A program made the position numbers and the translations under genes. From Nitrospirota bacterium (GTDB lineage Bacteria > Nitrospirota > Thermodesulfovibrionia > Thermodesulfovibrionales > Dissulfurispiraceae), in contig JADFXI010000001.1 in the NCBI GenBank assembly GCA_015233655.1, positions 34,346 through 98,345 of the forward strand: 64,000 bases of DNA, read 5' to 3'. The notes beneath the pieces are model-generated. The model saw nothing but the letters and a program-made list of their open reading frames with translations, ran no database searches and was not told where the DNA came from. Each line of letters starts with the position of its first letter. Position 1 is the first letter of the stretch. Of the stretch, positions 1 to 64,000 are shown in pieces.

Positions 1-486
1 GACTGCATACGTGGATGTGATGCGGTGGCGCAGCTGATGCGGAGTGAAGTTGGAAGTGTCCATTATAAAGTCTGCTGTGTCCCTGATGACCGCAAGGAGC
101 CTTCGTTCCTCATCTATAGCCTTTTCAAGGTTCATCTCTCCGCTTATAGGCACCATGGGATGGGGCCGTCTGGTCTCCTTGAATCGGCGCAGCATGACCT
201 CTTTTTCAGCTTCAAGAAACAGTATCCTGATATTGTATTGGCTCTTCAAAGATCGAATGGCCAGGTATGCGCCTGAAAGAAAGACGTGCTCCCTGATATC
301 GATGCCGACGCCTATTTTCCTGATGTTATCCGAGGTCTTTATGGTGGAGAGAAAAGGGCCTATTAGTGTTAACGGAAGATTGTCTATACAAAAATATCCT
401 GCATCCTCAAGGGCCCTCAGGGCCACGGTTTTACCCGCCCCCGAAAGCCCGCTTACTATTATGACCTCTATTGGAGAGGCATCCAT
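1..486 (-). CDS. rapZ: RNase adapter protein RapZ (P-loop nucleotide-binding), partial at window edge
   Basis: Reverse-strand translation MDASPIEVIIVSGLSGAGKTVALRALEDAGYFCIDNLP..., with Walker A GLSGAGKT and the typical DNLP motif; sits next to hpf/rpoN as in the classic rpoN cluster. Confidence 0.9.
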   Translation of the reverse strand, partial: MDASPIEVIIVSGLSGAGKTVALRALEDAGYFCIDNLPLTLIGPFLSTIKTSDNIRKIGVGIDIREHVFLSGAYLAIRSLKSQYNIRILFLEAEKEVMLRRFKETRRPHPMVPISGEMNLEKAIDEERRLLAVIRDTADFIMDTSNFTPHQLRHRITSTYAV

Positions 487-1005
487 CTATTTGGCAGGTT
501 CTATCAACCCATAGTTCCCGTCATCACGGCGATATACGACATTGATGTCGCCGCTCCTTTCATTGGTAAAAACAAAAAAATTCTTGTCCAGAAGTTCCAT
601 CTGATTGACAGCTTCTTCGGAACTCATAGGCTTCATATCGAAGCGTTTCTGTTTTATTATGGAAACAGGCTCCTTGCCGCCCGCTCCCGGCATCTCCACG
701 CTTTTCTTTTCACCTTTGCGGTAATCGTGCTGTTTCTCCTTAAATTTGACTACCTGCTTTTCGAGCTTCTCCACCACCTGATCGATAGCGGAATATACTT
801 CGCCGGTTTTCCCTTCGGCCTGGATCATGACTCCGTTTACTTTCAGAAGCACCTCAGCCTTATGACTGAACTTCTCGACGCTCAGGGTCACAACAGCTTC
901 GGAGATATTCGACACATACTTATCGAACCTCCCGATCTTCTCCTCGGCATAACTCCTCAATGCAGGTGTTATCTCCATATGACGGCCATTGACAATAACG
1001 TTCAT
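487..1005 (-). CDS. hpf: Ribosome hibernation promoting factor, long form
   Basis: MNVIVNGRHMEITPALRSYAEEKIGRFDKY... plus C-terminal domain KPMSSEEAVNQMELLDKNFFVFTNERSGDINVVYRRDDGNYGLIEP. Confidence 0.95.
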   Translation of the reverse strand: MNVIVNGRHMEITPALRSYAEEKIGRFDKYVSNISEAVVTLSVEKFSHKAEVLLKVNGVMIQAEGKTGEVYSAIDQVVEKLEKQVVKFKEKQHDYRKGEKKSVEMPGAGGKEPVSIIKQKRFDMKPMSSEEAVNQMELLDKNFFVFTNERSGDINVVYRRDDGNYGLIEPAK

Positions 1006-1020
1006 GCTCTTTCCTCCCTT

Positions 1021-2463
1021 TTATTCATATCTTTTTCTCTGATTCTGCGGCGGGATTCTCAGTTCCTCCCGGTATTTCGCAACGGTCCTCCGCGCTATAT
1101 TTATGTTCTGTTCTTTAAGTTTGTCCACGATCATCTGATCGCTCAGGGGATGTTTCACGTCCTCCTCGGTTATCGTTTTCTTAATGAGGTCTTTAACCAA
1201 AGTCGAGGATATATCGCCTGTGTCCGACTGGATTGAGCTGCTGAAGAAAAACCTGAAACTGTACACACCGTGATCGCAGGCAAGGAATTTGTTGGATGTG
1301 ACCCTGCTGATAGTACTCTCATGCATGCCGATATCCACTGCCACATCCTTCAGGTTCAGAGGCTTCAGGCTCTGAATGCCCATGTCAAAGAAATCGCCCT
1401 GGAACTTGAGGATACTTGCGGAAACCTTATAAATAGTCTTGTTCCTCTGGTCAAGGCTCTTGATCAGCTCGCTGGCCCTCTTAAGCTTCTCCCGCAAGAA
1501 TTCCATTTCTTCCTTTGTGAACTGTTCCTTTCTCGCAATCAGCTTGCGATAACCGCTGTTAAGGACCAATTTCGGCATCCCATCTTCATTGAGTACTATC
1601 TGATAACCCTCATCCGTCTTGCTTATAAATACGTCAGGTACCACGTAATTCGTATCAGTGCTCGAAAAAATCCTGCCGGGCCGCGGCTCCAGCCCCTCGA
1701 TTATTTTAACCGCAGCCATTATCTCATCCATTGACGTATTGAAAAGCTTCACAAGGAGGCTGTATTTTTTCCGTTCCAGACAATCCATGTGATCACTCAC
1801 AATCTTTCCAACGACTGTCTGGCCCAGACCCAGATAATCAAGCTGCAGCAGCAGACATTCCTTGAGGTTCCGCGCACCTACGCCCTGCGGATCAAATGTT
1901 TGAACGAGCGCAACCGCTGCTCCAACGGTCTCGCTGTCCGTATGCAGGGCTGAAGCCAGTTCCTCATCCGGGACCCTGAGATAGCCGTCTTCATCTATAT
2001 TGCCTATGACCGCCTCAGCCGTCTTCCTGACCTCATCGTCCGAATTGCACAATCTCAGTTGCCACAACAAATGATCGTAAAGGTCAGGCTTTTTTGTATA
2101 AAACAGTTCATACGAGGGCTGCTCATCAATGCCTGGCGAGAAATAGCCGAGGTCTCTTCCATCGCTGCTCCGCTCATCAAAATAATCATCGACTCCGATG
2201 CTGGTAAGATTATCAAAAGATATCTCTGTATCAGAGTTGTCGTCGGAAACCGCGACAGGCGGTTCTTCTTCAGGATACGCTTCAGCTTCAGCTTCCGGTT
2301 CTTCGAGTGATTCTTCAAGAAAAGGATTATCTACAAGCTCCTGGTTCAGCACCTGGGCGAGTTCAAGCTGGGGCATCTGCAGCAGCTTGATCGCCTGTTG
2401 CAACTGTGGCGTGAGGATCAGCTTCTGTGAAAGTCTGAGGTCAAGCCTGTTTTCCAGAGCCAT
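1021..2463 (-). CDS. rpoN: RNA polymerase sigma-54 factor RpoN
   Basis: N-terminal LSQKLILTPQLQQAIKLLQMPQLEL and C-terminal RpoN box ARRTVAKYREELRIPPQNQRKRY. Confidence 0.97.
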   Translation of the reverse strand: MALENRLDLRLSQKLILTPQLQQAIKLLQMPQLELAQVLNQELVDNPFLEESLEEPEAEAEAYPEEEPPVAVSDDNSDTEISFDNLTSIGVDDYFDERSSDGRDLGYFSPGIDEQPSYELFYTKKPDLYDHLLWQLRLCNSDDEVRKTAEAVIGNIDEDGYLRVPDEELASALHTDSETVGAAVALVQTFDPQGVGARNLKECLLLQLDYLGLGQTVVGKIVSDHMDCLERKKYSLLVKLFNTSMDEIMAAVKIIEGLEPRPGRIFSSTDTNYVVPDVFISKTDEGYQIVLNEDGMPKLVLNSGYRKLIARKEQFTKEEMEFLREKLKRASELIKSLDQRNKTIYKVSASILKFQGDFFDMGIQSLKPLNLKDVAVDIGMHESTISRVTSNKFLACDHGVYSFRFFFSSSIQSDTGDISSTLVKDLIKKTITEEDVKHPLSDQMIVDKLKEQNINIARRTVAKYREELRIPPQNQRKRYE

Positions 2464-3206
2464 TAGAGCCTGAATTCCTCCCCGAGATACGCTTCCTTAA
2501 CAGCAGGATTATTGATAAGCTCGTCCGGCATGCCTTCAGCCAGGATCGAGCCGTTGTTTATTATATAGGCCCTATCTGTTATGGAAAGGGTCTCTCTAAC
2601 GTTATGGTCGGTTATCAATATCCCGAGTTCCTTAGACTTTAAATAGTTGAGCATCTTCTTCAGTTCTATTATCGCAATCGGGTCGATGCCGGCAAATGGT
2701 TCGTCAAACAACATAAATGTGGGTTTAAGCGCTATCGCCCTTGCAATCTCGGCGCGGCGCCTCTCTCCCCCGGACAACCGATAGCCGTCCCTGTCGGCAA
2801 ACTCTTTAAGATTGAACTCTTCGAGCAATCTTTCGACTTCTCCCTCCATATCAGACTTCGACCCTCCGTTTTCTCCTGCGCCCTTGATCTCCAGGACCGC
2901 CCTCAGATTATCTCTTACCGTCAACTTTCTGAATATAGATGGTTCCTGCGGGAGGTATCCCATTCCCTTTCTCGCTCTCTTGTACATAGGCAAACCCTGG
3001 ATGTCTTCGCCGTCAAGCATGATGCTTCCTTGCTCGGGATTTATCATACCAACAACCATATAAAAAGTTGTAGTTTTCCCCGCGCCGTTGGGACCCAGGA
3101 GTCCAACGATTTCGCCTGTATTAAGCGAAATATTGATGTCCTTTACTACATATCTCTTCCCGTAAGCCTTCGCCAGGTCCTTGATTTCAAGAATATGCCG
3201 TTTCAT
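2463..3206 (-). CDS. lptB: LPS export ABC transporter ATP-binding protein LptB
   Basis: ABC ATPase with GPNGAGKTT, LSGGERRRAEIARA; adjacent to lptA/lptC/rpoN. Confidence 0.95.
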   Translation of the reverse strand: MKRHILEIKDLAKAYGKRYVVKDINISLNTGEIVGLLGPNGAGKTTTFYMVVGMINPEQGSIMLDGEDIQGLPMYKRARKGMGYLPQEPSIFRKLTVRDNLRAVLEIKGAGENGGSKSDMEGEVERLLEEFNLKEFADRDGYRLSGGERRRAEIARAIALKPTFMLFDEPFAGIDPIAIIELKKMLNYLKSKELGILITDHNVRETLSITDRAYIINNGSILAEGMPDELINNPAVKEAYLGEEFRL

Positions 3207-3264
3207 AAGTGTTTATTCAATACTCAGCCTTAGAAAATAATATTGAAAGGGGGGCGTCTCCGCT

Positions 3265-3759
3265 TCATTTCTGTTTGTCCTTATTGACAATAAAAACCTT
3301 GCTGTTTTCAACAGTGGAGTGGTCATCTTTCATAAAATAAGTTATTTTTGTTCCGGTAACTACGTTTTCGCCCTCCGAGGCCCGAGGGTCACCGGTAAAT
3401 ACGATGTACTCTTCAGGTTCGGAATAATAAACAGCCGACTTGGAAGTTACGACCCTATCGCCCTTTACCATCTTCACATTGCCGTCCGACTCAATCTTCT
3501 TGATGTTGCTGCCGCCCTTCTCCTCGGAATAATAGACGAGCATCCTGTCCGCATACATAGTCCGTTCGCCTTTTTTCGCAACAACATTAACTTCAAAGAG
3601 AGCTGTTTTGGCCTTGTTGTCGGTCGTCAGCTTCTGAGACGTAACAATCGTCGGCTCCTTGGCAGTCTTGCTTTCCTCCGCGGCAAAAACCCCTCCCGTA
3701 CTGACGACCGCGGCAAACAACATACCCGCTATAAGGATTGCAGTCCTATTTCTTTTCAT
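3265..3759 (-). CDS. lptA: LptA/OstA-like LPS transport periplasmic protein
   Basis: Signal peptide plus OstA-like fold ...TMYADRMLVYYSEEKGGSNIKKIESDGNVKMVKGDRVVTSKSAVYYSEPEEYIVFTGDPRASEGENVVTGTKI. Confidence 0.85.
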   Translation of the reverse strand: MKRNRTAILIAGMLFAAVVSTGGVFAAEESKTAKEPTIVTSQKLTTDNKAKTALFEVNVVAKKGERTMYADRMLVYYSEEKGGSNIKKIESDGNVKMVKGDRVVTSKSAVYYSEPEEYIVFTGDPRASEGENVVTGTKITYFMKDDHSTVENSKVFIVNKDKQK

Positions 3760-4258
3760 AATAAAAAATCGCCTTCACATTCTTATTCAATGTTGCCTTA
3801 TCATTGGTAGAGTTCAAGTCATCACCCTCAACATAAAATTTCTTGCCTATTATCTGCACCTTCTGGTCAGAGAACAGTTCGTTTTTCGAGGCATCCCAAT
3901 AAAGGGTGGGAGTTAATATATCATAATCCGCGGTCGACGCATTAATATGGCCGTCGATCTTCAAATTCCGTTTATCAATATCATATAAGCCGCCGTCCGA
4001 GTTAAGTGTAAGCCCTTTTTCCGGGAAAGTTATCTGAAGGGCAACAAGTTTCACATTGTTGTCGTCGAGGAAAATGGCCTTTTTAGAGCCCAGGGTCCAT
4101 TTGACAACGCCATCTTTCCTCTGTATGATGCTGACGCCATCCATGTACGAATTGCCATCCATATTCACCTTTGGTTTATAAAACCCCTCTCTCTCTGAAA
4201 AAAATACAATCACGATGAAAAAACATATAAAAACAAGCAGAAATACGATTCTTTTCAT
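3746..4258 (-). CDS. lptC: LPS export system protein LptC
   Basis: MKRIVFLLVFICFFIVIVFF membrane anchor, YMDGVSIIQRKDGVVKWTLGSKKAIF; upstream of lptA. Start chosen at the internal Met of the track ORF. Confidence 0.8.
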   Translation of the reverse strand: MKRIVFLLVFICFFIVIVFFSEREGFYKPKVNMDGNSYMDGVSIIQRKDGVVKWTLGSKKAIFLDDNNVKLVALQITFPEKGLTLNSDGGLYDIDKRNLKIDGHINASTADYDILTPTLYWDASKNELFSDQKVQIIGKKFYVEGDDLNSTNDKATLNKNVKAIFYYEKK

Positions 4259-4579
4259 ATGAAAGTTTACCATAGCGGTACAGTATTGTAAAGGCGAGCA
4301 TGACGGAAGTTCAGCCATTTTTTGGGTTCTATGCCTGTCATTCCACGCCAATAAGTCTGCTGCTTTTGAGGGCCCAGAGCTAAAGCGGAATAGCCGGGAA
4401 TACTACTTTCGGGTAATTGTTTTCGCTGTAACAAATCCTGTTATATATACATGGCAACCGATTCAATATAAAGGAAACCAAAAACAATGGAGGCTGCATG
4501 GAAAATCTTTCACATTTAATTTGGGACTGGTTTTTACTCTGCTGTACGCCAAAACATGAACGGACAGGTACTTCCTGAA

Positions 4580-4692
4580 ATCGACACCAGTTGCAACTTC
4601 CTGAATCTTTTTGTTTCCGTTCAAACACCGTAGAATCGAGTATTCGGTGCTGGCGTTAATTATTCTTGAAGTCCTCGTTTCTATAATTGGTC
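4580..4692. repeat. Copy A of a degenerate dispersed repeat (copy B at 60900-61014)
   Basis: ATCGACACCAGTTGCAACTTCCTGAATCTTTTTGTTTC...CTCGTTTCTATAATTGGTC aligns by eye over its length with copy B ATCGACACACCAGTTGCAAGTTCTTGAAACTTTTTCTTTC...ATCGTTTCCGTGATTGGCC. Confidence 0.6.
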
Positions 4693-4883
4693 GAGAACAT
4701 GAAAGTCTACACCACTGCTATCTAAGCTATTGTGATGATTTCCGGAAAAAAACTGTCAGAATCCTATTATTGACGTCTGCTTCGAATGTGCGGTTGAGGA
4801 TTCACTCATCTGTATGCATAGTACTACAGGAATTGCTCGCCCCTCACTTGTGAACTTCTTTTTAAATATATTTGTCTTACCCT

Positions 4884-6173
4884 CTATGAAAGTTTGCAGG
4901 CCCTTGCAGCGCTATGGGCAAGCCTTTCAGCCAGAATTTCGGAGAATGCCTTGTAGAACTTCAACTGGATGGACATCAGATCGAACGAATCGGTTTGCTT
5001 GTTCAGGGTATCGGCGTCGATTTTGAGAACATAAGCTTCTTCCTCGGCTACGACATCGGCGCTCCTTTGCTGCCTCCTTATGATAGACATCTCGCCGAAA
5101 CACTCCCCCCGTTTTAAGCGGTCTATAGTTTTTTTCATACTCGTGCCTCCGATCCTTTTCTGGATACAAATGCTCCCTTTCAGGATAACAAAAAAAGAGA
5201 GATCCGAACTTTCCCCTTCCTTTAAGACAATCTCGCCGCTGCTACACCTGAGCCAGGTGCTATTCCCGAGGATCATTAACAGCTCGTCATCAGTAAAAGG
5301 CTTGAAAAAATCCGTCGCACGCATTATTCTTATCTTGTTTTCGTCTTCTTTCGATACCTCGTAATGGGCTTCTGCCTGCGGGGCTGCGACTGCCGGATCA
5401 CTGGCGCCGGAAACGTCCGACCGAACCGCGTGAACAGTTTTATTCGAATCGATTTCATCCGCTTCTTCATCGTCTCCCATTCTGTGGACAGCCTCGACAT
5501 GCCGCATCTTGAGCACTCTGATGGTTACTTCACTCATAACTGTACCTTTGCGCATGATAAGGCGGCCGGCGCTGTCTGAGACATCGTTTTTCAGCGTCAT
5601 GCCTGGTATCAGATTGTCAACGGCAACGGCAGCCGTTGAAGTGACCGGTCTTTGTTGTGAGCGATCTGGAGTTGCGATTGCCGGCTTTTTTGCAACCGGC
5701 GTTTCCGGCTGAACGACATGACCCAATTCCGTTGCATCGCTTTTCTCAGGGGCTTCATCCTGTTCAACTCCCTCAATCTCTACCACCTCGATATCCCGTG
5801 TTTTGAACATCCTGATGTTTGCTTCACTGATAACTGTGCCGCCGCGTATAAGAAGGCGGCCAGTTCCGTCTGCGACGTCGCTTTTCAACTTCATGCCAGG
5901 TTTCAGATTGTCCACAGGAACATTAGCCGATACAGCGGGCGGTCTCTGTCCTGAAGGACCCGATTCCGTTGCATCGCTTTTCTCAGGGGTTTCAGACGCC
6001 TCCTGTTCAACTCCCTCAATCTTGACTGCTTCAATATCCCGCGTCTTGAACATCCTGATGTTTGCTTCACTGATAACTGTGCCGCCGCGTATAAGAAGGC
6101 GGCCTGAACTATCCGTGACATCAGTATTGAGCATCATCCCAGGTTTCAGATTATCAACTAAAACATTGGCCAT
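4884..6173 (-). CDS. Protein with three tandem 'VDNLKPGM..GRLLIRGGTVISEANIRMFKTRDIEAV' modules and a C-terminal cyclic-nucleotide-binding domain
   Basis: Three repeat modules visible in the translation; C-terminal CNB signature GSICIQKRIGG...RGECFGEMSIIRRQQRSADVVAEEE. Confidence 0.85.
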   Translation of the reverse strand: MANVLVDNLKPGMMLNTDVTDSSGRLLIRGGTVISEANIRMFKTRDIEAVKIEGVEQEASETPEKSDATESGPSGQRPPAVSANVPVDNLKPGMKLKSDVADGTGRLLIRGGTVISEANIRMFKTRDIEVVEIEGVEQDEAPEKSDATELGHVVQPETPVAKKPAIATPDRSQQRPVTSTAAVAVDNLIPGMTLKNDVSDSAGRLIMRKGTVMSEVTIRVLKMRHVEAVHRMGDDEEADEIDSNKTVHAVRSDVSGASDPAVAAPQAEAHYEVSKEDENKIRIMRATDFFKPFTDDELLMILGNSTWLRCSSGEIVLKEGESSDLSFFVILKGSICIQKRIGGTSMKKTIDRLKRGECFGEMSIIRRQQRSADVVAEEEAYVLKIDADTLNKQTDSFDLMSIQLKFYKAFSEILAERLAHSAARACKLS

Positions 6174-6270
6174 GACAGCAGCATCCCTCCAGGAATGAAA
6201 TAATATATCAGTTTTTAATAGTATAGACGATTGCAGCGTTCAGGATAAAGCAACTTCATTTTGAGTCTCA

Positions 6271-9054
6271 TTATGGTTTGCACTTTATTTCGAATTCCTG
6301 GCTTTTGATCACAAATCCCATAAAGCCGTCAGCCTCAGCATTATAGTCGGGATCAGGCTGATAATGGTAAAGCCATATTTTCCGTTTCACATCTTCCGGC
6401 AGCGTGCACAACTCTTCGTAATGGGCATGCACTCCAGTCTTGAATGGGGTCGTTTCGCAGTCATGAAATATAATATCCACCTTGTCTGCCATTTCTTTGA
6501 TCAATTCAGGCCGAAACTGAGTATCAGCGGTAAAGAAAACGTTAGCCCCTTCGTTCTGCTCCTCTATTATCAATCCGTAACTGTCATGGTCTCTCTGACC
6601 ACTTTGTATATGCGGCATCTTCATAAGTCTGAATTTAATCTCTTCCCAAATGAAAGCTCCCGACTCCTGAACCGGGTGGCATTCGAAATAATCATCGATC
6701 TCCATGCATCTGCCCTGGATGCACTGCAGACCTCCTTTCAGGGAGTCAAGCCAAAGTCTCCGGATTAGTTTCTCCTCTGCAAAGAGCTTCGGCTTCCGGT
6801 CTGCCGGATTGAAATATGCACTGAGCGCAATTGTCTCAAGCCCTCCGATATGGTCCGAATGAAGATGTGAAATATATACAGCATCTATTTCCCTGCTTAA
6901 ATTTTCCAACTTTATATCAGCCTCTTCGAGGGAAAAACGTATATCGCCTCCACAGTCGATCAACAGATTCTTGCCGCTCCTCGCCGTGATCAGCACGTTT
7001 GAGTGATAATAGGCATAGCCCGAAAATTGTGAGCCTACGCCTAAGAATTTAATCATCACATGACTGTCCTTCTTGCCATCGAAGTATGCTGCCTTCATGA
7101 ATGTCTTCACCGGCAACGCGTCTGAAGTCAGACACACCCTGAATACCGGCGGCACTGCAGATATGTTTTCCGTCACCTTTGCATAAATCTCGGGTGCGAT
7201 ATTATTGCTACCGGCGCTGGCCAATGTAATCTTAATGTTCGACAATCTGTCGGTTATGACTTCGGCATGAATCTCGGCCTCCGTGCCTGACATTTTAACT
7301 ATCCTGCCTTTAAATGACTCCCTGACGACATTTTTACCGTCTAAAACATTAAAATAGACGAGCAATGGGCGCTCAATTTCGCGCAACTCAGTCCTCTTTA
7401 TTTCGGGCAGAAAAAGATTGTAATTGCTACCTATTCCACCCACCTCGTATATAGTGATCGGTTTTTGCACCCCTTTCGGCATGACCTCCATAGTGTTGTC
7501 TATTCTCAATATCTCTCCGCATGCGTCGACCGTGCTTTGTGATGCAAGGATCTGTCCGCCTACAGTATATGATTCTATGCGCGAAGTCAGGTTTACGTTT
7601 CGCCCAACCACGGCATATTTTGTCCTTTTTCTCGACCCGATGTTTCCTACTACCACACTACCGGTATTGATGCCTATACCCATTACCACTTCAGGATATC
7701 CTGATTCCCTGTTTCTCCTGTTGACCTCTTCCATTGCCGTCTGCATTTCAACGGCGCAAGCCACAGCCCGTATTGTGTCGTCATCACGCTGCACAGGCGC
7801 TCCGAAAATGACGAGAATGGCGTCTCCGATAAATTCATCGATGGTACCGTTATATTTCAGAATAATGTCCGTCATAATTTCGAGGTATATGTTTATCATG
7901 GCGACAACATCTTCCGGAGAAAGCCGCTCGGCAATGGAAGTGAAACCCCGCAAGTCACTCATCAGTATTGTTGTCTCGCGTTTCTCGCCACCCAGCTTCA
8001 ACCCTGCCGGGGTTTCGAGAATATTCTCGACAATCTCATCGGAAAGATATCGTCCAAAGGTATCGCGGATCAATCGGTTTCGAACGTCGAGCGCTTCGTT
8101 CAGCTCTTTAAGTCTCTTCCGACTCTCTATTTGCAAATCGATCAGGCGCTTCTTTTCAAGACAGGCGCTGACCCTTGCCCTCAACAGCACCGGATCGGGT
8201 GGTTTCGGCAGGTAGTCTTCTGCGCCTATTTCTATACATCGCACAATATTATCCATATCATCAAGTGACGAAATCATAATCACCGGAATATAACGGAGCT
8301 CGTCGGCACCTTTTATTTCTTCAAGCGTCTCAAAGCCGTCCATCTCAGGCATTATGACATCGAGCAGCACAAGATCGAATTTATACAGACGCATCTTTTC
8401 TATCGCCAGCCGCCCGTTTTCGGCCGACTCGCAATCATAGCCCTGTTTTTTCAGTAGGCGAGAGAGGAGATCCCTGTTCATTTCGTTGTCGTCAACAACA
8501 AGAATTGTTCCCTGCATTTGCTCCGGCAAGCCCGTCTCGTCAGCCGGTAAAGAAACGGTAGACGCAATTTCGCAGAGCGAATGAGACGATGAGTCTGCAG
8601 TAGGCTGCTCAACTCCGTCCTTTTTGGCATCCATATTGCCGATTTTAACAAAGTCTTCAATAAGAGCAAAAAGTTGTTTGGAGGCGGATTGAATTTTCAT
8701 AAGGTCATTGGCAAAAGTTTCACCACTGGAGTCCTGACTATCTTCCAGAAGCATTTCGGTATAGCCCACGACTGTGGTGATCATTGTTCGAATGGCATGC
8801 CTGAAATTGCTACCGAAATTCTCAAGGTCAATCTCAAGTTTGGTGTCATTGACTATTGCGAGCAGCTCCCGCCCGGCGGTATTGATGTTTTCCAGGTCTA
8901 AACGGAGGTGTGATGCGGCATCGCCGCGCTCTATTGTTTCCTCAAGCAACATCTCGCTGTAACCGATAATGGCGTTGATGGGCGTGCGCAACTCATGACG
9001 TATGAACGAGCGCTTGTCCGGCTGCTTCCAGCCGCTGCTTCCGTCCTGGCTCAT
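6271..9054 (-). CDS. Multidomain signalling protein: two HisKA-like segments, receiver, class III nucleotide cyclase, PilZ-like region, metallo-beta-lactamase-fold phosphodiesterase/RNase Z-like domain
   Basis: FIRHELRTPINAIIGYSEML and NFRHAIRTMITTVVGYTEML; REC ILVVDDNEMNRDLLSRLL...LVLLDVIMPEMDGFE; cyclase ILMSDLRGFTSIAERL...DEFIGDAILVIFGAP...VVGRNVNLTSRIES; MBL VYISHLHSDHIGGLE... Confidence 0.9.
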   Translation of the reverse strand: MSQDGSSGWKQPDKRSFIRHELRTPINAIIGYSEMLLEETIERGDAASHLRLDLENINTAGRELLAIVNDTKLEIDLENFGSNFRHAIRTMITTVVGYTEMLLEDSQDSSGETFANDLMKIQSASKQLFALIEDFVKIGNMDAKKDGVEQPTADSSSHSLCEIASTVSLPADETGLPEQMQGTILVVDDNEMNRDLLSRLLKKQGYDCESAENGRLAIEKMRLYKFDLVLLDVIMPEMDGFETLEEIKGADELRYIPVIMISSLDDMDNIVRCIEIGAEDYLPKPPDPVLLRARVSACLEKKRLIDLQIESRKRLKELNEALDVRNRLIRDTFGRYLSDEIVENILETPAGLKLGGEKRETTILMSDLRGFTSIAERLSPEDVVAMINIYLEIMTDIILKYNGTIDEFIGDAILVIFGAPVQRDDDTIRAVACAVEMQTAMEEVNRRNRESGYPEVVMGIGINTGSVVVGNIGSRKRTKYAVVGRNVNLTSRIESYTVGGQILASQSTVDACGEILRIDNTMEVMPKGVQKPITIYEVGGIGSNYNLFLPEIKRTELREIERPLLVYFNVLDGKNVVRESFKGRIVKMSGTEAEIHAEVITDRLSNIKITLASAGSNNIAPEIYAKVTENISAVPPVFRVCLTSDALPVKTFMKAAYFDGKKDSHVMIKFLGVGSQFSGYAYYHSNVLITARSGKNLLIDCGGDIRFSLEEADIKLENLSREIDAVYISHLHSDHIGGLETIALSAYFNPADRKPKLFAEEKLIRRLWLDSLKGGLQCIQGRCMEIDDYFECHPVQESGAFIWEEIKFRLMKMPHIQSGQRDHDSYGLIIEEQNEGANVFFTADTQFRPELIKEMADKVDIIFHDCETTPFKTGVHAHYEELCTLPEDVKRKIWLYHYQPDPDYNAEADGFMGFVIKSQEFEIKCKP

Positions 9055-9290
9055 GCAGCGGATTTCCTGTTCAGCAAATATTCGATTTTGCCCAGGAGTC
9101 TCTGAAATTCTATAGCTTTGCTGTCGTAATCATCACATTCGGCGTCCATCGCCTTCTCCTTCCTCGCGATGTTCACGCCCTGTTCTCCGTCAACAGCCAT
9201 GGTAATGTCGTAACCCTTGCGCTGAAGACGACGGGAAAGCATGTCGCGGTTCATTTTATTAAAAAACTGGATTTCAGTTTGCACTCCCAT
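9051..9290 (-). pseudogene. Truncated receiver-domain protein with internal deletion (phospho-acceptor region missing)
   Basis: NKMNRDMLSRRLQRKGYDITMAVDGEQGVNIARKEK runs directly into a receiver C-terminus AMDAECDDYDSKAIEFQRLLGKIEYLL; the usual DLILMD...LTA section is absent. Confidence 0.7.
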
Positions 9291-9322
9291 GACGGCTTTC
9301 TAAATTCACCAACGGCCTTTTT

Positions 9323-10405
9323 CTATTTTCCAGGCATGTGCACACCGTCAGAGCCCGTCACAACTTCTCCCAGCCAGCCGCTCACTCCTCCGCGCAGACA
9401 CTTTGCATCGAACCCTCGATTCTTAAGAAGAAATGCAGCAACCATGCCTCTTGAATCATTGAGACAGTATGTAATATATTTTTTTGTCTTGTCAAAACCA
9501 AGGCATTTTTGGCGCAGCACCTCAACGGGTATGTTAACCGCCCCATAGATGTGCTCTTCTTGATATTCAGCCGGCACCCTGGCATCTATGATCATGTAGT
9601 CGCTCAGATATGTATCAAGGGCAATTTCCTCAGGGAAAATATTTTCGAGGAAGGATGCCTTTACAATCTGATTAAAATCCTTCTTGGTTAATACATAAAC
9701 CGATGTTGCATCTATTGCCCTGCAGGTCGCGTTTCGCGGGTCATCTCTGATAAGAGCTTCCTCACCGAAAGCCTCACCTTCTCCTATAACATCAACCTGC
9801 TGGAATTCCCCTTCGTCTTTTTTCTTTTTCAGTATCGCGACCTTGCCTGATTTTATAATGTAATATGAATCGCCTTTTTCTCCCTGTACGATAATATCTT
9901 CATCGGGTTTATATTCTTTCACCGTCATCTTATCCATAAGTGCGAACATCTTGTCTGCCGGGAGAAGCGCAAACGGCTGTGAAGTCTTGATCTTGGTGTA
10001 TTGCTTAAGTCCTTTTGTCTTGTCGGCCAGCATGTCTGCGAACGAGGATTCCTGCAATAAGATTTCTTCAAAATCAGACTTTGATAATTCATAGAGCGTC
10101 GAGTCTGTTATTACACGGACAGAGCTTGATCTAATGCCCCCGGTGAGCAATGCCATCTCACCGAATCCCTGTCCGCTGCCTATGACAGACAGCTTCGCTT
10201 CCTGTCCGGATGGTGTCTTTTTTGTTACTTCAAGTTCCCCATCTTTCACAAAATAAAAAGAATTCCCTATGCTGCCTTCTTTTATGATTTCACTGCCTGC
10301 AGGGAAATTTACGGTGGTAATTTTCTTTGAAAGGGCTTCAAGAGCGCTGTTGGAAAGACCTGCAAAATAATTATATTTCTTTAAATCAGAAGCAATAAGT
10401 GCCAC
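9323..10405 (-). CDS. Protein with two cyclic-nucleotide-binding domains and a C-terminal rhodanese domain
   Basis: CNB1 ...GQGFGEMALLTGGIRSSSVRV, CNB2 ...GEAFGEEALIRDDPRNATCRA, rhodanese MIDARVPAEYQEEHIYGAVNIP...YCLNDSRGMVAAFLLKNRGFD...LRGGVSGW. Confidence 0.92.
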   Translation of the reverse strand: MALIASDLKKYNYFAGLSNSALEALSKKITTVNFPAGSEIIKEGSIGNSFYFVKDGELEVTKKTPSGQEAKLSVIGSGQGFGEMALLTGGIRSSSVRVITDSTLYELSKSDFEEILLQESSFADMLADKTKGLKQYTKIKTSQPFALLPADKMFALMDKMTVKEYKPDEDIIVQGEKGDSYYIIKSGKVAILKKKKDEGEFQQVDVIGEGEAFGEEALIRDDPRNATCRAIDATSVYVLTKKDFNQIVKASFLENIFPEEIALDTYLSDYMIIDARVPAEYQEEHIYGAVNIPVEVLRQKCLGFDKTKKYITYCLNDSRGMVAAFLLKNRGFDAKCLRGGVSGWLGEVVTGSDGVHMPGK

Positions 10406-10890
10406 TTTTTTATCCTCCTCTTATTGATGGACATCATATGCACTCTTAAAAGGACACATCGTAAAATATAGCACTATGCATCAATTTTATCTTGCAATCA
10501 CCCTCTCAACTTTGATTATGCATGATGGCGATTCACGGATAGCAAAGAAATTATGGAATATATGAAGGCCGTTTTTCAAGGGGGCATAACAGATGATTTT
10601 TTCATGGTCTGGCAGTATGTGTGCCGGGTAAATCTATATTAGTTTCCCCATATTCTGGTGACATCATACCAATTCCCAACCGTACCCCGCAGCATTATAA
10701 AAAGCATCTGGTATATTTGTTTCTCCATGTTGCTAAAGAAGAACTGATATCAGAAATGAGCAATTGTGATTGTACTTCTCACCCTCAGTTTTTTCTGATA
10801 GTATAATATTCCGCTTGTAACCTTGCCAGGGTTTCGTTTTCCTGAATGTGTGATGTTGTCGGTGCAGCGGATAGAGAACCCCTCGATAAA

Positions 10891-10951
10891 TTCCTGGGAC
10901 AGTTTACTAAACTAGGAGCGATGCCATGAATTCGGTATTATGTCCCTGGAA
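10891..10951. repeat. REP/MITE-like imperfect palindrome
   Basis: TTCCTGGGACA (10891-10901) and TGTCCCTGGAA (10941-10951) are 11-nt inverted repeats with one mismatch in an otherwise non-coding gap. Confidence 0.45.
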
Positions 10952-11015
10952 CTGCTAATCATACAAGGGACGAGTCGCCCTCGCTTTTACTGATCATGTG
11001 AGTTAAAATTCCGTT

Positions 11016-11957
11016 ATGCACGAAGATTTGATTTCCAGACCTATGATCATGTTTGGAGGCAAAGGCGGCGTAGGCAAGACGACTTGTTCGGCGGCCACTG
11101 CACTACAGCTCTCATCCGCCGGGCTTAACACATTGATTGTGACGTCCGATACAACCCCTTCCCTTTCGGACATCTTTGAGGAAGAGATAGGAGATAGCAT
11201 AAGGTCTATAGAAAAGCGTCTTGACGCCGTTGAGATAAGTAATGAGGCGATCCTGATCAAATGGAAGAAAAAATTCGGGCCAGATTTTTACGAGATACTT
11301 TCTCATCTCATAGATGTGGAAGGACTGGACAGCGAGTCACGCCACCAACTTCTGGATTATATCGGCTCTGCGCCTTCTCTTAAGGAAGAGACCATGCTCG
11401 ACCTCATTTTAGATCTGGCTGAGACGGGCAAATATGATCGTATTGTCTGGGACACCGCACCAGCGGGGGAAACATTGAATCTCCTCAATATGCCGGAATA
11501 TATAAGAAAGCATCTCAGCGCCGGCTCCAGGGTTTTTAAGGGGCTCGACAAGATCGGGAAAAAGATCATCGGCAAAAGGTCTATAGCGCAGATCATGGAT
11601 GAATGGATTGCGGCATCGGAGAGGATCTCCCGATATATTCACATGAGATCAGCGTTCATCCTAGTCGCGAGCCCAGAAGCGCTTGTTGTCAAACAGGCCC
11701 GAAGGGTTGTTGAAATCCTCAGGGGGTACCATATAACTCTCCATGGCATGATTATAAACAGGGTGATCAAAAATCCTGACTCTCAGTCATTAATGACTTT
11801 ACAGACGGCGCAGGAAACATATCTGGCAGATCTGATAAACCTGGCAAATGGATTGCCGGTCGCAATGCTGCCCTTCTCGATAAAAGAAATAAAAGGGAAA
11901 AAGGCATTGAAAGAAGCGGGAGAAGGATTGATAGAAAAACTCAAACTGCAGGAATAA
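11016..11957 (+). CDS. ArsA/GET3-family ATPase
   Basis: MIMFGGKGGVGKTTCSAATALQLSSAGLNTLIVTSDTTPSLSDIF (deviant Walker A KGGVGKTT), IVWDTAPAGETLNLL. Confidence 0.85.
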   Translation: MHEDLISRPMIMFGGKGGVGKTTCSAATALQLSSAGLNTLIVTSDTTPSLSDIFEEEIGDSIRSIEKRLDAVEISNEAILIKWKKKFGPDFYEILSHLIDVEGLDSESRHQLLDYIGSAPSLKEETMLDLILDLAETGKYDRIVWDTAPAGETLNLLNMPEYIRKHLSAGSRVFKGLDKIGKKIIGKRSIAQIMDEWIAASERISRYIHMRSAFILVASPEALVVKQARRVVEILRGYHITLHGMIINRVIKNPDSQSLMTLQTAQETYLADLINLANGLPVAMLPFSIKEIKGKKALKEAGEGLIEKLKLQE

Positions 11958-12015
11958 TTTTCTCCTGCTATCCGCATTGGTTAAAGTCCATTTTGTTATG
12001 GGCCCTGATACCCAA

Positions 12016-12756
12016 TCATTTTTTCAGGGATGTCTGCTTTTTTTTCTTGTATTCAAAAATGTGCCAGATCCTGAACCAACGCTCTATTTTGTCTTTAAAA
12101 ACCATCGCAATGAGTACGACGACAAGTGCAACTCCGGCAAGGACAAAAAAACTTCTGTACTGCTCATGTCTTATGTAATGGCCTCCGACCGTCAGCAAAA
12201 CAGTCCCGAAAAACCTTCCTGTACCGCCTATTACTAAAAATTCCATAGTAGACAGATGACCCAGTCCCAAAATGTAACAAAGATAATCCTTAGGTATCCC
12301 GGGTATCAGGAAGAGCAGGAAAACAAGGAAAGCGCCCTTATGATGGAGCAGATAATCAAACTTGCTCATGACAGACTTTTCAACAAACCTCTCCACAAAT
12401 GGCCGTCCCAAAGCCCTTGAAAGCGCAAACGCTATATAAGAACCTATAGTCAGACCGATTGTAGACAAAAGTATGCCGAGTACAGGACCGTATAAATACC
12501 CGCCCAGAAGTCCGGTAACCTCTCCTGGGATGGGTGCTACAACCACCTGTGTAACCTGAAGCAGTATGAATCCGATAAACCCCAGCGGGCCGAGGGAATC
12601 GATGAAATGAAGCATTTCCCGCTTATTAAGAAAAAAGTCCATCAATCCGGTCTTGTAAAAAACAAATGCTGCGACTACGACAATAAACAGCAGTATCAGA
12701 GGCTTTAACCAGACTCCGTTCCTGGTGTTTTTTATGTCGTCAGTAATATTAGCCAC
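12016..12756 (-). CDS. TVP38/TMEM64 (VTT/DedA-like) family membrane protein
   Basis: Multi-TM; FIGFILLQVTQVVVAPIPGEVTGLLGGYLYGPVLG...RALGRPFVERFV...LVFLLFLIPGIPKDYLCYILGL. Confidence 0.88.
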   Translation of the reverse strand: MANITDDIKNTRNGVWLKPLILLFIVVVAAFVFYKTGLMDFFLNKREMLHFIDSLGPLGFIGFILLQVTQVVVAPIPGEVTGLLGGYLYGPVLGILLSTIGLTIGSYIAFALSRALGRPFVERFVEKSVMSKFDYLLHHKGAFLVFLLFLIPGIPKDYLCYILGLGHLSTMEFLVIGGTGRFFGTVLLTVGGHYIRHEQYRSFFVLAGVALVVVLIAMVFKDKIERWFRIWHIFEYKKKKQTSLKK

Positions 12757-12814
12757 CTTTTATCTGACCTGCTTCAGAAAATATTCATAGTCGCGGTGCT
12801 TATCATGCCGTTCG

Positions 12815-13621
12815 TTAGGTGCGGTATTGCAGTGTGCATGACTTTCCGGCGAATCTGGAGGGGCCGAGCACATGGCGTATGTGGGCATCAATGACACCCG
12901 TGAGTTCTTCGACAAGATTTTTGGGGGCATTAATTCTGCCGAGGGCCGAAGGATTCCACTTGAGAAGGCTTTCATGAAACCTGAGCGCACCGTGAGACAT
13001 GCATATTGAGCTATCACCCCTAAACGTCTCGCGACTCTTCGTGGGACCGGGGTAGCCGTCATCTATAAAACACCTGTTACAAATGACTGAGCCATGGGTA
13101 ATATAAAAATGAACGGATTCGTTCTCCCGGTTTTTCAGGGCACCTGAACCGCACTTGCCGCACACTGACAGTCCGGGCAAATAGCCAATAGTATGCAGAA
13201 ACCTCATTTTGTAGTAAAGGTACAACAATTTATTATCGGCATCTGATTCCAGGGTTGTCATCATATGCAGGAGCAGTCTGAAAATGTCAGGTGCAGGCTC
13301 CCTTTTAGGAAGAAAATTCAGGCAAAGCTCCAGTATCTCGGAAACTTTAAGCAGGCAGTTGAAATCGTTTCGCAGTGAATGAAAGGGCTTGATGATGTCC
13401 GACTGGGTGAGCCTCGGCAGTGCGGCTTCTTCCTTGCCGAAGAAAGATATCCTCGAATAGGTAAGCGGTTCGAGGCTGCTTCCGAACCTGCTCTTTATTT
13501 TTCTCGGACTCTTCGCAAAAGCGCTTAATAATCCAAAATGCGGGGTCAAATAGGTGACGATTAAATCGGCTTCTCCGAAGATGCTACTCTTGAGAACAAT
13601 ACCATGCGTTCGCTTTAACAT
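12815..13621 (-). CDS. recO: DNA repair protein RecO
   Basis: MLKRTHGIVLKSSIFGEADLIVTYLTPHFGLLSAFAKSPRKIKSRFGSSLEPLTYSRI; central Cys cluster CGKCG...CNRC. Confidence 0.9.
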   Translation of the reverse strand: MLKRTHGIVLKSSIFGEADLIVTYLTPHFGLLSAFAKSPRKIKSRFGSSLEPLTYSRISFFGKEEAALPRLTQSDIIKPFHSLRNDFNCLLKVSEILELCLNFLPKREPAPDIFRLLLHMMTTLESDADNKLLYLYYKMRFLHTIGYLPGLSVCGKCGSGALKNRENESVHFYITHGSVICNRCFIDDGYPGPTKSRETFRGDSSICMSHGALRFHESLLKWNPSALGRINAPKNLVEELTGVIDAHIRHVLGPSRFAGKSCTLQYRT

Positions 13622-13660
13622 TTTAAAAAAAGAAACGGCTTATTACGAAGCCGCCATCTT

Positions 13661-14113
13661 TCACATTATGTTACCAAAATCCTCGGGGCGGAGATTCTTG
13701 AGCCACTCTTCCAGCTCATCAGCCCTTCGCACCTCAAGCACCCGCTCCTCGACAAAAATAGGGGCCTGCACTCTTAATGCTACGGCAACCGCATCAGAAG
13801 GCCGCGAATCCACGGCAACTTCCTTTTTGCCGTTATCCGCATAAATCAGGGCATAATAGGTGTTATCGACAATTTCAGTTATGACAATTCTTGTGACCCT
13901 GGCATTCAGCCCGTCAAAAACATTTTTTATCAAATCATGCGTGAGCGGTCTGGGGGTAATAACTTTACCGAGGGCAAGGGCTATTGCGTCAGCTTCAGGC
14001 TTTCCGATCCATATCGGCAGTGTTTCGTTGCCGTCAACCTGCTGCAGAAGCAAAATGTACATGCCGCTCCTGGGATCAAAAAGCAGGCCTTCGACCTTCA
14101 TCTGAATAAACAT
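13661..14113 (-). CDS. Bifunctional nuclease (BFN/DUF151) family protein
   Basis: MFIQMKVEGLLFDPRSGMYILLLQQVDGNETLPIWIGKPEADAIALAL...DSRPSDAVAVALRVQAPIFVEERVL. Confidence 0.92.
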   Translation of the reverse strand: MFIQMKVEGLLFDPRSGMYILLLQQVDGNETLPIWIGKPEADAIALALGKVITPRPLTHDLIKNVFDGLNARVTRIVITEIVDNTYYALIYADNGKKEVAVDSRPSDAVAVALRVQAPIFVEERVLEVRRADELEEWLKNLRPEDFGNIM

Positions 14114-15000
14114 TATTTAAACCCCAATTCACTTAAAATCCGGTTATTACTTCTCCAGTCTTTCCGCACCTTGACCCATAATTCCAGAAAGACTTTAGTG
14201 CCCAATAATTGCTCGATTTCAATGCGGGATGCCGTTCCTATGGCCTTCAATCTTGCTCCATCCTTCCCTATTATTATACCCTTTTGCCCTTTTCTTTCAA
14301 CATAAATATTTATAGTAATGAATACCACTCCGTCTTTACGCTCGGTCCATTGGAGGACTTCGGTAGCCACTGCATGCGGTATCTCTTCTTCAGTCTGCTG
14401 CATGACCTTTTCCCTGACTGTCTCGGCAACCATAAACCGTTCGATCTGGTCTGTCACCAGGTCATCGGGATAATATTTCGGCCCTTCCGGGAGATACTGC
14501 ACGATACTGTCGACAAGGAGATCCATGCCTTCACCTTTGAGCGCAGAAACAGGGATTATTTCCTTAAAGGGATAAAGCTTACTGTAGGTATCAATCACAG
14601 GCAGTATCTGCAGCTTCTTCTTCGTATCTATCTTATTGACAATCAGGAAGGCCGGCTTATGCAGGTCCTGCAACATCTTTATGATAAACTTATCGCCGGG
14701 GCCCGGCTGTTCAGGTTCTACCACCAATAGAATGATGTCTACCTGCGCGGCTGCCTCGCGGGCCTCCCTGACGATGACCTCTCCAAGTTTGTGCTTCGGC
14801 TTGTGAATGCCGGGGGTATCAACAAAGACTATCTGGGCCTCGGGGAGCGTCTTTATGCCTGTCAGCCGGTTCCGCGTTGTCTGAGGTTTTGGGGTCACAA
14901 TGGAAATCTTTTCTCCCAAAATAGTGTTGAGCAGCGTGGATTTGCCGACATTGGGCCTACCGGTCAGAGAGACGTATCCGGAACGGAACTTTTTTACTAT
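14113..15000 (-). CDS. era: GTPase Era; start codon unresolved
   Basis: VKKFRSGYVSLTGRPNVGKSTLLNTILGEKISIVTPKPQTTRNRLTGI...VDTPGIHKPKHKLGE...NKID; KH domain. No ATG/GTG/TTG upstream of the P-loop (see findings). Confidence 0.93.
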   Translation of the reverse strand: MVKKFRSGYVSLTGRPNVGKSTLLNTILGEKISIVTPKPQTTRNRLTGIKTLPEAQIVFVDTPGIHKPKHKLGEVIVREAREAAAQVDIILLVVEPEQPGPGDKFIIKMLQDLHKPAFLIVNKIDTKKKLQILPVIDTYSKLYPFKEIIPVSALKGEGMDLLVDSIVQYLPEGPKYYPDDLVTDQIERFMVAETVREKVMQQTEEEIPHAVATEVLQWTERKDGVVFITINIYVERKGQKGIIIGKDGARLKAIGTASRIEIEQLLGTKVFLELWVKVRKDWRSNNRILSELGFK

Positions 15001-16187
15001 TTCAGCTTTGATAACGCTTCCTTTATGCGATCGAGTCCCTGTTCTATTATGTCCATGGATGTCGCATACGATATCCTGATATACCTGTCATCGCCAAACG
15101 CTTCACCATGAACGAGGGCCACATGCGCCTCTTCCAGGAGGTAGGTCGCCATGTCCAGCGAAGAATCTATACGCCTTGCACCAACACTCCTTCCGTAAAA
15201 CCTTGAGACATTCGGAAATGCATAAAAAGCGCCGCTGGGCTTGAGGCAGCTTACACCCTCGATGGCGTTCAGTCCATCAACGAGGGTCTTTCTCCGCCTG
15301 TCAAATTCAGCCCTCATAACGGACGTGTAGTCCTGCGGACCTGTCAGCGCTGCAACAGCCGCCTTCTGGGCTATTGATGTCGGGTTAGATGTCGATTGGC
15401 TCTGTATGCCGGTCATCGCCTTTATGATGTCCTTGGGCCCTGCGGCATATCCAATGCGCCATCCGGTCATTGCGTGAGATTTTGAAAGGCCGTTGACAAC
15501 TATGGTCCTTTTCTTGATCTCGCCCCCGAAGGAAGCGATGCTTATGTGCCTTGTACCGTCATATACGAGTTTTTCGTAAATCTCGTCGGAAATAACAAAT
15601 ATGTTCCGCCTGACCGCAATTTCGGCAATTGCGACGAGCGCCTTTTCATCATAAGAAGACCCAGTGGGGTTTGAAGGAGAATTCAAAATCAGCGCCTTTG
15701 TCCGGCCTGTTATCTTCGATTCGAATTCATCAGGCCGAAGCATGAAATTTTCCGCCTCATCTGTGGGGATAAAGACCGGCACGGCATCATTCAGGAGCGC
15801 CTGATCCGGATACGAGACCCAGTAAGGGGCAGGAATGATGATCTCATCGCCCGGGTTAAACAAGGCCTGTGCAATATTATACAAACTGTGTTTGGCCCCG
15901 CACGAAACGATGACCTCTTCTTTTGCATAGGCGATATTGTTATCGACACTGAGTTTTCTTATGATCGCGTCTTTTAGTTCATCAATACCGCCGACAGCGG
16001 TATATTTTGTAAAACCGTCCTTTATCGCTTTGATAGCGGCTTCTTTGACATGTTCGGGCGTATCGAAATCGGGTTCACCGAGTCCGAAATTCAGGACATC
16101 GATCCCCTGTGCCTTCATGGACTTTGCCTTGGCATCTATAGCCAATGTCGCCGAAGGTTTGATTCTTTGCGTTCTCTCGGAAAGCAT
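14997..16187 (-). CDS. Pyridoxal-phosphate aminotransferase (aspartate aminotransferase type)
   Basis: MLSERTQRIKPSATLAIDAKAKSMKAQGIDVLNFGLGEPDFDTPEHVKEAA...VVNGLSKSHAMTGWRIGY. Confidence 0.95.
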   Translation of the reverse strand: MLSERTQRIKPSATLAIDAKAKSMKAQGIDVLNFGLGEPDFDTPEHVKEAAIKAIKDGFTKYTAVGGIDELKDAIIRKLSVDNNIAYAKEEVIVSCGAKHSLYNIAQALFNPGDEIIIPAPYWVSYPDQALLNDAVPVFIPTDEAENFMLRPDEFESKITGRTKALILNSPSNPTGSSYDEKALVAIAEIAVRRNIFVISDEIYEKLVYDGTRHISIASFGGEIKKRTIVVNGLSKSHAMTGWRIGYAAGPKDIIKAMTGIQSQSTSNPTSIAQKAAVAALTGPQDYTSVMRAEFDRRRKTLVDGLNAIEGVSCLKPSGAFYAFPNVSRFYGRSVGARRIDSSLDMATYLLEEAHVALVHGEAFGDDRYIRISYATSMDIIEQGLDRIKEALSKLK

Positions 16188-16231
16188 AAAAAAAATCCTC
16201 CTAAAAAATATATAACTTATAGAATTATAAC

Positions 16232-17350
16232 TTATTTGCCTATTTCAGTACCCGTATATAAGCGCCTGGCCCTGTTTCCGATTGACAGCATTACTTCATA
16301 CGGTATTGTGCCGGACTGCTGCGCGAGTTCCGCCGCGCTTATGCTCTCGTCTCCCTGGCTGCCGATAACAATTACGTCATCGCTCTCAGACACGCCTTCT
16401 ATGTCCGTAACATCTATCATTGTGACATCCATGCATACACGCCCCACAACCGGGGCCCTTCGGCCCCTTACCAGCACCTCCGCGTTATTGGAAAAAAGCC
16501 TGTTGAACCCGTCAGCATAACCGGCTGCCATAACACCTATCAGACTCTCCCTCGACGTGACGAATGTCCTCCCATAGCTGATGGGGGTACCTGCAGGAAG
16601 TCTTCGCACCGACAGCATGCGGGCCTTAACGCTCATGACAGGTTTCAGTTCGGGCAAATGATTACTGACGGAAGCAAACGGCAAAGACCCATAAAGCATT
16701 ATTCCGGGCCTCACCGCATCAAAGTGAGATTCCGGCAGCGCCATTACGCCGGCGCTATTGGCGAGATGGTATAACGGTATTATTAATCCGCTTGCGGCAA
16801 GCTCGTCTCTGAGTTTAGTGAAAGCATGAATTTGCGAATGAGCAAAAGAGCGGTCAGAAAGGTCCGCCTCTGAGAAATGACTCATGACCCCTTCAATAGT
16901 GATTCCTTTCAGCCGGGAAATCTCGCTGATATCTTTCAGCACAGGCGCTTTAAAACCGAACCTGCCCATGCCCGTATCAACTTTAATATGAATTTTAATT
17001 TGTCGACCCCGTCTCTCTGCTTCCCTCGAAAGGTCGACTGCCGTCTTCATAGTGGCTGCAACAGGCGTGACCTCGTATTCAAAGGCCTGGCTGACATCTG
17101 TATCAAAAAGCACGATAATCGGCAGAACTATGCCGGCCTGCCTTAATTGCCTGGCCTCATCCATAAATGCAACAGCCAGATATTCGACGCCGTCATCAGC
17201 CAGCTTTTTTGAAACCCGGACGGCCCCGTGTCCGTATGCATCAGCTTTTACCACGGCAATGACCGGCCTCCCGGCTGTCATTTGCCTGATGACCCGGAAA
17301 TTACTGGATACCGCCTGCAAGTCTATTTCAACTATAAGACCTCTTTCCAT
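16232..17350 (-). CDS. alr: Alanine racemase
   Basis: VEIDLQAVSSNFRVIRQMTAGRPVIAVVKADAYGHGAVRV...VRPGIMLYG...GRVCMDVTMIDVTD. Confidence 0.95.
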   Translation of the reverse strand: MERGLIVEIDLQAVSSNFRVIRQMTAGRPVIAVVKADAYGHGAVRVSKKLADDGVEYLAVAFMDEARQLRQAGIVLPIIVLFDTDVSQAFEYEVTPVAATMKTAVDLSREAERRGRQIKIHIKVDTGMGRFGFKAPVLKDISEISRLKGITIEGVMSHFSEADLSDRSFAHSQIHAFTKLRDELAASGLIIPLYHLANSAGVMALPESHFDAVRPGIMLYGSLPFASVSNHLPELKPVMSVKARMLSVRRLPAGTPISYGRTFVTSRESLIGVMAAGYADGFNRLFSNNAEVLVRGRRAPVVGRVCMDVTMIDVTDIEGVSESDDVIVIGSQGDESISAAELAQQSGTIPYEVMLSIGNRARRLYTGTEIGK

Positions 17351-17992
17351 TCACCTCTCACTATTCACTTGCTTCCTGATTGCCTCATAATCTCCTGCGG
17401 TATTGATATTCGTGAACGACCTGCCTTCCGGATCTATTACCCGCAAATCTGCTTCATCGATAAAAAAAGTTTTTACCCCCCGCAAAAAAGGGGTCATCGC
17501 CGTCTTGCAATTAATAAGAGCATTCTCAAGATGGGGCAGCAGGGTCCGTGAATATACTGCAGACAACGGTTGAGGCTCATTATTAAAAACAGGGACAGTC
17601 GCGTCGCAGGGTCCGCATTCCCGGCTGTATCGCAAGTGCTCTTTACAGATAAATCTGATCACATCTTGCCGAAGAAAAGGCATATCGCAGGCAACTGCAA
17701 ATATCCCCGGGCCTCTTGAGTTGATCAGCGCCGAGTATATTCCCGACATAGGCCCCAGAGAAGAAAACACGTCGCCGATGAGCGGCACCCCAGCGCAATC
17801 CGCAAGATGAAAATATTGCTCGGGGTCATTAGTGCTTATAAAAACTTCATCAAACAGTTCCTTCAGCAGCGAGAGACTCCTCTTGATGATAGGAGTTCCT
17901 TCAATGTCTATAAAGCTTTTGGGCGCCCCGAATCTCCGGTTCACGCCGCCTGCAAGGATGACCGCAGCAGTGATTTCTCCGCACCCGCTCAC
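17351..17992 (-). CDS. mobA: Molybdenum cofactor guanylyltransferase MobA
   Basis: AAVILAGGVNRRFGAPKSFIDIEGTPIIKRSLSLL...VACDMPFLRQDVI. Confidence 0.88.
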   Translation of the reverse strand: MSGCGEITAAVILAGGVNRRFGAPKSFIDIEGTPIIKRSLSLLKELFDEVFISTNDPEQYFHLADCAGVPLIGDVFSSLGPMSGIYSALINSRGPGIFAVACDMPFLRQDVIRFICKEHLRYSRECGPCDATVPVFNNEPQPLSAVYSRTLLPHLENALINCKTAMTPFLRGVKTFFIDEADLRVIDPEGRSFTNINTAGDYEAIRKQVNSER

Positions 17993-18795
17993 TTTACAAC
18001 TACACCGGCATACCCTACAACGTGCTCATAATCACCGCTGACCTCTCCGGATGTAGCATATTTGACCAGCCTGGCTTCATGGGCCCCCAATGACTTTGCC
18101 GCGTAAAGCATTATTGTCGCCGGAATAAAACCGCACATTGAGATGTTCTTTCTTAATACGGTACTATAGAGCCCCTCGGGGTCCATACTCAGCACTTCAC
18201 TCAGGGCGAGTTTATCGAGTTCCCTGGCAGAAGTGTCAGAGATATAATGGCTCATGTCCGAACTGGCAACAACGACGACCCGGCGGCCGGAATGCTTAAC
18301 CGCCCTGGCTATGCCTTCACCGACTTGCCTGCATTCCTCTAAGGAAGCATTCATGACAGCAATAGGGATTATCTTTGCACTGACGGAATAATACGCAATA
18401 AAAGGCAACTGCACCTCAAGAGAATGTTCAAACTGATGTGCTCCGGTATCACTGGACAGCAAGGGAACTTCCGCGGCAATGGCGCCTGCCAGTACATCAT
18501 CTACGGTAAGCACTCCTGTCGGTATCTCCCACTCTCCAGAAGTCATCAGCGACAGGCGCGCACCGAGACCTGTATGGTTGGGACCGAGAAGTATGAAGGT
18601 TTCGGGAAAACTGATTGACGAGTATACGGCACCCGCCACATGGCCGGAATAAATCAATCCTGCATGGGGCGAAATGGCACCGATTACTGTTTCCTTTACG
18701 GCATCACTGCTCACATATTGTTCAACCTGGCCCTTCAACTGCGCCGGCGATCCATAATAAAACTGCCCTGCTACAGCCGGAGGCCTTCTCATCAA
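17989..18795 (-). CDS. amrB: AmmeMemoRadiSam system protein B (MEMO1 family)
   Basis: RRPPAVAGQFYYGSPAQLKGQVEQY...AISPHAGLIYSGHVAGAVYSSI...ILLGPNHTG...SSDMSHY. Confidence 0.9.
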   Translation of the reverse strand: MMRRPPAVAGQFYYGSPAQLKGQVEQYVSSDAVKETVIGAISPHAGLIYSGHVAGAVYSSISFPETFILLGPNHTGLGARLSLMTSGEWEIPTGVLTVDDVLAGAIAAEVPLLSSDTGAHQFEHSLEVQLPFIAYYSVSAKIIPIAVMNASLEECRQVGEGIARAVKHSGRRVVVVASSDMSHYISDTSARELDKLALSEVLSMDPEGLYSTVLRKNISMCGFIPATIMLYAAKSLGAHEARLVKYATSGEVSGDYEHVVGYAGVVVK

Positions 18796-20162
18796 TACCC
18801 CTCTTCTTCGGCTTCATACGATACGCCGGAGTAATCGACGAACTTGGTACTGTTCTTTAAGAAAGTCAGAACAATGGTGCCGGTGGGCCCGTTTCTTTGT
18901 TTGGCGATATCAATTTTAATGGCATTCGTGACAGCAGGGTTATTCTTGACCTGTTCGCTGTCTCTATAAATAAATATAATGACATCCGCATCTTGTTCAA
19001 TTGCGCCCGATTCCCTGATATCGGCTAACGTCGGTTTGTTGCCTGTGCGCTGCTCCACCGCCCTGTTAAGCTGGCTTAAGGCGATCACAGGTATTTTCAA
19101 TTCCTTTGCCAGCGCCTTCAGCGAGCGGGAAATTTCAGAGATCTCCTGCTCCCGGCGCTCGAAGTTGCCCCGGCTCCTCATGAGCTGAAGGTAGTCTACC
19201 ACTATGAGGCTCAGACCACGGTGCTCCAACTTGAGCCTCCTCGCCTTCGCCCTTATTTCGAGCACTGTCAAAGCGGAAGAATCATCAATGAATATAGGAG
19301 CTTCCGACAGACGTCCCGCAGCGCTGGTCAGCTTGGGCCAATCGTTCTTATTGATAAAACCCTTCCTGACTTGCGCGGAATCCACCATACTTTCGGCGCA
19401 AAGCATTCTCATGGCCAGCTGTTCCTTGGACATTTCCAAGCTGAATATGGCCACCGGCTCTCTCATTTCTATACCGACATGCTGGGCCACATTCAGCGCG
19501 AACGCGGTTTTACCCATACCTGGCCGGCCCCCGATAATAATGAGTTCGCCAGGCTGAAAGCCCGCAGTCAGTTCATCAAGGTCCTTAAATCCGCTCGGCA
19601 CTCCGGTGATAGTCTCTTTCTTGCTATAGAGGTGTTCAATCATTTTGAAGGTGTCTTTGACCACATCCTTCATTGCGGAAAATGACACCCTGGTCCTCTT
19701 ATCCGCAATATCGAAGATCACCTTTTCAGCATAATCAACCATATCATCCGCATCGAGATCATCCTCATAGACTTTTGTATTAATATGGGTCGCGGTCTGA
19801 ATAAGCGCCCTCAAAAGGGCTTTTTCGCGGACTATCTTCGCGTGGTGCCGTATATTGGCGGAGGTCGGGATACTGTTGGCAAGCGTCGAAAGATAAGCTA
19901 TGCCCCCAACTGCATCCAGTTCATTTGTTTTTCTCAGGTAATCGGTGATTGTTATGATATCGATGGGCTCATTTCTGTTAAAGAGTTCGAGCATCGAATT
20001 ATACAGGCGTCTGTGTGATTCTCTGTAGAAATCATCGGCAGACAGCATTTCAAGGGCCCTGGGCAGGGCCTCATTGTCGAAAATAATGGCGCCTAGTACC
20101 GACTGTTCTGCCTCTATATTCTGTGGAGGCAATTTGTCTATGCTGACTCCGGCATCCCGCAT
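18792..20162 (-). CDS. dnaB: Replicative DNA helicase DnaB
   Basis: KLPPQNIEAEQSVLGAIIFDNEAL...GELIIIGGRPGMGKTAFALN...IEQDADVIIFIYRD. Confidence 0.97.
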   Translation of the reverse strand: MRDAGVSIDKLPPQNIEAEQSVLGAIIFDNEALPRALEMLSADDFYRESHRRLYNSMLELFNRNEPIDIITITDYLRKTNELDAVGGIAYLSTLANSIPTSANIRHHAKIVREKALLRALIQTATHINTKVYEDDLDADDMVDYAEKVIFDIADKRTRVSFSAMKDVVKDTFKMIEHLYSKKETITGVPSGFKDLDELTAGFQPGELIIIGGRPGMGKTAFALNVAQHVGIEMREPVAIFSLEMSKEQLAMRMLCAESMVDSAQVRKGFINKNDWPKLTSAAGRLSEAPIFIDDSSALTVLEIRAKARRLKLEHRGLSLIVVDYLQLMRSRGNFERREQEISEISRSLKALAKELKIPVIALSQLNRAVEQRTGNKPTLADIRESGAIEQDADVIIFIYRDSEQVKNNPAVTNAIKIDIAKQRNGPTGTIVLTFLKNSTKFVDYSGVSYEAEEEGY

Positions 20163-20234
20163 TGTTACACCAACTTTTTAATTCAGTGACACGGAGACCC
20201 GGTGATCAGTCCCGGCGTCTCCGCGTCGATGTCA

Positions 20235-20690
20235 TTATTGTGCGTCCGCTTCACTTACCACCTGGACCGTAAACTGTGCCGAGACCTCAGGATGGATTTT
20301 AACATTCACCGAGTAATTACCAAGCCTCTTGATCGGCTCTTCCAGGACAATCCTCTTCCTGTCGATATCCAGACCCTCTTTCTTAAGGGCTTCGGCGAGA
20401 TCCATGGCTGTCACAGAACCGAAAAGTTTATCTTCCTCTCCGGACTTGGCTTTAATGGTGATAGTGGTGGCGGTTATCTTAGCAGCAAGATCTTCAGCTC
20501 CGGATTTGGCCTTCTTGACAATTTCCTGTATCTTCTTCTTTTCATGCTCCAGGGCCTTTACATTCTTTGGGTTCGCCTCCAGGGCCAATCCCCGCGGCAG
20601 CAGAAAATTGCGTGCGTAGCCATCCTTAACAGACAGCATTTCCCCTATGTGGCCCAAGTCTTTAACATCCTCTCTGAGAATAACCTTCAT
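20235..20690 (-). CDS. rplI: 50S ribosomal protein L9
   Basis: [43 protein letters not shown]. Confidence 0.97.
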
Positions 20691-20826
20691 AAAAAACGTC
20701 TCCTTTCGATGACAATTTGCTTTAGTTCAATAGTATAAACGATTATGACTAAAAATGGGAAATGGTTATGTTTCAGGCCGGCAACGAGACCGTAATGTGA
20801 CCTAAGACCAATTTTACTCTGGATAG

Positions 20827-22260
20827 TCAGTCAGCCAACGATTCATAATTCAGGGACTCTTTCAATTTCTTCATGGCCCTGACCTGTATTTGCCTGACGC
20901 GCTCCCTCGTAACTTCAAATTCCTCGCCCACATCCAGAAGCGTCAGGGGGGTGGTTTCACCTATGCCAAAACGTTTTCTAAGGACCAGTTCGGCCCTCGG
21001 CGGCAGTTTACAAAGGGCGCTGTCAATGACTGTTTCGAGTTCTTTCTGCATGGCCAGTTCAAGTGGCGACTGACTTGACACGTCCTCAATAAAGTCTTTC
21101 AGCAAGGTGTCTTCTTCACCTCTCACGGGCGTGTCGATCGAGACCGGTTCTCTCGCTATTTTCAGGACGTAATTGACTTTATCAGTGGTCATGCCGGTCC
21201 GTTCTGCTATCTCTTCCGGCGTGGGTTCCACTCCAAATTCTCGTACAAACCCCCAGGTCGCATTGTTCACCCTGTTTATACTGTCAATCATGTGCACAGG
21301 TATTCTGATTGTCCTCGACTGATCTGCGATAGCCCTGATGACGGCCTGCCGTATCCACCAGGTAGCGTAGGTGCTGAATCTATAGCCACGACGGTATTCA
21401 AACTTGTCCACCGCTCTCATCAGGCCGATATTCCCTTCCTGGATAAGGTCTCCAAGGTCCAATCCTCTCCCCATATAATGTTTAGCGACACTGACCACGA
21501 GCCTGAGGTTGGATTCGACAAGCTGTCCCTTTGCATTGCCGAGTCCGGCTTCGGCTTCTTTAAGTTCTTCGACAGACTCCTTTATATCGGCACAACGCAT
21601 TCCAACAGCTCTTTCCAATATGCTGATTTCATTCCTCCGCTGCCTTTTACTGCCGGAACCCTGGCGCTCAAAACTCTCCGACAGCTTTTTAAATTCCCCC
21701 GAAAAACTATCTATCACTCCGTCTTTCAGTTTAAGTTCAAGCACTTTTTTAATAATACGCCGGGCTTCGACCTGTAGAAGCTTTGAATCTCCGGCTTTTT
21801 GTCTTCTTGCTTTCACGCTATTATCGATAGACCCGATAATCCTCAAGACCCTTTTTCTCTCTCGCTTGATTTCTTCTTCCGTCAGGTTTTCAGTGTCCTG
21901 AATTAAATCTGCGAGCGCCACCTCTTCTTTTTTAATCAGCCGTATCAGGGTCACAAGTTTTTCGAGAACAAAAGGAATGGTAAAAACAATGCTGAATATC
22001 TTGAATTTATACGCTTCTATACGCTTGGCAAGCGCTACTTCCCCGTCTTTGCTGAGCAGCACTCCGGCACCTATGCCTTTCAGGTATGTCTTCAGAGGAT
22101 TATACTCCTGATCCATATGTACTGCAGCAGCTTCAGCATCCGCCACTGAGGCGTTTTCATCACTTTGACCGCTGTCAGTTCCGGTAATGACATAATCCAT
22201 GTCATACTCATCACGGCCCTCTTCTGTTGTATCAAACTGCCTCTTAATAATTGTTTTCAT
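20827..22260 (-). CDS. rpoD: Sigma-70 family RNA polymerase sigma factor (primary/RpoD type)
   Basis: [78 protein letters not shown]...[22 protein letters not shown]. Confidence 0.9.
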
Positions 22261-22516
22261 TTTGCCTCCTGCTGATGCCGTTTATGATTGTCATCAATAT
22301 TAATCAGGATGAATTACCTCCGCTTTCTCGATATTAAGATAACACAAATAATTAATTGTTGTCATCATAATTATTGCTAGTGGTACAGTCTGTTAGACGT
22401 GGCCCTACTGGAACAGGTAAACGCACCTGACATTGTGTCTTCCCGATGGTATAATCATTTCAGTAGTCAAAAGTCTATTGACGCATTCATTATCTGAATA
22501 AAAGGAGATTTCCGCT

Positions 22517-23023
22517 ATGCCATCACCCGAAGCCGCTCAATTAGCCGAAGCAATTCGTTTCACAGCAGAAGAGATCAAGAGACTCTATGAAGGCATTGAT
22601 GAAAAAACGGCCTCTGCCGCACCTGCGGGCCGGTGGTCCCCAAAACAGATACTCTCACACCTTTGCGGCCCTGAAGGAGTCGGCTATATGCCGCTCATTA
22701 GGGCTTTCCTTGAGCAGGATACCCCTCGTCTGGATCTCGATGCCGGCAATCCTTTCTTCTCTGAAAAGCGTTCTCACATGACTGTAACAGATCTTGTGTC
22801 GGAATTTGAGAATGAATACAGCAACATGGCCGATCTAGTCTCAGGTTTATCAGTAGAGCAGCTTAGCAGGAAGGCCCATATCCCTTTCCTGAAAGAAACT
22901 CCACTGGGCGAATATCCCACCTTGGCAACGTGGATTAAAGCGCTGGGGGAGCGCCATGTCGTCTCTCATATTGACCATTTACGGGAGATCATGGAGGCAC
23001 TTGATGCAGCAAAGAGCTCTTGA
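22517..23023 (+). CDS. DinB-family / damage-inducible-like four-helix protein
   Basis: AEAIRFTAEEIKRLYEGIDEKTASAAPAGRWSPKQILSHLCGPEG...LGERHVVSHIDHLREI. Confidence 0.7.
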   Translation: MPSPEAAQLAEAIRFTAEEIKRLYEGIDEKTASAAPAGRWSPKQILSHLCGPEGVGYMPLIRAFLEQDTPRLDLDAGNPFFSEKRSHMTVTDLVSEFENEYSNMADLVSGLSVEQLSRKAHIPFLKETPLGEYPTLATWIKALGERHVVSHIDHLREIMEALDAAKSS

Positions 23024-23337
23024 CGAACAGACGATACGGAGCTAGAATATAATTAAGAAAAGGATTGATACGCGATAAATACACTGGAGCCATACGTGGG
23101 AAAGGGATATCCGTTACCACAACGGTAAGCGACCTTGAGGGTCCAACGAAAAATCCATCCCCGTGTGGTTCTATTAGTTTTATCCTCACCGGCTATGGCT
23201 GTCTCCCTCTGCTACACGATTTGACTTCAGCAACAAGACTGCTAAAATATTAAGTATAAGGGCTTGAGTATGGCTTAGCAGCCGCGTTTAAGCAGTTTGA
23301 AACAAGTGCCGGACGATGGGTTGATTGAGAAGAACAT

Positions 23338-24450
23338 ATGGGCGTCTGTTCGTTAAAATGTTCCATTAAAGATATATTTTCTGCAGCAGGAATCAATATA
23401 AACGGAACAAATCCTTTCGACATCCGCATCAATGACGCGCGGTTTTATAAACAGGTGACCAGGGACGGCAGCCTGGGCCTCGGAGAATCATATATAGAGG
23501 GATGCTGGGACTGCGAAAGTCTTGATGGTTTTTTCTACCGGCTGATGGCCTCTGATGCCGAAGACAAGGTTAAAAAGAATTGGGGATTGATCATCAGGTC
23601 TGTAATCTGTAATGTGAACAACAGATCGAGGGCCTTTCAGATCGGGGAACGGCATTATGATATGGGGAACGAACTCTATCAGAATATGCTCGACAAAAGG
23701 ATGACCTATAGCTGCGGGTACTGGGAAACGGCAAAGAATCTCGATGAGGCCCAGGAAGCCAAAATGGATTTGATATGCAGAAAACTCTCGCTCCAACCGG
23801 GTGACAGGATTCTCGACATCGGCTGCGGATGGGGAAGTTTCGTAAAATATGCGTCAGAAAAATACGGTGTCAAGGCAGTCGGCATAACTGTCTCAAGAAA
23901 CCAGGCAGTTTTTGCGAAAGAGATGTGCGCAGGGCTACCGGTCGAAATCAGGTTGCAGGACTACCGTGAACTCGATGAAAAGTTTGATCACATCGTTTCT
24001 GTCGGGATGTTCGAACACGTCGGATACAAGAATTACCGGACTTATATGGAAACTGCCGGCAAGTGCCTGGAGGACGGGGGGCTTTTCCTGCTGCATACCA
24101 TCGGGGAAAGCTGCTCTAAGGTCGCTTTTGAGCCGTGGGTCGATAAATATATCTTCCCCAACTCGCTTATACCATCAGTGAGGCAGATAAGCGCCGCCAT
24201 AGAAAAAATATTTGTAATAGAAGACCTGCACAATTTTGGCTTTCATTACTATCCCACCCTTGTCTCGTGGTTCAATAACTTCAACAGGAACTGGGACGTA
24301 CTGAAAGAGCATTACAATGACCGGTTTTATCGCATGTGGAAATACTATCTTTTGAGCTGCGCGGGCACCTTCCGCGCCCGCTGTCTTCAAGTCTGGCAGA
24401 TTGTGCTCTCAAAAAAAGGAGTCCCCGGAGGATACAGCCACGTCCGCTAA
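23338..24450 (+). CDS. cfa: Cyclopropane-fatty-acyl-phospholipid synthase
   Basis: FQIGERHYDMGNELYQNMLDKRMTYSCGYWETAKNLDEAQEAKMDLICRKLSLQPGDRILDIGCGWGSFVKYASEKYGVKAVGITVSRNQ. Confidence 0.95.
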   Translation: MGVCSLKCSIKDIFSAAGININGTNPFDIRINDARFYKQVTRDGSLGLGESYIEGCWDCESLDGFFYRLMASDAEDKVKKNWGLIIRSVICNVNNRSRAFQIGERHYDMGNELYQNMLDKRMTYSCGYWETAKNLDEAQEAKMDLICRKLSLQPGDRILDIGCGWGSFVKYASEKYGVKAVGITVSRNQAVFAKEMCAGLPVEIRLQDYRELDEKFDHIVSVGMFEHVGYKNYRTYMETAGKCLEDGGLFLLHTIGESCSKVAFEPWVDKYIFPNSLIPSVRQISAAIEKIFVIEDLHNFGFHYYPTLVSWFNNFNRNWDVLKEHYNDRFYRMWKYYLLSCAGTFRARCLQVWQIVLSKKGVPGGYSHVR

Positions 24451-24514
24451 GTGCCCGGTTTGTTACGATAATGAAGATGTGATAATAAAGATATTTGATT
24501 GACCCCTAAACATA

Positions 24515-25321
24515 TCATCGCAATCCCCGCTGACGTACCGCTTCGTATAGGCTAATGGATGCAGCCATAGCCACATTGAGGCTTTCAGCCCTGCCGATTA
24601 CCGGAATTTTAAGAAGCAGCTCAGCCTTATTCAGCAAATTGGCCCCAATGCCATGAGCTTCATTGCCGAATATAATCGCTGCAGGCCCCCGGAAGTCTGT
24701 TTCGTATAAAGACTTTGAGGCGCGGACATCCGCTGCATACAACCTGATATGCCGCTCCGCCAAGAAGCCGACTATTTCTTCCACGCCTGTCTCAGGCAGC
24801 ACAGGCAAGGCAAAAATACTTCCGGCTGACGCCCTCACGGCCTTGGGCATAAAAGGATCGCATGTGCCCGGAGTCAGCAGTACCGCGTCCGCACCAGAGG
24901 CATCTGCTACACGCACTATTGTTCCGATATTGCCGGGGTCGCTTATCCCGTCACACACAATCAGCATTGGGACCGCTTTGAGGGGAATGGCATCAAGGGA
25001 CGGCACATTAAGGGAAATCACGGCGACTATGCCCTGCGGAGTTTCAGTATCTGAGAGCTTATCGATCACCTTTTTCGATGCCCTGATCGTCTGAACAGTC
25101 GTTTCTTTAAGCCGATCCATCAGCCTCCGGCCCTGTTCCGAGTTAATTAAATGTTCTGCAAAAAAAACACGCTCCACAACAGCGGCAGGGCAAGAAAGCG
25201 CCATATCGACAAGATGAACGCCCTCTATGACAAAAGAAGACCCGACACCCCTCTTTTCTTTTGTTCGCAAAACTTCCTTGATCAATGGATTTGCGGTGCT
25301 TGTTATCAGCGGGTGACTCAT
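24515..25321 (-). CDS. TrmH/SpoU family RNA 2'-O-methyltransferase
   Basis: LIVCDGISDPGNIGTIVRVADASGADAVLLT...AAIIFGNEAHGI...IPVIGRAESLNVAMAASISLYEAVRQR. Confidence 0.92.
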   Translation of the reverse strand: MSHPLITSTANPLIKEVLRTKEKRGVGSSFVIEGVHLVDMALSCPAAVVERVFFAEHLINSEQGRRLMDRLKETTVQTIRASKKVIDKLSDTETPQGIVAVISLNVPSLDAIPLKAVPMLIVCDGISDPGNIGTIVRVADASGADAVLLTPGTCDPFMPKAVRASAGSIFALPVLPETGVEEIVGFLAERHIRLYAADVRASKSLYETDFRGPAAIIFGNEAHGIGANLLNKAELLLKIPVIGRAESLNVAMAASISLYEAVRQRGLR

Positions 25322-26181
25322 AATGATATTTTAAATGGAGAAGGGATGAACGTGATAATAAATATAGCCAGTGACACTAATCCTATAACAGTCCTTCGGG
25401 GGTCTAGAGGCGTTTCCCAGTAGAGCACCGGAGGGTGCTTGATTCCAAGTACAAGCATAAGAATTGCCCAAACGAGCCAGCCTTCCCAGCCTGAAAAACC
25501 GAGCAATGACGACAGCCCCAGCACAGCCAGCACCACTACCAGAATTCGCGAAACATGGCGGTGCCGCTCTCCCAGCATGGCGTAGGCGATGTGCCCTCCG
25601 TCGAGCTGGCCGATTGGTATAAGGTTGAGCGATGTCACAAAAAGCCCTATCCAGCCCGCAAAAGCGATGGGATGGAGCAGAATGTCATAGTGCTCAGGAG
25701 TCGGACCCAGCACAATACGGGAAAGAAAAGAAAACAGAAGAGAGTCGCCCAAGGACAGCGCGCCATCACCCGCCGCGGCGGGAGGCAACGGTATTACCTT
25801 TGACAAGCTGAGTCCTATAATGCACGCCGCAACAGATACGACAAAACCTGCTATGGGTCCTGACGCGCCTATGTCGATCAGCGCCTTCCGCGTAATAATA
25901 GGAGACTTCATTTTTATAAACGCGCCAAAAGTCCCGAAGATCGAAGGCGCAGGGATGAAATATGGCAGGGTTGCTACAGTGTGGTTCTTCTTTGACGCAA
26001 AATAATGAGACAGTTCATGGCATAGAAGTATGGTCATCAGCGTCCCTGCAAAGGGCAACCCCTCAATAATTCTGCCGGGATGTTTAATAATATTGATTCC
26101 CTGCTGAAGAGCGCCGGCAGACAACGTCGAAAGACAGGTAAGGAAAAACAGAATTATGTGAAGATACGGTATTTTCTTCAT
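25318..26181 (-). CDS. Site-2 protease family (M50) membrane metalloprotease
   Basis: MTILLCHELSHYFASKKNHTVATLPYFIPAPS (HELSH), NLIPIGQLDGGHIAYAMLGERHR. Confidence 0.93.
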   Translation of the reverse strand: MKKIPYLHIILFFLTCLSTLSAGALQQGINIIKHPGRIIEGLPFAGTLMTILLCHELSHYFASKKNHTVATLPYFIPAPSIFGTFGAFIKMKSPIITRKALIDIGASGPIAGFVVSVAACIIGLSLSKVIPLPPAAAGDGALSLGDSLLFSFLSRIVLGPTPEHYDILLHPIAFAGWIGLFVTSLNLIPIGQLDGGHIAYAMLGERHRHVSRILVVVLAVLGLSSLLGFSGWEGWLVWAILMLVLGIKHPPVLYWETPLDPRRTVIGLVSLAIFIITFIPSPFKISL

Positions 26182-27542
26182 ACAATTTCTGCCTTCAGGT
26201 CATAATCGTAAGCATCGGTGATTTCAACTGTAACCACATCGCCGACTTTTACAGCGGGTCGTCTTCCTTTATCTTTCTGACCGGCGCTGACTTTTGCTTT
26301 TTCAATAATGACAACTCCATCAATCTCTGGAGTGTGTGAATACAGACGTGCCAGCGTAACGTCTTCCGCGCCTTCGTCAATAATGGCCCTGAACCGCCTG
26401 CCGACCAACTCCCTGTTTAACTCAAGAGATATCAGCGACTGGTGCTTCATGATCTCTTCAAACCTTCTGCGTTTCACATTTTCAGGCACCTGTCCTTTAA
26501 GCCCGGCAGATGGGGTACCCTCTTCCTTTGAGAAGATAAAGGCCCCAAGCCTGTCAAAACGCATCTCTTCGATAAAATCAATAAGCCCCTTAAAGTCCTC
26601 TTCTGTCTCCCCTGGAAAACCTGTGATAAAAGTAGTCCTGAGGGCGACACCCGGTATATGACGGCGCAGTGTTCTTATAAGTTTGCGATATTCATTGCGC
26701 GTGCCCCTGCGTCCCATGAGCCTTAATATTTTGTCCTCTGAATGTTGCAGCGGGATATCGAGGTATTTCTGTATCTTGTCCTCGGCCGCAATGCATTCGA
26801 TAAGGTCCTTACTTATTGCAGTTGGGTAGAGGTACAAAAGACGAATGTAAAAATCACCCGGCAGAGCTGCGAGGTCCCGCAACAGAGAGACGAGACCGTA
26901 CCCGTCAAACTCCTTACCGTAATTCGTAATGTCCTGGGCCACGAGAATTAGTTCCCTTACTCCCGCATTTATGTATTCGCGTGCCTCAGCAATTATTAAT
27001 TCAGGCCGGATACTCCTGAATGCACCGCGTATGGAAGGTATCACACAAAACGTGCATTTTTTATCGCATCCTTCAGCGATTTTAAGGTAAGCGTGGGAAA
27101 GAGAAGCAACAGGGGACGTGCTGCAGGATTTAGTTGGACCCGATTTTCCCTCTGAACTCTGACTCCTGAACTCCGGCATCTGCTTCTTGCAATATTCAAT
27201 GATCCGAGCTTCCTCACCAACCCCCCAGATGCCGTCAATTTCAGGGATCTCTTTCAACAGTTCATCTCTATATCTGGCGGCAAGACATCCGAACACTACC
27301 AGCTTTCTGCCGCTTTCTTTCATCTGTGCAAGCCTGAGAACTTCCTCTATTGACTCTTCCTTCGCATCTTTTATAAATCCGCACGTATTCACGAGCATAA
27401 TATCGGCATCATCCGCATTTTCCACCGCGACAAAACCTTCAGCTGTAAAGGCCCCTGCCAAATGCCCTGAGTCGACAGTGTTTTTGGGACAGCCGAGTGT
27501 TGTAATGTGTATTTTTGCAGGTGCAGGAATTATTTTAGACAT
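26178..27542 (-). CDS. rimO: Ribosomal protein S12 methylthiotransferase RimO
   Basis: ITTLGCPKNTVDSGHLAGAF...LKIAEGCDKKCTFCVIPSIRGAFRSI; TRAM-like C-terminus. Confidence 0.94.
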   Translation of the reverse strand: MSKIIPAPAKIHITTLGCPKNTVDSGHLAGAFTAEGFVAVENADDADIMLVNTCGFIKDAKEESIEEVLRLAQMKESGRKLVVFGCLAARYRDELLKEIPEIDGIWGVGEEARIIEYCKKQMPEFRSQSSEGKSGPTKSCSTSPVASLSHAYLKIAEGCDKKCTFCVIPSIRGAFRSIRPELIIAEAREYINAGVRELILVAQDITNYGKEFDGYGLVSLLRDLAALPGDFYIRLLYLYPTAISKDLIECIAAEDKIQKYLDIPLQHSEDKILRLMGRRGTRNEYRKLIRTLRRHIPGVALRTTFITGFPGETEEDFKGLIDFIEEMRFDRLGAFIFSKEEGTPSAGLKGQVPENVKRRRFEEIMKHQSLISLELNRELVGRRFRAIIDEGAEDVTLARLYSHTPEIDGVVIIEKAKVSAGQKDKGRRPAVKVGDVVTVEITDAYDYDLKAEIV

Positions 27543-27734
27543 GAACTATATGCTTTACCGGTTTTATTGGAACAATCTTGGAGGTATCCATCTCCCTTAA
27601 AATATTTGCTTATTTATATTATATCAAACGTTCGTCCGAATTTGCCCCTTTACTCCGCATCACACGGTGTTAACGTGTGTGAGCAGCCTTATCAAGCACC
27701 TCAGCAGCCTATTGGTTCAGGCTTTTCCCTGACG

Positions 27735-28634
27735 CTACTTGCCTATGAGCTTCGCTATTACGGTTTTCATGAATTTCCATGTATTGGGATCATACCAGAG
27801 AGAGCAATTGCTAAAAGAAACCTCGAGATGAGGCCCTGTCAGAAACACTTTCCCGCTGCCGTAATTAAACATTACCATTGCACCGTAGCCGTCACTTGGG
27901 GCACCTACCGATGGATATGTTCCCAGAACTGTAACGTTTTGACCAGAACCGTATAAAGGGATAAAAAAAGGTCCGCCATAATATAACACGTTTAATGTGG
28001 GATTAATGTCGGGCAATGCAGTAGTGTTAATATTAATTGTAGTCATAGCAGCCCCTTCGGTTATTGACGTCGAGCAATTTGTCAGGGAATACCACCCCTT
28101 AATATGGGGGATGACCCCTGCACTAATGCCACTAAATAAGTTTAATGGATAATAATATGCATTTACAGGACTTTGGAAATCCACAGTCCACATTACTATA
28201 CTGGAAGCTAAATAAGCCCCTGCGCATATACCAAAATACCCTCCGCCATTGCTGACAAAGTTTCTAATATTTTCAAAACCATTATAATTTATTAAATAAT
28301 TGTACCCCCCGGCCCATCCGCCGCCCACTATTATCATCTTATAAAGTGAATTTAAATTAGGTGTAGCGTTTAGTTCATCAGGAGTTATTTGTTCATATGT
28401 ATAGCCATAATACGAAAGCATGGACTCAATAGCTAACAGCCCATCCATCCAGGTCCCACCGCCTTGATAACCGGTATCATTATAAACGGCAACGTCAGCG
28501 CCAGTTAACGCTCTGCTATTTGATGGAGATAAAATAAAAACAAAAGAACAACAAAATATTATTAATAATTGCATTTTGCTTTTATATGAATGTCTTATAA
28601 CAGTATGCATTATTGAAATTGTATTACCCAACAT
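27735..28634 (-). CDS. Secreted BPL_N-like / class I glutamine-amidotransferase-like protein
   Basis: Signal-peptide-like N-terminus; ADVAVYNDTGYQGGGTW...MIIVGGGWAGGYNYLINYNGFENIRNFVSNGGGYFGICAGAYLAS (nucleophile elbow GICAGA). Confidence 0.72.
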   Translation of the reverse strand: MLGNTISIMHTVIRHSYKSKMQLLIIFCCSFVFILSPSNSRALTGADVAVYNDTGYQGGGTWMDGLLAIESMLSYYGYTYEQITPDELNATPNLNSLYKMIIVGGGWAGGYNYLINYNGFENIRNFVSNGGGYFGICAGAYLASSIVMWTVDFQSPVNAYYYPLNLFSGISAGVIPHIKGWYSLTNCSTSITEGAAMTTININTTALPDINPTLNVLYYGGPFFIPLYGSGQNVTVLGTYPSVGAPSDGYGAMVMFNYGSGKVFLTGPHLEVSFSNCSLWYDPNTWKFMKTVIAKLIGK

Positions 28635-28738
28635 AAAACCTCCTTCTTAATAGGATATTCTTAATAATGCCATGTTTCGTAATAATGTTTTTAACTTCGT
28701 CCGGCAATGCGCAGCCCTGCAATTAAACATGCTATTTT

Positions 28739-31700
28739 TCACCTATGCTCATCCCCAGGACAATATCTACTACCCAGTGGGGCATCAGGCTGAGACGGCA
28801 CCCCGTCTCTTCCTTTGACCACAAAACTGCTCATCTCATCTTCCCTCCCGGCACACGGTTTGGGAAAAAGCGCTCCCGTGTCAATATATGTTGCAGGCAA
28901 TACGGCAAGATTTCCGCTCAGGTCTACCAATGGCGCGCTGATCGTCACTATGCCTTGTAGTCCAAACTGCGATGAGGCACTCACTACACTGTCTGACGAG
29001 CGTATGAATACATTGCTTTTTAAATCTATGTTGCCCCCGTTGCCGATATTAGCGTTGGCTATGACTTTGCTGCCCTCAAGCACAACCTGCTCAGAATTTA
29101 TATCTATATTGCCTCCATTGCCGGTGCCTCCATGCACTGTGGCTGTGATGCTGCTATTTCTTATGTCCATCAACTGTGGATCTATGTTTATATTCCCACC
29201 ATCCGCATTTGCCGTTGCCGTAGTTATTGAGCTGTCTGTCATCTTTATAGTATTCCCAACTTTTATTGCTATGCTGCCGGCTACCCCTGTGCCTGTGCTT
29301 TCCGATGCTATTGAGGAATAGCTGTAAAGATTCATCTCCGCAGCATTAACTTCTATGTTACCTCCTGCTCCGCTACCTGATGTGGAGGTGCTTATCCTGC
29401 CGCCGTCAGAAAATAAAATACTGTTGGAAGCTGCCGTAATCGATCCGGCGTTTCCTCCACTCCACGTTTCACTAAATATCCCACTGTGATAAATTGTTCC
29501 ACCGCTATCATAATATCCTGTTATAGATATTGAATCGCCGGCTGTGATACTGATACTGCCGCCCCTGCCTCCGCTACCCTCTGCTGCGCTTGTGCTGATT
29601 TGTCCAAGACCGGAAATAGACAGTCTGGCAGCATCAATATTGATGTCCCCGGCATTGCCTTTGCCAAATGTATTGCTGAATATACCACTTGTAGAAAGAT
29701 TTCCACTGCTATCATAATATCCCGTTATAAATATTGAATCACTGGCCTTGATGCTGATACTTCCGGCATTCCCTCCGCTTCCCGTCCATGCGCTCGTACT
29801 GATCCAGCCAACATCAGAAATAGACAGTCTGGCGGCCTCAATACTGATATCACCGGCATTACCCTTGTCGAATGCATAGCTGAAAATGCCACTGTGATAA
29901 ACAGTTCCCACACCAGCATAATACCCTCCGATAGATATTGAATCACTGGCCTTGATGCTGATGTTTCCAGCATTTCCTCCGCTTCCCGCTACTGCGCTTG
30001 TACTGATCCAGCCAACATCAGAAATAGACAGCCTGGCGGTATCAATATTGATATCCCCGGAATTGCCTTTGCCAAACGTATTGCTGAATATACCACTTGT
30101 ATAAACGGTCCCACCGCTATCGTAATGGCCTGCGATAGATATTGAATCACTCGCTTTGATGCCGATGTTTCCAACATTCCCTGCGCTTCCCGTCCATGCG
30201 ATTGTGCTGATTGTTGCAAGGTCGGAAATAGATAGTTTGACAGTCTCGATACTGATGCTCCCGGTATCGCCCATGCCATTTGTTTCACTGAAAACACTGC
30301 TTCTATAAAGGGTCCCCCTGTTGTCATAATGCCCGGCTACGGATATTGAATCACTCGCTTTGATGCCGATGTTTCCGGCATTCCCTTCGCTGCCGGCTAA
30401 TGCACTTGAACTGATCCATCCGGCATCAGAAATAGACAGTCTGGCAGTGTCGATGATGATGCTCCCACCGTTGCCCTTGCCTGAATTTACGCTGATGACA
30501 CCACTTGCAAAAATATTTCCCCCGCTTTCATTATATCCTGAGATAGATATTGAATCACTTGCGTTGATGCTGATGTTTCCACCCTTTCCTTCTCCATACG
30601 TTATGCTGGTTATGACCGAACCATCTTTAATAATCAGTTTGTCTGCATCAATTGAAATAGAGCCGCCATCGCGTCCCTGTCCTGAACTGTATACGATACT
30701 ATTTATATTTCCCCCACCTGACATTTCAAGTTGTCCGATGTTTAGGCTCAGATCACCGCCCTTCCCAGAGCTATACGATGCAACGCCTATCATTCCGCTA
30801 TTGGCTGTAGTAAGTGACGGGGCTACTATCGAAATTGCTCCTGCATTGCCACTTCCCAACGAGTCTGCATATATCCCGCTTAAAAAATCCGATATTGATA
30901 TGGAATCTGTTGCATTGATTGTTGTATTCCCTCCTGCTCCCGAGCCGTATACTGAGTTGTTGATATAGCCCCCTTGGGCTATTTTAAGCCTTCCAAGATT
31001 TAATCTCAGACTGCCGCCCTTTCCGGCGCCAAAAGTTGAAGGGCTTATGTATCCTCCGTTTACTAAATTAAGCGTGTCCGTACTCATGACAATATCGGAT
31101 GCATTGCCGTCTGCATATGTTGACCCGGATATGCCGGCAAAATTGGAGATATCAATCTCACTATTTACATTAATGTCTATCCGTCCCCCGCCGCTTTTGC
31201 CGGTTACTTCTGAATTAACGCTAGAATTATCGAGCAAAAACTTGCCGCCTATGATATATATCGCACCACCACCGCTCGTATCAATCAAGGAATTGTTTGT
31301 TACGCTTATATTCCCGAATTTACTAAATGATGCAACATCCCATCCTGAATTTGATAATGTTGCCTCACCAGGCGATGCCGCAGATATCAACGTGATTTTC
31401 CCTGATGGGGCAGAAGCACCTGCCCAATTAAAAATCAGATTGCCGCCGACAAACGATAATGCACTGCCACTGCCGACCTGCAATGACACCCCATTTACAG
31501 TAATTCCATTAGGGGTATTGCTTATGAACCCGAATGCCGATGGCGCTGCCGTTGTAAGCAGACTGTTGGAAGGTGTTGTTGCATCAAATCTGCCGCCATC
31601 TGATAACTTAATGTAATCCGCAGTAGTTGCATGAAACGATCCGCTGACATCAAGCTTCGCATTGGCCCCAAACACAATGCCTGCAGGATTGATAAAATAT

Positions 31701-32047
31701 AAATTTGCTCCGTTTATCGCAGAGCTTATTGTGCCGTCTATGCTTGATGACTGACCCCCAGTAACCCTCGATATGATATTCTGTATACTCGGAGGACCCG
31801 AAAAAGATGCGCTTTCCGCAGATGTTATGCTGAATGTCCCAAAGCTGTGAAATAAATTGTTCCCGGTTTGTTGTCCAACTGAGGCTGGAATTGAATAATT
31901 CGGCCCTGTCAGCGCACCTTTTGTGCCAAAACTGCCGTCAAGGGTAATACCTGCAAAGCCGTTTGTCACGCTCAGAAAAAACAGGCATGATATTACAGCA
32001 AACATTATGAACTGATTGCTGAGAAAACTGTGATGTCCTCTCAGCAT
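28739..32047 (-). CDS. Two-partner-secretion (TpsA) filamentous-haemagglutinin-like exoprotein
   Basis: N-terminal TPS domain GITLDGSFGTKGALTGPNYSIPASVGQQTGNNLFHSFGTFSITSAESASFSGPPSIQNIISRVTGGQSSSIDGTI...ANLYFINPAGIVFGANAKLDVSGSF; beta-helical repeats; Cys-containing C-terminus. Confidence 0.93.
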   Translation of the reverse strand: MLRGHHSFLSNQFIMFAVISCLFFLSVTNGFAGITLDGSFGTKGALTGPNYSIPASVGQQTGNNLFHSFGTFSITSAESASFSGPPSIQNIISRVTGGQSSSIDGTISSAINGANLYFINPAGIVFGANAKLDVSGSFHATTADYIKLSDGGRFDATTPSNSLLTTAAPSAFGFISNTPNGITVNGVSLQVGSGSALSFVGGNLIFNWAGASAPSGKITLISAASPGEATLSNSGWDVASFSKFGNISVTNNSLIDTSGGGAIYIIGGKFLLDNSSVNSEVTGKSGGGRIDINVNSEIDISNFAGISGSTYADGNASDIVMSTDTLNLVNGGYISPSTFGAGKGGSLRLNLGRLKIAQGGYINNSVYGSGAGGNTTINATDSISISDFLSGIYADSLGSGNAGAISIVAPSLTTANSGMIGVASYSSGKGGDLSLNIGQLEMSGGGNINSIVYSSGQGRDGGSISIDADKLIIKDGSVITSITYGEGKGGNISINASDSISISGYNESGGNIFASGVISVNSGKGNGGSIIIDTARLSISDAGWISSSALAGSEGNAGNIGIKASDSISVAGHYDNRGTLYRSSVFSETNGMGDTGSISIETVKLSISDLATISTIAWTGSAGNVGNIGIKASDSISIAGHYDSGGTVYTSGIFSNTFGKGNSGDINIDTARLSISDVGWISTSAVAGSGGNAGNISIKASDSISIGGYYAGVGTVYHSGIFSYAFDKGNAGDISIEAARLSISDVGWISTSAWTGSGGNAGSISIKASDSIFITGYYDSSGNLSTSGIFSNTFGKGNAGDINIDAARLSISGLGQISTSAAEGSGGRGGSISITAGDSISITGYYDSGGTIYHSGIFSETWSGGNAGSITAASNSILFSDGGRISTSTSGSGAGGNIEVNAAEMNLYSYSSIASESTGTGVAGSIAIKVGNTIKMTDSSITTATANADGGNINIDPQLMDIRNSSITATVHGGTGNGGNIDINSEQVVLEGSKVIANANIGNGGNIDLKSNVFIRSSDSVVSASSQFGLQGIVTISAPLVDLSGNLAVLPATYIDTGALFPKPCAGREDEMSSFVVKGRDGVPSQPDAPLGSRYCPGDEHR
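29520..30560 (-). repeat. About 204-bp (68-aa) tandem coding repeats within the TpsA-like gene
   Basis: 'GATAGATATTGAATCACT'-type block recurs near 29525, 29729, 29933, 30137, 30341 and 30545 (spacing about 204 nt); protein unit GNAGNIGIKASDSISIAGHYDSGGTVYTSGIFSNTFGKGNSGDINIDTARLSISDVGWISTSA.. Confidence 0.85.
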
Positions 32048-32068
32048 ATCAGTTGGTATCAGAAATAA

Positions 32069-32485
32069 TTATTGACACGGCCCTATTCTCTTGCCCTGCA
32101 TCTTGCTCTTCATGGTGCGCATCTTATCCCCTTTTCCGTTCACGGTCGTCTCGGTGACGCCGCTGAAAGTCGCACCTGAATACGTTATGGTACCTTTGCT
32201 GACAGCTTCAGGGCAGGTGACAGTCCACGTCACCGTATTGCCATTGGTTTTCATGTCCGACATTTTGCAATCTGTTTTGTTCTGCTGCTGGTCCGGCACG
32301 GCATTCTTCTGATTAAGACAAGACGTATGCTTCATAGGCTTCATCATGCCCTCCGGCAGCCCCTCCATTTCGACCGTTGTTGTAAACTCCCAAAGCCCGT
32401 CCTGAAAATTCGGTGCGGCAGACGCAACGGCAAACCAAAACACCCCAATAGTGAAAACAAGAATAGAACCGGCAAGTTTTTTCAT
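32069..32485 (-). CDS. DUF3617-like secreted protein
   Basis: MKKLAGSILVFTIGVFWFAVASAAPNFQDGLWEFTTTVEMEGLPEGMMKPMKHTSCLNQKN...VTWTVTCPEAVSKGTITYSGATFSGVTETTV. Confidence 0.8.
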   Translation of the reverse strand: MKKLAGSILVFTIGVFWFAVASAAPNFQDGLWEFTTTVEMEGLPEGMMKPMKHTSCLNQKNAVPDQQQNKTDCKMSDMKTNGNTVTWTVTCPEAVSKGTITYSGATFSGVTETTVNGKGDKMRTMKSKMQGKRIGPCQ

Positions 32486-32549
32486 AGTCGACACTCCTTT
32501 TGCAGAATTTTTTTCTCGCTGCGTAAAATAATCATTGCGGAAGATAAAG

Positions 32550-32999
32550 TCAAGATGTCCGCTTCTCCGCCTCATTTCTCTGGTGCACGACCGCATAATA
32601 AACGACTATATATCCTATAACAGCCGATATGACCCCCACGACCGTCGAGCCGCAGACAAAGGGCCACAGAAGAAAACTCAATTCATTCAACAGATATGAA
32701 ATACTAATGTGATGCCATTGCAGCGGAGGAATAATATCTTCTACTCCCAGCAGCTTTGTGCCGAACCACGTCGAAAAGGTATAGATGGGCACCATGGTCC
32801 AGGGGTTTGTAACGAACACGCCTACAACAGTAACAAACCTGTTCATCCTGAACAGCGACGCCGCGCCGATGCCCAGAACGGTATGAAACCCCAGCAGCGG
32901 AGACATGCCGATGAAAACACCCAGTGCAAAAGACAGCGCTATCTTCCTTGGAGAATCCTTGGTGCTTATGACTTCTCTGAGCTTGTCACGCAGGGCCAA
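32550..32999 (-). CDS. DUF2062 domain membrane protein
   Basis: KDSPRKIALSFALGVFIGMSPLLGFHTVLGIGAASLFRMNRFVTVVGVFVTNPWTMVPIYTFSTWFGTKLLG. Confidence 0.88.
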   Translation of the reverse strand: MALRDKLREVISTKDSPRKIALSFALGVFIGMSPLLGFHTVLGIGAASLFRMNRFVTVVGVFVTNPWTMVPIYTFSTWFGTKLLGVEDIIPPLQWHHISISYLLNELSFLLWPFVCGSTVVGVISAVIGYIVVYYAVVHQRNEAEKRTS

Positions 33000-34047
33000 A
33001 ATGCTGGTATCCTTCTGCTTTCAAGGCAGCTTTTCTGCCCGATTTGTCAATGGTAATCCTCTCTTTTTCGGTTATCTCCCCGATACACGCATGACCGACA
33101 TCAAGTCTCTCAGCAACGTCCGGAGGCATCGTAAACAAAAGCTCATAGTCTTCGCCGCCGGACACGGCCAATTCAAGAGAAGACAGACCGATGCGGTCAG
33201 AAGCAAATTTCATACTGTCGGACATAGGGACCTTGTCGAGATACACCTTTGCCCCGGTGCCGCTTTCGTCACATATTCTGCACAAATCCATGAACAAGCC
33301 GTCACTTACATCTATCATTGAAGTTATATGAGGCAGCAAATCTCGCACATCCCGGGCCGCAGGCATCAAGTGCCTTGCGAGCAGGGGCTTTACTCTGTTG
33401 CCGTCGATTTTGGAAAATCCGCTCCCGTCAGTCAGTATCAGGTCCGGCAAGGGTACCTCATAATCCAGCCATTTTTTCACGGCCTCTCTTGATTCCGGGG
33501 CCATCCGTTTAAGCAACTCAAGACCGCAAGCCGCATCACCCGTTACGTATGTCACGTAGACTCCGTCACCGGCAGAAGCGCCGCTCCGCAAAACAGGCTT
33601 GCCGGTATTGCCGATTACCGTTGCTGAAAAAACCATATCATTCCTGGCTGAGGACAAATCACCTCCGATAAGGGCCATGCCGTATTGCTGCAAAGCGCGC
33701 GCAACTCCATCGCAAAATTTCGTGAAGAAAATCTCGTCTGTGTCGCCCTTCATAGACATGGTAAGAAAAAGAAAGGAGGACCTGCCCCCCATTGCCGCTA
33801 TGTCGCTGACATTGACCGAGACAAGCTTGAAACCCAGATGAAAAGGGGAGGTATAGCTTAAATCAAAATCAACGCCCTCATGCATCATATCCGTGGTAAC
33901 TAGCATTGTTTCGAGGGGCGGTGTGAATGCCGCGGCATCATCTCCGATGCCTACGATGATGCCGCGGTCCCTCTTCTGAGACGGATCGCTAAACCTTCTT
34001 CTTATTTCCTCGAGAAGCCTTAACTCTCCTATCATGCCGAGTTGCAT
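32986..34047 (-). CDS. thiL: Thiamine-phosphate kinase
   Basis: [58 protein letters not shown]...[12 protein letters not shown]...[13 protein letters not shown]. Confidence 0.95.
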
Positions 34048-36508
34048 TAGTAACCTTCGAACGCTTCGCGACAGGAAGCGTCTTTACCTTTTTTATTTTT
34101 TTAGCGGCATGGCCGGCCGAGGTCCTGCTTTTCTGCGCGGCCCCCTTCGTGCCTGCCTTGCTGCCCAGGGCTATCTTTAAAACATCGTCCATAGTTTCCG
34201 CAATCTCAAAGGTCATGCCCTCTTTAACATATTTTGGAAGATCATCGAGGTCCTTCTTGTTTCTATGTGGAATTATTACAGTCTTTATGCCCATCCTCTT
34301 TGCTGCCAGGGCCTTTTCCTTGAGTCCGCCAATAGGAAGGACCCTGCCCCTCAGAGTCACTTCACCGGTCATGGCGACATCCTTGCGCACAGGCCTTCCG
34401 GTCAATGCAGAAGCAATGGAGGTTGCCATGGTAATGCCGGCAGACGGCCCATCCTTAGGAATGGCACCCGCCGGCACATGAATGTGCATATCTATACCTG
34501 AGAATGAATCCTCATTCAGCCCCAGGACGACGGCGCGAGACTTGATATAGCTTAGAGCGGCCTGGGCCGATTCCTTCATGACATCTCCGAGTTGACCGGT
34601 GAGAGTAAGATTGCCCTTGCCCTTCATCATTGTCGCCTCGACATATATAACGTCGCCGCCGGCCTCTGTCCAGGCCAGCCCGGTTGCGACACCAACTTCA
34701 CTCACCTTCATCTCTTCTTCAGGAAGATATTTCGGCACTCCGAGATATTTATGAATGTTCTTGGCCGAAACATCAAAGTTATCCTCTTTGCCCTCGGCAA
34801 CCCGCTTGGCCACCTTCCGGCATAAATTGGCAATTTCACGCTCAAGATTCCTGACGCCTGCTTCACGCGTATAGTGCGATATTATCTGCCGGACGGCAGA
34901 CTCTTTTATCTGCAGTATCTTTGTGTTGATCCCATGCTCGTCAAGCTGCTTGGGGATCAGATATTTCTTTGCTATCTGCAGTTTTTCTTCCTCGGTGTAT
35001 CCCGACAGATACAGTATTTCCATCCTGTCTCTGAGGGGCCCCGGTATAGTGTCTGTAAGATTGCCGGTAGTAATAAACATAACATTGGACAGGTCAAACG
35101 GGACCGCCAGATAATGGTCGGCAAAAGAATTGTTCTGCTCCGGATCCAGCACTTCAAGGAGTGCTGACGACGGGTCGCCCCTGAAGTCAGAACCGATTTT
35201 ATCAATTTCATCAAGCATGAATACAGGGTTGTTTGTGCCGGCCTGTTTTATGCCCTGAATTATACGGCCCGGAAGCGCTCCGACATAGGTCCGTCTGTGC
35301 CCTCTTATTTCAGCTTCGTCACGGACCCCGCCGAGAGAGACCCTGACAAACTCCCTTCCGAGTGCACGGGAAATCGAGCGCCCAAGCGATGTTTTGCCGA
35401 CGCCGGGGGGGCCGATAAAACATAGTATCGGTCCCTTCATTTTCTCTTTCAGTTTCCGCACGCTCAGGTATTCGAGGATCCTTTCTTTGACCTTCTCAAG
35501 ATCATAATGGTCATCATTCAGGACTTTTTCAGCCTTGCGAATGTCCAGTTGGTCTTTTGTGCTCTTTGACCACGGGATTTCGGTAAGCCATTCAAGGTAG
35601 GTCCTGATAGTGCCTGCCTCGGCGCTGTCGGGATGCATTTTTTCGATGCGCCTGAGTTGTTTATCGGCTTCCTTCATGACCTTTTCGGGCATTTTGGCTT
35701 CATCTATTTTTTTTCTGAATTCCCTTACCTCTTCGGCGCGCTCATCGATGTCGCCGAGTTCGCGCTGTATTGCCTTCAACTGTTCCCTGAGAAAATACTC
35801 CCTCTGTGTCTTGTCTATTTCGCCGCGGGCTTCTGTCTGGATCTTCTGCTGAATGGTAAGGAGCTGGATCTCCCTGCCGAGTATTTCACCTACCCTCGTC
35901 AGACGCCCGACCGGGTCCGCCATTTCGAGTATCTCCTGCGCCTGATCGGTCTTCAGCCCCAGGTTCGCGGTAATAAGGTCCGCCAACCTTCCAGGGTCTT
36001 CTATATTTTCGATGACGACCATAACATCAGGCAAAACCGTTTTGCCTAGTCCTACGACCTTATCCATCTGTTCCTTGACGCTGCGAATAAGCGCCTCGTT
36101 CTCAATAGTCGCCTCAGCAGGCTTTTCTTCCGTGACCTTCAGTATGCCGGCCACAAAAAACGGGTCCTGCTGAATAAATCCGCTCACCCTCGCCTTGCTT
36201 AATCCCTGGACAAGGACTTTGACGCGGCCATCAGGAAGTTTGAGCATCCTCATTATCATGCAAACAGTGCCCATCAAATACAGGTCATCCGTTGTGGGGT
36301 TTTCCACGTTCAGGTCCCTCTGGGCCAGAAGAAGCACCATCCTGTTGGTATTGAGCGCGTGATCGATAGCTTTTATGGATATGTCCCTGCCGACAAACAG
36401 GGGTAGAATCATATACGGGAAAATCACTATGTCTCTCACCGGAAGCACCGGCAGCGTATCGGGTATTTCGACTTCCTTTGTCTCTTCTTTATTGTTAACT
36501 TCAGCCAT
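33989..36508 (-). CDS. lon: ATP-dependent protease Lon with basic C-terminal tail
   Basis: [60 protein letters not shown]...[43 protein letters not shown]; tail [47 protein letters not shown]. Confidence 0.96.
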
Positions 36509-36622
36509 ATTCGGTTCCTCCATGCCTTTTCAGCACCCCCAGGTTCTAAGTATGTGAGAAAATGGTTGAACAAGCATATGCCGCCGCAAATCCATTAATT
36601 CGTTTACCGACCTGCTGATTTT

Positions 36623-37000
36623 TTATTCTGCAACCCTTTTAACGGCAATCGCTATGGACTTTATCTCCCGCTTTGGGAACCTGACGCTTATCACGCCGCG
36701 TGCATAGGATGCTTCTCCCTCATCAACATTCACAGGATGTGGAAACTTAATCATGCGCCTGAACCTTCTCAGGCCACGTTCCATGCATATGTATCGCAGG
36801 CCGGCTTCGCCGCCGGCATCCTTTCTTACGCCTTCAATTACCAGCATATCTCCCCATACTATTATGGATACATCATCAGGCTCAATGCCAGGCAGATCAA
36901 TTTCAAATACAAGTTCGCCGACTGTTTCATAAAGATCTATAAGCGGCAACACGGACGATTCCGTGTGATATAAGCATATCCCTTTATGCACACTTTTCAT
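36623..37000 (-). CDS. Hsp20/alpha-crystallin family small heat shock protein
   Basis: PLIDLYETVGELVFEIDLPGIEPDDVSIIVWGDMLVIEGVRKD...CMERGLRRFRRMIKFPHPVNVDEGEASYARGVISVRFPK. Confidence 0.9.
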   Translation of the reverse strand: MKSVHKGICLYHTESSVLPLIDLYETVGELVFEIDLPGIEPDDVSIIVWGDMLVIEGVRKDAGGEAGLRYICMERGLRRFRRMIKFPHPVNVDEGEASYARGVISVRFPKREIKSIAIAVKRVAE

Positions 37001-37001
37001 G

Positions 37002-37868
37002 CTAAGACTTCAATTTTTGGACCAGATAGTCCTTAAAAAGCCCGCCAAATTCCTCGTTTCTAAGCGCAAAATCGACTGTTGCCTTCAAATATCCCAGCTT
37101 GTCGCCTGCGTCATACCTGTTGCCTTTTGTCAGATAACCGTAAATTACGCGTCTGTTCAGAAGCTCTCTCAGCGCATCCGTAAGCTGTATCTCTCCGCCG
37201 GCGCCAGGTTTTTGTTTTTCAAGAACATCAAAAATATCCGGCGTAAGTATGTATCTGCCGATTATCGCCAGATTGGACGGGGCGCTTCCCGGCTTAGGTT
37301 TCTCTACAAGGTCCTTGATCCTGAACACTTCACCGTCAAGGGTCCCGTCAACAATGCCGTATCTGGATACCTCAGTTTTGGGCACCTCTTCAAGCGCCAC
37401 TATCGGGCATTTCAGCTCATCATAAACCCGTATCATGTCCCGGAGCACGGGATAATCCGGATCTATAACGTCATCGCTTAGTATAACAACAAAAGGCTCG
37501 TCTTTGACAAAGGGTTTGGCGCAAAGAATGGCATGCCCCAGGCCCAGAGCCACACGCTGACGAATATAAGCAAAATTTATGTGGCTGAGCTTGTTGATCT
37601 CCTCCAGCAGTTTTTTCTTGCCCGAACTCCGGAGTTTCTCTTCAAGTTCATAAGCGGAGTCGAAATGGTCCTCAATTGCGCGTTTATATTTACCCGTAAT
37701 GACAACGAACTCTTCTATGCCGCAGGAAATTGCCTCTTCAACAGCATACTGGATCAAAGGCTTGTCGATTATCGGCATCATTTCTTTAGGCGAGGCCTTT
37801 GTGGCCGGTAAAAAACGCGTGCCGAGCCCTGCGGCAGGCAATATGGCCTTTGTAATGCTTCGTTTCAT
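37002..37868 (-). CDS. galU: UTP--glucose-1-phosphate uridylyltransferase
   Basis: ITKAILPAAGLGTRFLPATKASPKEMMPIIDKPLIQYAVEEAISCGIEEFVVITGKYKRAIEDHFD. Confidence 0.96.
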   Translation of the reverse strand: MKRSITKAILPAAGLGTRFLPATKASPKEMMPIIDKPLIQYAVEEAISCGIEEFVVITGKYKRAIEDHFDSAYELEEKLRSSGKKKLLEEINKLSHINFAYIRQRVALGLGHAILCAKPFVKDEPFVVILSDDVIDPDYPVLRDMIRVYDELKCPIVALEEVPKTEVSRYGIVDGTLDGEVFRIKDLVEKPKPGSAPSNLAIIGRYILTPDIFDVLEKQKPGAGGEIQLTDALRELLNRRVIYGYLTKGNRYDAGDKLGYLKATVDFALRNEEFGGLFKDYLVQKLKS

Positions 37869-37919
37869 CGAATCACTCTCCCCAAAGTCAAAAAGCAGCC
37901 GTAATGCTTGTGGTCGTAG

Positions 37920-38004
37920 TGCCGGAGACGGGACTTGAACCCGTACAAAGCTAGGCTTCGAGGGATTTTAAGTCCCTTGCGTCTGCCAATTCCGCCACTC
38001 CGGC
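37920..38004 (-). tRNA. tRNA-Leu(TAA)
   Basis: Reverse strand GCCGGAGTGGCGGAATTGGCAGACGCAAGGGACTTAAAATCCCTCGAAGCCTAGCTTTGTACGGGTTCAAGTCCCGTCTCCGGCA; anticodon TAA, acceptor GCCGGAG/CTCCGGC, long variable arm. Confidence 0.95.
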
Positions 38005-38090
38005 GTATATCGTATAATATATGATCAAGAACAAGAACAAAAAAAATATGTTACTTTAATAAGATACTAAAAAAGAGAGGAAAGTGCAAC

Positions 38091-39476
38091 TTGATAGACG
38101 AAAATCTGCTTTATGAACTACTGAAAAAAACCCTGTCGCGAGGAGGAGAATACGCCGACATTTATGTGGAGCACAGAGAATCCACTTCGATACAGCTTGA
38201 AGACAACAGGATCGAAAAAGTAGTTACCGGTTCCTTCTCGGGCATAGGCATACGCCTTATATATAAGGAGAAGACCGCATATGCCTACAGCAATGATTTT
38301 TCCAAAAACATACTTTTGGATCTGGCCATGACAGTCAGCAATGCCGCCGCAGGCGCTGAACGCGACATAACTATCGATATGAAGCAGCAGCGTCCGCGGA
38401 TGGTTTCTCTTGTCAAAATACCGCCCTCTTCGGTTCCACTCGATAAGAAAATTGCCATGGTCCAGCTTGGGAACAAAGCCGCACGGTCTGTCGACAGCAG
38501 GATAAGGCAGGCCAAGATAGTATATGGGGAATCTCTTCAAAGGGTAAAAATCGCGTCTTCCGACGGCATGCTTGCAGAGGATGACCGCACATACACGATG
38601 GGAATGGCCCAGGTAATAGCATCGGACGGGGTATCCTTGCAGACAGGCCACGAGACAGCCGGGGGGCTTGCCGGCCACGAAATCTTCGAGACTGATCCGA
38701 TTGAAGCGATAGCTGAAACCGCGGCGCGAAGAGCACTGATGCTGCTCGGTGCCAGAAAAGCCGTGGGAGGCAGAATGCCCGTCATTATATCAGCGTCCGC
38801 GGGTGGGACCATGATTCACGAGGCGATAGGACACGGTCTTGAGGCAGACCTGGCGCGGCAGGGATTGTCGGTTTATTCCGGGAAGCTCGGTTCTCAAGTC
38901 GCCTCCAAACACATTACCGTTATCGACGATGCAACGATTCAGGGGAAAAGGGGGTCATTCTCAGTTGACGACGAGGGAGTCGCGTCGCAAAAAAACATAT
39001 TGGTCAACGAAGGAGTTCTTGTAAGCTATCTGTACGACAAATACAATGCCTTCATCGATAAATCCGCTTCCACCGGAAATGGAAGAAGAGAATCATACGA
39101 GCACAAGCCTATACCCCGTATGAGCAATACGATCATCGCTCCTGGGACTCTCTATCCGCAGGATGTTCTGAGTTCGGTCCCTAAGGGCCTGCTCGTAAAG
39201 AAAATGGGTGGGGGACAGGTTAATACAGTAACAGGAGATTTTGTATTTGAAGTTCAGGAAGGATATCTCATCGAAAACGGCAAACCGGCTGATCCGGTCC
39301 GAGGAGCTACGCTTGTCGGAAATGGACCGGCGGTATTAATGTCCATAGACATGGTCGGCTCTGACCTGGGGTTCTCCATCGGTACCTGCGGCAAAGACGG
39401 TCAGGGGGTACCGGTATCAGATGCCATGCCGACATTGAGAATCCCTGAAATGGTAGTAGGCGGAGAGGTCGCCTAG
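38091..39476 (+). CDS. tldD: Metalloprotease TldD
   Basis: MIHEAIGHGLEADLARQGLSVYSGKLGSQVASKHITVIDDATIQGKRGSFSVDDEG; HEAIGH motif; TTG start. Confidence 0.95.
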   Translation: MIDENLLYELLKKTLSRGGEYADIYVEHRESTSIQLEDNRIEKVVTGSFSGIGIRLIYKEKTAYAYSNDFSKNILLDLAMTVSNAAAGAERDITIDMKQQRPRMVSLVKIPPSSVPLDKKIAMVQLGNKAARSVDSRIRQAKIVYGESLQRVKIASSDGMLAEDDRTYTMGMAQVIASDGVSLQTGHETAGGLAGHEIFETDPIEAIAETAARRALMLLGARKAVGGRMPVIISASAGGTMIHEAIGHGLEADLARQGLSVYSGKLGSQVASKHITVIDDATIQGKRGSFSVDDEGVASQKNILVNEGVLVSYLYDKYNAFIDKSASTGNGRRESYEHKPIPRMSNTIIAPGTLYPQDVLSSVPKGLLVKKMGGGQVNTVTGDFVFEVQEGYLIENGKPADPVRGATLVGNGPAVLMSIDMVGSDLGFSIGTCGKDGQGVPVSDAMPTLRIPEMVVGGEVA

Positions 39477-39555
39477 TGTGTCAAACACAACACAACATCG
39501 ATTTTTTTCAACATTTTTATTAAGTCATAATATTGTTTTATAAGACTTTTATTCG

Positions 39556-39571
39556 TGGCACGCCATTTGCT
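39556..39571 (+). promoter_or_regulatory. Sigma-54 (-24/-12) promoter upstream of lpxC
   Basis: TGGCAC-GCCAT-TTGCT, GG-N10-GC spacing; matches the TGGCAC-N5-TTGCW consensus. Confidence 0.7.
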
Positions 39572-39587
39572 TTTATCCAATATTACT

Positions 39588-40472
39588 ATGAGATTACAGC
39601 GGACAATAAAGAAAGAAGCCTCTTTTTGCGGAATCGGTCTGCACACCGGCAGACATGCAACAGTGCGTCTAAAGCCGGCTTCCCGGGATACGGGCCTTGT
39701 ATTTTACAGGACAGACAAGAGGGCGTTGATAAGGGCCAATACTTCCTCAGTTTTGGACACTTCCTTTGCAACAACAATAGGTTACGAAGGCGCAAAGATA
39801 AAAACAGTCGAACACCTGCTGGCAGCAATTACCGGACTCGGGATTGATAACCTTCTTATCGAGGTGGATGGACCTGAGATTCCAATTCTTGACGGCAGCT
39901 CGACCGAACTCACATGCCTTATACTTGATGCCGGCATAGCAAAGCAGGGCAGAAAAATGCCCCACCTGGTAATTACGAAACCCATTATGTACAGGGACAC
40001 TCATTCGAGTATAATGGCATTTCCTTTTGACGGCACTCGCATATCGTACTCCATAAACTTCGATCACCATATTGTGGGCCGGCAGGAAATGACCATAGAC
40101 CTTAATGAAGAGAGTTTTGTCAAAGAGATAGCCCCTGCCAGGACGTTCGGCTTTCTTAGGGACGTCGAAATGCTCAAGGCAAATGGGCTTGCAAAAGGCG
40201 GGTCGCTCGACAATGCCGTAGTGGTAGGAGACGATGGGATACTGAACTCTTCAGGACTGCGGTTCTGCGATGAGTTTGTTCGCCATAAAATACTTGATAC
40301 TATTGGAGATATTTCACTTCTGGGGTTTCCGATCAGAGGGCATCTGCTTTTGGAAAAGGCGGGTCATACAGCCAATCTCAGATTCATGAAAAAGCTTCTT
40401 TCTTCGATAGATTGTTTCAACCTGATCTCCGAAGTTGACCTTTCGAGCCAACAAGTATTAAACTACAGCTAA
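39588..40472 (+). CDS. lpxC: UDP-3-O-acyl-N-acetylglucosamine deacetylase LpxC
   Basis: MRLQRTIKKEASFCGIGLHTGRHATVRLKPA...KTVEHLLAAITGLGIDNLLIEVDGPEIPILDGSS...RFCDEFVRHKILDTIGDISLLG. Confidence 0.96.
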   Translation: MRLQRTIKKEASFCGIGLHTGRHATVRLKPASRDTGLVFYRTDKRALIRANTSSVLDTSFATTIGYEGAKIKTVEHLLAAITGLGIDNLLIEVDGPEIPILDGSSTELTCLILDAGIAKQGRKMPHLVITKPIMYRDTHSSIMAFPFDGTRISYSINFDHHIVGRQEMTIDLNEESFVKEIAPARTFGFLRDVEMLKANGLAKGGSLDNAVVVGDDGILNSSGLRFCDEFVRHKILDTIGDISLLGFPIRGHLLLEKAGHTANLRFMKKLLSSIDCFNLISEVDLSSQQVLNYS

Positions 40473-40482
40473 ATAAAAAAAG

Positions 40483-40540
40483 AGGGAATACCCGATTTTC
40501 AGTTGCTCAACCATTTAAGAAAATCATCCGGGTATTCCCT
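40483..40540. terminator. Bidirectional intrinsic terminator
   Basis: AGGGAATACCCG(ATTTTC)...(GAAAAT)CATCCGGGTATTCCCT followed by AATTTTT on + and preceded by AAATAAAAAAAG (T-run on -). Confidence 0.8.
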
Positions 40541-40567
40541 AATTTTTAACTACCGTTAAAAATATTG

Positions 40568-40645
40568 TTATTTCTTCTTTGCAGTCTTCTTCGCAGTTGA
40601 CTTTGAAGCTGCCTTTTTTGCAGGAGCCTTTTTTGTAGCGGCCAT
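40568..40645 (-). CDS. 25-aa Lys/Ala-rich basic microprotein (not in supplied ORF track)
   Basis: ATGGCCGCTACAAAAAAGGCTCCTGCA... -> MAATKKAPAKKAASKSTAKKTAKKK*; strong SD AAGGGGGTG 5 nt upstream; terminator immediately downstream. Confidence 0.6.
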   Translation of the reverse strand: MAATKKAPAKKAASKSTAKKTAKKK

Positions 40646-40709
40646 GTTTTTCACCCCCTTTCAGTCCCGGGAACCTGTCGCAAGCATTTTCCCGGGTCTT
40701 TTTTGATAT

Positions 40710-41255
40710 TTAAGCCCTTCCAAAAAGCGTAATCCTCTTCTCGGAAAGGATACGCTTTAAGCTGATATCTTTCTTCTTCCTCGCCTTGTAGTCCGATTCC
40801 TCGATAACAGAACAATTTATTTGTTTGCCGAACTTCTTCTCAATGTCCTTTAATCCAAACCAAAGCGAAGGCGTGGACGGACCGATAACAATTAAATCCA
40901 CTGTCGGGGCATCTTCTCCCTCGGCATAGGCACCGTAGATGAAAGCCAATGTCACATCGTTGGCCCTTAGAAGGCTTTTCAGTGCGCCGGGGAGTCCAAG
41001 AGATTTTGCGATAAGATTTTTCAGCTCTGAATAAAGGGGTGACTTGTTATTGGCCTGGAAGTATTTCAGGTTCGCAACTTTCTCGCTGAATACGATTCCC
41101 ATCTCTTCCAGTTTGTCCAGCTCTCGTTTCACTCCGGATGGGTTTTTTCTCAGCAGTTTTGCGATTTCCCGGACATAGAACTTTTCGTCAGGGCTATTTA
41201 ACAAAAGCGCCAGGACATCGGCCCTTATGGATGATGAGAATAAGCTTTTAAGCAT
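40710..41255 (-). CDS. Winged-HTH regulator fused to nucleotidyltransferase-like domain with degenerate active-site motif
   Basis: MLKSLFSSSIRADVLALLLNSPDEKFYVREIAKLLRKNPSGVKRELDKLEEMGIV... then LAFIYGAYAEGEDAPTVDLIVIG. Confidence 0.75.
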   Translation of the reverse strand: MLKSLFSSSIRADVLALLLNSPDEKFYVREIAKLLRKNPSGVKRELDKLEEMGIVFSEKVANLKYFQANNKSPLYSELKNLIAKSLGLPGALKSLLRANDVTLAFIYGAYAEGEDAPTVDLIVIGPSTPSLWFGLKDIEKKFGKQINCSVIEESDYKARKKKDISLKRILSEKRITLFGRA

Positions 41256-41379
41256 CTTTATCCCTCATTGGAATTAATTATAAACGATGATTTATTTTTT
41301 GTCAACAAGAAAATTACATTTTAATACGATAGTTGTTTTTTGTAGAACATTCACTTTTGTAGAACGATTGTATTCGGAT

Positions 41380-42021
41380 TTAGATACTCTGTTCCGGAAT
41401 ATAGACTGCGCCCTGACGTAAGACCGTCAGTTCAGGAGTGGTGGCATCCACAATAGTAGACGGCGCGGTGCTATCCAGCTCTCCGCCGTCGATAACCAGG
41501 TCAACAGCATCGTCAAAATAATTCATAATAGCAGCTACATTTCTTGCGGGGGGCAAACCGGAAATATTCGCGCTCGTCGCCGTAACCGGAAAGCCGGCAG
41601 CCCTTGCGAGTCTCAGAGCAAACGATTCGCCGGGCATCCTCACAGCAACCTTATTTGCGGCCACGATTAGATCAGGGAGGCCCGGACGGGCTTCGAACAG
41701 CAGCGTGAGCGGACCAGGCCAGAACTTCCCGATGAGCGCATAGGCCTGCTCGCCGATTGTTTCTGCCAGCAGGTGCAGTTGCGCCATATCGCCTATGATC
41801 AGGGGCAAGGCCATGTCCGTCTGCCGTTGCTTTATATGATACAGTCGCTGCAAGGCATCCCTGATGTCATACTTTGCCCCGAGTCCATAAAATGTTTCAG
41901 TCGGATACGCAATTATGCCGCCCTGATTGAGCACGCGGACTGCCTCGGAGACGGCGGATTCAATATTATCGGTTGCAAGTTTTATGAACGCATCGCTGCC
42001 CATTAGAATATAGAGTACCAT
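41380..42021 (-). CDS. tsaC: L-threonylcarbamoyladenylate synthase (TsaC/Sua5 family)
   Basis: AVRVLNQGGIIAYPTETFYGLGAKYDIRDALQRLYHIKQRQTDMALPLIIGD...GPLTLLFEARPGLPDL...VAVRMPGE...TSANISGLPPA. Confidence 0.93.
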   Translation of the reverse strand: MVLYILMGSDAFIKLATDNIESAVSEAVRVLNQGGIIAYPTETFYGLGAKYDIRDALQRLYHIKQRQTDMALPLIIGDMAQLHLLAETIGEQAYALIGKFWPGPLTLLFEARPGLPDLIVAANKVAVRMPGESFALRLARAAGFPVTATSANISGLPPARNVAAIMNYFDDAVDLVIDGGELDSTAPSTIVDATTPELTVLRQGAVYIPEQSI

Positions 42022-42101
42022 AAATATGACTTCGTGATGACTTCCATTTAGAGTGCCATATGATATAATTGTGACATGCTGACCCATACTCAAATGACAT
42101 C

Positions 42102-42971
42102 ATGATACCTATTCTGGGATTATTAATAGTTTCCATTGCCGTTCTTCTCGGCTACAGTATGGAGCATGGCAATTTACGTCTTCTCCTGCAGCTTCCCGAA
42201 ATTGTCGTAATAGTCGGGGCTGCGTTCGGCGGGTTTATTGTGGCGGCCCCGATGCGCGTCATCAAATCAGTCTGTACGGGACTAAAAAAAATATTTGCCG
42301 GCAACCAATACTCTAAAGCCGATTACCTGGAATGCCTGGGCATGCTTGGAGAAATCTTCCACATTGCCAAGAGGAAAGGCCTGATGGCCCTTGAACAGGA
42401 CCTTCTCTCACCCGACGAGAGCAGCCTTTTCAGCAAATACCCCCGAATGATAAAGAAGAAATACGTCATGCTTTTCATTATTGACACTTTTAAGACCCTG
42501 CAAGGCAGCAGCATCTCGCCATTCGATATCGAACAACTTCTCGACACTGAACTCGAAATGCGGCATGAATGCGGAGTCGTGCCTGCCAGAAGCGTGGGCA
42601 GTGTGGCCGACTCGCTTCCGGGTTTGGGAATCGTGGCTGCGGTCCTCGGCGTTATAGTGACCATGGGCAAGATGAACGAGACCCCGGATGTTATCGGACG
42701 CAGTATTGCCGTGGCGCTCATAGGTACTTTGCTCGGCGTGCTTCTCAGCTATGGTTTTGTGGGGCCTCTGTCGCGTCATCTTGAGCACATAGCGGACGAC
42801 GAAAGGGAATTTCTTAACACAGTAAAAATAGCGATTACCGCATTTGTGTCCGGGATGCTGCCGCAGGTTTCTATAGAATTCGGCAGGCGGGTCATCCCGG
42901 AGGACCTGCGTCCTACTTTTGAAGAACTGGAAGTGGCGTTCGATGCAGTCAAAAAATCCTCAGTACATTAA
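42102..42971 (+). CDS. motA: Flagellar motor stator protein MotA
   Basis: MIPILGLLIVSIAVLLGYSMEHGNLRLLLQLPEIVVIVGAAFGGFIVAAP...SVADSLPGLGIVAAVLGVIVTMGKM. Confidence 0.94.
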   Translation: MIPILGLLIVSIAVLLGYSMEHGNLRLLLQLPEIVVIVGAAFGGFIVAAPMRVIKSVCTGLKKIFAGNQYSKADYLECLGMLGEIFHIAKRKGLMALEQDLLSPDESSLFSKYPRMIKKKYVMLFIIDTFKTLQGSSISPFDIEQLLDTELEMRHECGVVPARSVGSVADSLPGLGIVAAVLGVIVTMGKMNETPDVIGRSIAVALIGTLLGVLLSYGFVGPLSRHLEHIADDEREFLNTVKIAITAFVSGMLPQVSIEFGRRVIPEDLRPTFEELEVAFDAVKKSSVH

Positions 42972-43665
42972 GATCATCAAGAGGTCCCGCAGGATTTTCC
43001 TCCATCGGGAAGGCGGAGTATGGAAAATCGCCTACGCGGACTTCATTACATCTATGATGATTTTCTTTCTCAGCATGTGGCTGTTGTCCCTCGTGAGCAA
43101 CACCGGCAAGTCCGTTTTTTCCGAATATTTCAAAAAAGCCGGACGCCTTGAGGACGGCGGGGCCTCTGTACTGAGAATGCAGTTCATGTTCGAGCGGGAA
43201 ATGAAACAGCGCAAGGAGTTGCTCAAGAGCAGGATAGAGGAAAAAATCGCCCACATGTCCGACAATCTGATGGTCGAAGAACTTGACAATGGCATAAGGA
43301 TCCAGATGATGGACAGTCAGGAGAAGAACATTTTCGAGTCAGGCAGCGCCAGGCCGACACCAGCCGCTGAGGCACTGTTTAAAGTTGTCGCCGACGGCAT
43401 CTGGAACGTGCCGAACAAAATTACCATTGAAGGACACACCGATTCCGTTCCTTATGCCAAAGGTGCATTAAGCAACTGGGAACTTTCTACGATGCGAGCC
43501 TCCGCAGCAAGGTTGGAGCTTGAGAAGAACAACATACCGCCGTTCAGGATCGACCGGATTGTAGGCTACGCCGATACCAGGCCTATTATTAAGAATAACC
43601 CGGCAGACAGACGCAACCGCCGCATCAGCATCTTCATCGCTTTCGAACAAATGAAATTGGATTAG
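42946..43665 (+). CDS. motB: Flagellar motor stator protein MotB
   Basis: GGVWKIAYADFITSMMIFFLSMWLLSLV (plug/TM with Asp), C-terminal OmpA-like ITIEGHTDSVPYAKGALSNWELSTMRASAARLEL. Confidence 0.94.
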   Translation, partial: QSKNPQYIKIIKRSRRIFLHREGGVWKIAYADFITSMMIFFLSMWLLSLVSNTGKSVFSEYFKKAGRLEDGGASVLRMQFMFEREMKQRKELLKSRIEEKIAHMSDNLMVEELDNGIRIQMMDSQEKNIFESGSARPTPAAEALFKVVADGIWNVPNKITIEGHTDSVPYAKGALSNWELSTMRASAARLELEKNNIPPFRIDRIVGYADTRPIIKNNPADRRNRRISIFIAFEQMKLD

Positions 43666-43671
43666 CCACGA

Positions 43672-45021
43672 TTACTTGAGCTTTTTTCTGAGAGTTAAAC
43701 GGTTTATTCCGAGGATGCGCGCAGCCTCTGATTGATTTTCCCTCGTATGCGACAACACATAATCAAGGATCGGCTTGTCCACCTCTCTATGTATCTTTTC
43801 GTAAATATTCTTGTCCTTTTGTTCAATAGCCTGCTTCAGCATCGGCAGTATGACCGAACCGAGTGATTCAGCAGCACCCTTCTTGTGTGAGGCCTGCCGG
43901 CTGTCACCGAGTTCTTTTATCTCCTGCGTAGTAATGTAATACGTCTTGCTCAGGGCGATTGCGGAACGTATGGTATTTTCTAGTTCCCTTATATTGCCGG
44001 GCCAATCATAGGCAAGCATTTTCTTCAGAAAAGCCCCTGTAATCCCCCTTATGGGCCGCGGCCCGGTATTACTGTATCGGTCTGCAAAAAAATTGACAAG
44101 GGGCAAAATGTCTTCCCTGCGTTCGCGCAGCGGAGGGGTATGTATCTTTGCGACGCGCAGCCGGTGCAGCAGGTCCTCTCTGAAGGAGCCCTCTCTCACC
44201 ATGGCCGCAAGGTCCCTGTTGGTAGCGGAAATCACTCGGACATTAACCTGGACTTCGCTGGTGCTTCCTATGGGATAAAAGGTCTGCGTCTGTAAAAAGC
44301 GCAGCAATTTACCCTGCAATGGCAGAGGCAATTCGGCGATCTCGTCAAAAAACACCGTGCCTTCATCCGCGATTTTCAACATTCCCGCTTTTCCGGATAG
44401 GGCGCCGGTGAAAGCACCCTTTTCAAAACCGAACAGCTCTGATTCCAGCAGGGCCTCCGGCACAGCAGCGCAGTTGACGACAACGAAGGGTTTCCCGAAG
44501 CGGGAGGAAAGCTGCGCGATGGATTCGGCAATAAGCTCCTTTCCTGTCCCCGTTTCACCTGTGATCAGCACCGGGACCTCGGCCTGGGACAACCGCGCCA
44601 ATTTTTTGCAAACTTCCATAATGCCCGCTGAGTTTCCCACAATCGCACAAGTGGGCGCCAGTGACGACTTCCTGATTGCAATAGGCTGCTTAAGCTCTTC
44701 CCGCAGATCACTAAGGTCCTGCAGCAACTGAAGCACTATTTCCCTCTGCAGCGGGCGGTGGACTATTTCGTATACGCCGAAGGTCACCGCTTCCATCACA
44801 GGCTCCGTAAGTTTCAGTTTTGTGACCGCTACAACAATATTATCCTGGCTCAAATCCTTTATAAGCCCTGCCTTCATAGTATCGATATCAAAGAAGATAA
44901 AAGAATTATGGTGACCGGTCTGACGTTTGACTATAGAACAGTCCTTTGGCAGCAGACCAGACAGCTCTTCACTCAATGAAGCGTCCCCCGTAATCAATAC
45001 AATTTCAACCGCATTATTCAT
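43672..45021 (-). CDS. NtrC-family sigma-54-dependent activator with atypical receiver-like N-terminus
   Basis: VLITGETGTGKELIAESIAQLS, FGFEKGAFTGALSGKAGML (GAFTGA), C-terminal Fis-type HTH ENQSEAARILGINRLTLRKKLK. Confidence 0.93.
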   Translation of the reverse strand: MNNAVEIVLITGDASLSEELSGLLPKDCSIVKRQTGHHNSFIFFDIDTMKAGLIKDLSQDNIVVAVTKLKLTEPVMEAVTFGVYEIVHRPLQREIVLQLLQDLSDLREELKQPIAIRKSSLAPTCAIVGNSAGIMEVCKKLARLSQAEVPVLITGETGTGKELIAESIAQLSSRFGKPFVVVNCAAVPEALLESELFGFEKGAFTGALSGKAGMLKIADEGTVFFDEIAELPLPLQGKLLRFLQTQTFYPIGSTSEVQVNVRVISATNRDLAAMVREGSFREDLLHRLRVAKIHTPPLRERREDILPLVNFFADRYSNTGPRPIRGITGAFLKKMLAYDWPGNIRELENTIRSAIALSKTYYITTQEIKELGDSRQASHKKGAAESLGSVILPMLKQAIEQKDKNIYEKIHREVDKPILDYVLSHTRENQSEAARILGINRLTLRKKLK

Positions 45022-45108
45022 GTATAAATAATATACATTATGTTTTATTTATAATCAATTATTATCTTTTAGAGTATCTGTATCTTTATATTTCAATAAG
45101 TTCCATAA

Positions 45109-45124
45109 TGGCATTGCTTTTGCT
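45109..45124 (+). promoter_or_regulatory. Sigma-54 (-24/-12) promoter
   Basis: TGGCAT-TGCTT-TTGCT, GG-N10-GC spacing, 52 nt upstream of the 45176 CDS and divergent from an NtrC-like activator. Confidence 0.7.
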
Positions 45125-45175
45125 AAATTGAAGATAACGCCTAGACAGAATAAAATCAAAGGAGATTAAAAGGAC

Positions 45176-45502
45176 ATGGAAACACAAAGTATATGCGGAC
45201 TTTGCCTCGAACGCTTGAAGTACCAGATAAAAAATGCAAAAAAGAGAGCAATGGACAGCGGAAGTAACTCAGGATGCGGAAGGATTATGCTTGAATGCTA
45301 CAACACGGCAGACCCGGATGAGATAGTAGATATACTTGAAATCTATCATGCGAAGGACCGGACACTTCAGGGAGTAAAGGAAACTCTGTCCGAACTTGCA
45401 TATTCCGCTTCAGTGCTTACGAGGGAACCTTTGCAATTCGACTTTAGTGAAGAAGGACATTTAGGCCTTTTCCTGCTGCTGGATGCAACCGTTGCGAATT
45501 AA
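45176..45502 (+). CDS. Small uncharacterised protein with N-terminal CxxC
   Basis: METQSICGLCLERLKYQIKNAKKRAMDSGSNSGCGRIMLECYN...; SD AAAGGAG upstream, sigma-54-type promoter upstream. Confidence 0.7.
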   Translation: METQSICGLCLERLKYQIKNAKKRAMDSGSNSGCGRIMLECYNTADPDEIVDILEIYHAKDRTLQGVKETLSELAYSASVLTREPLQFDFSEEGHLGLFLLLDATVAN

Positions 45503-45535
45503 TAAACAGTGCGGACGCGACCAGATCATCGGAAT

Positions 45536-46480
45536 TCAAATCCCGCAATTAAAAAGGCCGGTGCTCAGGTATCTGTCCCCCCTGTCGGGGAATATGACAA
45601 CGACCTTCTTGCCCCGCCCGAGCCTGACGGCAATCTCGACTGCAGCCCACATTGCTGCGCCGGATGACGTTCCGGCAAGTATGCCTTCTTTGAGGGCCAG
45701 CTCCCGTGCCGTTCCTTCCGCATCCTGGTCTGTTACCTGGATGACCTCATCGTATATTGCCGTATTAAGGATTCCGGTTAAAAAACCGGCGCCGATGCCA
45801 GGGATCCTGTGCTTACCAGGATTGCCGCCTGAAAGTACTGGAGAACCGGCAGGCTCAACAGCGACTATCAGAACATCAGGCTTTTTGTCTCTGAATACCT
45901 CTCCGTTGCCAGTTATTGTACCACCCGTTCCGACTCCGGCAACAAAGGCATCAGGAGCACCGCCGAGGTCGCGCATTATCTCCAGCGCGGTGGTCTTCCT
46001 GTGGGCCTCGGGGTTGGCGCTGTTTTCAAACTGCAACGGCATAAAAAAGCCGGGGTTTTCTTTGAGCATATCCGCTGCCCTGTCCCACGCACCCATCATG
46101 CCTTCCTCCCCGGGCGTCAGTACCAGTTCTGCGCCGTACGCCTGCAGCAACTGTCTTCTTTCCAGGCTCATTGTGTCCGGCATCGTAAGTTTAAGACGGT
46201 ATCCTTTGACAGCCGCAACCAGTGCCAGGCCTATGCCGGTATTGCCGCTCGTCGGCTCAACAATGGTACCGCCCGGCTTTAGGGTCCCTTCCTGTTCAGC
46301 GGCCTCGACCATTGACAGCGCAATCCTGTCTTTAACGGAACCGCCGGGATTGAGTCCCTCAAGTTTTGCCCAGTTTTCAGCACCCCCGTCCCCCGCCATC
46401 CGCATAATTCTTACCAGCGGGGTGTTTCCTATGTATCTCAATATATTGTTATTCGCCATCAATAAAAGTATAACATGCAA
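45536..46480 (-). CDS. cysM: Cysteine synthase (CysM/CysK type)
   Basis: ILRYIGNTPLVRIMRMAGDGGAENWAKLEGLNPGGSVKDRIALSMVEAAEQ...[21 protein letters not shown]. Confidence 0.9.
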   Translation of the reverse strand: MHVILLLMANNNILRYIGNTPLVRIMRMAGDGGAENWAKLEGLNPGGSVKDRIALSMVEAAEQEGTLKPGGTIVEPTSGNTGIGLALVAAVKGYRLKLTMPDTMSLERRQLLQAYGAELVLTPGEEGMMGAWDRAADMLKENPGFFMPLQFENSANPEAHRKTTALEIMRDLGGAPDAFVAGVGTGGTITGNGEVFRDKKPDVLIVAVEPAGSPVLSGGNPGKHRIPGIGAGFLTGILNTAIYDEVIQVTDQDAEGTARELALKEGILAGTSSGAAMWAAVEIAVRLGRGKKVVVIFPDRGDRYLSTGLFNCGI

Positions 46481-46538
46481 GAATATGTAATATAATAAAC
46501 AGTGACAATGTTTTTAAAAATGATAAACGGAGGTTTTT

Positions 46539-47471
46539 ATGGCCAGGATTTTTGATGACATAACTAAAACAACTGGGAACACGCCGCTGGTGCGGCTTAA
46601 CAGCGTTGCATCCGGTATGCACGCGACCATAGTGGTCAAGCTGGAATCGTTCAACCCGCTTTCAAGTGTAAAAGACCGCATCGGGGTTGCCATGATAGAG
46701 GACGCAGAGCTAAAAGGCCTCATAAAAAAAGGTTCTGTCATTATCGAGCCGACGAGCGGTAATACCGGCATTGCGCTTGCGTTTGCGTCAGCCGCGAAAG
46801 GGTATAAGTTGATACTCACCATGCCCGACACCATGAGTCTGGAACGAAGACAGTTGCTGCAGGTCTTCGGCGCTGAACTGCACCTCACTCCAGGTGCCGA
46901 GGGAATGAAAGGCGCAGTCAAAAAAGCGGAAGAACTCCTGGCCGTCACGCCGGGGGCCTTTATGCCCCAGCAGTTTAACAACCCTGCCAATCCGGAAGTT
47001 CACCGGCTCACAACGGCTGAAGAAATATGGAATGACACCGACGGAGCTATCGATATCCTGGTATCGGGCGTCGGCACCGGGGGGACTTTAACCGGCGTTG
47101 CCGGTGCATTAAAGGAAAGAAAGAAAGGACTCAAGGCAGTAGCGGTAGAACCGGAAACATCACCCGTCCTTTCCGGAGGTCCGGCCGGACCGCACAAAAT
47201 ACAGGGGATAGGAGCAGGCTTTATCCCTGAAGTGCTGAAAAGGGATTTGATAGACGAAATTATAAAGGTTTCAGACACTGATGCAGGCACCTGTGCAAGA
47301 AGACTTGCAAGAGAAGAAGGAATCCTCGCAGGCATCTCGAGCGGTGCCGCCTTGTGGGCCGCACTGCAACTTGCGACCAGGGAAGAGAATAAAGGCAAGC
47401 TTATTGTTGTCGTGCTTCCGGACACAGGCGAACGCTATCTTTCTACATGGTTATTTAAAGAGGCGTCCTGA
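46539..47471 (+). CDS. cysK: Cysteine synthase CysK
   Basis: [57 protein letters not shown]...[21 protein letters not shown]. Confidence 0.94.
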
Positions 47472-47503
47472 TTAAATGCCTGATGTTGTGCAGTCAGACC
47501 GCG

Positions 47504-49759
47504 CTATGATTCGTTTAAGACGTTATGAATGGTCCTGCTGAAACTTTCAACCGTATATGGCTTTGTGATGACGGCGCTGAAACCGTATTCTTGATATTGG
47601 GACATAACAGGGTCATTGGAGTAACCGCTTGATACAACCGCCTTGACGTCCGGATCAATGGCGAGCAGTTTTTTCATGGTCTCTTTCCCCCCAGTGCCTC
47701 CGGGTATTGTGAGGTCCATTATAACAATATCGTAGCGCTTATTTGCTTCAAGGGCCTCTCGATATTTCTTAATAGCTTCCTCGCCGTCAGCCGCCAGGTC
47801 AACTTCATATCCCAGCGTACTCAACATGTCTCCGGCAATGTCCCGGACCATGCTCTCATCGTCCATAAGCAGTACTTTCCCCTCGCCGGCGGCAATGTAC
47901 TTCTCTTCGGGCATACCGCAAACATCCTCGCTTCCCAAAGCCAGCAAGTAAATGTGGAATGTCGTGCCGACTCCGGGTGTTGATTCTACAGTAATGTGCC
48001 CGCCATGTTTCTGTATAATGGAGTAAACCGATGCAAGACCCAAGCCGCTTCCCTTCTCCTTTGTTGTAAAGTAAGGATCAAAAATCCGAGGAATATCTTC
48101 ACGCTCTATGCCGGTCCCGGTATCGCTTACCGAAATCTTTACGTATGTCCCCTCTTCCAGACCTGGTATCATATTCCGGCGAAGCATTACTTGATCGACT
48201 GAAAATACTATCTTGCCTCCGCCCGGCATCGCCTGCGCCGCATTGATGATCAGATTATTAAATACCTGGCTCATCTGACCGGCATCGATATCAATATTAC
48301 AGATGTCCCCGGAAACAACAAACTCCGCTGCTATGCTGCTCCCGGAGAGCACAAGGCTCGCCGATTCTTTGAGAATATCGACTATGGATTCCGTCCTTCT
48401 GACCGGTTCTCCGCCTCTGGCAAAAGTCAGCAGCCGATAAGCGAGTTCCGATGCCCTCTGAGATGCCTGTTCAGCCTTGTCCAATCTTGCATGCGCCTTA
48501 TTTTGGGAATCGATCTGCATCTTTGCAATACTTATATTGCCCACAATAGATGTCAGGATATTATTGAAGTCATGTGCTATCCCTCCGGCAAGCAGGCCGA
48601 CGGATTTAAGCTTTTCGGCCCTCGCAATCTCCTTTTCCATCCACTGCTTCTCAGTAACATCTCGGAATACGAGGACTACGCCTATCGTTACACTGTTCCT
48701 GTCCTTTATGGGGGCCGCACTGTCTTCAATTATTATTTCAGTGCCGTCCCTCCTTATCAGGGCGGTATGGTTGGCAAGACCTGTTATTATTCCTGTTCTA
48801 AGCACCTCATCAATAGGATTCATACAGCGCTCACGGGTCTTTTCATTAATAATGTTAAATACCTCCGGAAGATGTTTGCCGACTGCTTCCTGAAATGTCC
48901 ATCCCGTATGCCGTTCGGCAACCCTGTTGATCAGTGTGATCTTGCCGTCGATATCAGTAACTATAACTGCGTCTCCGATGCTTCTTAGCGTCACCGCAAG
49001 GCGTTCCTTCTCGTCGGCCAGCCTCTCTTCTCTTTCCTTGAGGGCCAGGCTCATGCGGTTGAACTCAGAGGAAAGCTCCCCTATTTCATCGCCCGAGTAA
49101 ACCGGAACACTTTCAGGGAACTCTCCCTCTATATGTTTCAACACAGACTCATGGAGCTGCATTATGGGCCTCAGCACATATCTGCCGAAGAACAGATCAA
49201 GGGCAACAGCTACGACAAGCGTTATCAGGACTGAGACTAATATGCTCTGGTTAAAAGCACTCTGCATTGAGCGGCGGGACTGTTCGGTCGAAAGCCTCAA
49301 CCTGGCATATCCGATCAAAATATTTTTATTGTCCGGTCCCTGGTCAGTTGTTTTATAGAAAATAGGCGCATAGAAATCCATCAGCAAACCTTTATTGCTG
49401 TGAAAATAAGCCTCGTTTGTCTTAAAATGGCTTATAGCAGCCGGGTCGGGCAGTTCATTGAGCCTGTCAAAAGGATAGGCATCCACCGTCTGCCACAATG
49501 ACGTGTATACCTGGGCAAGATCTACGTCTTCGGCATGAACTATGTCGGAAACTTTTCTGATAAATTCAAGGTTCTCTGCGGCGAGACCATCGGCAACGCC
49601 ACGCGCAAGCGATTCGACCATCGCGTCACCGCGCGCGATAATCTCCTTTTCTATTCCGCCCTTGTAAACATGTATGAATAAAGTTGCTCCGACAAGACTT
49701 ATCGAAATGGCGGCAGCGGTGACTACAGCCATAACCTTTGTTTTCAACGAAACTTTCAT
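47504..49759 (-). CDS. Membrane hybrid histidine kinase (sensor-HAMP-PAS-HisKA-HATPase-REC)
   Basis: TM N-terminus; YVLRPIMQLHESVLKHIEGEFPESVPVYSGDEIGELSSEFNRM (HAMP); GLLAGGIAHDFNNILTSIVGNI; HATPase GSGLGLASVYSI; REC VLLMDDESMVRDIAG...DIVIMDLTIPGGTGG. Confidence 0.93.
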   Translation of the reverse strand: MKVSLKTKVMAVVTAAAISISLVGATLFIHVYKGGIEKEIIARGDAMVESLARGVADGLAAENLEFIRKVSDIVHAEDVDLAQVYTSLWQTVDAYPFDRLNELPDPAAISHFKTNEAYFHSNKGLLMDFYAPIFYKTTDQGPDNKNILIGYARLRLSTEQSRRSMQSAFNQSILVSVLITLVVAVALDLFFGRYVLRPIMQLHESVLKHIEGEFPESVPVYSGDEIGELSSEFNRMSLALKEREERLADEKERLAVTLRSIGDAVIVTDIDGKITLINRVAERHTGWTFQEAVGKHLPEVFNIINEKTRERCMNPIDEVLRTGIITGLANHTALIRRDGTEIIIEDSAAPIKDRNSVTIGVVLVFRDVTEKQWMEKEIARAEKLKSVGLLAGGIAHDFNNILTSIVGNISIAKMQIDSQNKAHARLDKAEQASQRASELAYRLLTFARGGEPVRRTESIVDILKESASLVLSGSSIAAEFVVSGDICNIDIDAGQMSQVFNNLIINAAQAMPGGGKIVFSVDQVMLRRNMIPGLEEGTYVKISVSDTGTGIEREDIPRIFDPYFTTKEKGSGLGLASVYSIIQKHGGHITVESTPGVGTTFHIYLLALGSEDVCGMPEEKYIAAGEGKVLLMDDESMVRDIAGDMLSTLGYEVDLAADGEEAIKKYREALEANKRYDIVIMDLTIPGGTGGKETMKKLLAIDPDVKAVVSSGYSNDPVMSQYQEYGFSAVITKPYTVESFSRTIHNVLNES

Positions 49760-50571
49760 TTTAATTCACTTAGCGCCGGTATCCCGTAAGAGGCAATGAA
49801 CCCCTGGCCTTTACTGCTTAAAACATAGTCGATGAATTTCCTGACTTCAGGTTTGGGGTCCTTTTTAACGACGAGGTAAAGGGGCCTTCTGAGTGGATAC
49901 CTGCCGGACAATATGTTTTTCTTGCTAGGCTCGATGCCGTTTAGTCTGAGCATTTTCACTTCGCGCTTTCTTGCGCTTGCAAAACCTGTGCTGGCGAAGC
50001 CTTCAGGAGTTTTTTCGACCATCTGCTCCCATATGGCGACAGAAGATGCCAAGACTACAGAGTTTGGCTGCTTCGATACAGGCCTGCCGTTTAATATCAT
50101 TTTGCTTAATGACTGCCCTATGCCGCCCATCCCTTTTGTAGTGGAGATAAACGACGTAATGACCATATCATGGCCACGCAGCTGTTTCCAGTTCTTTATT
50201 TTTCCTTCATATATGTCCCTGACGTTTTTAGGTGTTATATTATTTACCGGATTCGATTTATTTACTATGAAAACCAGCGCATCCCAAGCAACAGGAATAA
50301 AGTCGAGGTCTGCAGGGTCGTCAGCTTCCTTTGCTTTGCACGATGCCGCAAAATCCACCCTGTTATTGAGCAAATCCACAAGTCCCCTGACGCTGCCGCC
50401 CCCTAAAACAGATATCCTTACGCCGGTCTCCTTTTCATATTCCTGGCAAAGATCTGCCAAATAGCCCACGCTGCTCACTGAACAACCACTTGCGATCATA
50501 TTTTCGGCAAAACTTGACGGCGTGTGTGAAAGCAGAAAAAAAATAAAAAACGGGACAAGAAGCTTGTACAT
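49756..50571 (-). CDS. PstS-like periplasmic substrate-binding protein
   Basis: Signal peptide; MIASGCSVSSVGYLADLCQEYEKETGVRISVLGGGSVRGLVDLLNNRVDFAASCKAKE...NPVNNITPKNVRDIYEGKIKNWKQLRG. Confidence 0.88.
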   Translation of the reverse strand: MYKLLVPFFIFFLLSHTPSSFAENMIASGCSVSSVGYLADLCQEYEKETGVRISVLGGGSVRGLVDLLNNRVDFAASCKAKEADDPADLDFIPVAWDALVFIVNKSNPVNNITPKNVRDIYEGKIKNWKQLRGHDMVITSFISTTKGMGGIGQSLSKMILNGRPVSKQPNSVVLASSVAIWEQMVEKTPEGFASTGFASARKREVKMLRLNGIEPSKKNILSGRYPLRRPLYLVVKKDPKPEVRKFIDYVLSSKGQGFIASYGIPALSELK

Positions 50572-50766
50572 AATAGTTACCCTCCCCCTGCCGCTATCGG
50601 TGACGAAAATCACAAAAAAATCATTTTCACACTTACTCGCATATTAGCATAATAAAAAACGGAAAATCCAATGGTTTCGTAATGGGTTGCGAACATTACT
50701 TGCACTTTGCCCGGTCATATGCAATATTGTGTATACTTAAGATGCGCGGTACGGAAAGAGACCATC

Positions 50767-52290
50767 ATGTTGAATAGAAGTTTCATCATATACCTGAACA
50801 ATGTCAGCGTGAAGATCCAGGGACGCACGCTATTGTCATGCATCAATTGGCAGATCAAGAGCGGCGAAAATTGGGCAGTCCTGGGCGGCAACGGTGCGGG
50901 CAAATCCACTCTTTTAAGGCTTGTCAGGGGTGAATTATGGCCGGACGCGGGAAGCGGAGGTAAAAGGCTTTACAAATTCGAGAGCGAAACTCAGGATAGC
51001 CCCCTGGGGATAAGAAAACGCATAGCACTCCTTTCTGCGGAACTGCAGGATGCTTACCACAGCAACCAGTGGGACATGAGTGGACGCGAGGTCGTATATA
51101 CCGGTTTTTTTGACAGCGCCTGGCTGCATCAGGAACCGACTGAGGAACAAAAAGACGCTGCGGAGCAACTGCTCCATGAGCTAAAACTGTATCACCTGGG
51201 CGGCAAAAACTTCCTCGAAATGTCACAGGGCGAGGCGAGGAAAATCCTTGTCGCACGGGCCCTGGTTTCGCGCCCTGCCATACTGGCGCTCGATGAACCC
51301 TGCGACGGGCTTGACTTGTCATCACGCAGGCAATTTCTGCATATGGTCGAGACTGTGGCCTCTTCCGGCATATCCGTATTATATGCGACGCACCGGATCG
51401 CGGAACTCATTCCATCCATTACCCATGTACTTAAGATCAGCAAAGGTAAAATCATTAAGCAGGGAAGAAAAGATGACGTTTTAAAAAAGGAAGGACTGAA
51501 TAAAACTTTAAGTCAGGCCGCAAAGCGCAATCCGCAATCGACTGGAAGCCCCTCCAAAAAAGGAAGACCCTTAATAACTATAAAACACTGCGATGTTTTT
51601 TTAGATCAGAAAAAAATATTGTCCCATCTTGACTGGGTCATGCGCAGGCGGGAACACTGGCTTATTATCGGCAGAAACGGGGCGGGCAAATCCACGCTGT
51701 TGAAGCTGATAGCTGGAGATATTTACCCTGCCCTCGGAGGAGAAATCAACAGGTTCGGAGAAAAGGGTCCTGGAAGCCTGCGAGATTTGCAAAGTAGAAT
51801 AGGCCTTGTATCTCCTGAGCCGCAGAGAGATTATTCATACGATATCAAAGGAGCAGATGCGGTAGTATCCGGCTTTTTCTCAAGCATAGGTTTATATGAC
51901 AAAATAACACCCGGACAAAGAGAGAAGGCCCTGCACTGGATAGATTTCTTTGACCTGCAGCACCTCTCTGAAAAAAGCATGTCGGAAATGTCGTACGGCG
52001 AGCAGAGGAAGATACTCATTGCAAGGGCGATGGTAAACAACCCCGACATACTTATCCTTGATGAACCGTGCAGCGGACTGGACAGCCAGTCGCGCACGCA
52101 CTTCCTCTCATTCCTGGAGCAAACGGCCCAATCCGGGGTCTCACTCATACTGGCAACGCATCATCTCGATGAGATGCCGCACGCAATTACGCATATAATG
52201 GCCATTAATGAAGGCAGAATTATTATGCAGGGCAAAAAAGAAGAAATTATGCAAAAGAATATATCAGCACTTTTTCTCGGCAACGACTAG
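50767..52290 (+). CDS. Tandem ABC ATPase protein (ModF-like)
   Basis: Two ABC cassettes: AVLGGNGAGKSTLLRLVRGELWPDAG...MSQGEARKILVARALVSRP and IIGRNGAGKSTLLKLIAGDIYPALGG...MSYGEQRKILIARAMVNNPDILILDEPCSGLD. Confidence 0.88.
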   Translation: MLNRSFIIYLNNVSVKIQGRTLLSCINWQIKSGENWAVLGGNGAGKSTLLRLVRGELWPDAGSGGKRLYKFESETQDSPLGIRKRIALLSAELQDAYHSNQWDMSGREVVYTGFFDSAWLHQEPTEEQKDAAEQLLHELKLYHLGGKNFLEMSQGEARKILVARALVSRPAILALDEPCDGLDLSSRRQFLHMVETVASSGISVLYATHRIAELIPSITHVLKISKGKIIKQGRKDDVLKKEGLNKTLSQAAKRNPQSTGSPSKKGRPLITIKHCDVFLDQKKILSHLDWVMRRREHWLIIGRNGAGKSTLLKLIAGDIYPALGGEINRFGEKGPGSLRDLQSRIGLVSPEPQRDYSYDIKGADAVVSGFFSSIGLYDKITPGQREKALHWIDFFDLQHLSEKSMSEMSYGEQRKILIARAMVNNPDILILDEPCSGLDSQSRTHFLSFLEQTAQSGVSLILATHHLDEMPHAITHIMAINEGRIIMQGKKEEIMQKNISALFLGND

Positions 52291-52378
52291 TCAAAAGTAC
52301 TCATACATATTCTACAAGAGCAGGCGGGATATAGTGCTGAAGCACTGTGCCATGACTGCTCGACACCGCATGCTCGCT

Positions 52379-55045
52379 TTAATGTTTCGATTGCCCTCTG
52401 CCGTAAATCCTTTTTGCAAATATCAGCTCTTCATCCCTGGTCTCCAGCCGGCCAAGTAATTTTTCATCCAGTATCTTGCCAAAGACCTCTGAATAGACGG
52501 GGCCGGGGGGAATGCCGTGTTTTTTGAGGTCGCTTCCTTTCAGCAACGGGTGCACATTCCTAAGCTCCAGCAGAAAACGCGATATCGCCTTTTTCTGGTC
52601 ACTGTCCTTCGCCAGCGCCATGCTGAACAGTATGACTTCGATGTCACAGTCTTTCAGCGTATGGTAAATATTGACAGGGCTGTCTGCTTTAAGCTGCTTA
52701 ACAACGCCCCGGGCCGTATTAATTATATGGAGGATCTGCTCCCTCGGTTTCGCGGGAACAGCGAGCCTGCCAAGCGCGGATTCAAGGTCCCCCTTATTCA
52801 GCTTATGTAAAAGCGCTGCCAGAAACAGCCGGCCCTTGTCGTATCTCTCGTCCAGAAAAAGCAGGTCAAACCATGATACGGAGTCATGAACGGCCTGGAG
52901 AAATCCTTCGAGTTCAGAAGAGAAAGACAGACTGTTTTGAATTACCTTCAGCAAACCGAAATCTCCGAGCCGCTTAAGGGCTTTTATGGGGTCGGTCTCG
53001 CTAAAGGTAAGCATCATTTCATCATAAAGGCGCGAGCCCGAAAGTTTCTCAAATATATTCATCCTGATCGCGAGCTTTATCAGGTTCTCAGTATGCTTGG
53101 TAAGTTTGAAGCCAAAACGCTCTGAAAATCGTATGGCCCTGAAAGCCCTCGTAGGGTCCTCCACAAAACTGAGATTATGAAGGACCCTGATGACCTTGTC
53201 TTTCAAATCGCGCCGGGCCCCGAAAAAATCGAGCAAAAGGCCGAAATCCTTTTTGTTCAGCTTCACCGCGAGGGTATTGATTGTAAAATCACGACGATAC
53301 AGGTCTTTCTTTATGGATGAACTCTCAACCTTGGGCAGCGCGGCAGGGGATTCGTAATATTCGGTCCTCGCCGTGGCAACATCAATCCTGAAGGTTTCCC
53401 GTATGACCTGCGCCGTGCCGAATTTTTGGTGCACCGTGACCTTTGATCCGGTCTTTTTTGCCAGAGTCCTGGCGAAAGAGATTCCGTCACCTTCTATAAC
53501 AATATCAATGTCCAGGTTTTCCATGCCTCTCAGCAAGTCACGTACGCAGCCGCCTACAAGATATACGCCAAACCCCAGTTCATCGCCGGTCTCTCCCGCA
53601 AGGATAAGAAAATCATAAATGCGCTGCGGCAAATTTCCCCTGAGAAGCCCTGAAAGTCTCTTGCCGAAACCGCCGAATGTTTCACTGGTTGCAGCCTCCC
53701 TTGACGATACCTTGCTCTTCCTGAGAAATTCCTCATAGAGGGACCTGAGTATGTCCGTCCTGGTCACCGCTCCTGTAATCCTGCCTTCAGACAAGACCGT
53801 GACAAACCTCTGATTATGTTCTATCATGGCCTTTTCAACCTCGGCAATCGGCATATCCGGTTCGGATGTCAGTGAATCGCTCGTTGCAAAGTCTTCGCAC
53901 CTGTTTCCGCCAAGCCCGTGAAATAGCGCCTTTTCAACCACCCCTCTTGTTATTACCCCAGCAAAACGGCCGTCTTTAACTACCGGAAGCGCATTGACCC
54001 CGTAGCGCGTCATAAAACGTTCAGCCTCCCTTATGCTGCTGCTGCTCTGTACAACTATGACCGGGGTAGTCATCACATCACGAACCATCCTTGCCGGACG
54101 AATGTATTTACGCAGGGCCTCGGCGAGCTTCTCCTCCACAATCTCGAAGGGAACATCTTTTATAGTTGCAGATGCAGCCGCAGGGTGTCCGCCTCCGCCG
54201 AACTCAGCCATAATACGCGCTGCGTCCAGCTCCGGGGCCCTGCTGCGCGCTACCATCAGGATCTTGTCAGCCATGCCTATCAGCAAAATGACCGCATCAG
54301 CCTCTTCCATGTTCATGATCTGATGCGCCAAATGAGCAACGTCGCCGAAACCTTCCATTGTCCCTTTTCCGATTTTGATCCTTATGCCCTGAATGACTAC
54401 CTCTTCTAGTGATTTTACAAGCTCATTCAAGAGAGCGAACTCCTCCCGGCTCATCTCTTCTTTAAGAAAATCCGAGACAATCTTGAGATTGGCCCCCTGC
54501 CGGATAAGCCAGGCCGCGGCCTGGAGGTCCCTGGGAGTAGTCGAGGGAAACAGCAGCGAACCGGTCTCCTGATATATACCGAGACACAGCACAGTCGCTT
54601 CAAGCGTACTCAAAGGGATATTTCTTTCCTTTATGATTTCAGCAAATATTGTCGAGACAGAACCGGCGGTATCGAGGACCATCACCTTTCCTCTGATATC
54701 GTCTTTTGTGGGCGGATGATGGTCATAAATATGCACCTCGACACCAGGGCGTGAAAGAAGCTCTTTGAAACCGCCGATGCGCTCAGAATTCTTGGTGTCT
54801 ACGATTATCAGCCGCTTGACGCTGTCAAGTTGAATTTCCCTGAATTTCTTTATTTCAGCGGGTTGAAAGGCGTCCACAAAATCTCTCACCTTTTTCTCCA
54901 TAGAGCCCGGAAAAACAATGACTGCATCAGGATACAGCTTTCTTGCCGCGATCGCCGAGGCCAGCGAGTCGAAATCGGTATTAAGATGTGATGTTATTAC
55001 GTCCATAAGGCATAGAATACCATAGTTTGACTTCTCCCCAGCCAA
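52379..55045 (-). CDS. DHH/DHHA1 phosphoesterase - 2xCBS - tRNA nucleotidyltransferase (poly-A polymerase/CCA family) fusion
   Basis: DVITSHLNTDFDSLASAIAA, IYDHHPPTK, GGGGHPAAASAT; CBS VRDVMTTPVIVVQSSSSI...; NTase VYLVGGCVRDLLRGMENLDIDIVIEGDG...RRDFTINTLAVKL. Confidence 0.95.
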   Translation of the reverse strand: MAGEKSNYGILCLMDVITSHLNTDFDSLASAIAARKLYPDAVIVFPGSMEKKVRDFVDAFQPAEIKKFREIQLDSVKRLIIVDTKNSERIGGFKELLSRPGVEVHIYDHHPPTKDDIRGKVMVLDTAGSVSTIFAEIIKERNIPLSTLEATVLCLGIYQETGSLLFPSTTPRDLQAAAWLIRQGANLKIVSDFLKEEMSREEFALLNELVKSLEEVVIQGIRIKIGKGTMEGFGDVAHLAHQIMNMEEADAVILLIGMADKILMVARSRAPELDAARIMAEFGGGGHPAAASATIKDVPFEIVEEKLAEALRKYIRPARMVRDVMTTPVIVVQSSSSIREAERFMTRYGVNALPVVKDGRFAGVITRGVVEKALFHGLGGNRCEDFATSDSLTSEPDMPIAEVEKAMIEHNQRFVTVLSEGRITGAVTRTDILRSLYEEFLRKSKVSSREAATSETFGGFGKRLSGLLRGNLPQRIYDFLILAGETGDELGFGVYLVGGCVRDLLRGMENLDIDIVIEGDGISFARTLAKKTGSKVTVHQKFGTAQVIRETFRIDVATARTEYYESPAALPKVESSSIKKDLYRRDFTINTLAVKLNKKDFGLLLDFFGARRDLKDKVIRVLHNLSFVEDPTRAFRAIRFSERFGFKLTKHTENLIKLAIRMNIFEKLSGSRLYDEMMLTFSETDPIKALKRLGDFGLLKVIQNSLSFSSELEGFLQAVHDSVSWFDLLFLDERYDKGRLFLAALLHKLNKGDLESALGRLAVPAKPREQILHIINTARGVVKQLKADSPVNIYHTLKDCDIEVILFSMALAKDSDQKKAISRFLLELRNVHPLLKGSDLKKHGIPPGPVYSEVFGKILDEKLLGRLETRDEELIFAKRIYGRGQSKH

Positions 55046-55121
55046 AATTTTAAAATGTTAGGACGCACCTTAGTTTTCAGGCATTTAGGGTACATACAGA
55101 GCGAAAGAGGAAGATAAAGAT

Positions 55122-56237
55122 ATGTGCAGACTGGCAGCTATCACTTCAAATGAGTACATCTCGCCAATGGAGCCGATTATGGCCCTTGAAACCATGAAAG
55201 AGGGACATGACGGTTCAGGCCTTGGCCTAACTCTTAAAAACCTCGGCGGGGCCTTTGAGAAACTGAAGAAATATCCGATAATGTCGGGCATTTGTTCGAT
55301 GGCCGGCAAAAAAATGCTTGATGACTTCATGAAAAAAGAGGGTTTTACTCTCAAGCATGAATGGAAACCGAAGCTAAAGCAGGTTAAAGGAATTGTCCCG
55401 CACGACTATTATTTTGCCCGCGCTTACGACTATCCTGCGGCCTTCAGAAACAAATCACATCAGGAAAAAGAAGACCTTCTGATGAATACGCGCCTGTCAC
55501 TCCGGAAGATCGGGGAGCCGGGAGAAGCTTTATTTGTCTTTTCGTTTTATCCTGATGTCCTCACGCTGAAAGAAGTGGGCGACCCTCTCCAGGTTGCCGA
55601 CTTTTTCGGTCTCGACGACGACAGGCTGAAGGCCAAGATCATTCTGGCCCAGGGAAGACAGAACACCAATTATGCGATTTATCTGTATGCCTGTCATCCT
55701 TTTTTCATACAGGGCTTTTGCTCGATGACCAACGGGGAGAATACCGCTTTCGTCCCTATCAGAGAATTCCTTTCGAGCAGGGGCTTTCCTGGATACATGG
55801 GGTACAACAGCGACAGCGAAGTCTTTACGCACATATTGCATTATGCCGTGAGGCAGCTGCATCTGCCCCTGCCTTATTATAAGGACATCATAACGCCTCT
55901 CAAATCGACGGAAATCGATATGCGTACCGACAGGGAGGCCCTCAGACTGATGAAGCAGTCACTGCGCTCACTCTGCATTGACGGCCCCAACGTTATCATC
56001 GGGTTCACGCCGGACGGCACATGTTTCATGGTGCACGATGCAAAGAAGCTGAGGCCGGGGGTCGTAGGCGGGATAAAAGGCAGATATGCATTAATGTCCG
56101 AGGAATGCGGCGTTGACAGTGCGGTGCCCAAGCGGGACAGGAGCAAAGATCTTTTCCCCATGAAATACGACATGGTAATTGTCTCGCCGCAGGCAGAGGA
56201 GGTAAAGGTATGGAACCAGCAGCAGGGTCAATATTAG
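55122..56237 (+). CDS. Class II glutamine amidotransferase (glutamate synthase GATase subunit)
   Basis: MCRLAAITSNEYISPMEPIMALETMKEGHDGSGLGLTLKNLGG (N-terminal Cys2); upstream of gltB-type FMN domain gene. Confidence 0.88.
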   Translation: MCRLAAITSNEYISPMEPIMALETMKEGHDGSGLGLTLKNLGGAFEKLKKYPIMSGICSMAGKKMLDDFMKKEGFTLKHEWKPKLKQVKGIVPHDYYFARAYDYPAAFRNKSHQEKEDLLMNTRLSLRKIGEPGEALFVFSFYPDVLTLKEVGDPLQVADFFGLDDDRLKAKIILAQGRQNTNYAIYLYACHPFFIQGFCSMTNGENTAFVPIREFLSSRGFPGYMGYNSDSEVFTHILHYAVRQLHLPLPYYKDIITPLKSTEIDMRTDREALRLMKQSLRSLCIDGPNVIIGFTPDGTCFMVHDAKKLRPGVVGGIKGRYALMSEECGVDSAVPKRDRSKDLFPMKYDMVIVSPQAEEVKVWNQQQGQY

Positions 56238-57877
56238 ACCATAATCATCACCTCTCGCTAAGAGAGTTCCCTTATATAATCAGATGGCGGGACGACCGCT
56301 GCAAGCGTTGCGGCAGGTGTACGGCCGTATGCCCGGTCAAGGCCATCGCGCCGTCAGTCAAAGTCCAGAGAATCGTTCGGTCCGAGGGCCCTCTGCCAGC
56401 TCCAACCGCTGTGAGAGCTACTACCCACGTAGTTGAACAGGTAACTGATATAGAACGATACTGCACCGGATGCGGAGCTTGCTCTCTGGTATGCCCGAAT
56501 GAAGCGATAGAGCCTGAACTAAATCCACAAAACAAATTCCTTCATTATAAGAACAAAGGCGGAGACGCCTATAAACGCGGCGGCAGGAGAAACGACCCGT
56601 CTGTCTCGACGCTCGATAGGCTGAAATTCACGAGGATTTCGATGCTTACCGACCCTGCTCTTGACGCCGGCAGACACGAATTCCGCATTCGGTCACTATT
56701 GGGAAGGATCCTGCCTCCTGAAGAAATGCCTCTGACCCTGGATAACGGCGTTCTCGGGATCGACAAGAAGAGCGGCAAGTTCGTTCCCCCTGTCCGTGAA
56801 ATATTCCCCATAATGATCGGAAGCATGTCCATAGGGGCGCTTTCTCCGCCTATGTGGGAAGGTCTCGCAATGGGGATTTCGTATCTGAATGAGGTTGAAG
56901 GGTTGCCGGTCGTGATGGCATCAGGAGAGGGAGGAATGCCCCCCCGGCTGTTGAGATCTAAATATCTTAAGTATTTCATAATACAGATAGCATCGGGCTA
57001 TTTCGGCTGGGATGAAATAATCCGTGCATTGCCGGACATGGTTGAAGACCCGGCAGCCATTGAAATCAAATACGGTCAGGGAGCTAAGCCCGGAGACGGC
57101 GGCCTCCTGATGGCCCAGAAGGTTTTGAAGCTGATCGCAAAAATTCGGGGCGTACCTCAATTTGTCGATCTGGCTTCACCACCGACACACCAGACTAAAT
57201 ACTCTATCGAAGAAGCAGTCGCAAAGATGATCCAGTCCATGTCAATGGCCTGGGGCTTCAGAGTGCCTGTGTATCCGAAGATATCCGGGAGCAAGACTGC
57301 AAAAGCGGTCTTGAATAACCTCGCCAGGAACCCCTTTGCAGCAGGCCTGTGTATCGACGGCGAGGACGGGGGCACCGGCGCGGCTTATAATGTATCAATG
57401 GACAAGATGGGACACCCCATTGCTTCCAATTTACGGGAATGTTATCTCGACCTGGTAAAACAGGGGAAACAGAATGAGCTTCCGCTGATCGCTGCGGGAG
57501 GCGTCGGCAAAAAAGGTAACCTTGCGGCAAATGCGGCTGCGCTCATTATGCTCGGCGCGTCTGCGGTTGCTGTCGGCAAATACATTATGCAGGCTGCGGC
57601 AGACTGCTTCGGCGACGAATACAACCGCTGCAACCTGTGTAATACCGGAAAATGTCCGAGAGGCATCACCACCCAGGACCCAAAGCTATACAGACGGTTG
57701 GATTCAGACAAGGTTGCGGAGCGAGTGGTCGAGGTCTTCAAAGCAGCTGATGTGGAATTACGGAAGATATTTGCTCCGATGGGCCGCAGCACAGAACTGC
57801 CCATCGGCATGTCCGACGGATTGAGTATCGACGATAAAGCAATGGCAGAGAGGTTGGGAATAAGTTATGCGTGCTAA
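56210..57877 (+). CDS. gltB: Glutamate synthase FMN-binding subunit with N-terminal ferredoxin domain
   Basis: CKRCGRCTAVCPVKAI, CTGCGACSLVCPNEAI; FPIMIGSMSIGALSPPMWEGLAMG...KPGDGGLLMAQKV...FVDLASPPTHQTKYSIEE. Confidence 0.93.
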   Translation: MEPAAGSILDHNHHLSLREFPYIIRWRDDRCKRCGRCTAVCPVKAIAPSVKVQRIVRSEGPLPAPTAVRATTHVVEQVTDIERYCTGCGACSLVCPNEAIEPELNPQNKFLHYKNKGGDAYKRGGRRNDPSVSTLDRLKFTRISMLTDPALDAGRHEFRIRSLLGRILPPEEMPLTLDNGVLGIDKKSGKFVPPVREIFPIMIGSMSIGALSPPMWEGLAMGISYLNEVEGLPVVMASGEGGMPPRLLRSKYLKYFIIQIASGYFGWDEIIRALPDMVEDPAAIEIKYGQGAKPGDGGLLMAQKVLKLIAKIRGVPQFVDLASPPTHQTKYSIEEAVAKMIQSMSMAWGFRVPVYPKISGSKTAKAVLNNLARNPFAAGLCIDGEDGGTGAAYNVSMDKMGHPIASNLRECYLDLVKQGKQNELPLIAAGGVGKKGNLAANAAALIMLGASAVAVGKYIMQAAADCFGDEYNRCNLCNTGKCPRGITTQDPKLYRRLDSDKVAERVVEVFKAADVELRKIFAPMGRSTELPIGMSDGLSIDDKAMAERLGISYAC

Positions 57878-60251
57878 AAAACAGAAGTCGGAAGTCAGAA
57901 GTCGGAAATCAGTACAAACTGCTGACAAAACCATCAAGACGATAAAGGGCATAGTAAACGACGCCAGAGTGCCGTCCCGCATACTTGAAGAGCAGATACA
58001 GCAGGCGGTGCAGGAGGGTACGCGCGAACTTCGCATCGTGGCCGACGGACAGCACGGCATAGGCGGCAGAATATGGCCGAGAGAACATACAATAAAAATT
58101 ACGGTCGAAGGCACCTCAGGCCAGAGAATCGGCAGCATGGGCATGTCCGGCACCGAGATTGTCGTGAAGGGCAGTGCCTCCGATGATGCCGGATGGCTTA
58201 ACTGCGGCGCAAAGATAACGGTGCTTGGCGACGTCACCAACGGCGCCTTCAATGCTGCGGCACAAGGTAAATTATATGTCCAGGGCAGCGGCGGCGCACG
58301 TTGCGACACCATGACAAAACAGAACCCGCGCTTTGAACCGCCTCAGTCGTGGTATTTCAGAAACGTCGGAGATTCGTTTGCGGAATTCAAAGCCGGCGGC
58401 ATTGCAGTGGTGTGCGGTGTCAATCCGCGAAATCCCGAAAGCATACTGGGGTATCGCCCCTGTGTCGGAATGGTGGGAGGCGCGATCTATTTCCGCGGAC
58501 CCATACAGGGATACAGCGACAAAGACGTAAAACTTCTCGACCTTACTCCGCAGGATTGGGAATGGCTCAAAACCAATATGAAGCCTTACCTCGAAGCCAT
58601 TGACCGTATGTCTTACTACGATAAATTGACCAGTTCGGCCGACGATTGGAAGAAGCTCATGGCTTATACGCCGCAGGAGAAACGGTCCAGAAAATGGTTC
58701 AAGCAGTCTATGACCGATTTCAGAAAAAATATGTGGGAAAAGGAAACTGGACAGGGCGGCATATTTGCCGAATACCTGGACCACGACCTTACGCTGCTTC
58801 CCTATGTCACGACCGGAACTGACCGGCGCAATAAACCGATCTGGGCTAATGAGAAATACAATCCGCCCTGCGCATACGCATGTCCGACACACATACCGTC
58901 TCATAAAAGGGCCACACTAATACGTCAGGGCCTTCTGCAGGACTCACTTGAACTGGTGCTGCGTTACAGCCCTCTTCCCGCAACTGTTTGCGGCCAGATA
59001 TGTCCGAACCTCTGCATGACGAGCTGCACAAGAGGCCAACTCGACAAGCCGCTGCAGATTGATAAAATGGGGAGCCTCGCTCTGGATTTGCCTGCGCCTA
59101 AAAAAGAGAAACCGACAGGCCATAACATTGCAGTCATAGGCGGGGGTCCAGCAGGTCTCAGCGCGGCGTGGCAGCTTGCGTTAAAGGGACATACGGTAGA
59201 CCTGTATGAATCAACCGGCAAACTCGGCGGCAAGATCGAACTCTGCATTCCGAGAGAGCGTCTGCCTCACGATATACTCGAAAAAGAACTCTCGCGTTTT
59301 GGGGAGCTTGGAGTAAATGTTCAGCTGAATACCCAGGTTGACCGGAACAAATTCGATGACATTTATAAGAACCACGAACTCGTTCTAGTCGCTGTAGGCG
59401 CCCACAAACCCAGGATCATCACGTTCCCAGGCTCCGAGCACGTTATATCAGCCTATGACTTTCTCAGGGACATTAACAGCGAAAAGTTCCCCGATGTTAA
59501 GGGCAAGAAAGTAGTGGTAATAGGTGCCGGCAATGTGGGTATGGATGTCGCTTCAGAAGCATATAATTACGGTGCCGAGTCAGTCATAGCCGTAGATATC
59601 CAAAAACCCGCGGCCTTCGGCAAGGAAATGGAGACCGCCACTGCCAAGGGGACCCAAATTCATTGGCCCAAATTAACTGAACGTTATAACAGCGAAGAGA
59701 AGAAAATATATTTCAAGGACGGCACATCTCTAGACGCAGACTTTGTCGTCATGTCAGTCGGCGATACGCCTATACTCGACTTCCTTCCCGAGAGCGTCCA
59801 CACGGAAAGGGGCTGGATTGCGGTCAACGAAATCGGCCAGACCTCTGATGTCAAAGTATTTGCGATAGGCGATGCGAGAGGTCTCGGACTTGTCACTCAC
59901 GCCATCGGACAGGGGAGACTTGCGGCGGAAACAATCCACTACCAGTTGATGCATGCACCTCGTCAACCGGAGATCAAGCAGGTCATCCCATACGAACGCA
60001 TCAAAAAAGAATATTACGAAGTATGCACCGGAGATTTCCAACCCGAAAAAGATGCGAACAAGTGCATGTCATGCGCCACATGCCGCGACTGCCATATGTG
60101 CGAAGCCACCTGTTACTGGGGGGCCATCAGCAGAGTCGAGCATGAAGGCGGAGCATACGAATATGTGGTCGACGAAGCTAAATGCATCGGCTGCAGCTTC
60201 TGCGCGGGCATCTGCCCCTGCGGCGTATGGGAGATGGTAGAAAATATTTAG
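57867..60251 (+). CDS. Glutamate synthase GXGXG domain fused to GltD-like FAD/NAD(P) oxidoreductase and C-terminal ferredoxin
   Basis: GQRIGSMGMSGTEIVVKGSASDDAGWLNCGAKITVLGDVTNGAFNAAAQGKLYVQGSGGAR; IAVIGGGPAGLSAAWQLALKGHTVDLYE; CMSCATCRDCHMCEATC...CIGCSFCAGICPCG. Confidence 0.93.
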   Translation: MRAKKQKSEVRSRKSVQTADKTIKTIKGIVNDARVPSRILEEQIQQAVQEGTRELRIVADGQHGIGGRIWPREHTIKITVEGTSGQRIGSMGMSGTEIVVKGSASDDAGWLNCGAKITVLGDVTNGAFNAAAQGKLYVQGSGGARCDTMTKQNPRFEPPQSWYFRNVGDSFAEFKAGGIAVVCGVNPRNPESILGYRPCVGMVGGAIYFRGPIQGYSDKDVKLLDLTPQDWEWLKTNMKPYLEAIDRMSYYDKLTSSADDWKKLMAYTPQEKRSRKWFKQSMTDFRKNMWEKETGQGGIFAEYLDHDLTLLPYVTTGTDRRNKPIWANEKYNPPCAYACPTHIPSHKRATLIRQGLLQDSLELVLRYSPLPATVCGQICPNLCMTSCTRGQLDKPLQIDKMGSLALDLPAPKKEKPTGHNIAVIGGGPAGLSAAWQLALKGHTVDLYESTGKLGGKIELCIPRERLPHDILEKELSRFGELGVNVQLNTQVDRNKFDDIYKNHELVLVAVGAHKPRIITFPGSEHVISAYDFLRDINSEKFPDVKGKKVVVIGAGNVGMDVASEAYNYGAESVIAVDIQKPAAFGKEMETATAKGTQIHWPKLTERYNSEEKKIYFKDGTSLDADFVVMSVGDTPILDFLPESVHTERGWIAVNEIGQTSDVKVFAIGDARGLGLVTHAIGQGRLAAETIHYQLMHAPRQPEIKQVIPYERIKKEYYEVCTGDFQPEKDANKCMSCATCRDCHMCEATCYWGAISRVEHEGGAYEYVVDEAKCIGCSFCAGICPCGVWEMVENI

Positions 60252-60254
60252 AGA

Positions 60255-60328
60255 CGGGGCGTAGCGCAGCCTGGTAGCGCACACGGTTCGGGACCGTGGA
60301 GTCGGAGGTTCAAATCCTCTCGCCCCGA
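60255..60328 (+). tRNA. tRNA-Pro(CGG)
   Basis: CGGGGCGTAGCGCAGCCTGGTAGCGCACACGGTTCGGGACCGTGGAGTCGGAGGTTCAAATCCTCTCGCCCCGA; anticodon CGG. Confidence 0.95.
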
Positions 60329-60751
60329 TTTTATTTTCCCAATAAAATCAATGATATTTCTGGGTTAAAGGGTATAAAAAATGTGGCGTAGTTGTGGCGT
60401 AGTGGAGTATTTTAGTCTCATTTAAAAAGGTCCTGTTCATTGCTGTTTCAGGTACCCACTTACGGGAGCTGTTATTACTGTGCCCGTTAAGTTAAGGCTC
60501 AAGCAGTCATACACCCACAACCCCTGTTGTTGCTTGCCCGTGCCACAGACTCCCATTCTATCAAAATGTCCACGTATGAAAAGCCGTGATAAATTTTGAT
60601 TACTCCTGACGAGCAGTTCTCCGCTGTCGTCTGCGAAATACCGATCCCAACTGAAAAATGGTCCCTGATTTCTGATCCTATACCCTTGGCATTTTTAAAG
60701 CCGTTGATTTATCGTATTATTTTTCTAAGTAATTAATCTCATACTTAATCT

Positions 60752-60788
60752 GCGTGGTTGACGGGTTCGAGCCCCGTCCGCCCCGCCA
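60752..60788 (+). other. tRNA 3'-end fragment (T-arm plus acceptor 3' strand with CCA), probable att-site relic
   Basis: ...GGTTGACGGGTTCGAGCCCCGTCCGCCCCGCCA: T-stem ACGGG/CCCGT with TTCGAGC loop, acceptor CCGCCCC-G-CCA; no 5' half upstream. Confidence 0.7.
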
Positions 60789-60899
60789 TTTTATATGTTG
60801 AATATCAATATGTTATAAAAGCAAATTGCCTTTCAAGGCACCATTGGGGCACCATCTATAATATTCAACCTTCAATGAACTACTTGCCTCTCATTAATA

Positions 60900-61014
60900 A
60901 TCGACACACCAGTTGCAAGTTCTTGAAACTTTTTCTTTCGGAAGAACCACTCAGAAGCAAGTAAGCAGAAATGACAATAACTTTTTCCTGACGTCATCGT
61001 TTCCGTGATTGGCC
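60900..61014. repeat. Copy B of degenerate dispersed repeat (copy A at 4580-4692)
   Basis: See copy A. Confidence 0.6.
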
Positions 61015-61311
61015 TTGCAGAGAGGAGAACACCTGTCATGTGGAACTTCACATTTCACCCTGAAAGTCAACATCGGAGTCTCCTTTTCAGGACTATAGAT
61101 TTTTGTTAGTAACCCGCGATTTTATGCCTATGAGCAGCATTGAGAAATCTCAGTCGACTGCTTACAGTTTTCCTGACCGCAAAAGCTAAATGTAAAACCA
61201 GCCTGACCCAGCAGACACATCGGCAATCCTCAACAATTTCAACTTCTCAAATTATGGCTGATGGCTACAAATTTATGGTAGATTAAATAAACAAAAATTA
61301 TTAGCCATTAA

Positions 61312-62172
61312 ATGGTGCACTGTCATATGGTCAATATCGAAACTTATAACAAGGGAAACCCTATAAAAAATCTTAACCAATTTCTTGAAATTGTTTCAAG
61401 ACTGCGTGAGAAATGGGTTAAGCCGGCCCCTATAGTGGGTGATGAGAATCAGCTATGGTTTCGTGGTCAGCAATGTGAACATTGGGGGTTATCTCCAAAG
61501 TTCTACCGAAAGGAGTTTAAAGGCGCAGACGAAGCAGAGATCCGTCAGGAATTCCAGAGTAAAGCTTTACAGTTGATCCCCGGAAGAATTCCTCAGGGTA
61601 AATTTGAATGGTATTTTCTTATGCAGCATTACGGGGCACCGACAAGACTGCTTGATTGGACTGACAATCCACTAGTTGCACTTTATTTTGCTGTAGAGGA
61701 AAAGAATTTAAAGGATGATGATTTAAAACAGAATGCCGTAGTTTGGGTATTAGACCCGTCGTGGCTAAATAAAACGTTCCCTCTTGGGATAAATGGTCCA
61801 ATCTTACCAGAATGGAAAGAAGCCAACAAATACTTGCATGAACTCGAACATGCATTTAGTGTGGGAAGTTTGTCACAAGCAAAATGGCCTGCAGCTATTG
61901 AACCTCCACATATAGATCGTCGTCTGGCAAACCAAGGAAGTCGGTTTGTTATTTTTGGGCAAACAAGAGATTTGACGGCAACAGCGGATTACAGGAGAAG
62001 CTCCTGTCGTTTGACAAGGATAGTAATTTCACAAGATATCCGAAATGACATCCGTCGCGAACTGGAGTACAATGGAATTTCACAATCTACCTTGTTCCCT
62101 GATTTAGGCCATTTATGCGACGACATATCTCGAAAATGGCGGGATAATACTCCTCAGAAAAAAAGGAAGTGA
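61312..62172 (+). CDS. FRG-domain protein
   Basis: LWFRGQQCEHWGLSPKFYRKEF...FEWYFLMQHYGAPTRLLDWTDNPLVALYFAVEE. Confidence 0.85.
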   Translation: MVHCHMVNIETYNKGNPIKNLNQFLEIVSRLREKWVKPAPIVGDENQLWFRGQQCEHWGLSPKFYRKEFKGADEAEIRQEFQSKALQLIPGRIPQGKFEWYFLMQHYGAPTRLLDWTDNPLVALYFAVEEKNLKDDDLKQNAVVWVLDPSWLNKTFPLGINGPILPEWKEANKYLHELEHAFSVGSLSQAKWPAAIEPPHIDRRLANQGSRFVIFGQTRDLTATADYRRSSCRLTRIVISQDIRNDIRRELEYNGISQSTLFPDLGHLCDDISRKWRDNTPQKKRK

Positions 62173-62250
62173 ATGAAATTTTCCTGCGAATATTAATCGA
62201 GGTTGACATGCCTTTAAACTTTGAAGTCAATAAACATGACAAACGTTGGG

Positions 62251-62958
62251 TTAACGTGCCTTGCTGCAGTTTGTCATCAAGTAATTATTATAATTGTTAA
62301 TTTGAGCATTGTAGTTGTCAATTTTTATTCGTAGATTATCAACATTGATCCTAAACATTCTTAGACGTGAATTATAATCTCTAACCAGCATATTGTGCCG
62401 ATCAATTGAACTTTGAGAATTATTATCCACGTAGTCAGTTTCTATTTCTGTTTTGAGAAGATCGAGAGCATCACTCTCACTTTTCATGTTTCTCTGCTGC
62501 TCCTCAATAGCCTGCTTTTCAGCTAAACTCGGTGATAACTGTTGAGCTCTATTGTGGTTGTCCTGGCTGCACTTATATTGGCCATCGGTAACAATATCCT
62601 TATCTTCAATATTATCTGGAGCAGGAGCAGGAGCGGGCGCAGGTGCAGGTGCAGGCACATTATCATTGGATTTATTTTTATCAGTATTTTGAGAAAATAT
62701 CGAAATAATTACAACAAGCACTAATGCGCTCCAAAATATCTTAGCAAACGAAAGCTTGGAAGCTGATTTATATTTTATGGGTTTAGTATAAACCCTAGAT
62801 GGACTTTCACCAGCCGTTTCAGATTTCATTTGCTGGGTTGATTTGGTTGTTTCCGCACGACTGGCCTGCTCGTTAGTACTAATATCATCTTTAAGCTTTT
62901 CTATACGTTCCCTTATGCTTTCAAAACCAGTTTTCTCCTCCGTATCCTCATTCATCAT
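62251..62958 (-). CDS. Single-pass membrane protein with (PA)n linker and coiled-coil region, function unknown
   Basis: TM LSFAKIFWSALVLVVIISIFSQ, linker VPAPAPAPAPAPAPD, Asn/Gln-rich helical C-terminus. Confidence 0.65.
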   Translation of the reverse strand: MMNEDTEEKTGFESIRERIEKLKDDISTNEQASRAETTKSTQQMKSETAGESPSRVYTKPIKYKSASKLSFAKIFWSALVLVVIISIFSQNTDKNKSNDNVPAPAPAPAPAPAPDNIEDKDIVTDGQYKCSQDNHNRAQQLSPSLAEKQAIEEQQRNMKSESDALDLLKTEIETDYVDNNSQSSIDRHNMLVRDYNSRLRMFRINVDNLRIKIDNYNAQINNYNNYLMTNCSKAR

Positions 62959-63253
62959 TATTGTTTGAATTCGCCGTTACGCAATTTATAACAGTTACCA
63001 TCTTTCCACAAAAATCGTAATAGTGACTCAAGAATATGGACATTATCTATAGCTTTATACGTTAATTCAGCGCCTATGCTTTTGTCACTTGACAACTTGT
63101 GGGCGCCGCTCGGAAGGAACCGAATATGCCGGCGGCGGATACCTGCTGTAGCTGATCAGGGCGCAATACGGCGTCGAACGCCCGGAATCGGGGCGAGTTA
63201 TCTTAATCAGTTGTAACCCTGATCCGGAAGTTTTCTTTATTATTCTAAACAGC

Positions 63254-63994
63254 TCACTGCCTATTCCTATAAGACCTCCCTTCGAAGGTGATGAACTTTC
63301 CGTTCATGCTGAGCCGATCAAGGATTGCTGAGGCAGTCACCGTATCGAATACCTTCCCCCAGTTTGACGGCACGAGGTTGGTAGTAACTATGGTCGTGCC
63401 CACTTCCGCCCTTTTTGAGATTATCTGGAATATGCAGTCGGCCTGCTCCTTGGTCGGGATCACGTAGCCGATCTCATCCAGACAAAGAACATTGGCTCGT
63501 GAATAGTACTCTATGAAACTGTATGTGCTCTTGGCCTTCGCCAATTTTGCGGTGAGATCGAAGAGCGTAAGAAAGGCCGCCTGATGGCCTTTGCTAAGAG
63601 CGTCATGGCACAGAGCGGTTGCGATGTGGGTTTTACCCACCCCGGCAGGGCCTATGAGTACGAGGTTGCCGGGTTTAGTTAGCCACTGCGTGTTCATGAA
63701 CTCCATGAGCTTGTCCCTCGGGACTTTGGGGTTATATTTCCAGTCAAAGTCATCCATGAGCTTTATCCTTTTGATGCCGGACATTTTCATGAGGTACTGG
63801 ATTTTCTTCTGTTCTCTCCGGTGAGATTCCTCAGTAAGGAATTTAAGCATGAACTTTTTTTGTTCCTCTGAAAGCGTATACAAGGTCTTTCTCGGGCTTA
63901 TCCTTTCCCCGGCCATTGCGCTGGTGATCGGATACCTTTTCATGATTCTGCTGATGCGGATTTTCGGCCACACCTCGCCGGCCATGGTCAACAC
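63254..63994 (-). mobile_element. istB: IS21-family helper ATPase IstB-like (element runs off window; transposase IstA expected beyond 64000)
   Basis: NLVLIGPAGVGKTHIATALCHDALSKGHQAAFLTLFDLTAKLAKAKS...VLCLDEIGYVIPTKEQADCIFQIISKRAEVGTTIVTTNLVPSNWGKVF...AILDRL. Confidence 0.92.
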
Positions 63995-64000
63995 AATATT

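What the first reader, a model, noticed from the sequence alone, without database searches (positions are those of the whole stretch)
39556..39571. Perfect sigma-54 promoter immediately in front of lpxC
TGGCACGCCATTTGCT matches the -24/-12 consensus with exact GG-N10-GC spacing. The expected +1 (about 12 nt after GC, near 39582) is only about 6 nt before the lpxC ATG at 39588, and there is no Shine-Dalgarno sequence. This predicts sigma-54-controlled, nearly leaderless lpxC, which would be unusual because LpxC is usually regulated by proteolysis. It would link envelope synthesis to an enhancer-binding protein.
Basis: partly seen in the sequence, partly recalled or inferred. Interest (0 to 1): 0.6.

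Follow-up and report, generated by a model that had tools for sequence, protein, structure and literature searches.

The report
Conserved sigma-54 switch for lpxC
In this Nitrospirota bacterium and most of its relatives, the gene for the key enzyme of outer-membrane lipid A synthesis (lpxC) lies behind a conserved sigma-54 promoter with its own enhancer-like repeat and a candidate two-component regulator; the same arrangement in Geobacter and myxobacteria could explain why sigma-54 is essential there.

Summary
TGGCACGCCATTTGCT (39556-39571, +) is a perfect -24/-12 element just before lpxC, and it is strongly conserved: 93 of 97 lpxC genes in the class carry it (2 of 97 on the reverse strand), as do 36/36 in the rest of Nitrospirota, 27/29 in the Geobacter order and 22/27 in a myxobacterial family. 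RpoN is encoded in the same window. In this class the predicted leader is mostly 2-9 nt without a Shine-Dalgarno; elsewhere in the phylum leaders are normal. A conserved repeat 40-80 bp upstream of the site is specific to lpxC in the four genomes tested. The likely activator is not the EBP in the window but an NtrX-like EBP elsewhere in the genome (DUF4390-NtrY-NtrX operon). Its orthologues (100/100 clade) sit directly downstream of lpxC in Geobacteraceae, Syntrophaceae, Rokubacteria and Acidobacteria. In one Nitrospirota family its operon slot holds a receiver-LpxC fusion and the promoter is absent. Precedent: Desulfovibrio vulgaris DVU2934 binds only lpxC. New here: the breadth, the near-leaderless form, the candidate regulator, the fusion, and a testable reason for rpoN essentiality in Geobacter and Myxococcus. 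No transcript data were available.

The parts
39556..39571 (+). sigma-54 -24/-12 promoter element TGGCACGCCATTTGCT
   Evidence: conserved in 93/97 class genomes
39476..39494 (+). enhancer-like repeat, first block GTGTGTCAAACACAACACA (inferred EBP site; overlaps the last base of the tldD stop codon)
   Evidence: conserved block; lpxC-specific in four relatives; binding inferred
39501..39515 (+). enhancer-like repeat, second block (..TTTTTTCAACA..)
   Evidence: conserved block; binding inferred
39533..39542 (+). conserved TTGTTTTATA block upstream of -24, role unknown
39582..39582 (+). predicted transcription start
   Evidence: inference: 12 nt after the C of GC
39588..40472 (+). lpxC, 294 aa, no Shine-Dalgarno
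38091..39476 (+). tldD, upstream gene in the same direction
   Evidence: best NCBIfam hit TldD, below cut-off
1021..2463 (-). rpoN (sigma-54), 480 aa

Best explanation
lpxC is transcribed by RNA polymerase with sigma-54 from the -24/-12 element at 39556-39571. A NtrX-like response-regulator EBP (own genome G000:C11, locus L211 4016-5389, in an operon DUF4390 - NtrY-like kinase - EBP) binds the repeat at about -106 to -67 relative to +1. When phosphorylated by its membrane kinase it contacts the promoter by looping and drives ATP-dependent opening. Transcription starts a few nt before the ATG, giving a nearly leaderless mRNA. The cell would thereby set its rate of lipid A synthesis by a dedicated two-component switch at the level of transcription. 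Shown: the site, its conservation, RpoN, the conserved repeat and its restriction to lpxC in four genomes, the gene linkage, the EBP orthology and the receiver-LpxC fusions. Inferred: binding, activation, the sign of control, the signal sensed, and the TSS.
For: Site and conservation. RpoN encoded; the two genomes without the lpxC site that were checked lack RpoN, the nine with the site have it. Repeat conserved and at 0-1 mismatches only before lpxC in four genomes. Candidate EBP: gene order lpxC - NtrY-like kinase - NtrX-like EBP in Geobacteraceae, Syntrophaceae, Rokubacteria and Acidobacteria; own EBP and lpxC-linked EBPs form one 100/100 clade apart from all other EBPs of four Nitrospirota genomes; in family f14 the EBP slot of the same operon holds a receiver-LpxC fusion whose receiver best matches this EBP. 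Experimental precedent: D. vulgaris DVU2934, a sigma-54 response regulator, has lpxC as its single target (PMC3333781). Near-leaderless: predicted leader 2-9 nt in 81 of 93; SD-like 4-mers in 6/97 versus 27/38 in the rest of the phylum.
Against: No transcript start, ChIP or mutant data exist for this organism. Two genomes of family f10 carry GT instead of GC at -12. In some genomes (one genus of f16, and f11) the predicted leader is 21-180 nt, so near-leaderlessness is not required. DVU2934 itself could not be compared by sequence here. In alphaproteobacteria NtrYX lowers rather than raises lpxC transcript, and indirectly (PMC7240162). The repeat in the window is a diverged version of the family consensus. 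Read-through from tldD cannot be excluded.
Confidence: 0.82

Rival explanations
1. The sigma-54 promoter is real but another EBP (for example the one in the window, 43672-45021, or another of the about 25 in the genome) activates it.
For: The genome has about 25 EBPs, several conserved in relatives; the window EBP is 3 kb away.
Against: The window EBP has no receiver hit and no reciprocal best hit in three relatives, whereas the promoter is class-wide. Only the NtrX-like group is found linked to lpxC in other phyla and replaced by a receiver-LpxC fusion.
Confidence: 0.12
2. lpxC is mainly expressed by read-through from tldD or by an unrecognised housekeeping promoter, and the sigma-54 promoter only adds to it.
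For: tldD lies 111 bp upstream in the same direction with no terminator found between them; lpxC is normally essential; in alphaproteobacteria and E. coli lpxC does not need sigma-54.
Against: No sigma-70 match upstream; the sigma-54 site persists in several relatives where the sequence upstream is no longer the end of tldD (for example G007, G016, G019); near-constant spacing to the start codon.
Confidence: 0.2
3. The motif is a chance match without function.
For: Matches with up to two mismatches occur at chance frequency in the window.
Against: 93/97 forward versus 2/97 reverse in the class, and similar in three other groups.
Confidence: 0.01

Closest known systems
Desulfovibrio vulgaris DVU2934 - lpxC (DVU2917) sigma-54 circuit (Rajeev 2011 PMC3333781; Kazakov 2015 PMC4641369)
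   Same: A sigma-54 response-regulator EBP whose single DAP-chip target is lpxC; the paper notes orthologues in Geobacter lovleyi and, in S. fumaroxidans, lpxC next to the orthologous operon.
   Different: The paper found its validated motif before lpxC only in two other Desulfovibrio; here the promoter is shown to be conserved in Nitrospirota and other groups, with its own repeat and a near-leaderless form. Sequence orthology to DVU2934 was not tested.
Alphaproteobacterial NtrYX (Rhodobacter sphaeroides PMC7240162; Caulobacter, as cited in PMC12444477)
   Same: NtrY-like kinase and NtrX-like regulator that affect lpxC transcript and the envelope.
   Different: There NtrYX lowers lpxC transcript, with no NtrX site found at R. 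sphaeroides lpxC and a broad regulon; here a direct sigma-54 activator of lpxC is inferred.
Predicted sigma-54 regulons listing lpxC: Myxococcia COG0774 (PMC12316311), Leptospira (PMC12655853)
   Same: lpxC predicted among sigma-54 targets.
   Different: Single mentions in prediction lists; no regulator, enhancer or essentiality argument in the passages read.
E. coli FtsH-mediated LpxC proteolysis (PMC12444477)
   Same: Controls the same committed step.
   Different: Post-translational rather than transcriptional.

Membership tests
sigma-54-dependent promoter | GG-N10-GC within TGGCAC-N5-TTGCW | tested here: met
sigma-54-dependent promoter | GG/GC dinucleotides conserved in relatives | tested here: met
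   93/97 class, 36/36 rest of phylum
sigma-54-dependent promoter | RpoN encoded in the genome | tested here: met
sigma-54-dependent promoter | upstream activator sequence bound by an EBP | tested here: inconclusive
   Conserved, lpxC-specific repeat and a candidate EBP with GSFTGA loop; binding itself not testable here
sigma-54-dependent promoter | RpoN-dependent transcription start about 12 nt after GC | not testable with these tools
   needs dRNA-seq or primer extension
lpxC-linked NtrX-like EBP (DVU2934-type regulator) | own EBP orthologous to EBPs encoded next to lpxC | tested here: met
   single 100/100 clade of 14; gene order
lpxC-linked NtrX-like EBP (DVU2934-type regulator) | sequence orthology to DVU2934 itself | not tested
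   DVU2934 sequence was not among the loci obtained
NtrX (nitrogen assimilation equivalog NF051870) | passes the curated cut-off of 600 bits | tested here: not met
   522 bits; therefore called NtrX-like, not NtrX
leaderless mRNA | 5' end within about 5 nt of the start codon and no Shine-Dalgarno | tested here: inconclusive
   predicted leader about 6 nt, no SD; 5' end not mapped

The most novel reading that the evidence does not exclude
LpxC in a broad set of diderms (Nitrospirota, Geobacter relatives, Syntrophaceae, Rokubacteria, some Acidobacteria and myxobacteria) is run by a dedicated NtrYX-like two-component system. The usual output is a sigma-54 promoter with an lpxC-only enhancer; in some Nitrospirota the receiver has been fused directly to LpxC, bypassing transcription. 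Dependence of the essential lpxC gene on sigma-54 is the reason, or one reason, why rpoN cannot be deleted in Geobacter sulfurreducens and Myxococcus xanthus.
Probability: 0.4. Interest if true: 0.85.

Novelty: new variant of a known kind. Interest (0 to 1): 0.72.

Why it matters
[quoted passage not shown] its control is known mainly as FtsH proteolysis in E. coli. Transcriptional control through sigma-54, conserved across Nitrospirota, Geobacter relatives and myxobacteria, is a different and apparently old solution. It makes the unexplained essentiality of rpoN in M. [quoted passage not shown] sulfurreducens directly testable. The receiver-LpxC fusion would be a case where a two-component receiver is joined to the enzyme instead of to a transcription factor.

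Tried and rejected
Chance match: rejected by conservation. The EBP in the window (43672-45021) as regulator: rejected as first choice because it has no receiver hit and no reciprocal best hit in three relatives. A sigma-70 promoter formed by the TTGTTT block 17 nt before TGGCAC: rejected because the -10 would read TGGCAC/TGGTAT, and the scan found none. A first alignment failed on a stop codon. Papers: lpxC with 'sigma-54 promoter' gave none, and nothing on a receiver-LpxC fusion was found. Two of 38 rest-of-phylum regions (L214, L216) were set aside because clipped contigs shifted their coordinates. An earlier count gave 51-57% for the receiver identity; the full range is 47-57%. The second LpxC copies of G001 and G020 may be contamination of metagenome bins.

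Full report
Observation. The window has TGGCACGCCATTTGCT at 39556-39571 on the + strand, GG and GC separated by exactly ten bases. It is the only exact TGGCACN5TTGCW match in 64 kb, with 0.06 expected from shuffles. Looser matches are at chance frequency, so a single site proves little; conservation decides. The gene behind it is lpxC (PF03331 341 bits, TIGR00325 301 bits), with ATG at 39588. In one relative an in-frame stop lies just upstream of the same start, there GTG, which fixes the start (L016). Placing +1 twelve nt after the C of GC gives 39582 and a 6-nt leader without a Shine-Dalgarno sequence. No sigma-70 promoter or terminator was found nearby. rpoN is in the same window (1021-2463, minus strand).

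Conservation. I collected lpxC upstream regions from 97 genomes of the class. In 93 a site scoring at least 9 of 12 consensus positions is present, against 2 of 97 on the reverse strand and 3.8% of dinucleotide shuffles. Among the 93, the predicted leader is 2-9 nt in 81; a minority (mainly one genus of f16, and f11) have 21-180 nt. SD-like 4-mers precede the start in 6 of 97. In the rest of the phylum all 36 usable regions have a site (29 of them at 10 or more), but leaders are longer and 27 of 38 have SD-like motifs. Near-leaderlessness is therefore a class trait and the sigma-54 site a phylum trait. Two f10 genomes have GT in place of GC. Beyond the phylum, 27/29 of a Geobacter-order sample and 22/27 of a myxobacterial family sample have the site (1/29 and 1/27 on the reverse strand). 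Named loci with good sites include Desulfuromusa, Salidesulfovibrio, Syntrophaceae and Rokubacteria, while Polynucleobacter, gammaproteobacterial and Campylobacterales loci lack it. The two of these checked for RpoN (Polynucleobacter and the Campylobacterales bin) lack it, and all nine checked genomes with the site have it. The nearest named records are Nitrospirota / Thermodesulfovibrionales metagenome bins.

Enhancer. Alignment anchored on the site shows two further conserved blocks, at columns -79 to -61 (TGTG..CACA type) and about -55 to -41 (..CAACAC), plus an AT-rich TTGWTTTTAAAG block ending near column -12. In the window these are 39476-39494, 39501-39515 and 39533-39542. Searching GTGTGGYAAATATTACACA with up to three mismatches in four genomes gave 0-1 mismatches only before lpxC; the other hits all had three mismatches. 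The repeat thus appears dedicated to lpxC in these genomes.

Regulator. The genome has about 25 EBPs. Reciprocal comparison with three relatives leaves a few conserved groups. One of them, the NtrX-like EBP in an operon DUF4390 - NtrY-like kinase - EBP (L211, L208, L209, L210), is tied to lpxC in three ways. (a) In Geobacteraceae, Syntrophaceae, Rokubacteria and Acidobacteria, lpxC is followed by an NtrY-like kinase and an NtrX-like EBP. (b) Those EBPs and the Nitrospirota ones form a single 100/100 clade apart from all other EBPs sampled. (c) In two genomes of family f14 the same operon has, in the EBP's place, a fusion of a receiver to LpxC, and no sigma-54 site; that receiver is closest to this EBP group (47-57% identity, next best at most 46%). 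LpxC metal-ligand and catalytic motifs (EH, RHKxxD, final H; assigned from knowledge of E. coli LpxC) are kept in the fusions. Further receiver-LpxC genes occur in another Nitrospirota family, away from the kinase operon. The EBP near lpxC in the window has no receiver hit and no orthologue among the three relatives, so proximity is misleading.

Literature. D. vulgaris DVU2934, a sigma-54 response regulator, has lpxC as its only DAP-chip target, with an EMSA-validated motif; the authors noted orthologues in Geobacter lovleyi and lpxC next to the orthologous operon in S. fumaroxidans (PMC3333781; PMC4641369). LpxC's COG is listed as enriched in predicted sigma-54 targets of Myxococcia (PMC12316311), and lpxC is predicted in Leptospira (PMC12655853). 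In R. sphaeroides loss of NtrYX raises lpxC transcript 8.8-fold without a binding site at lpxC (PMC7240162). A 2025 review of lipid A regulation reports alphaproteobacterial NtrYX and contains no mention of Geobacter or Desulfovibrio (PMC12444477). rpoN could not be deleted in G. sulfurreducens, and its essentiality in M. xanthus was unexplained; that paper proposed other reasons for Geobacter and does not mention lpxC (PMC2725144). I found no report of a receiver-LpxC fusion in the held library, which lacks most subscription papers.

Mechanism and limits. The best reading is a dedicated two-component, sigma-54-dependent switch for lpxC. The promoter, its conservation, the linkage and the EBP orthology are shown; binding, sign, signal and transcript start are inferred. 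The link to rpoN essentiality is a hypothesis: lpxC may be only one of several essential sigma-54 targets.

Noticed in passing
L204 5845-7134 (-), L205 5900-7180 (-): LpxC fused to an N-terminal response-regulator receiver, in the place of the NtrX-like EBP in the DUF4390-NtrY operon; no sigma-54 site.
   Followed up: partly
L206 7649-8989 (+), L207 974-2311 (+), L250 6646-7977 (+), L251, L253-L256: Further receiver-LpxC-type genes, some as second copies beside an ordinary lpxC, not next to a kinase; those in G001 and G020 may be bin contamination.
   Followed up: partly
window 45109-45124 and 45176-45502 (+): A second -24/-12 match, TGGCATTGCTTTTGCT, before a 108-aa ORF with a Shine-Dalgarno, divergent from the EBP at 43672-45021; a likely local sigma-54 target.
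   Followed up: no
window 39533-39542: Conserved TTGWTTTTAAAG-type block at a fixed distance upstream of -24 in most relatives; role unknown.
   Followed up: no
L166, L184: f10 genomes keep the lpxC site but with GT instead of GC at -12.
   Followed up: no
L033, L034, L038, L044, L048, L052: One genus of f16 has a predicted leader of 55-180 nt between the site and lpxC, unlike the rest of the class.
   Followed up: no
window 40482-40545: Inverted repeat GGGAATACCC...GGGTATTCCC just after lpxC; the same sequence is seen downstream of lpxC in several relatives (L014, L019, L020, L026, L027), probably a terminator.
   Followed up: no
window 40568-40645 (-): Possible 25-aa lysine/alanine-rich mini-protein (MAATKKAPAKKAASKSTAKKTAKKK) convergent with lpxC; a similar stretch is seen in L216.
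   Followed up: no
window 487-4351 (-): rpoN lies in a row with ORFs that read as HPF, LptB, LptA and LptC (read by eye, not tested), so sigma-54 and LPS export genes are neighbours.
   Followed up: no
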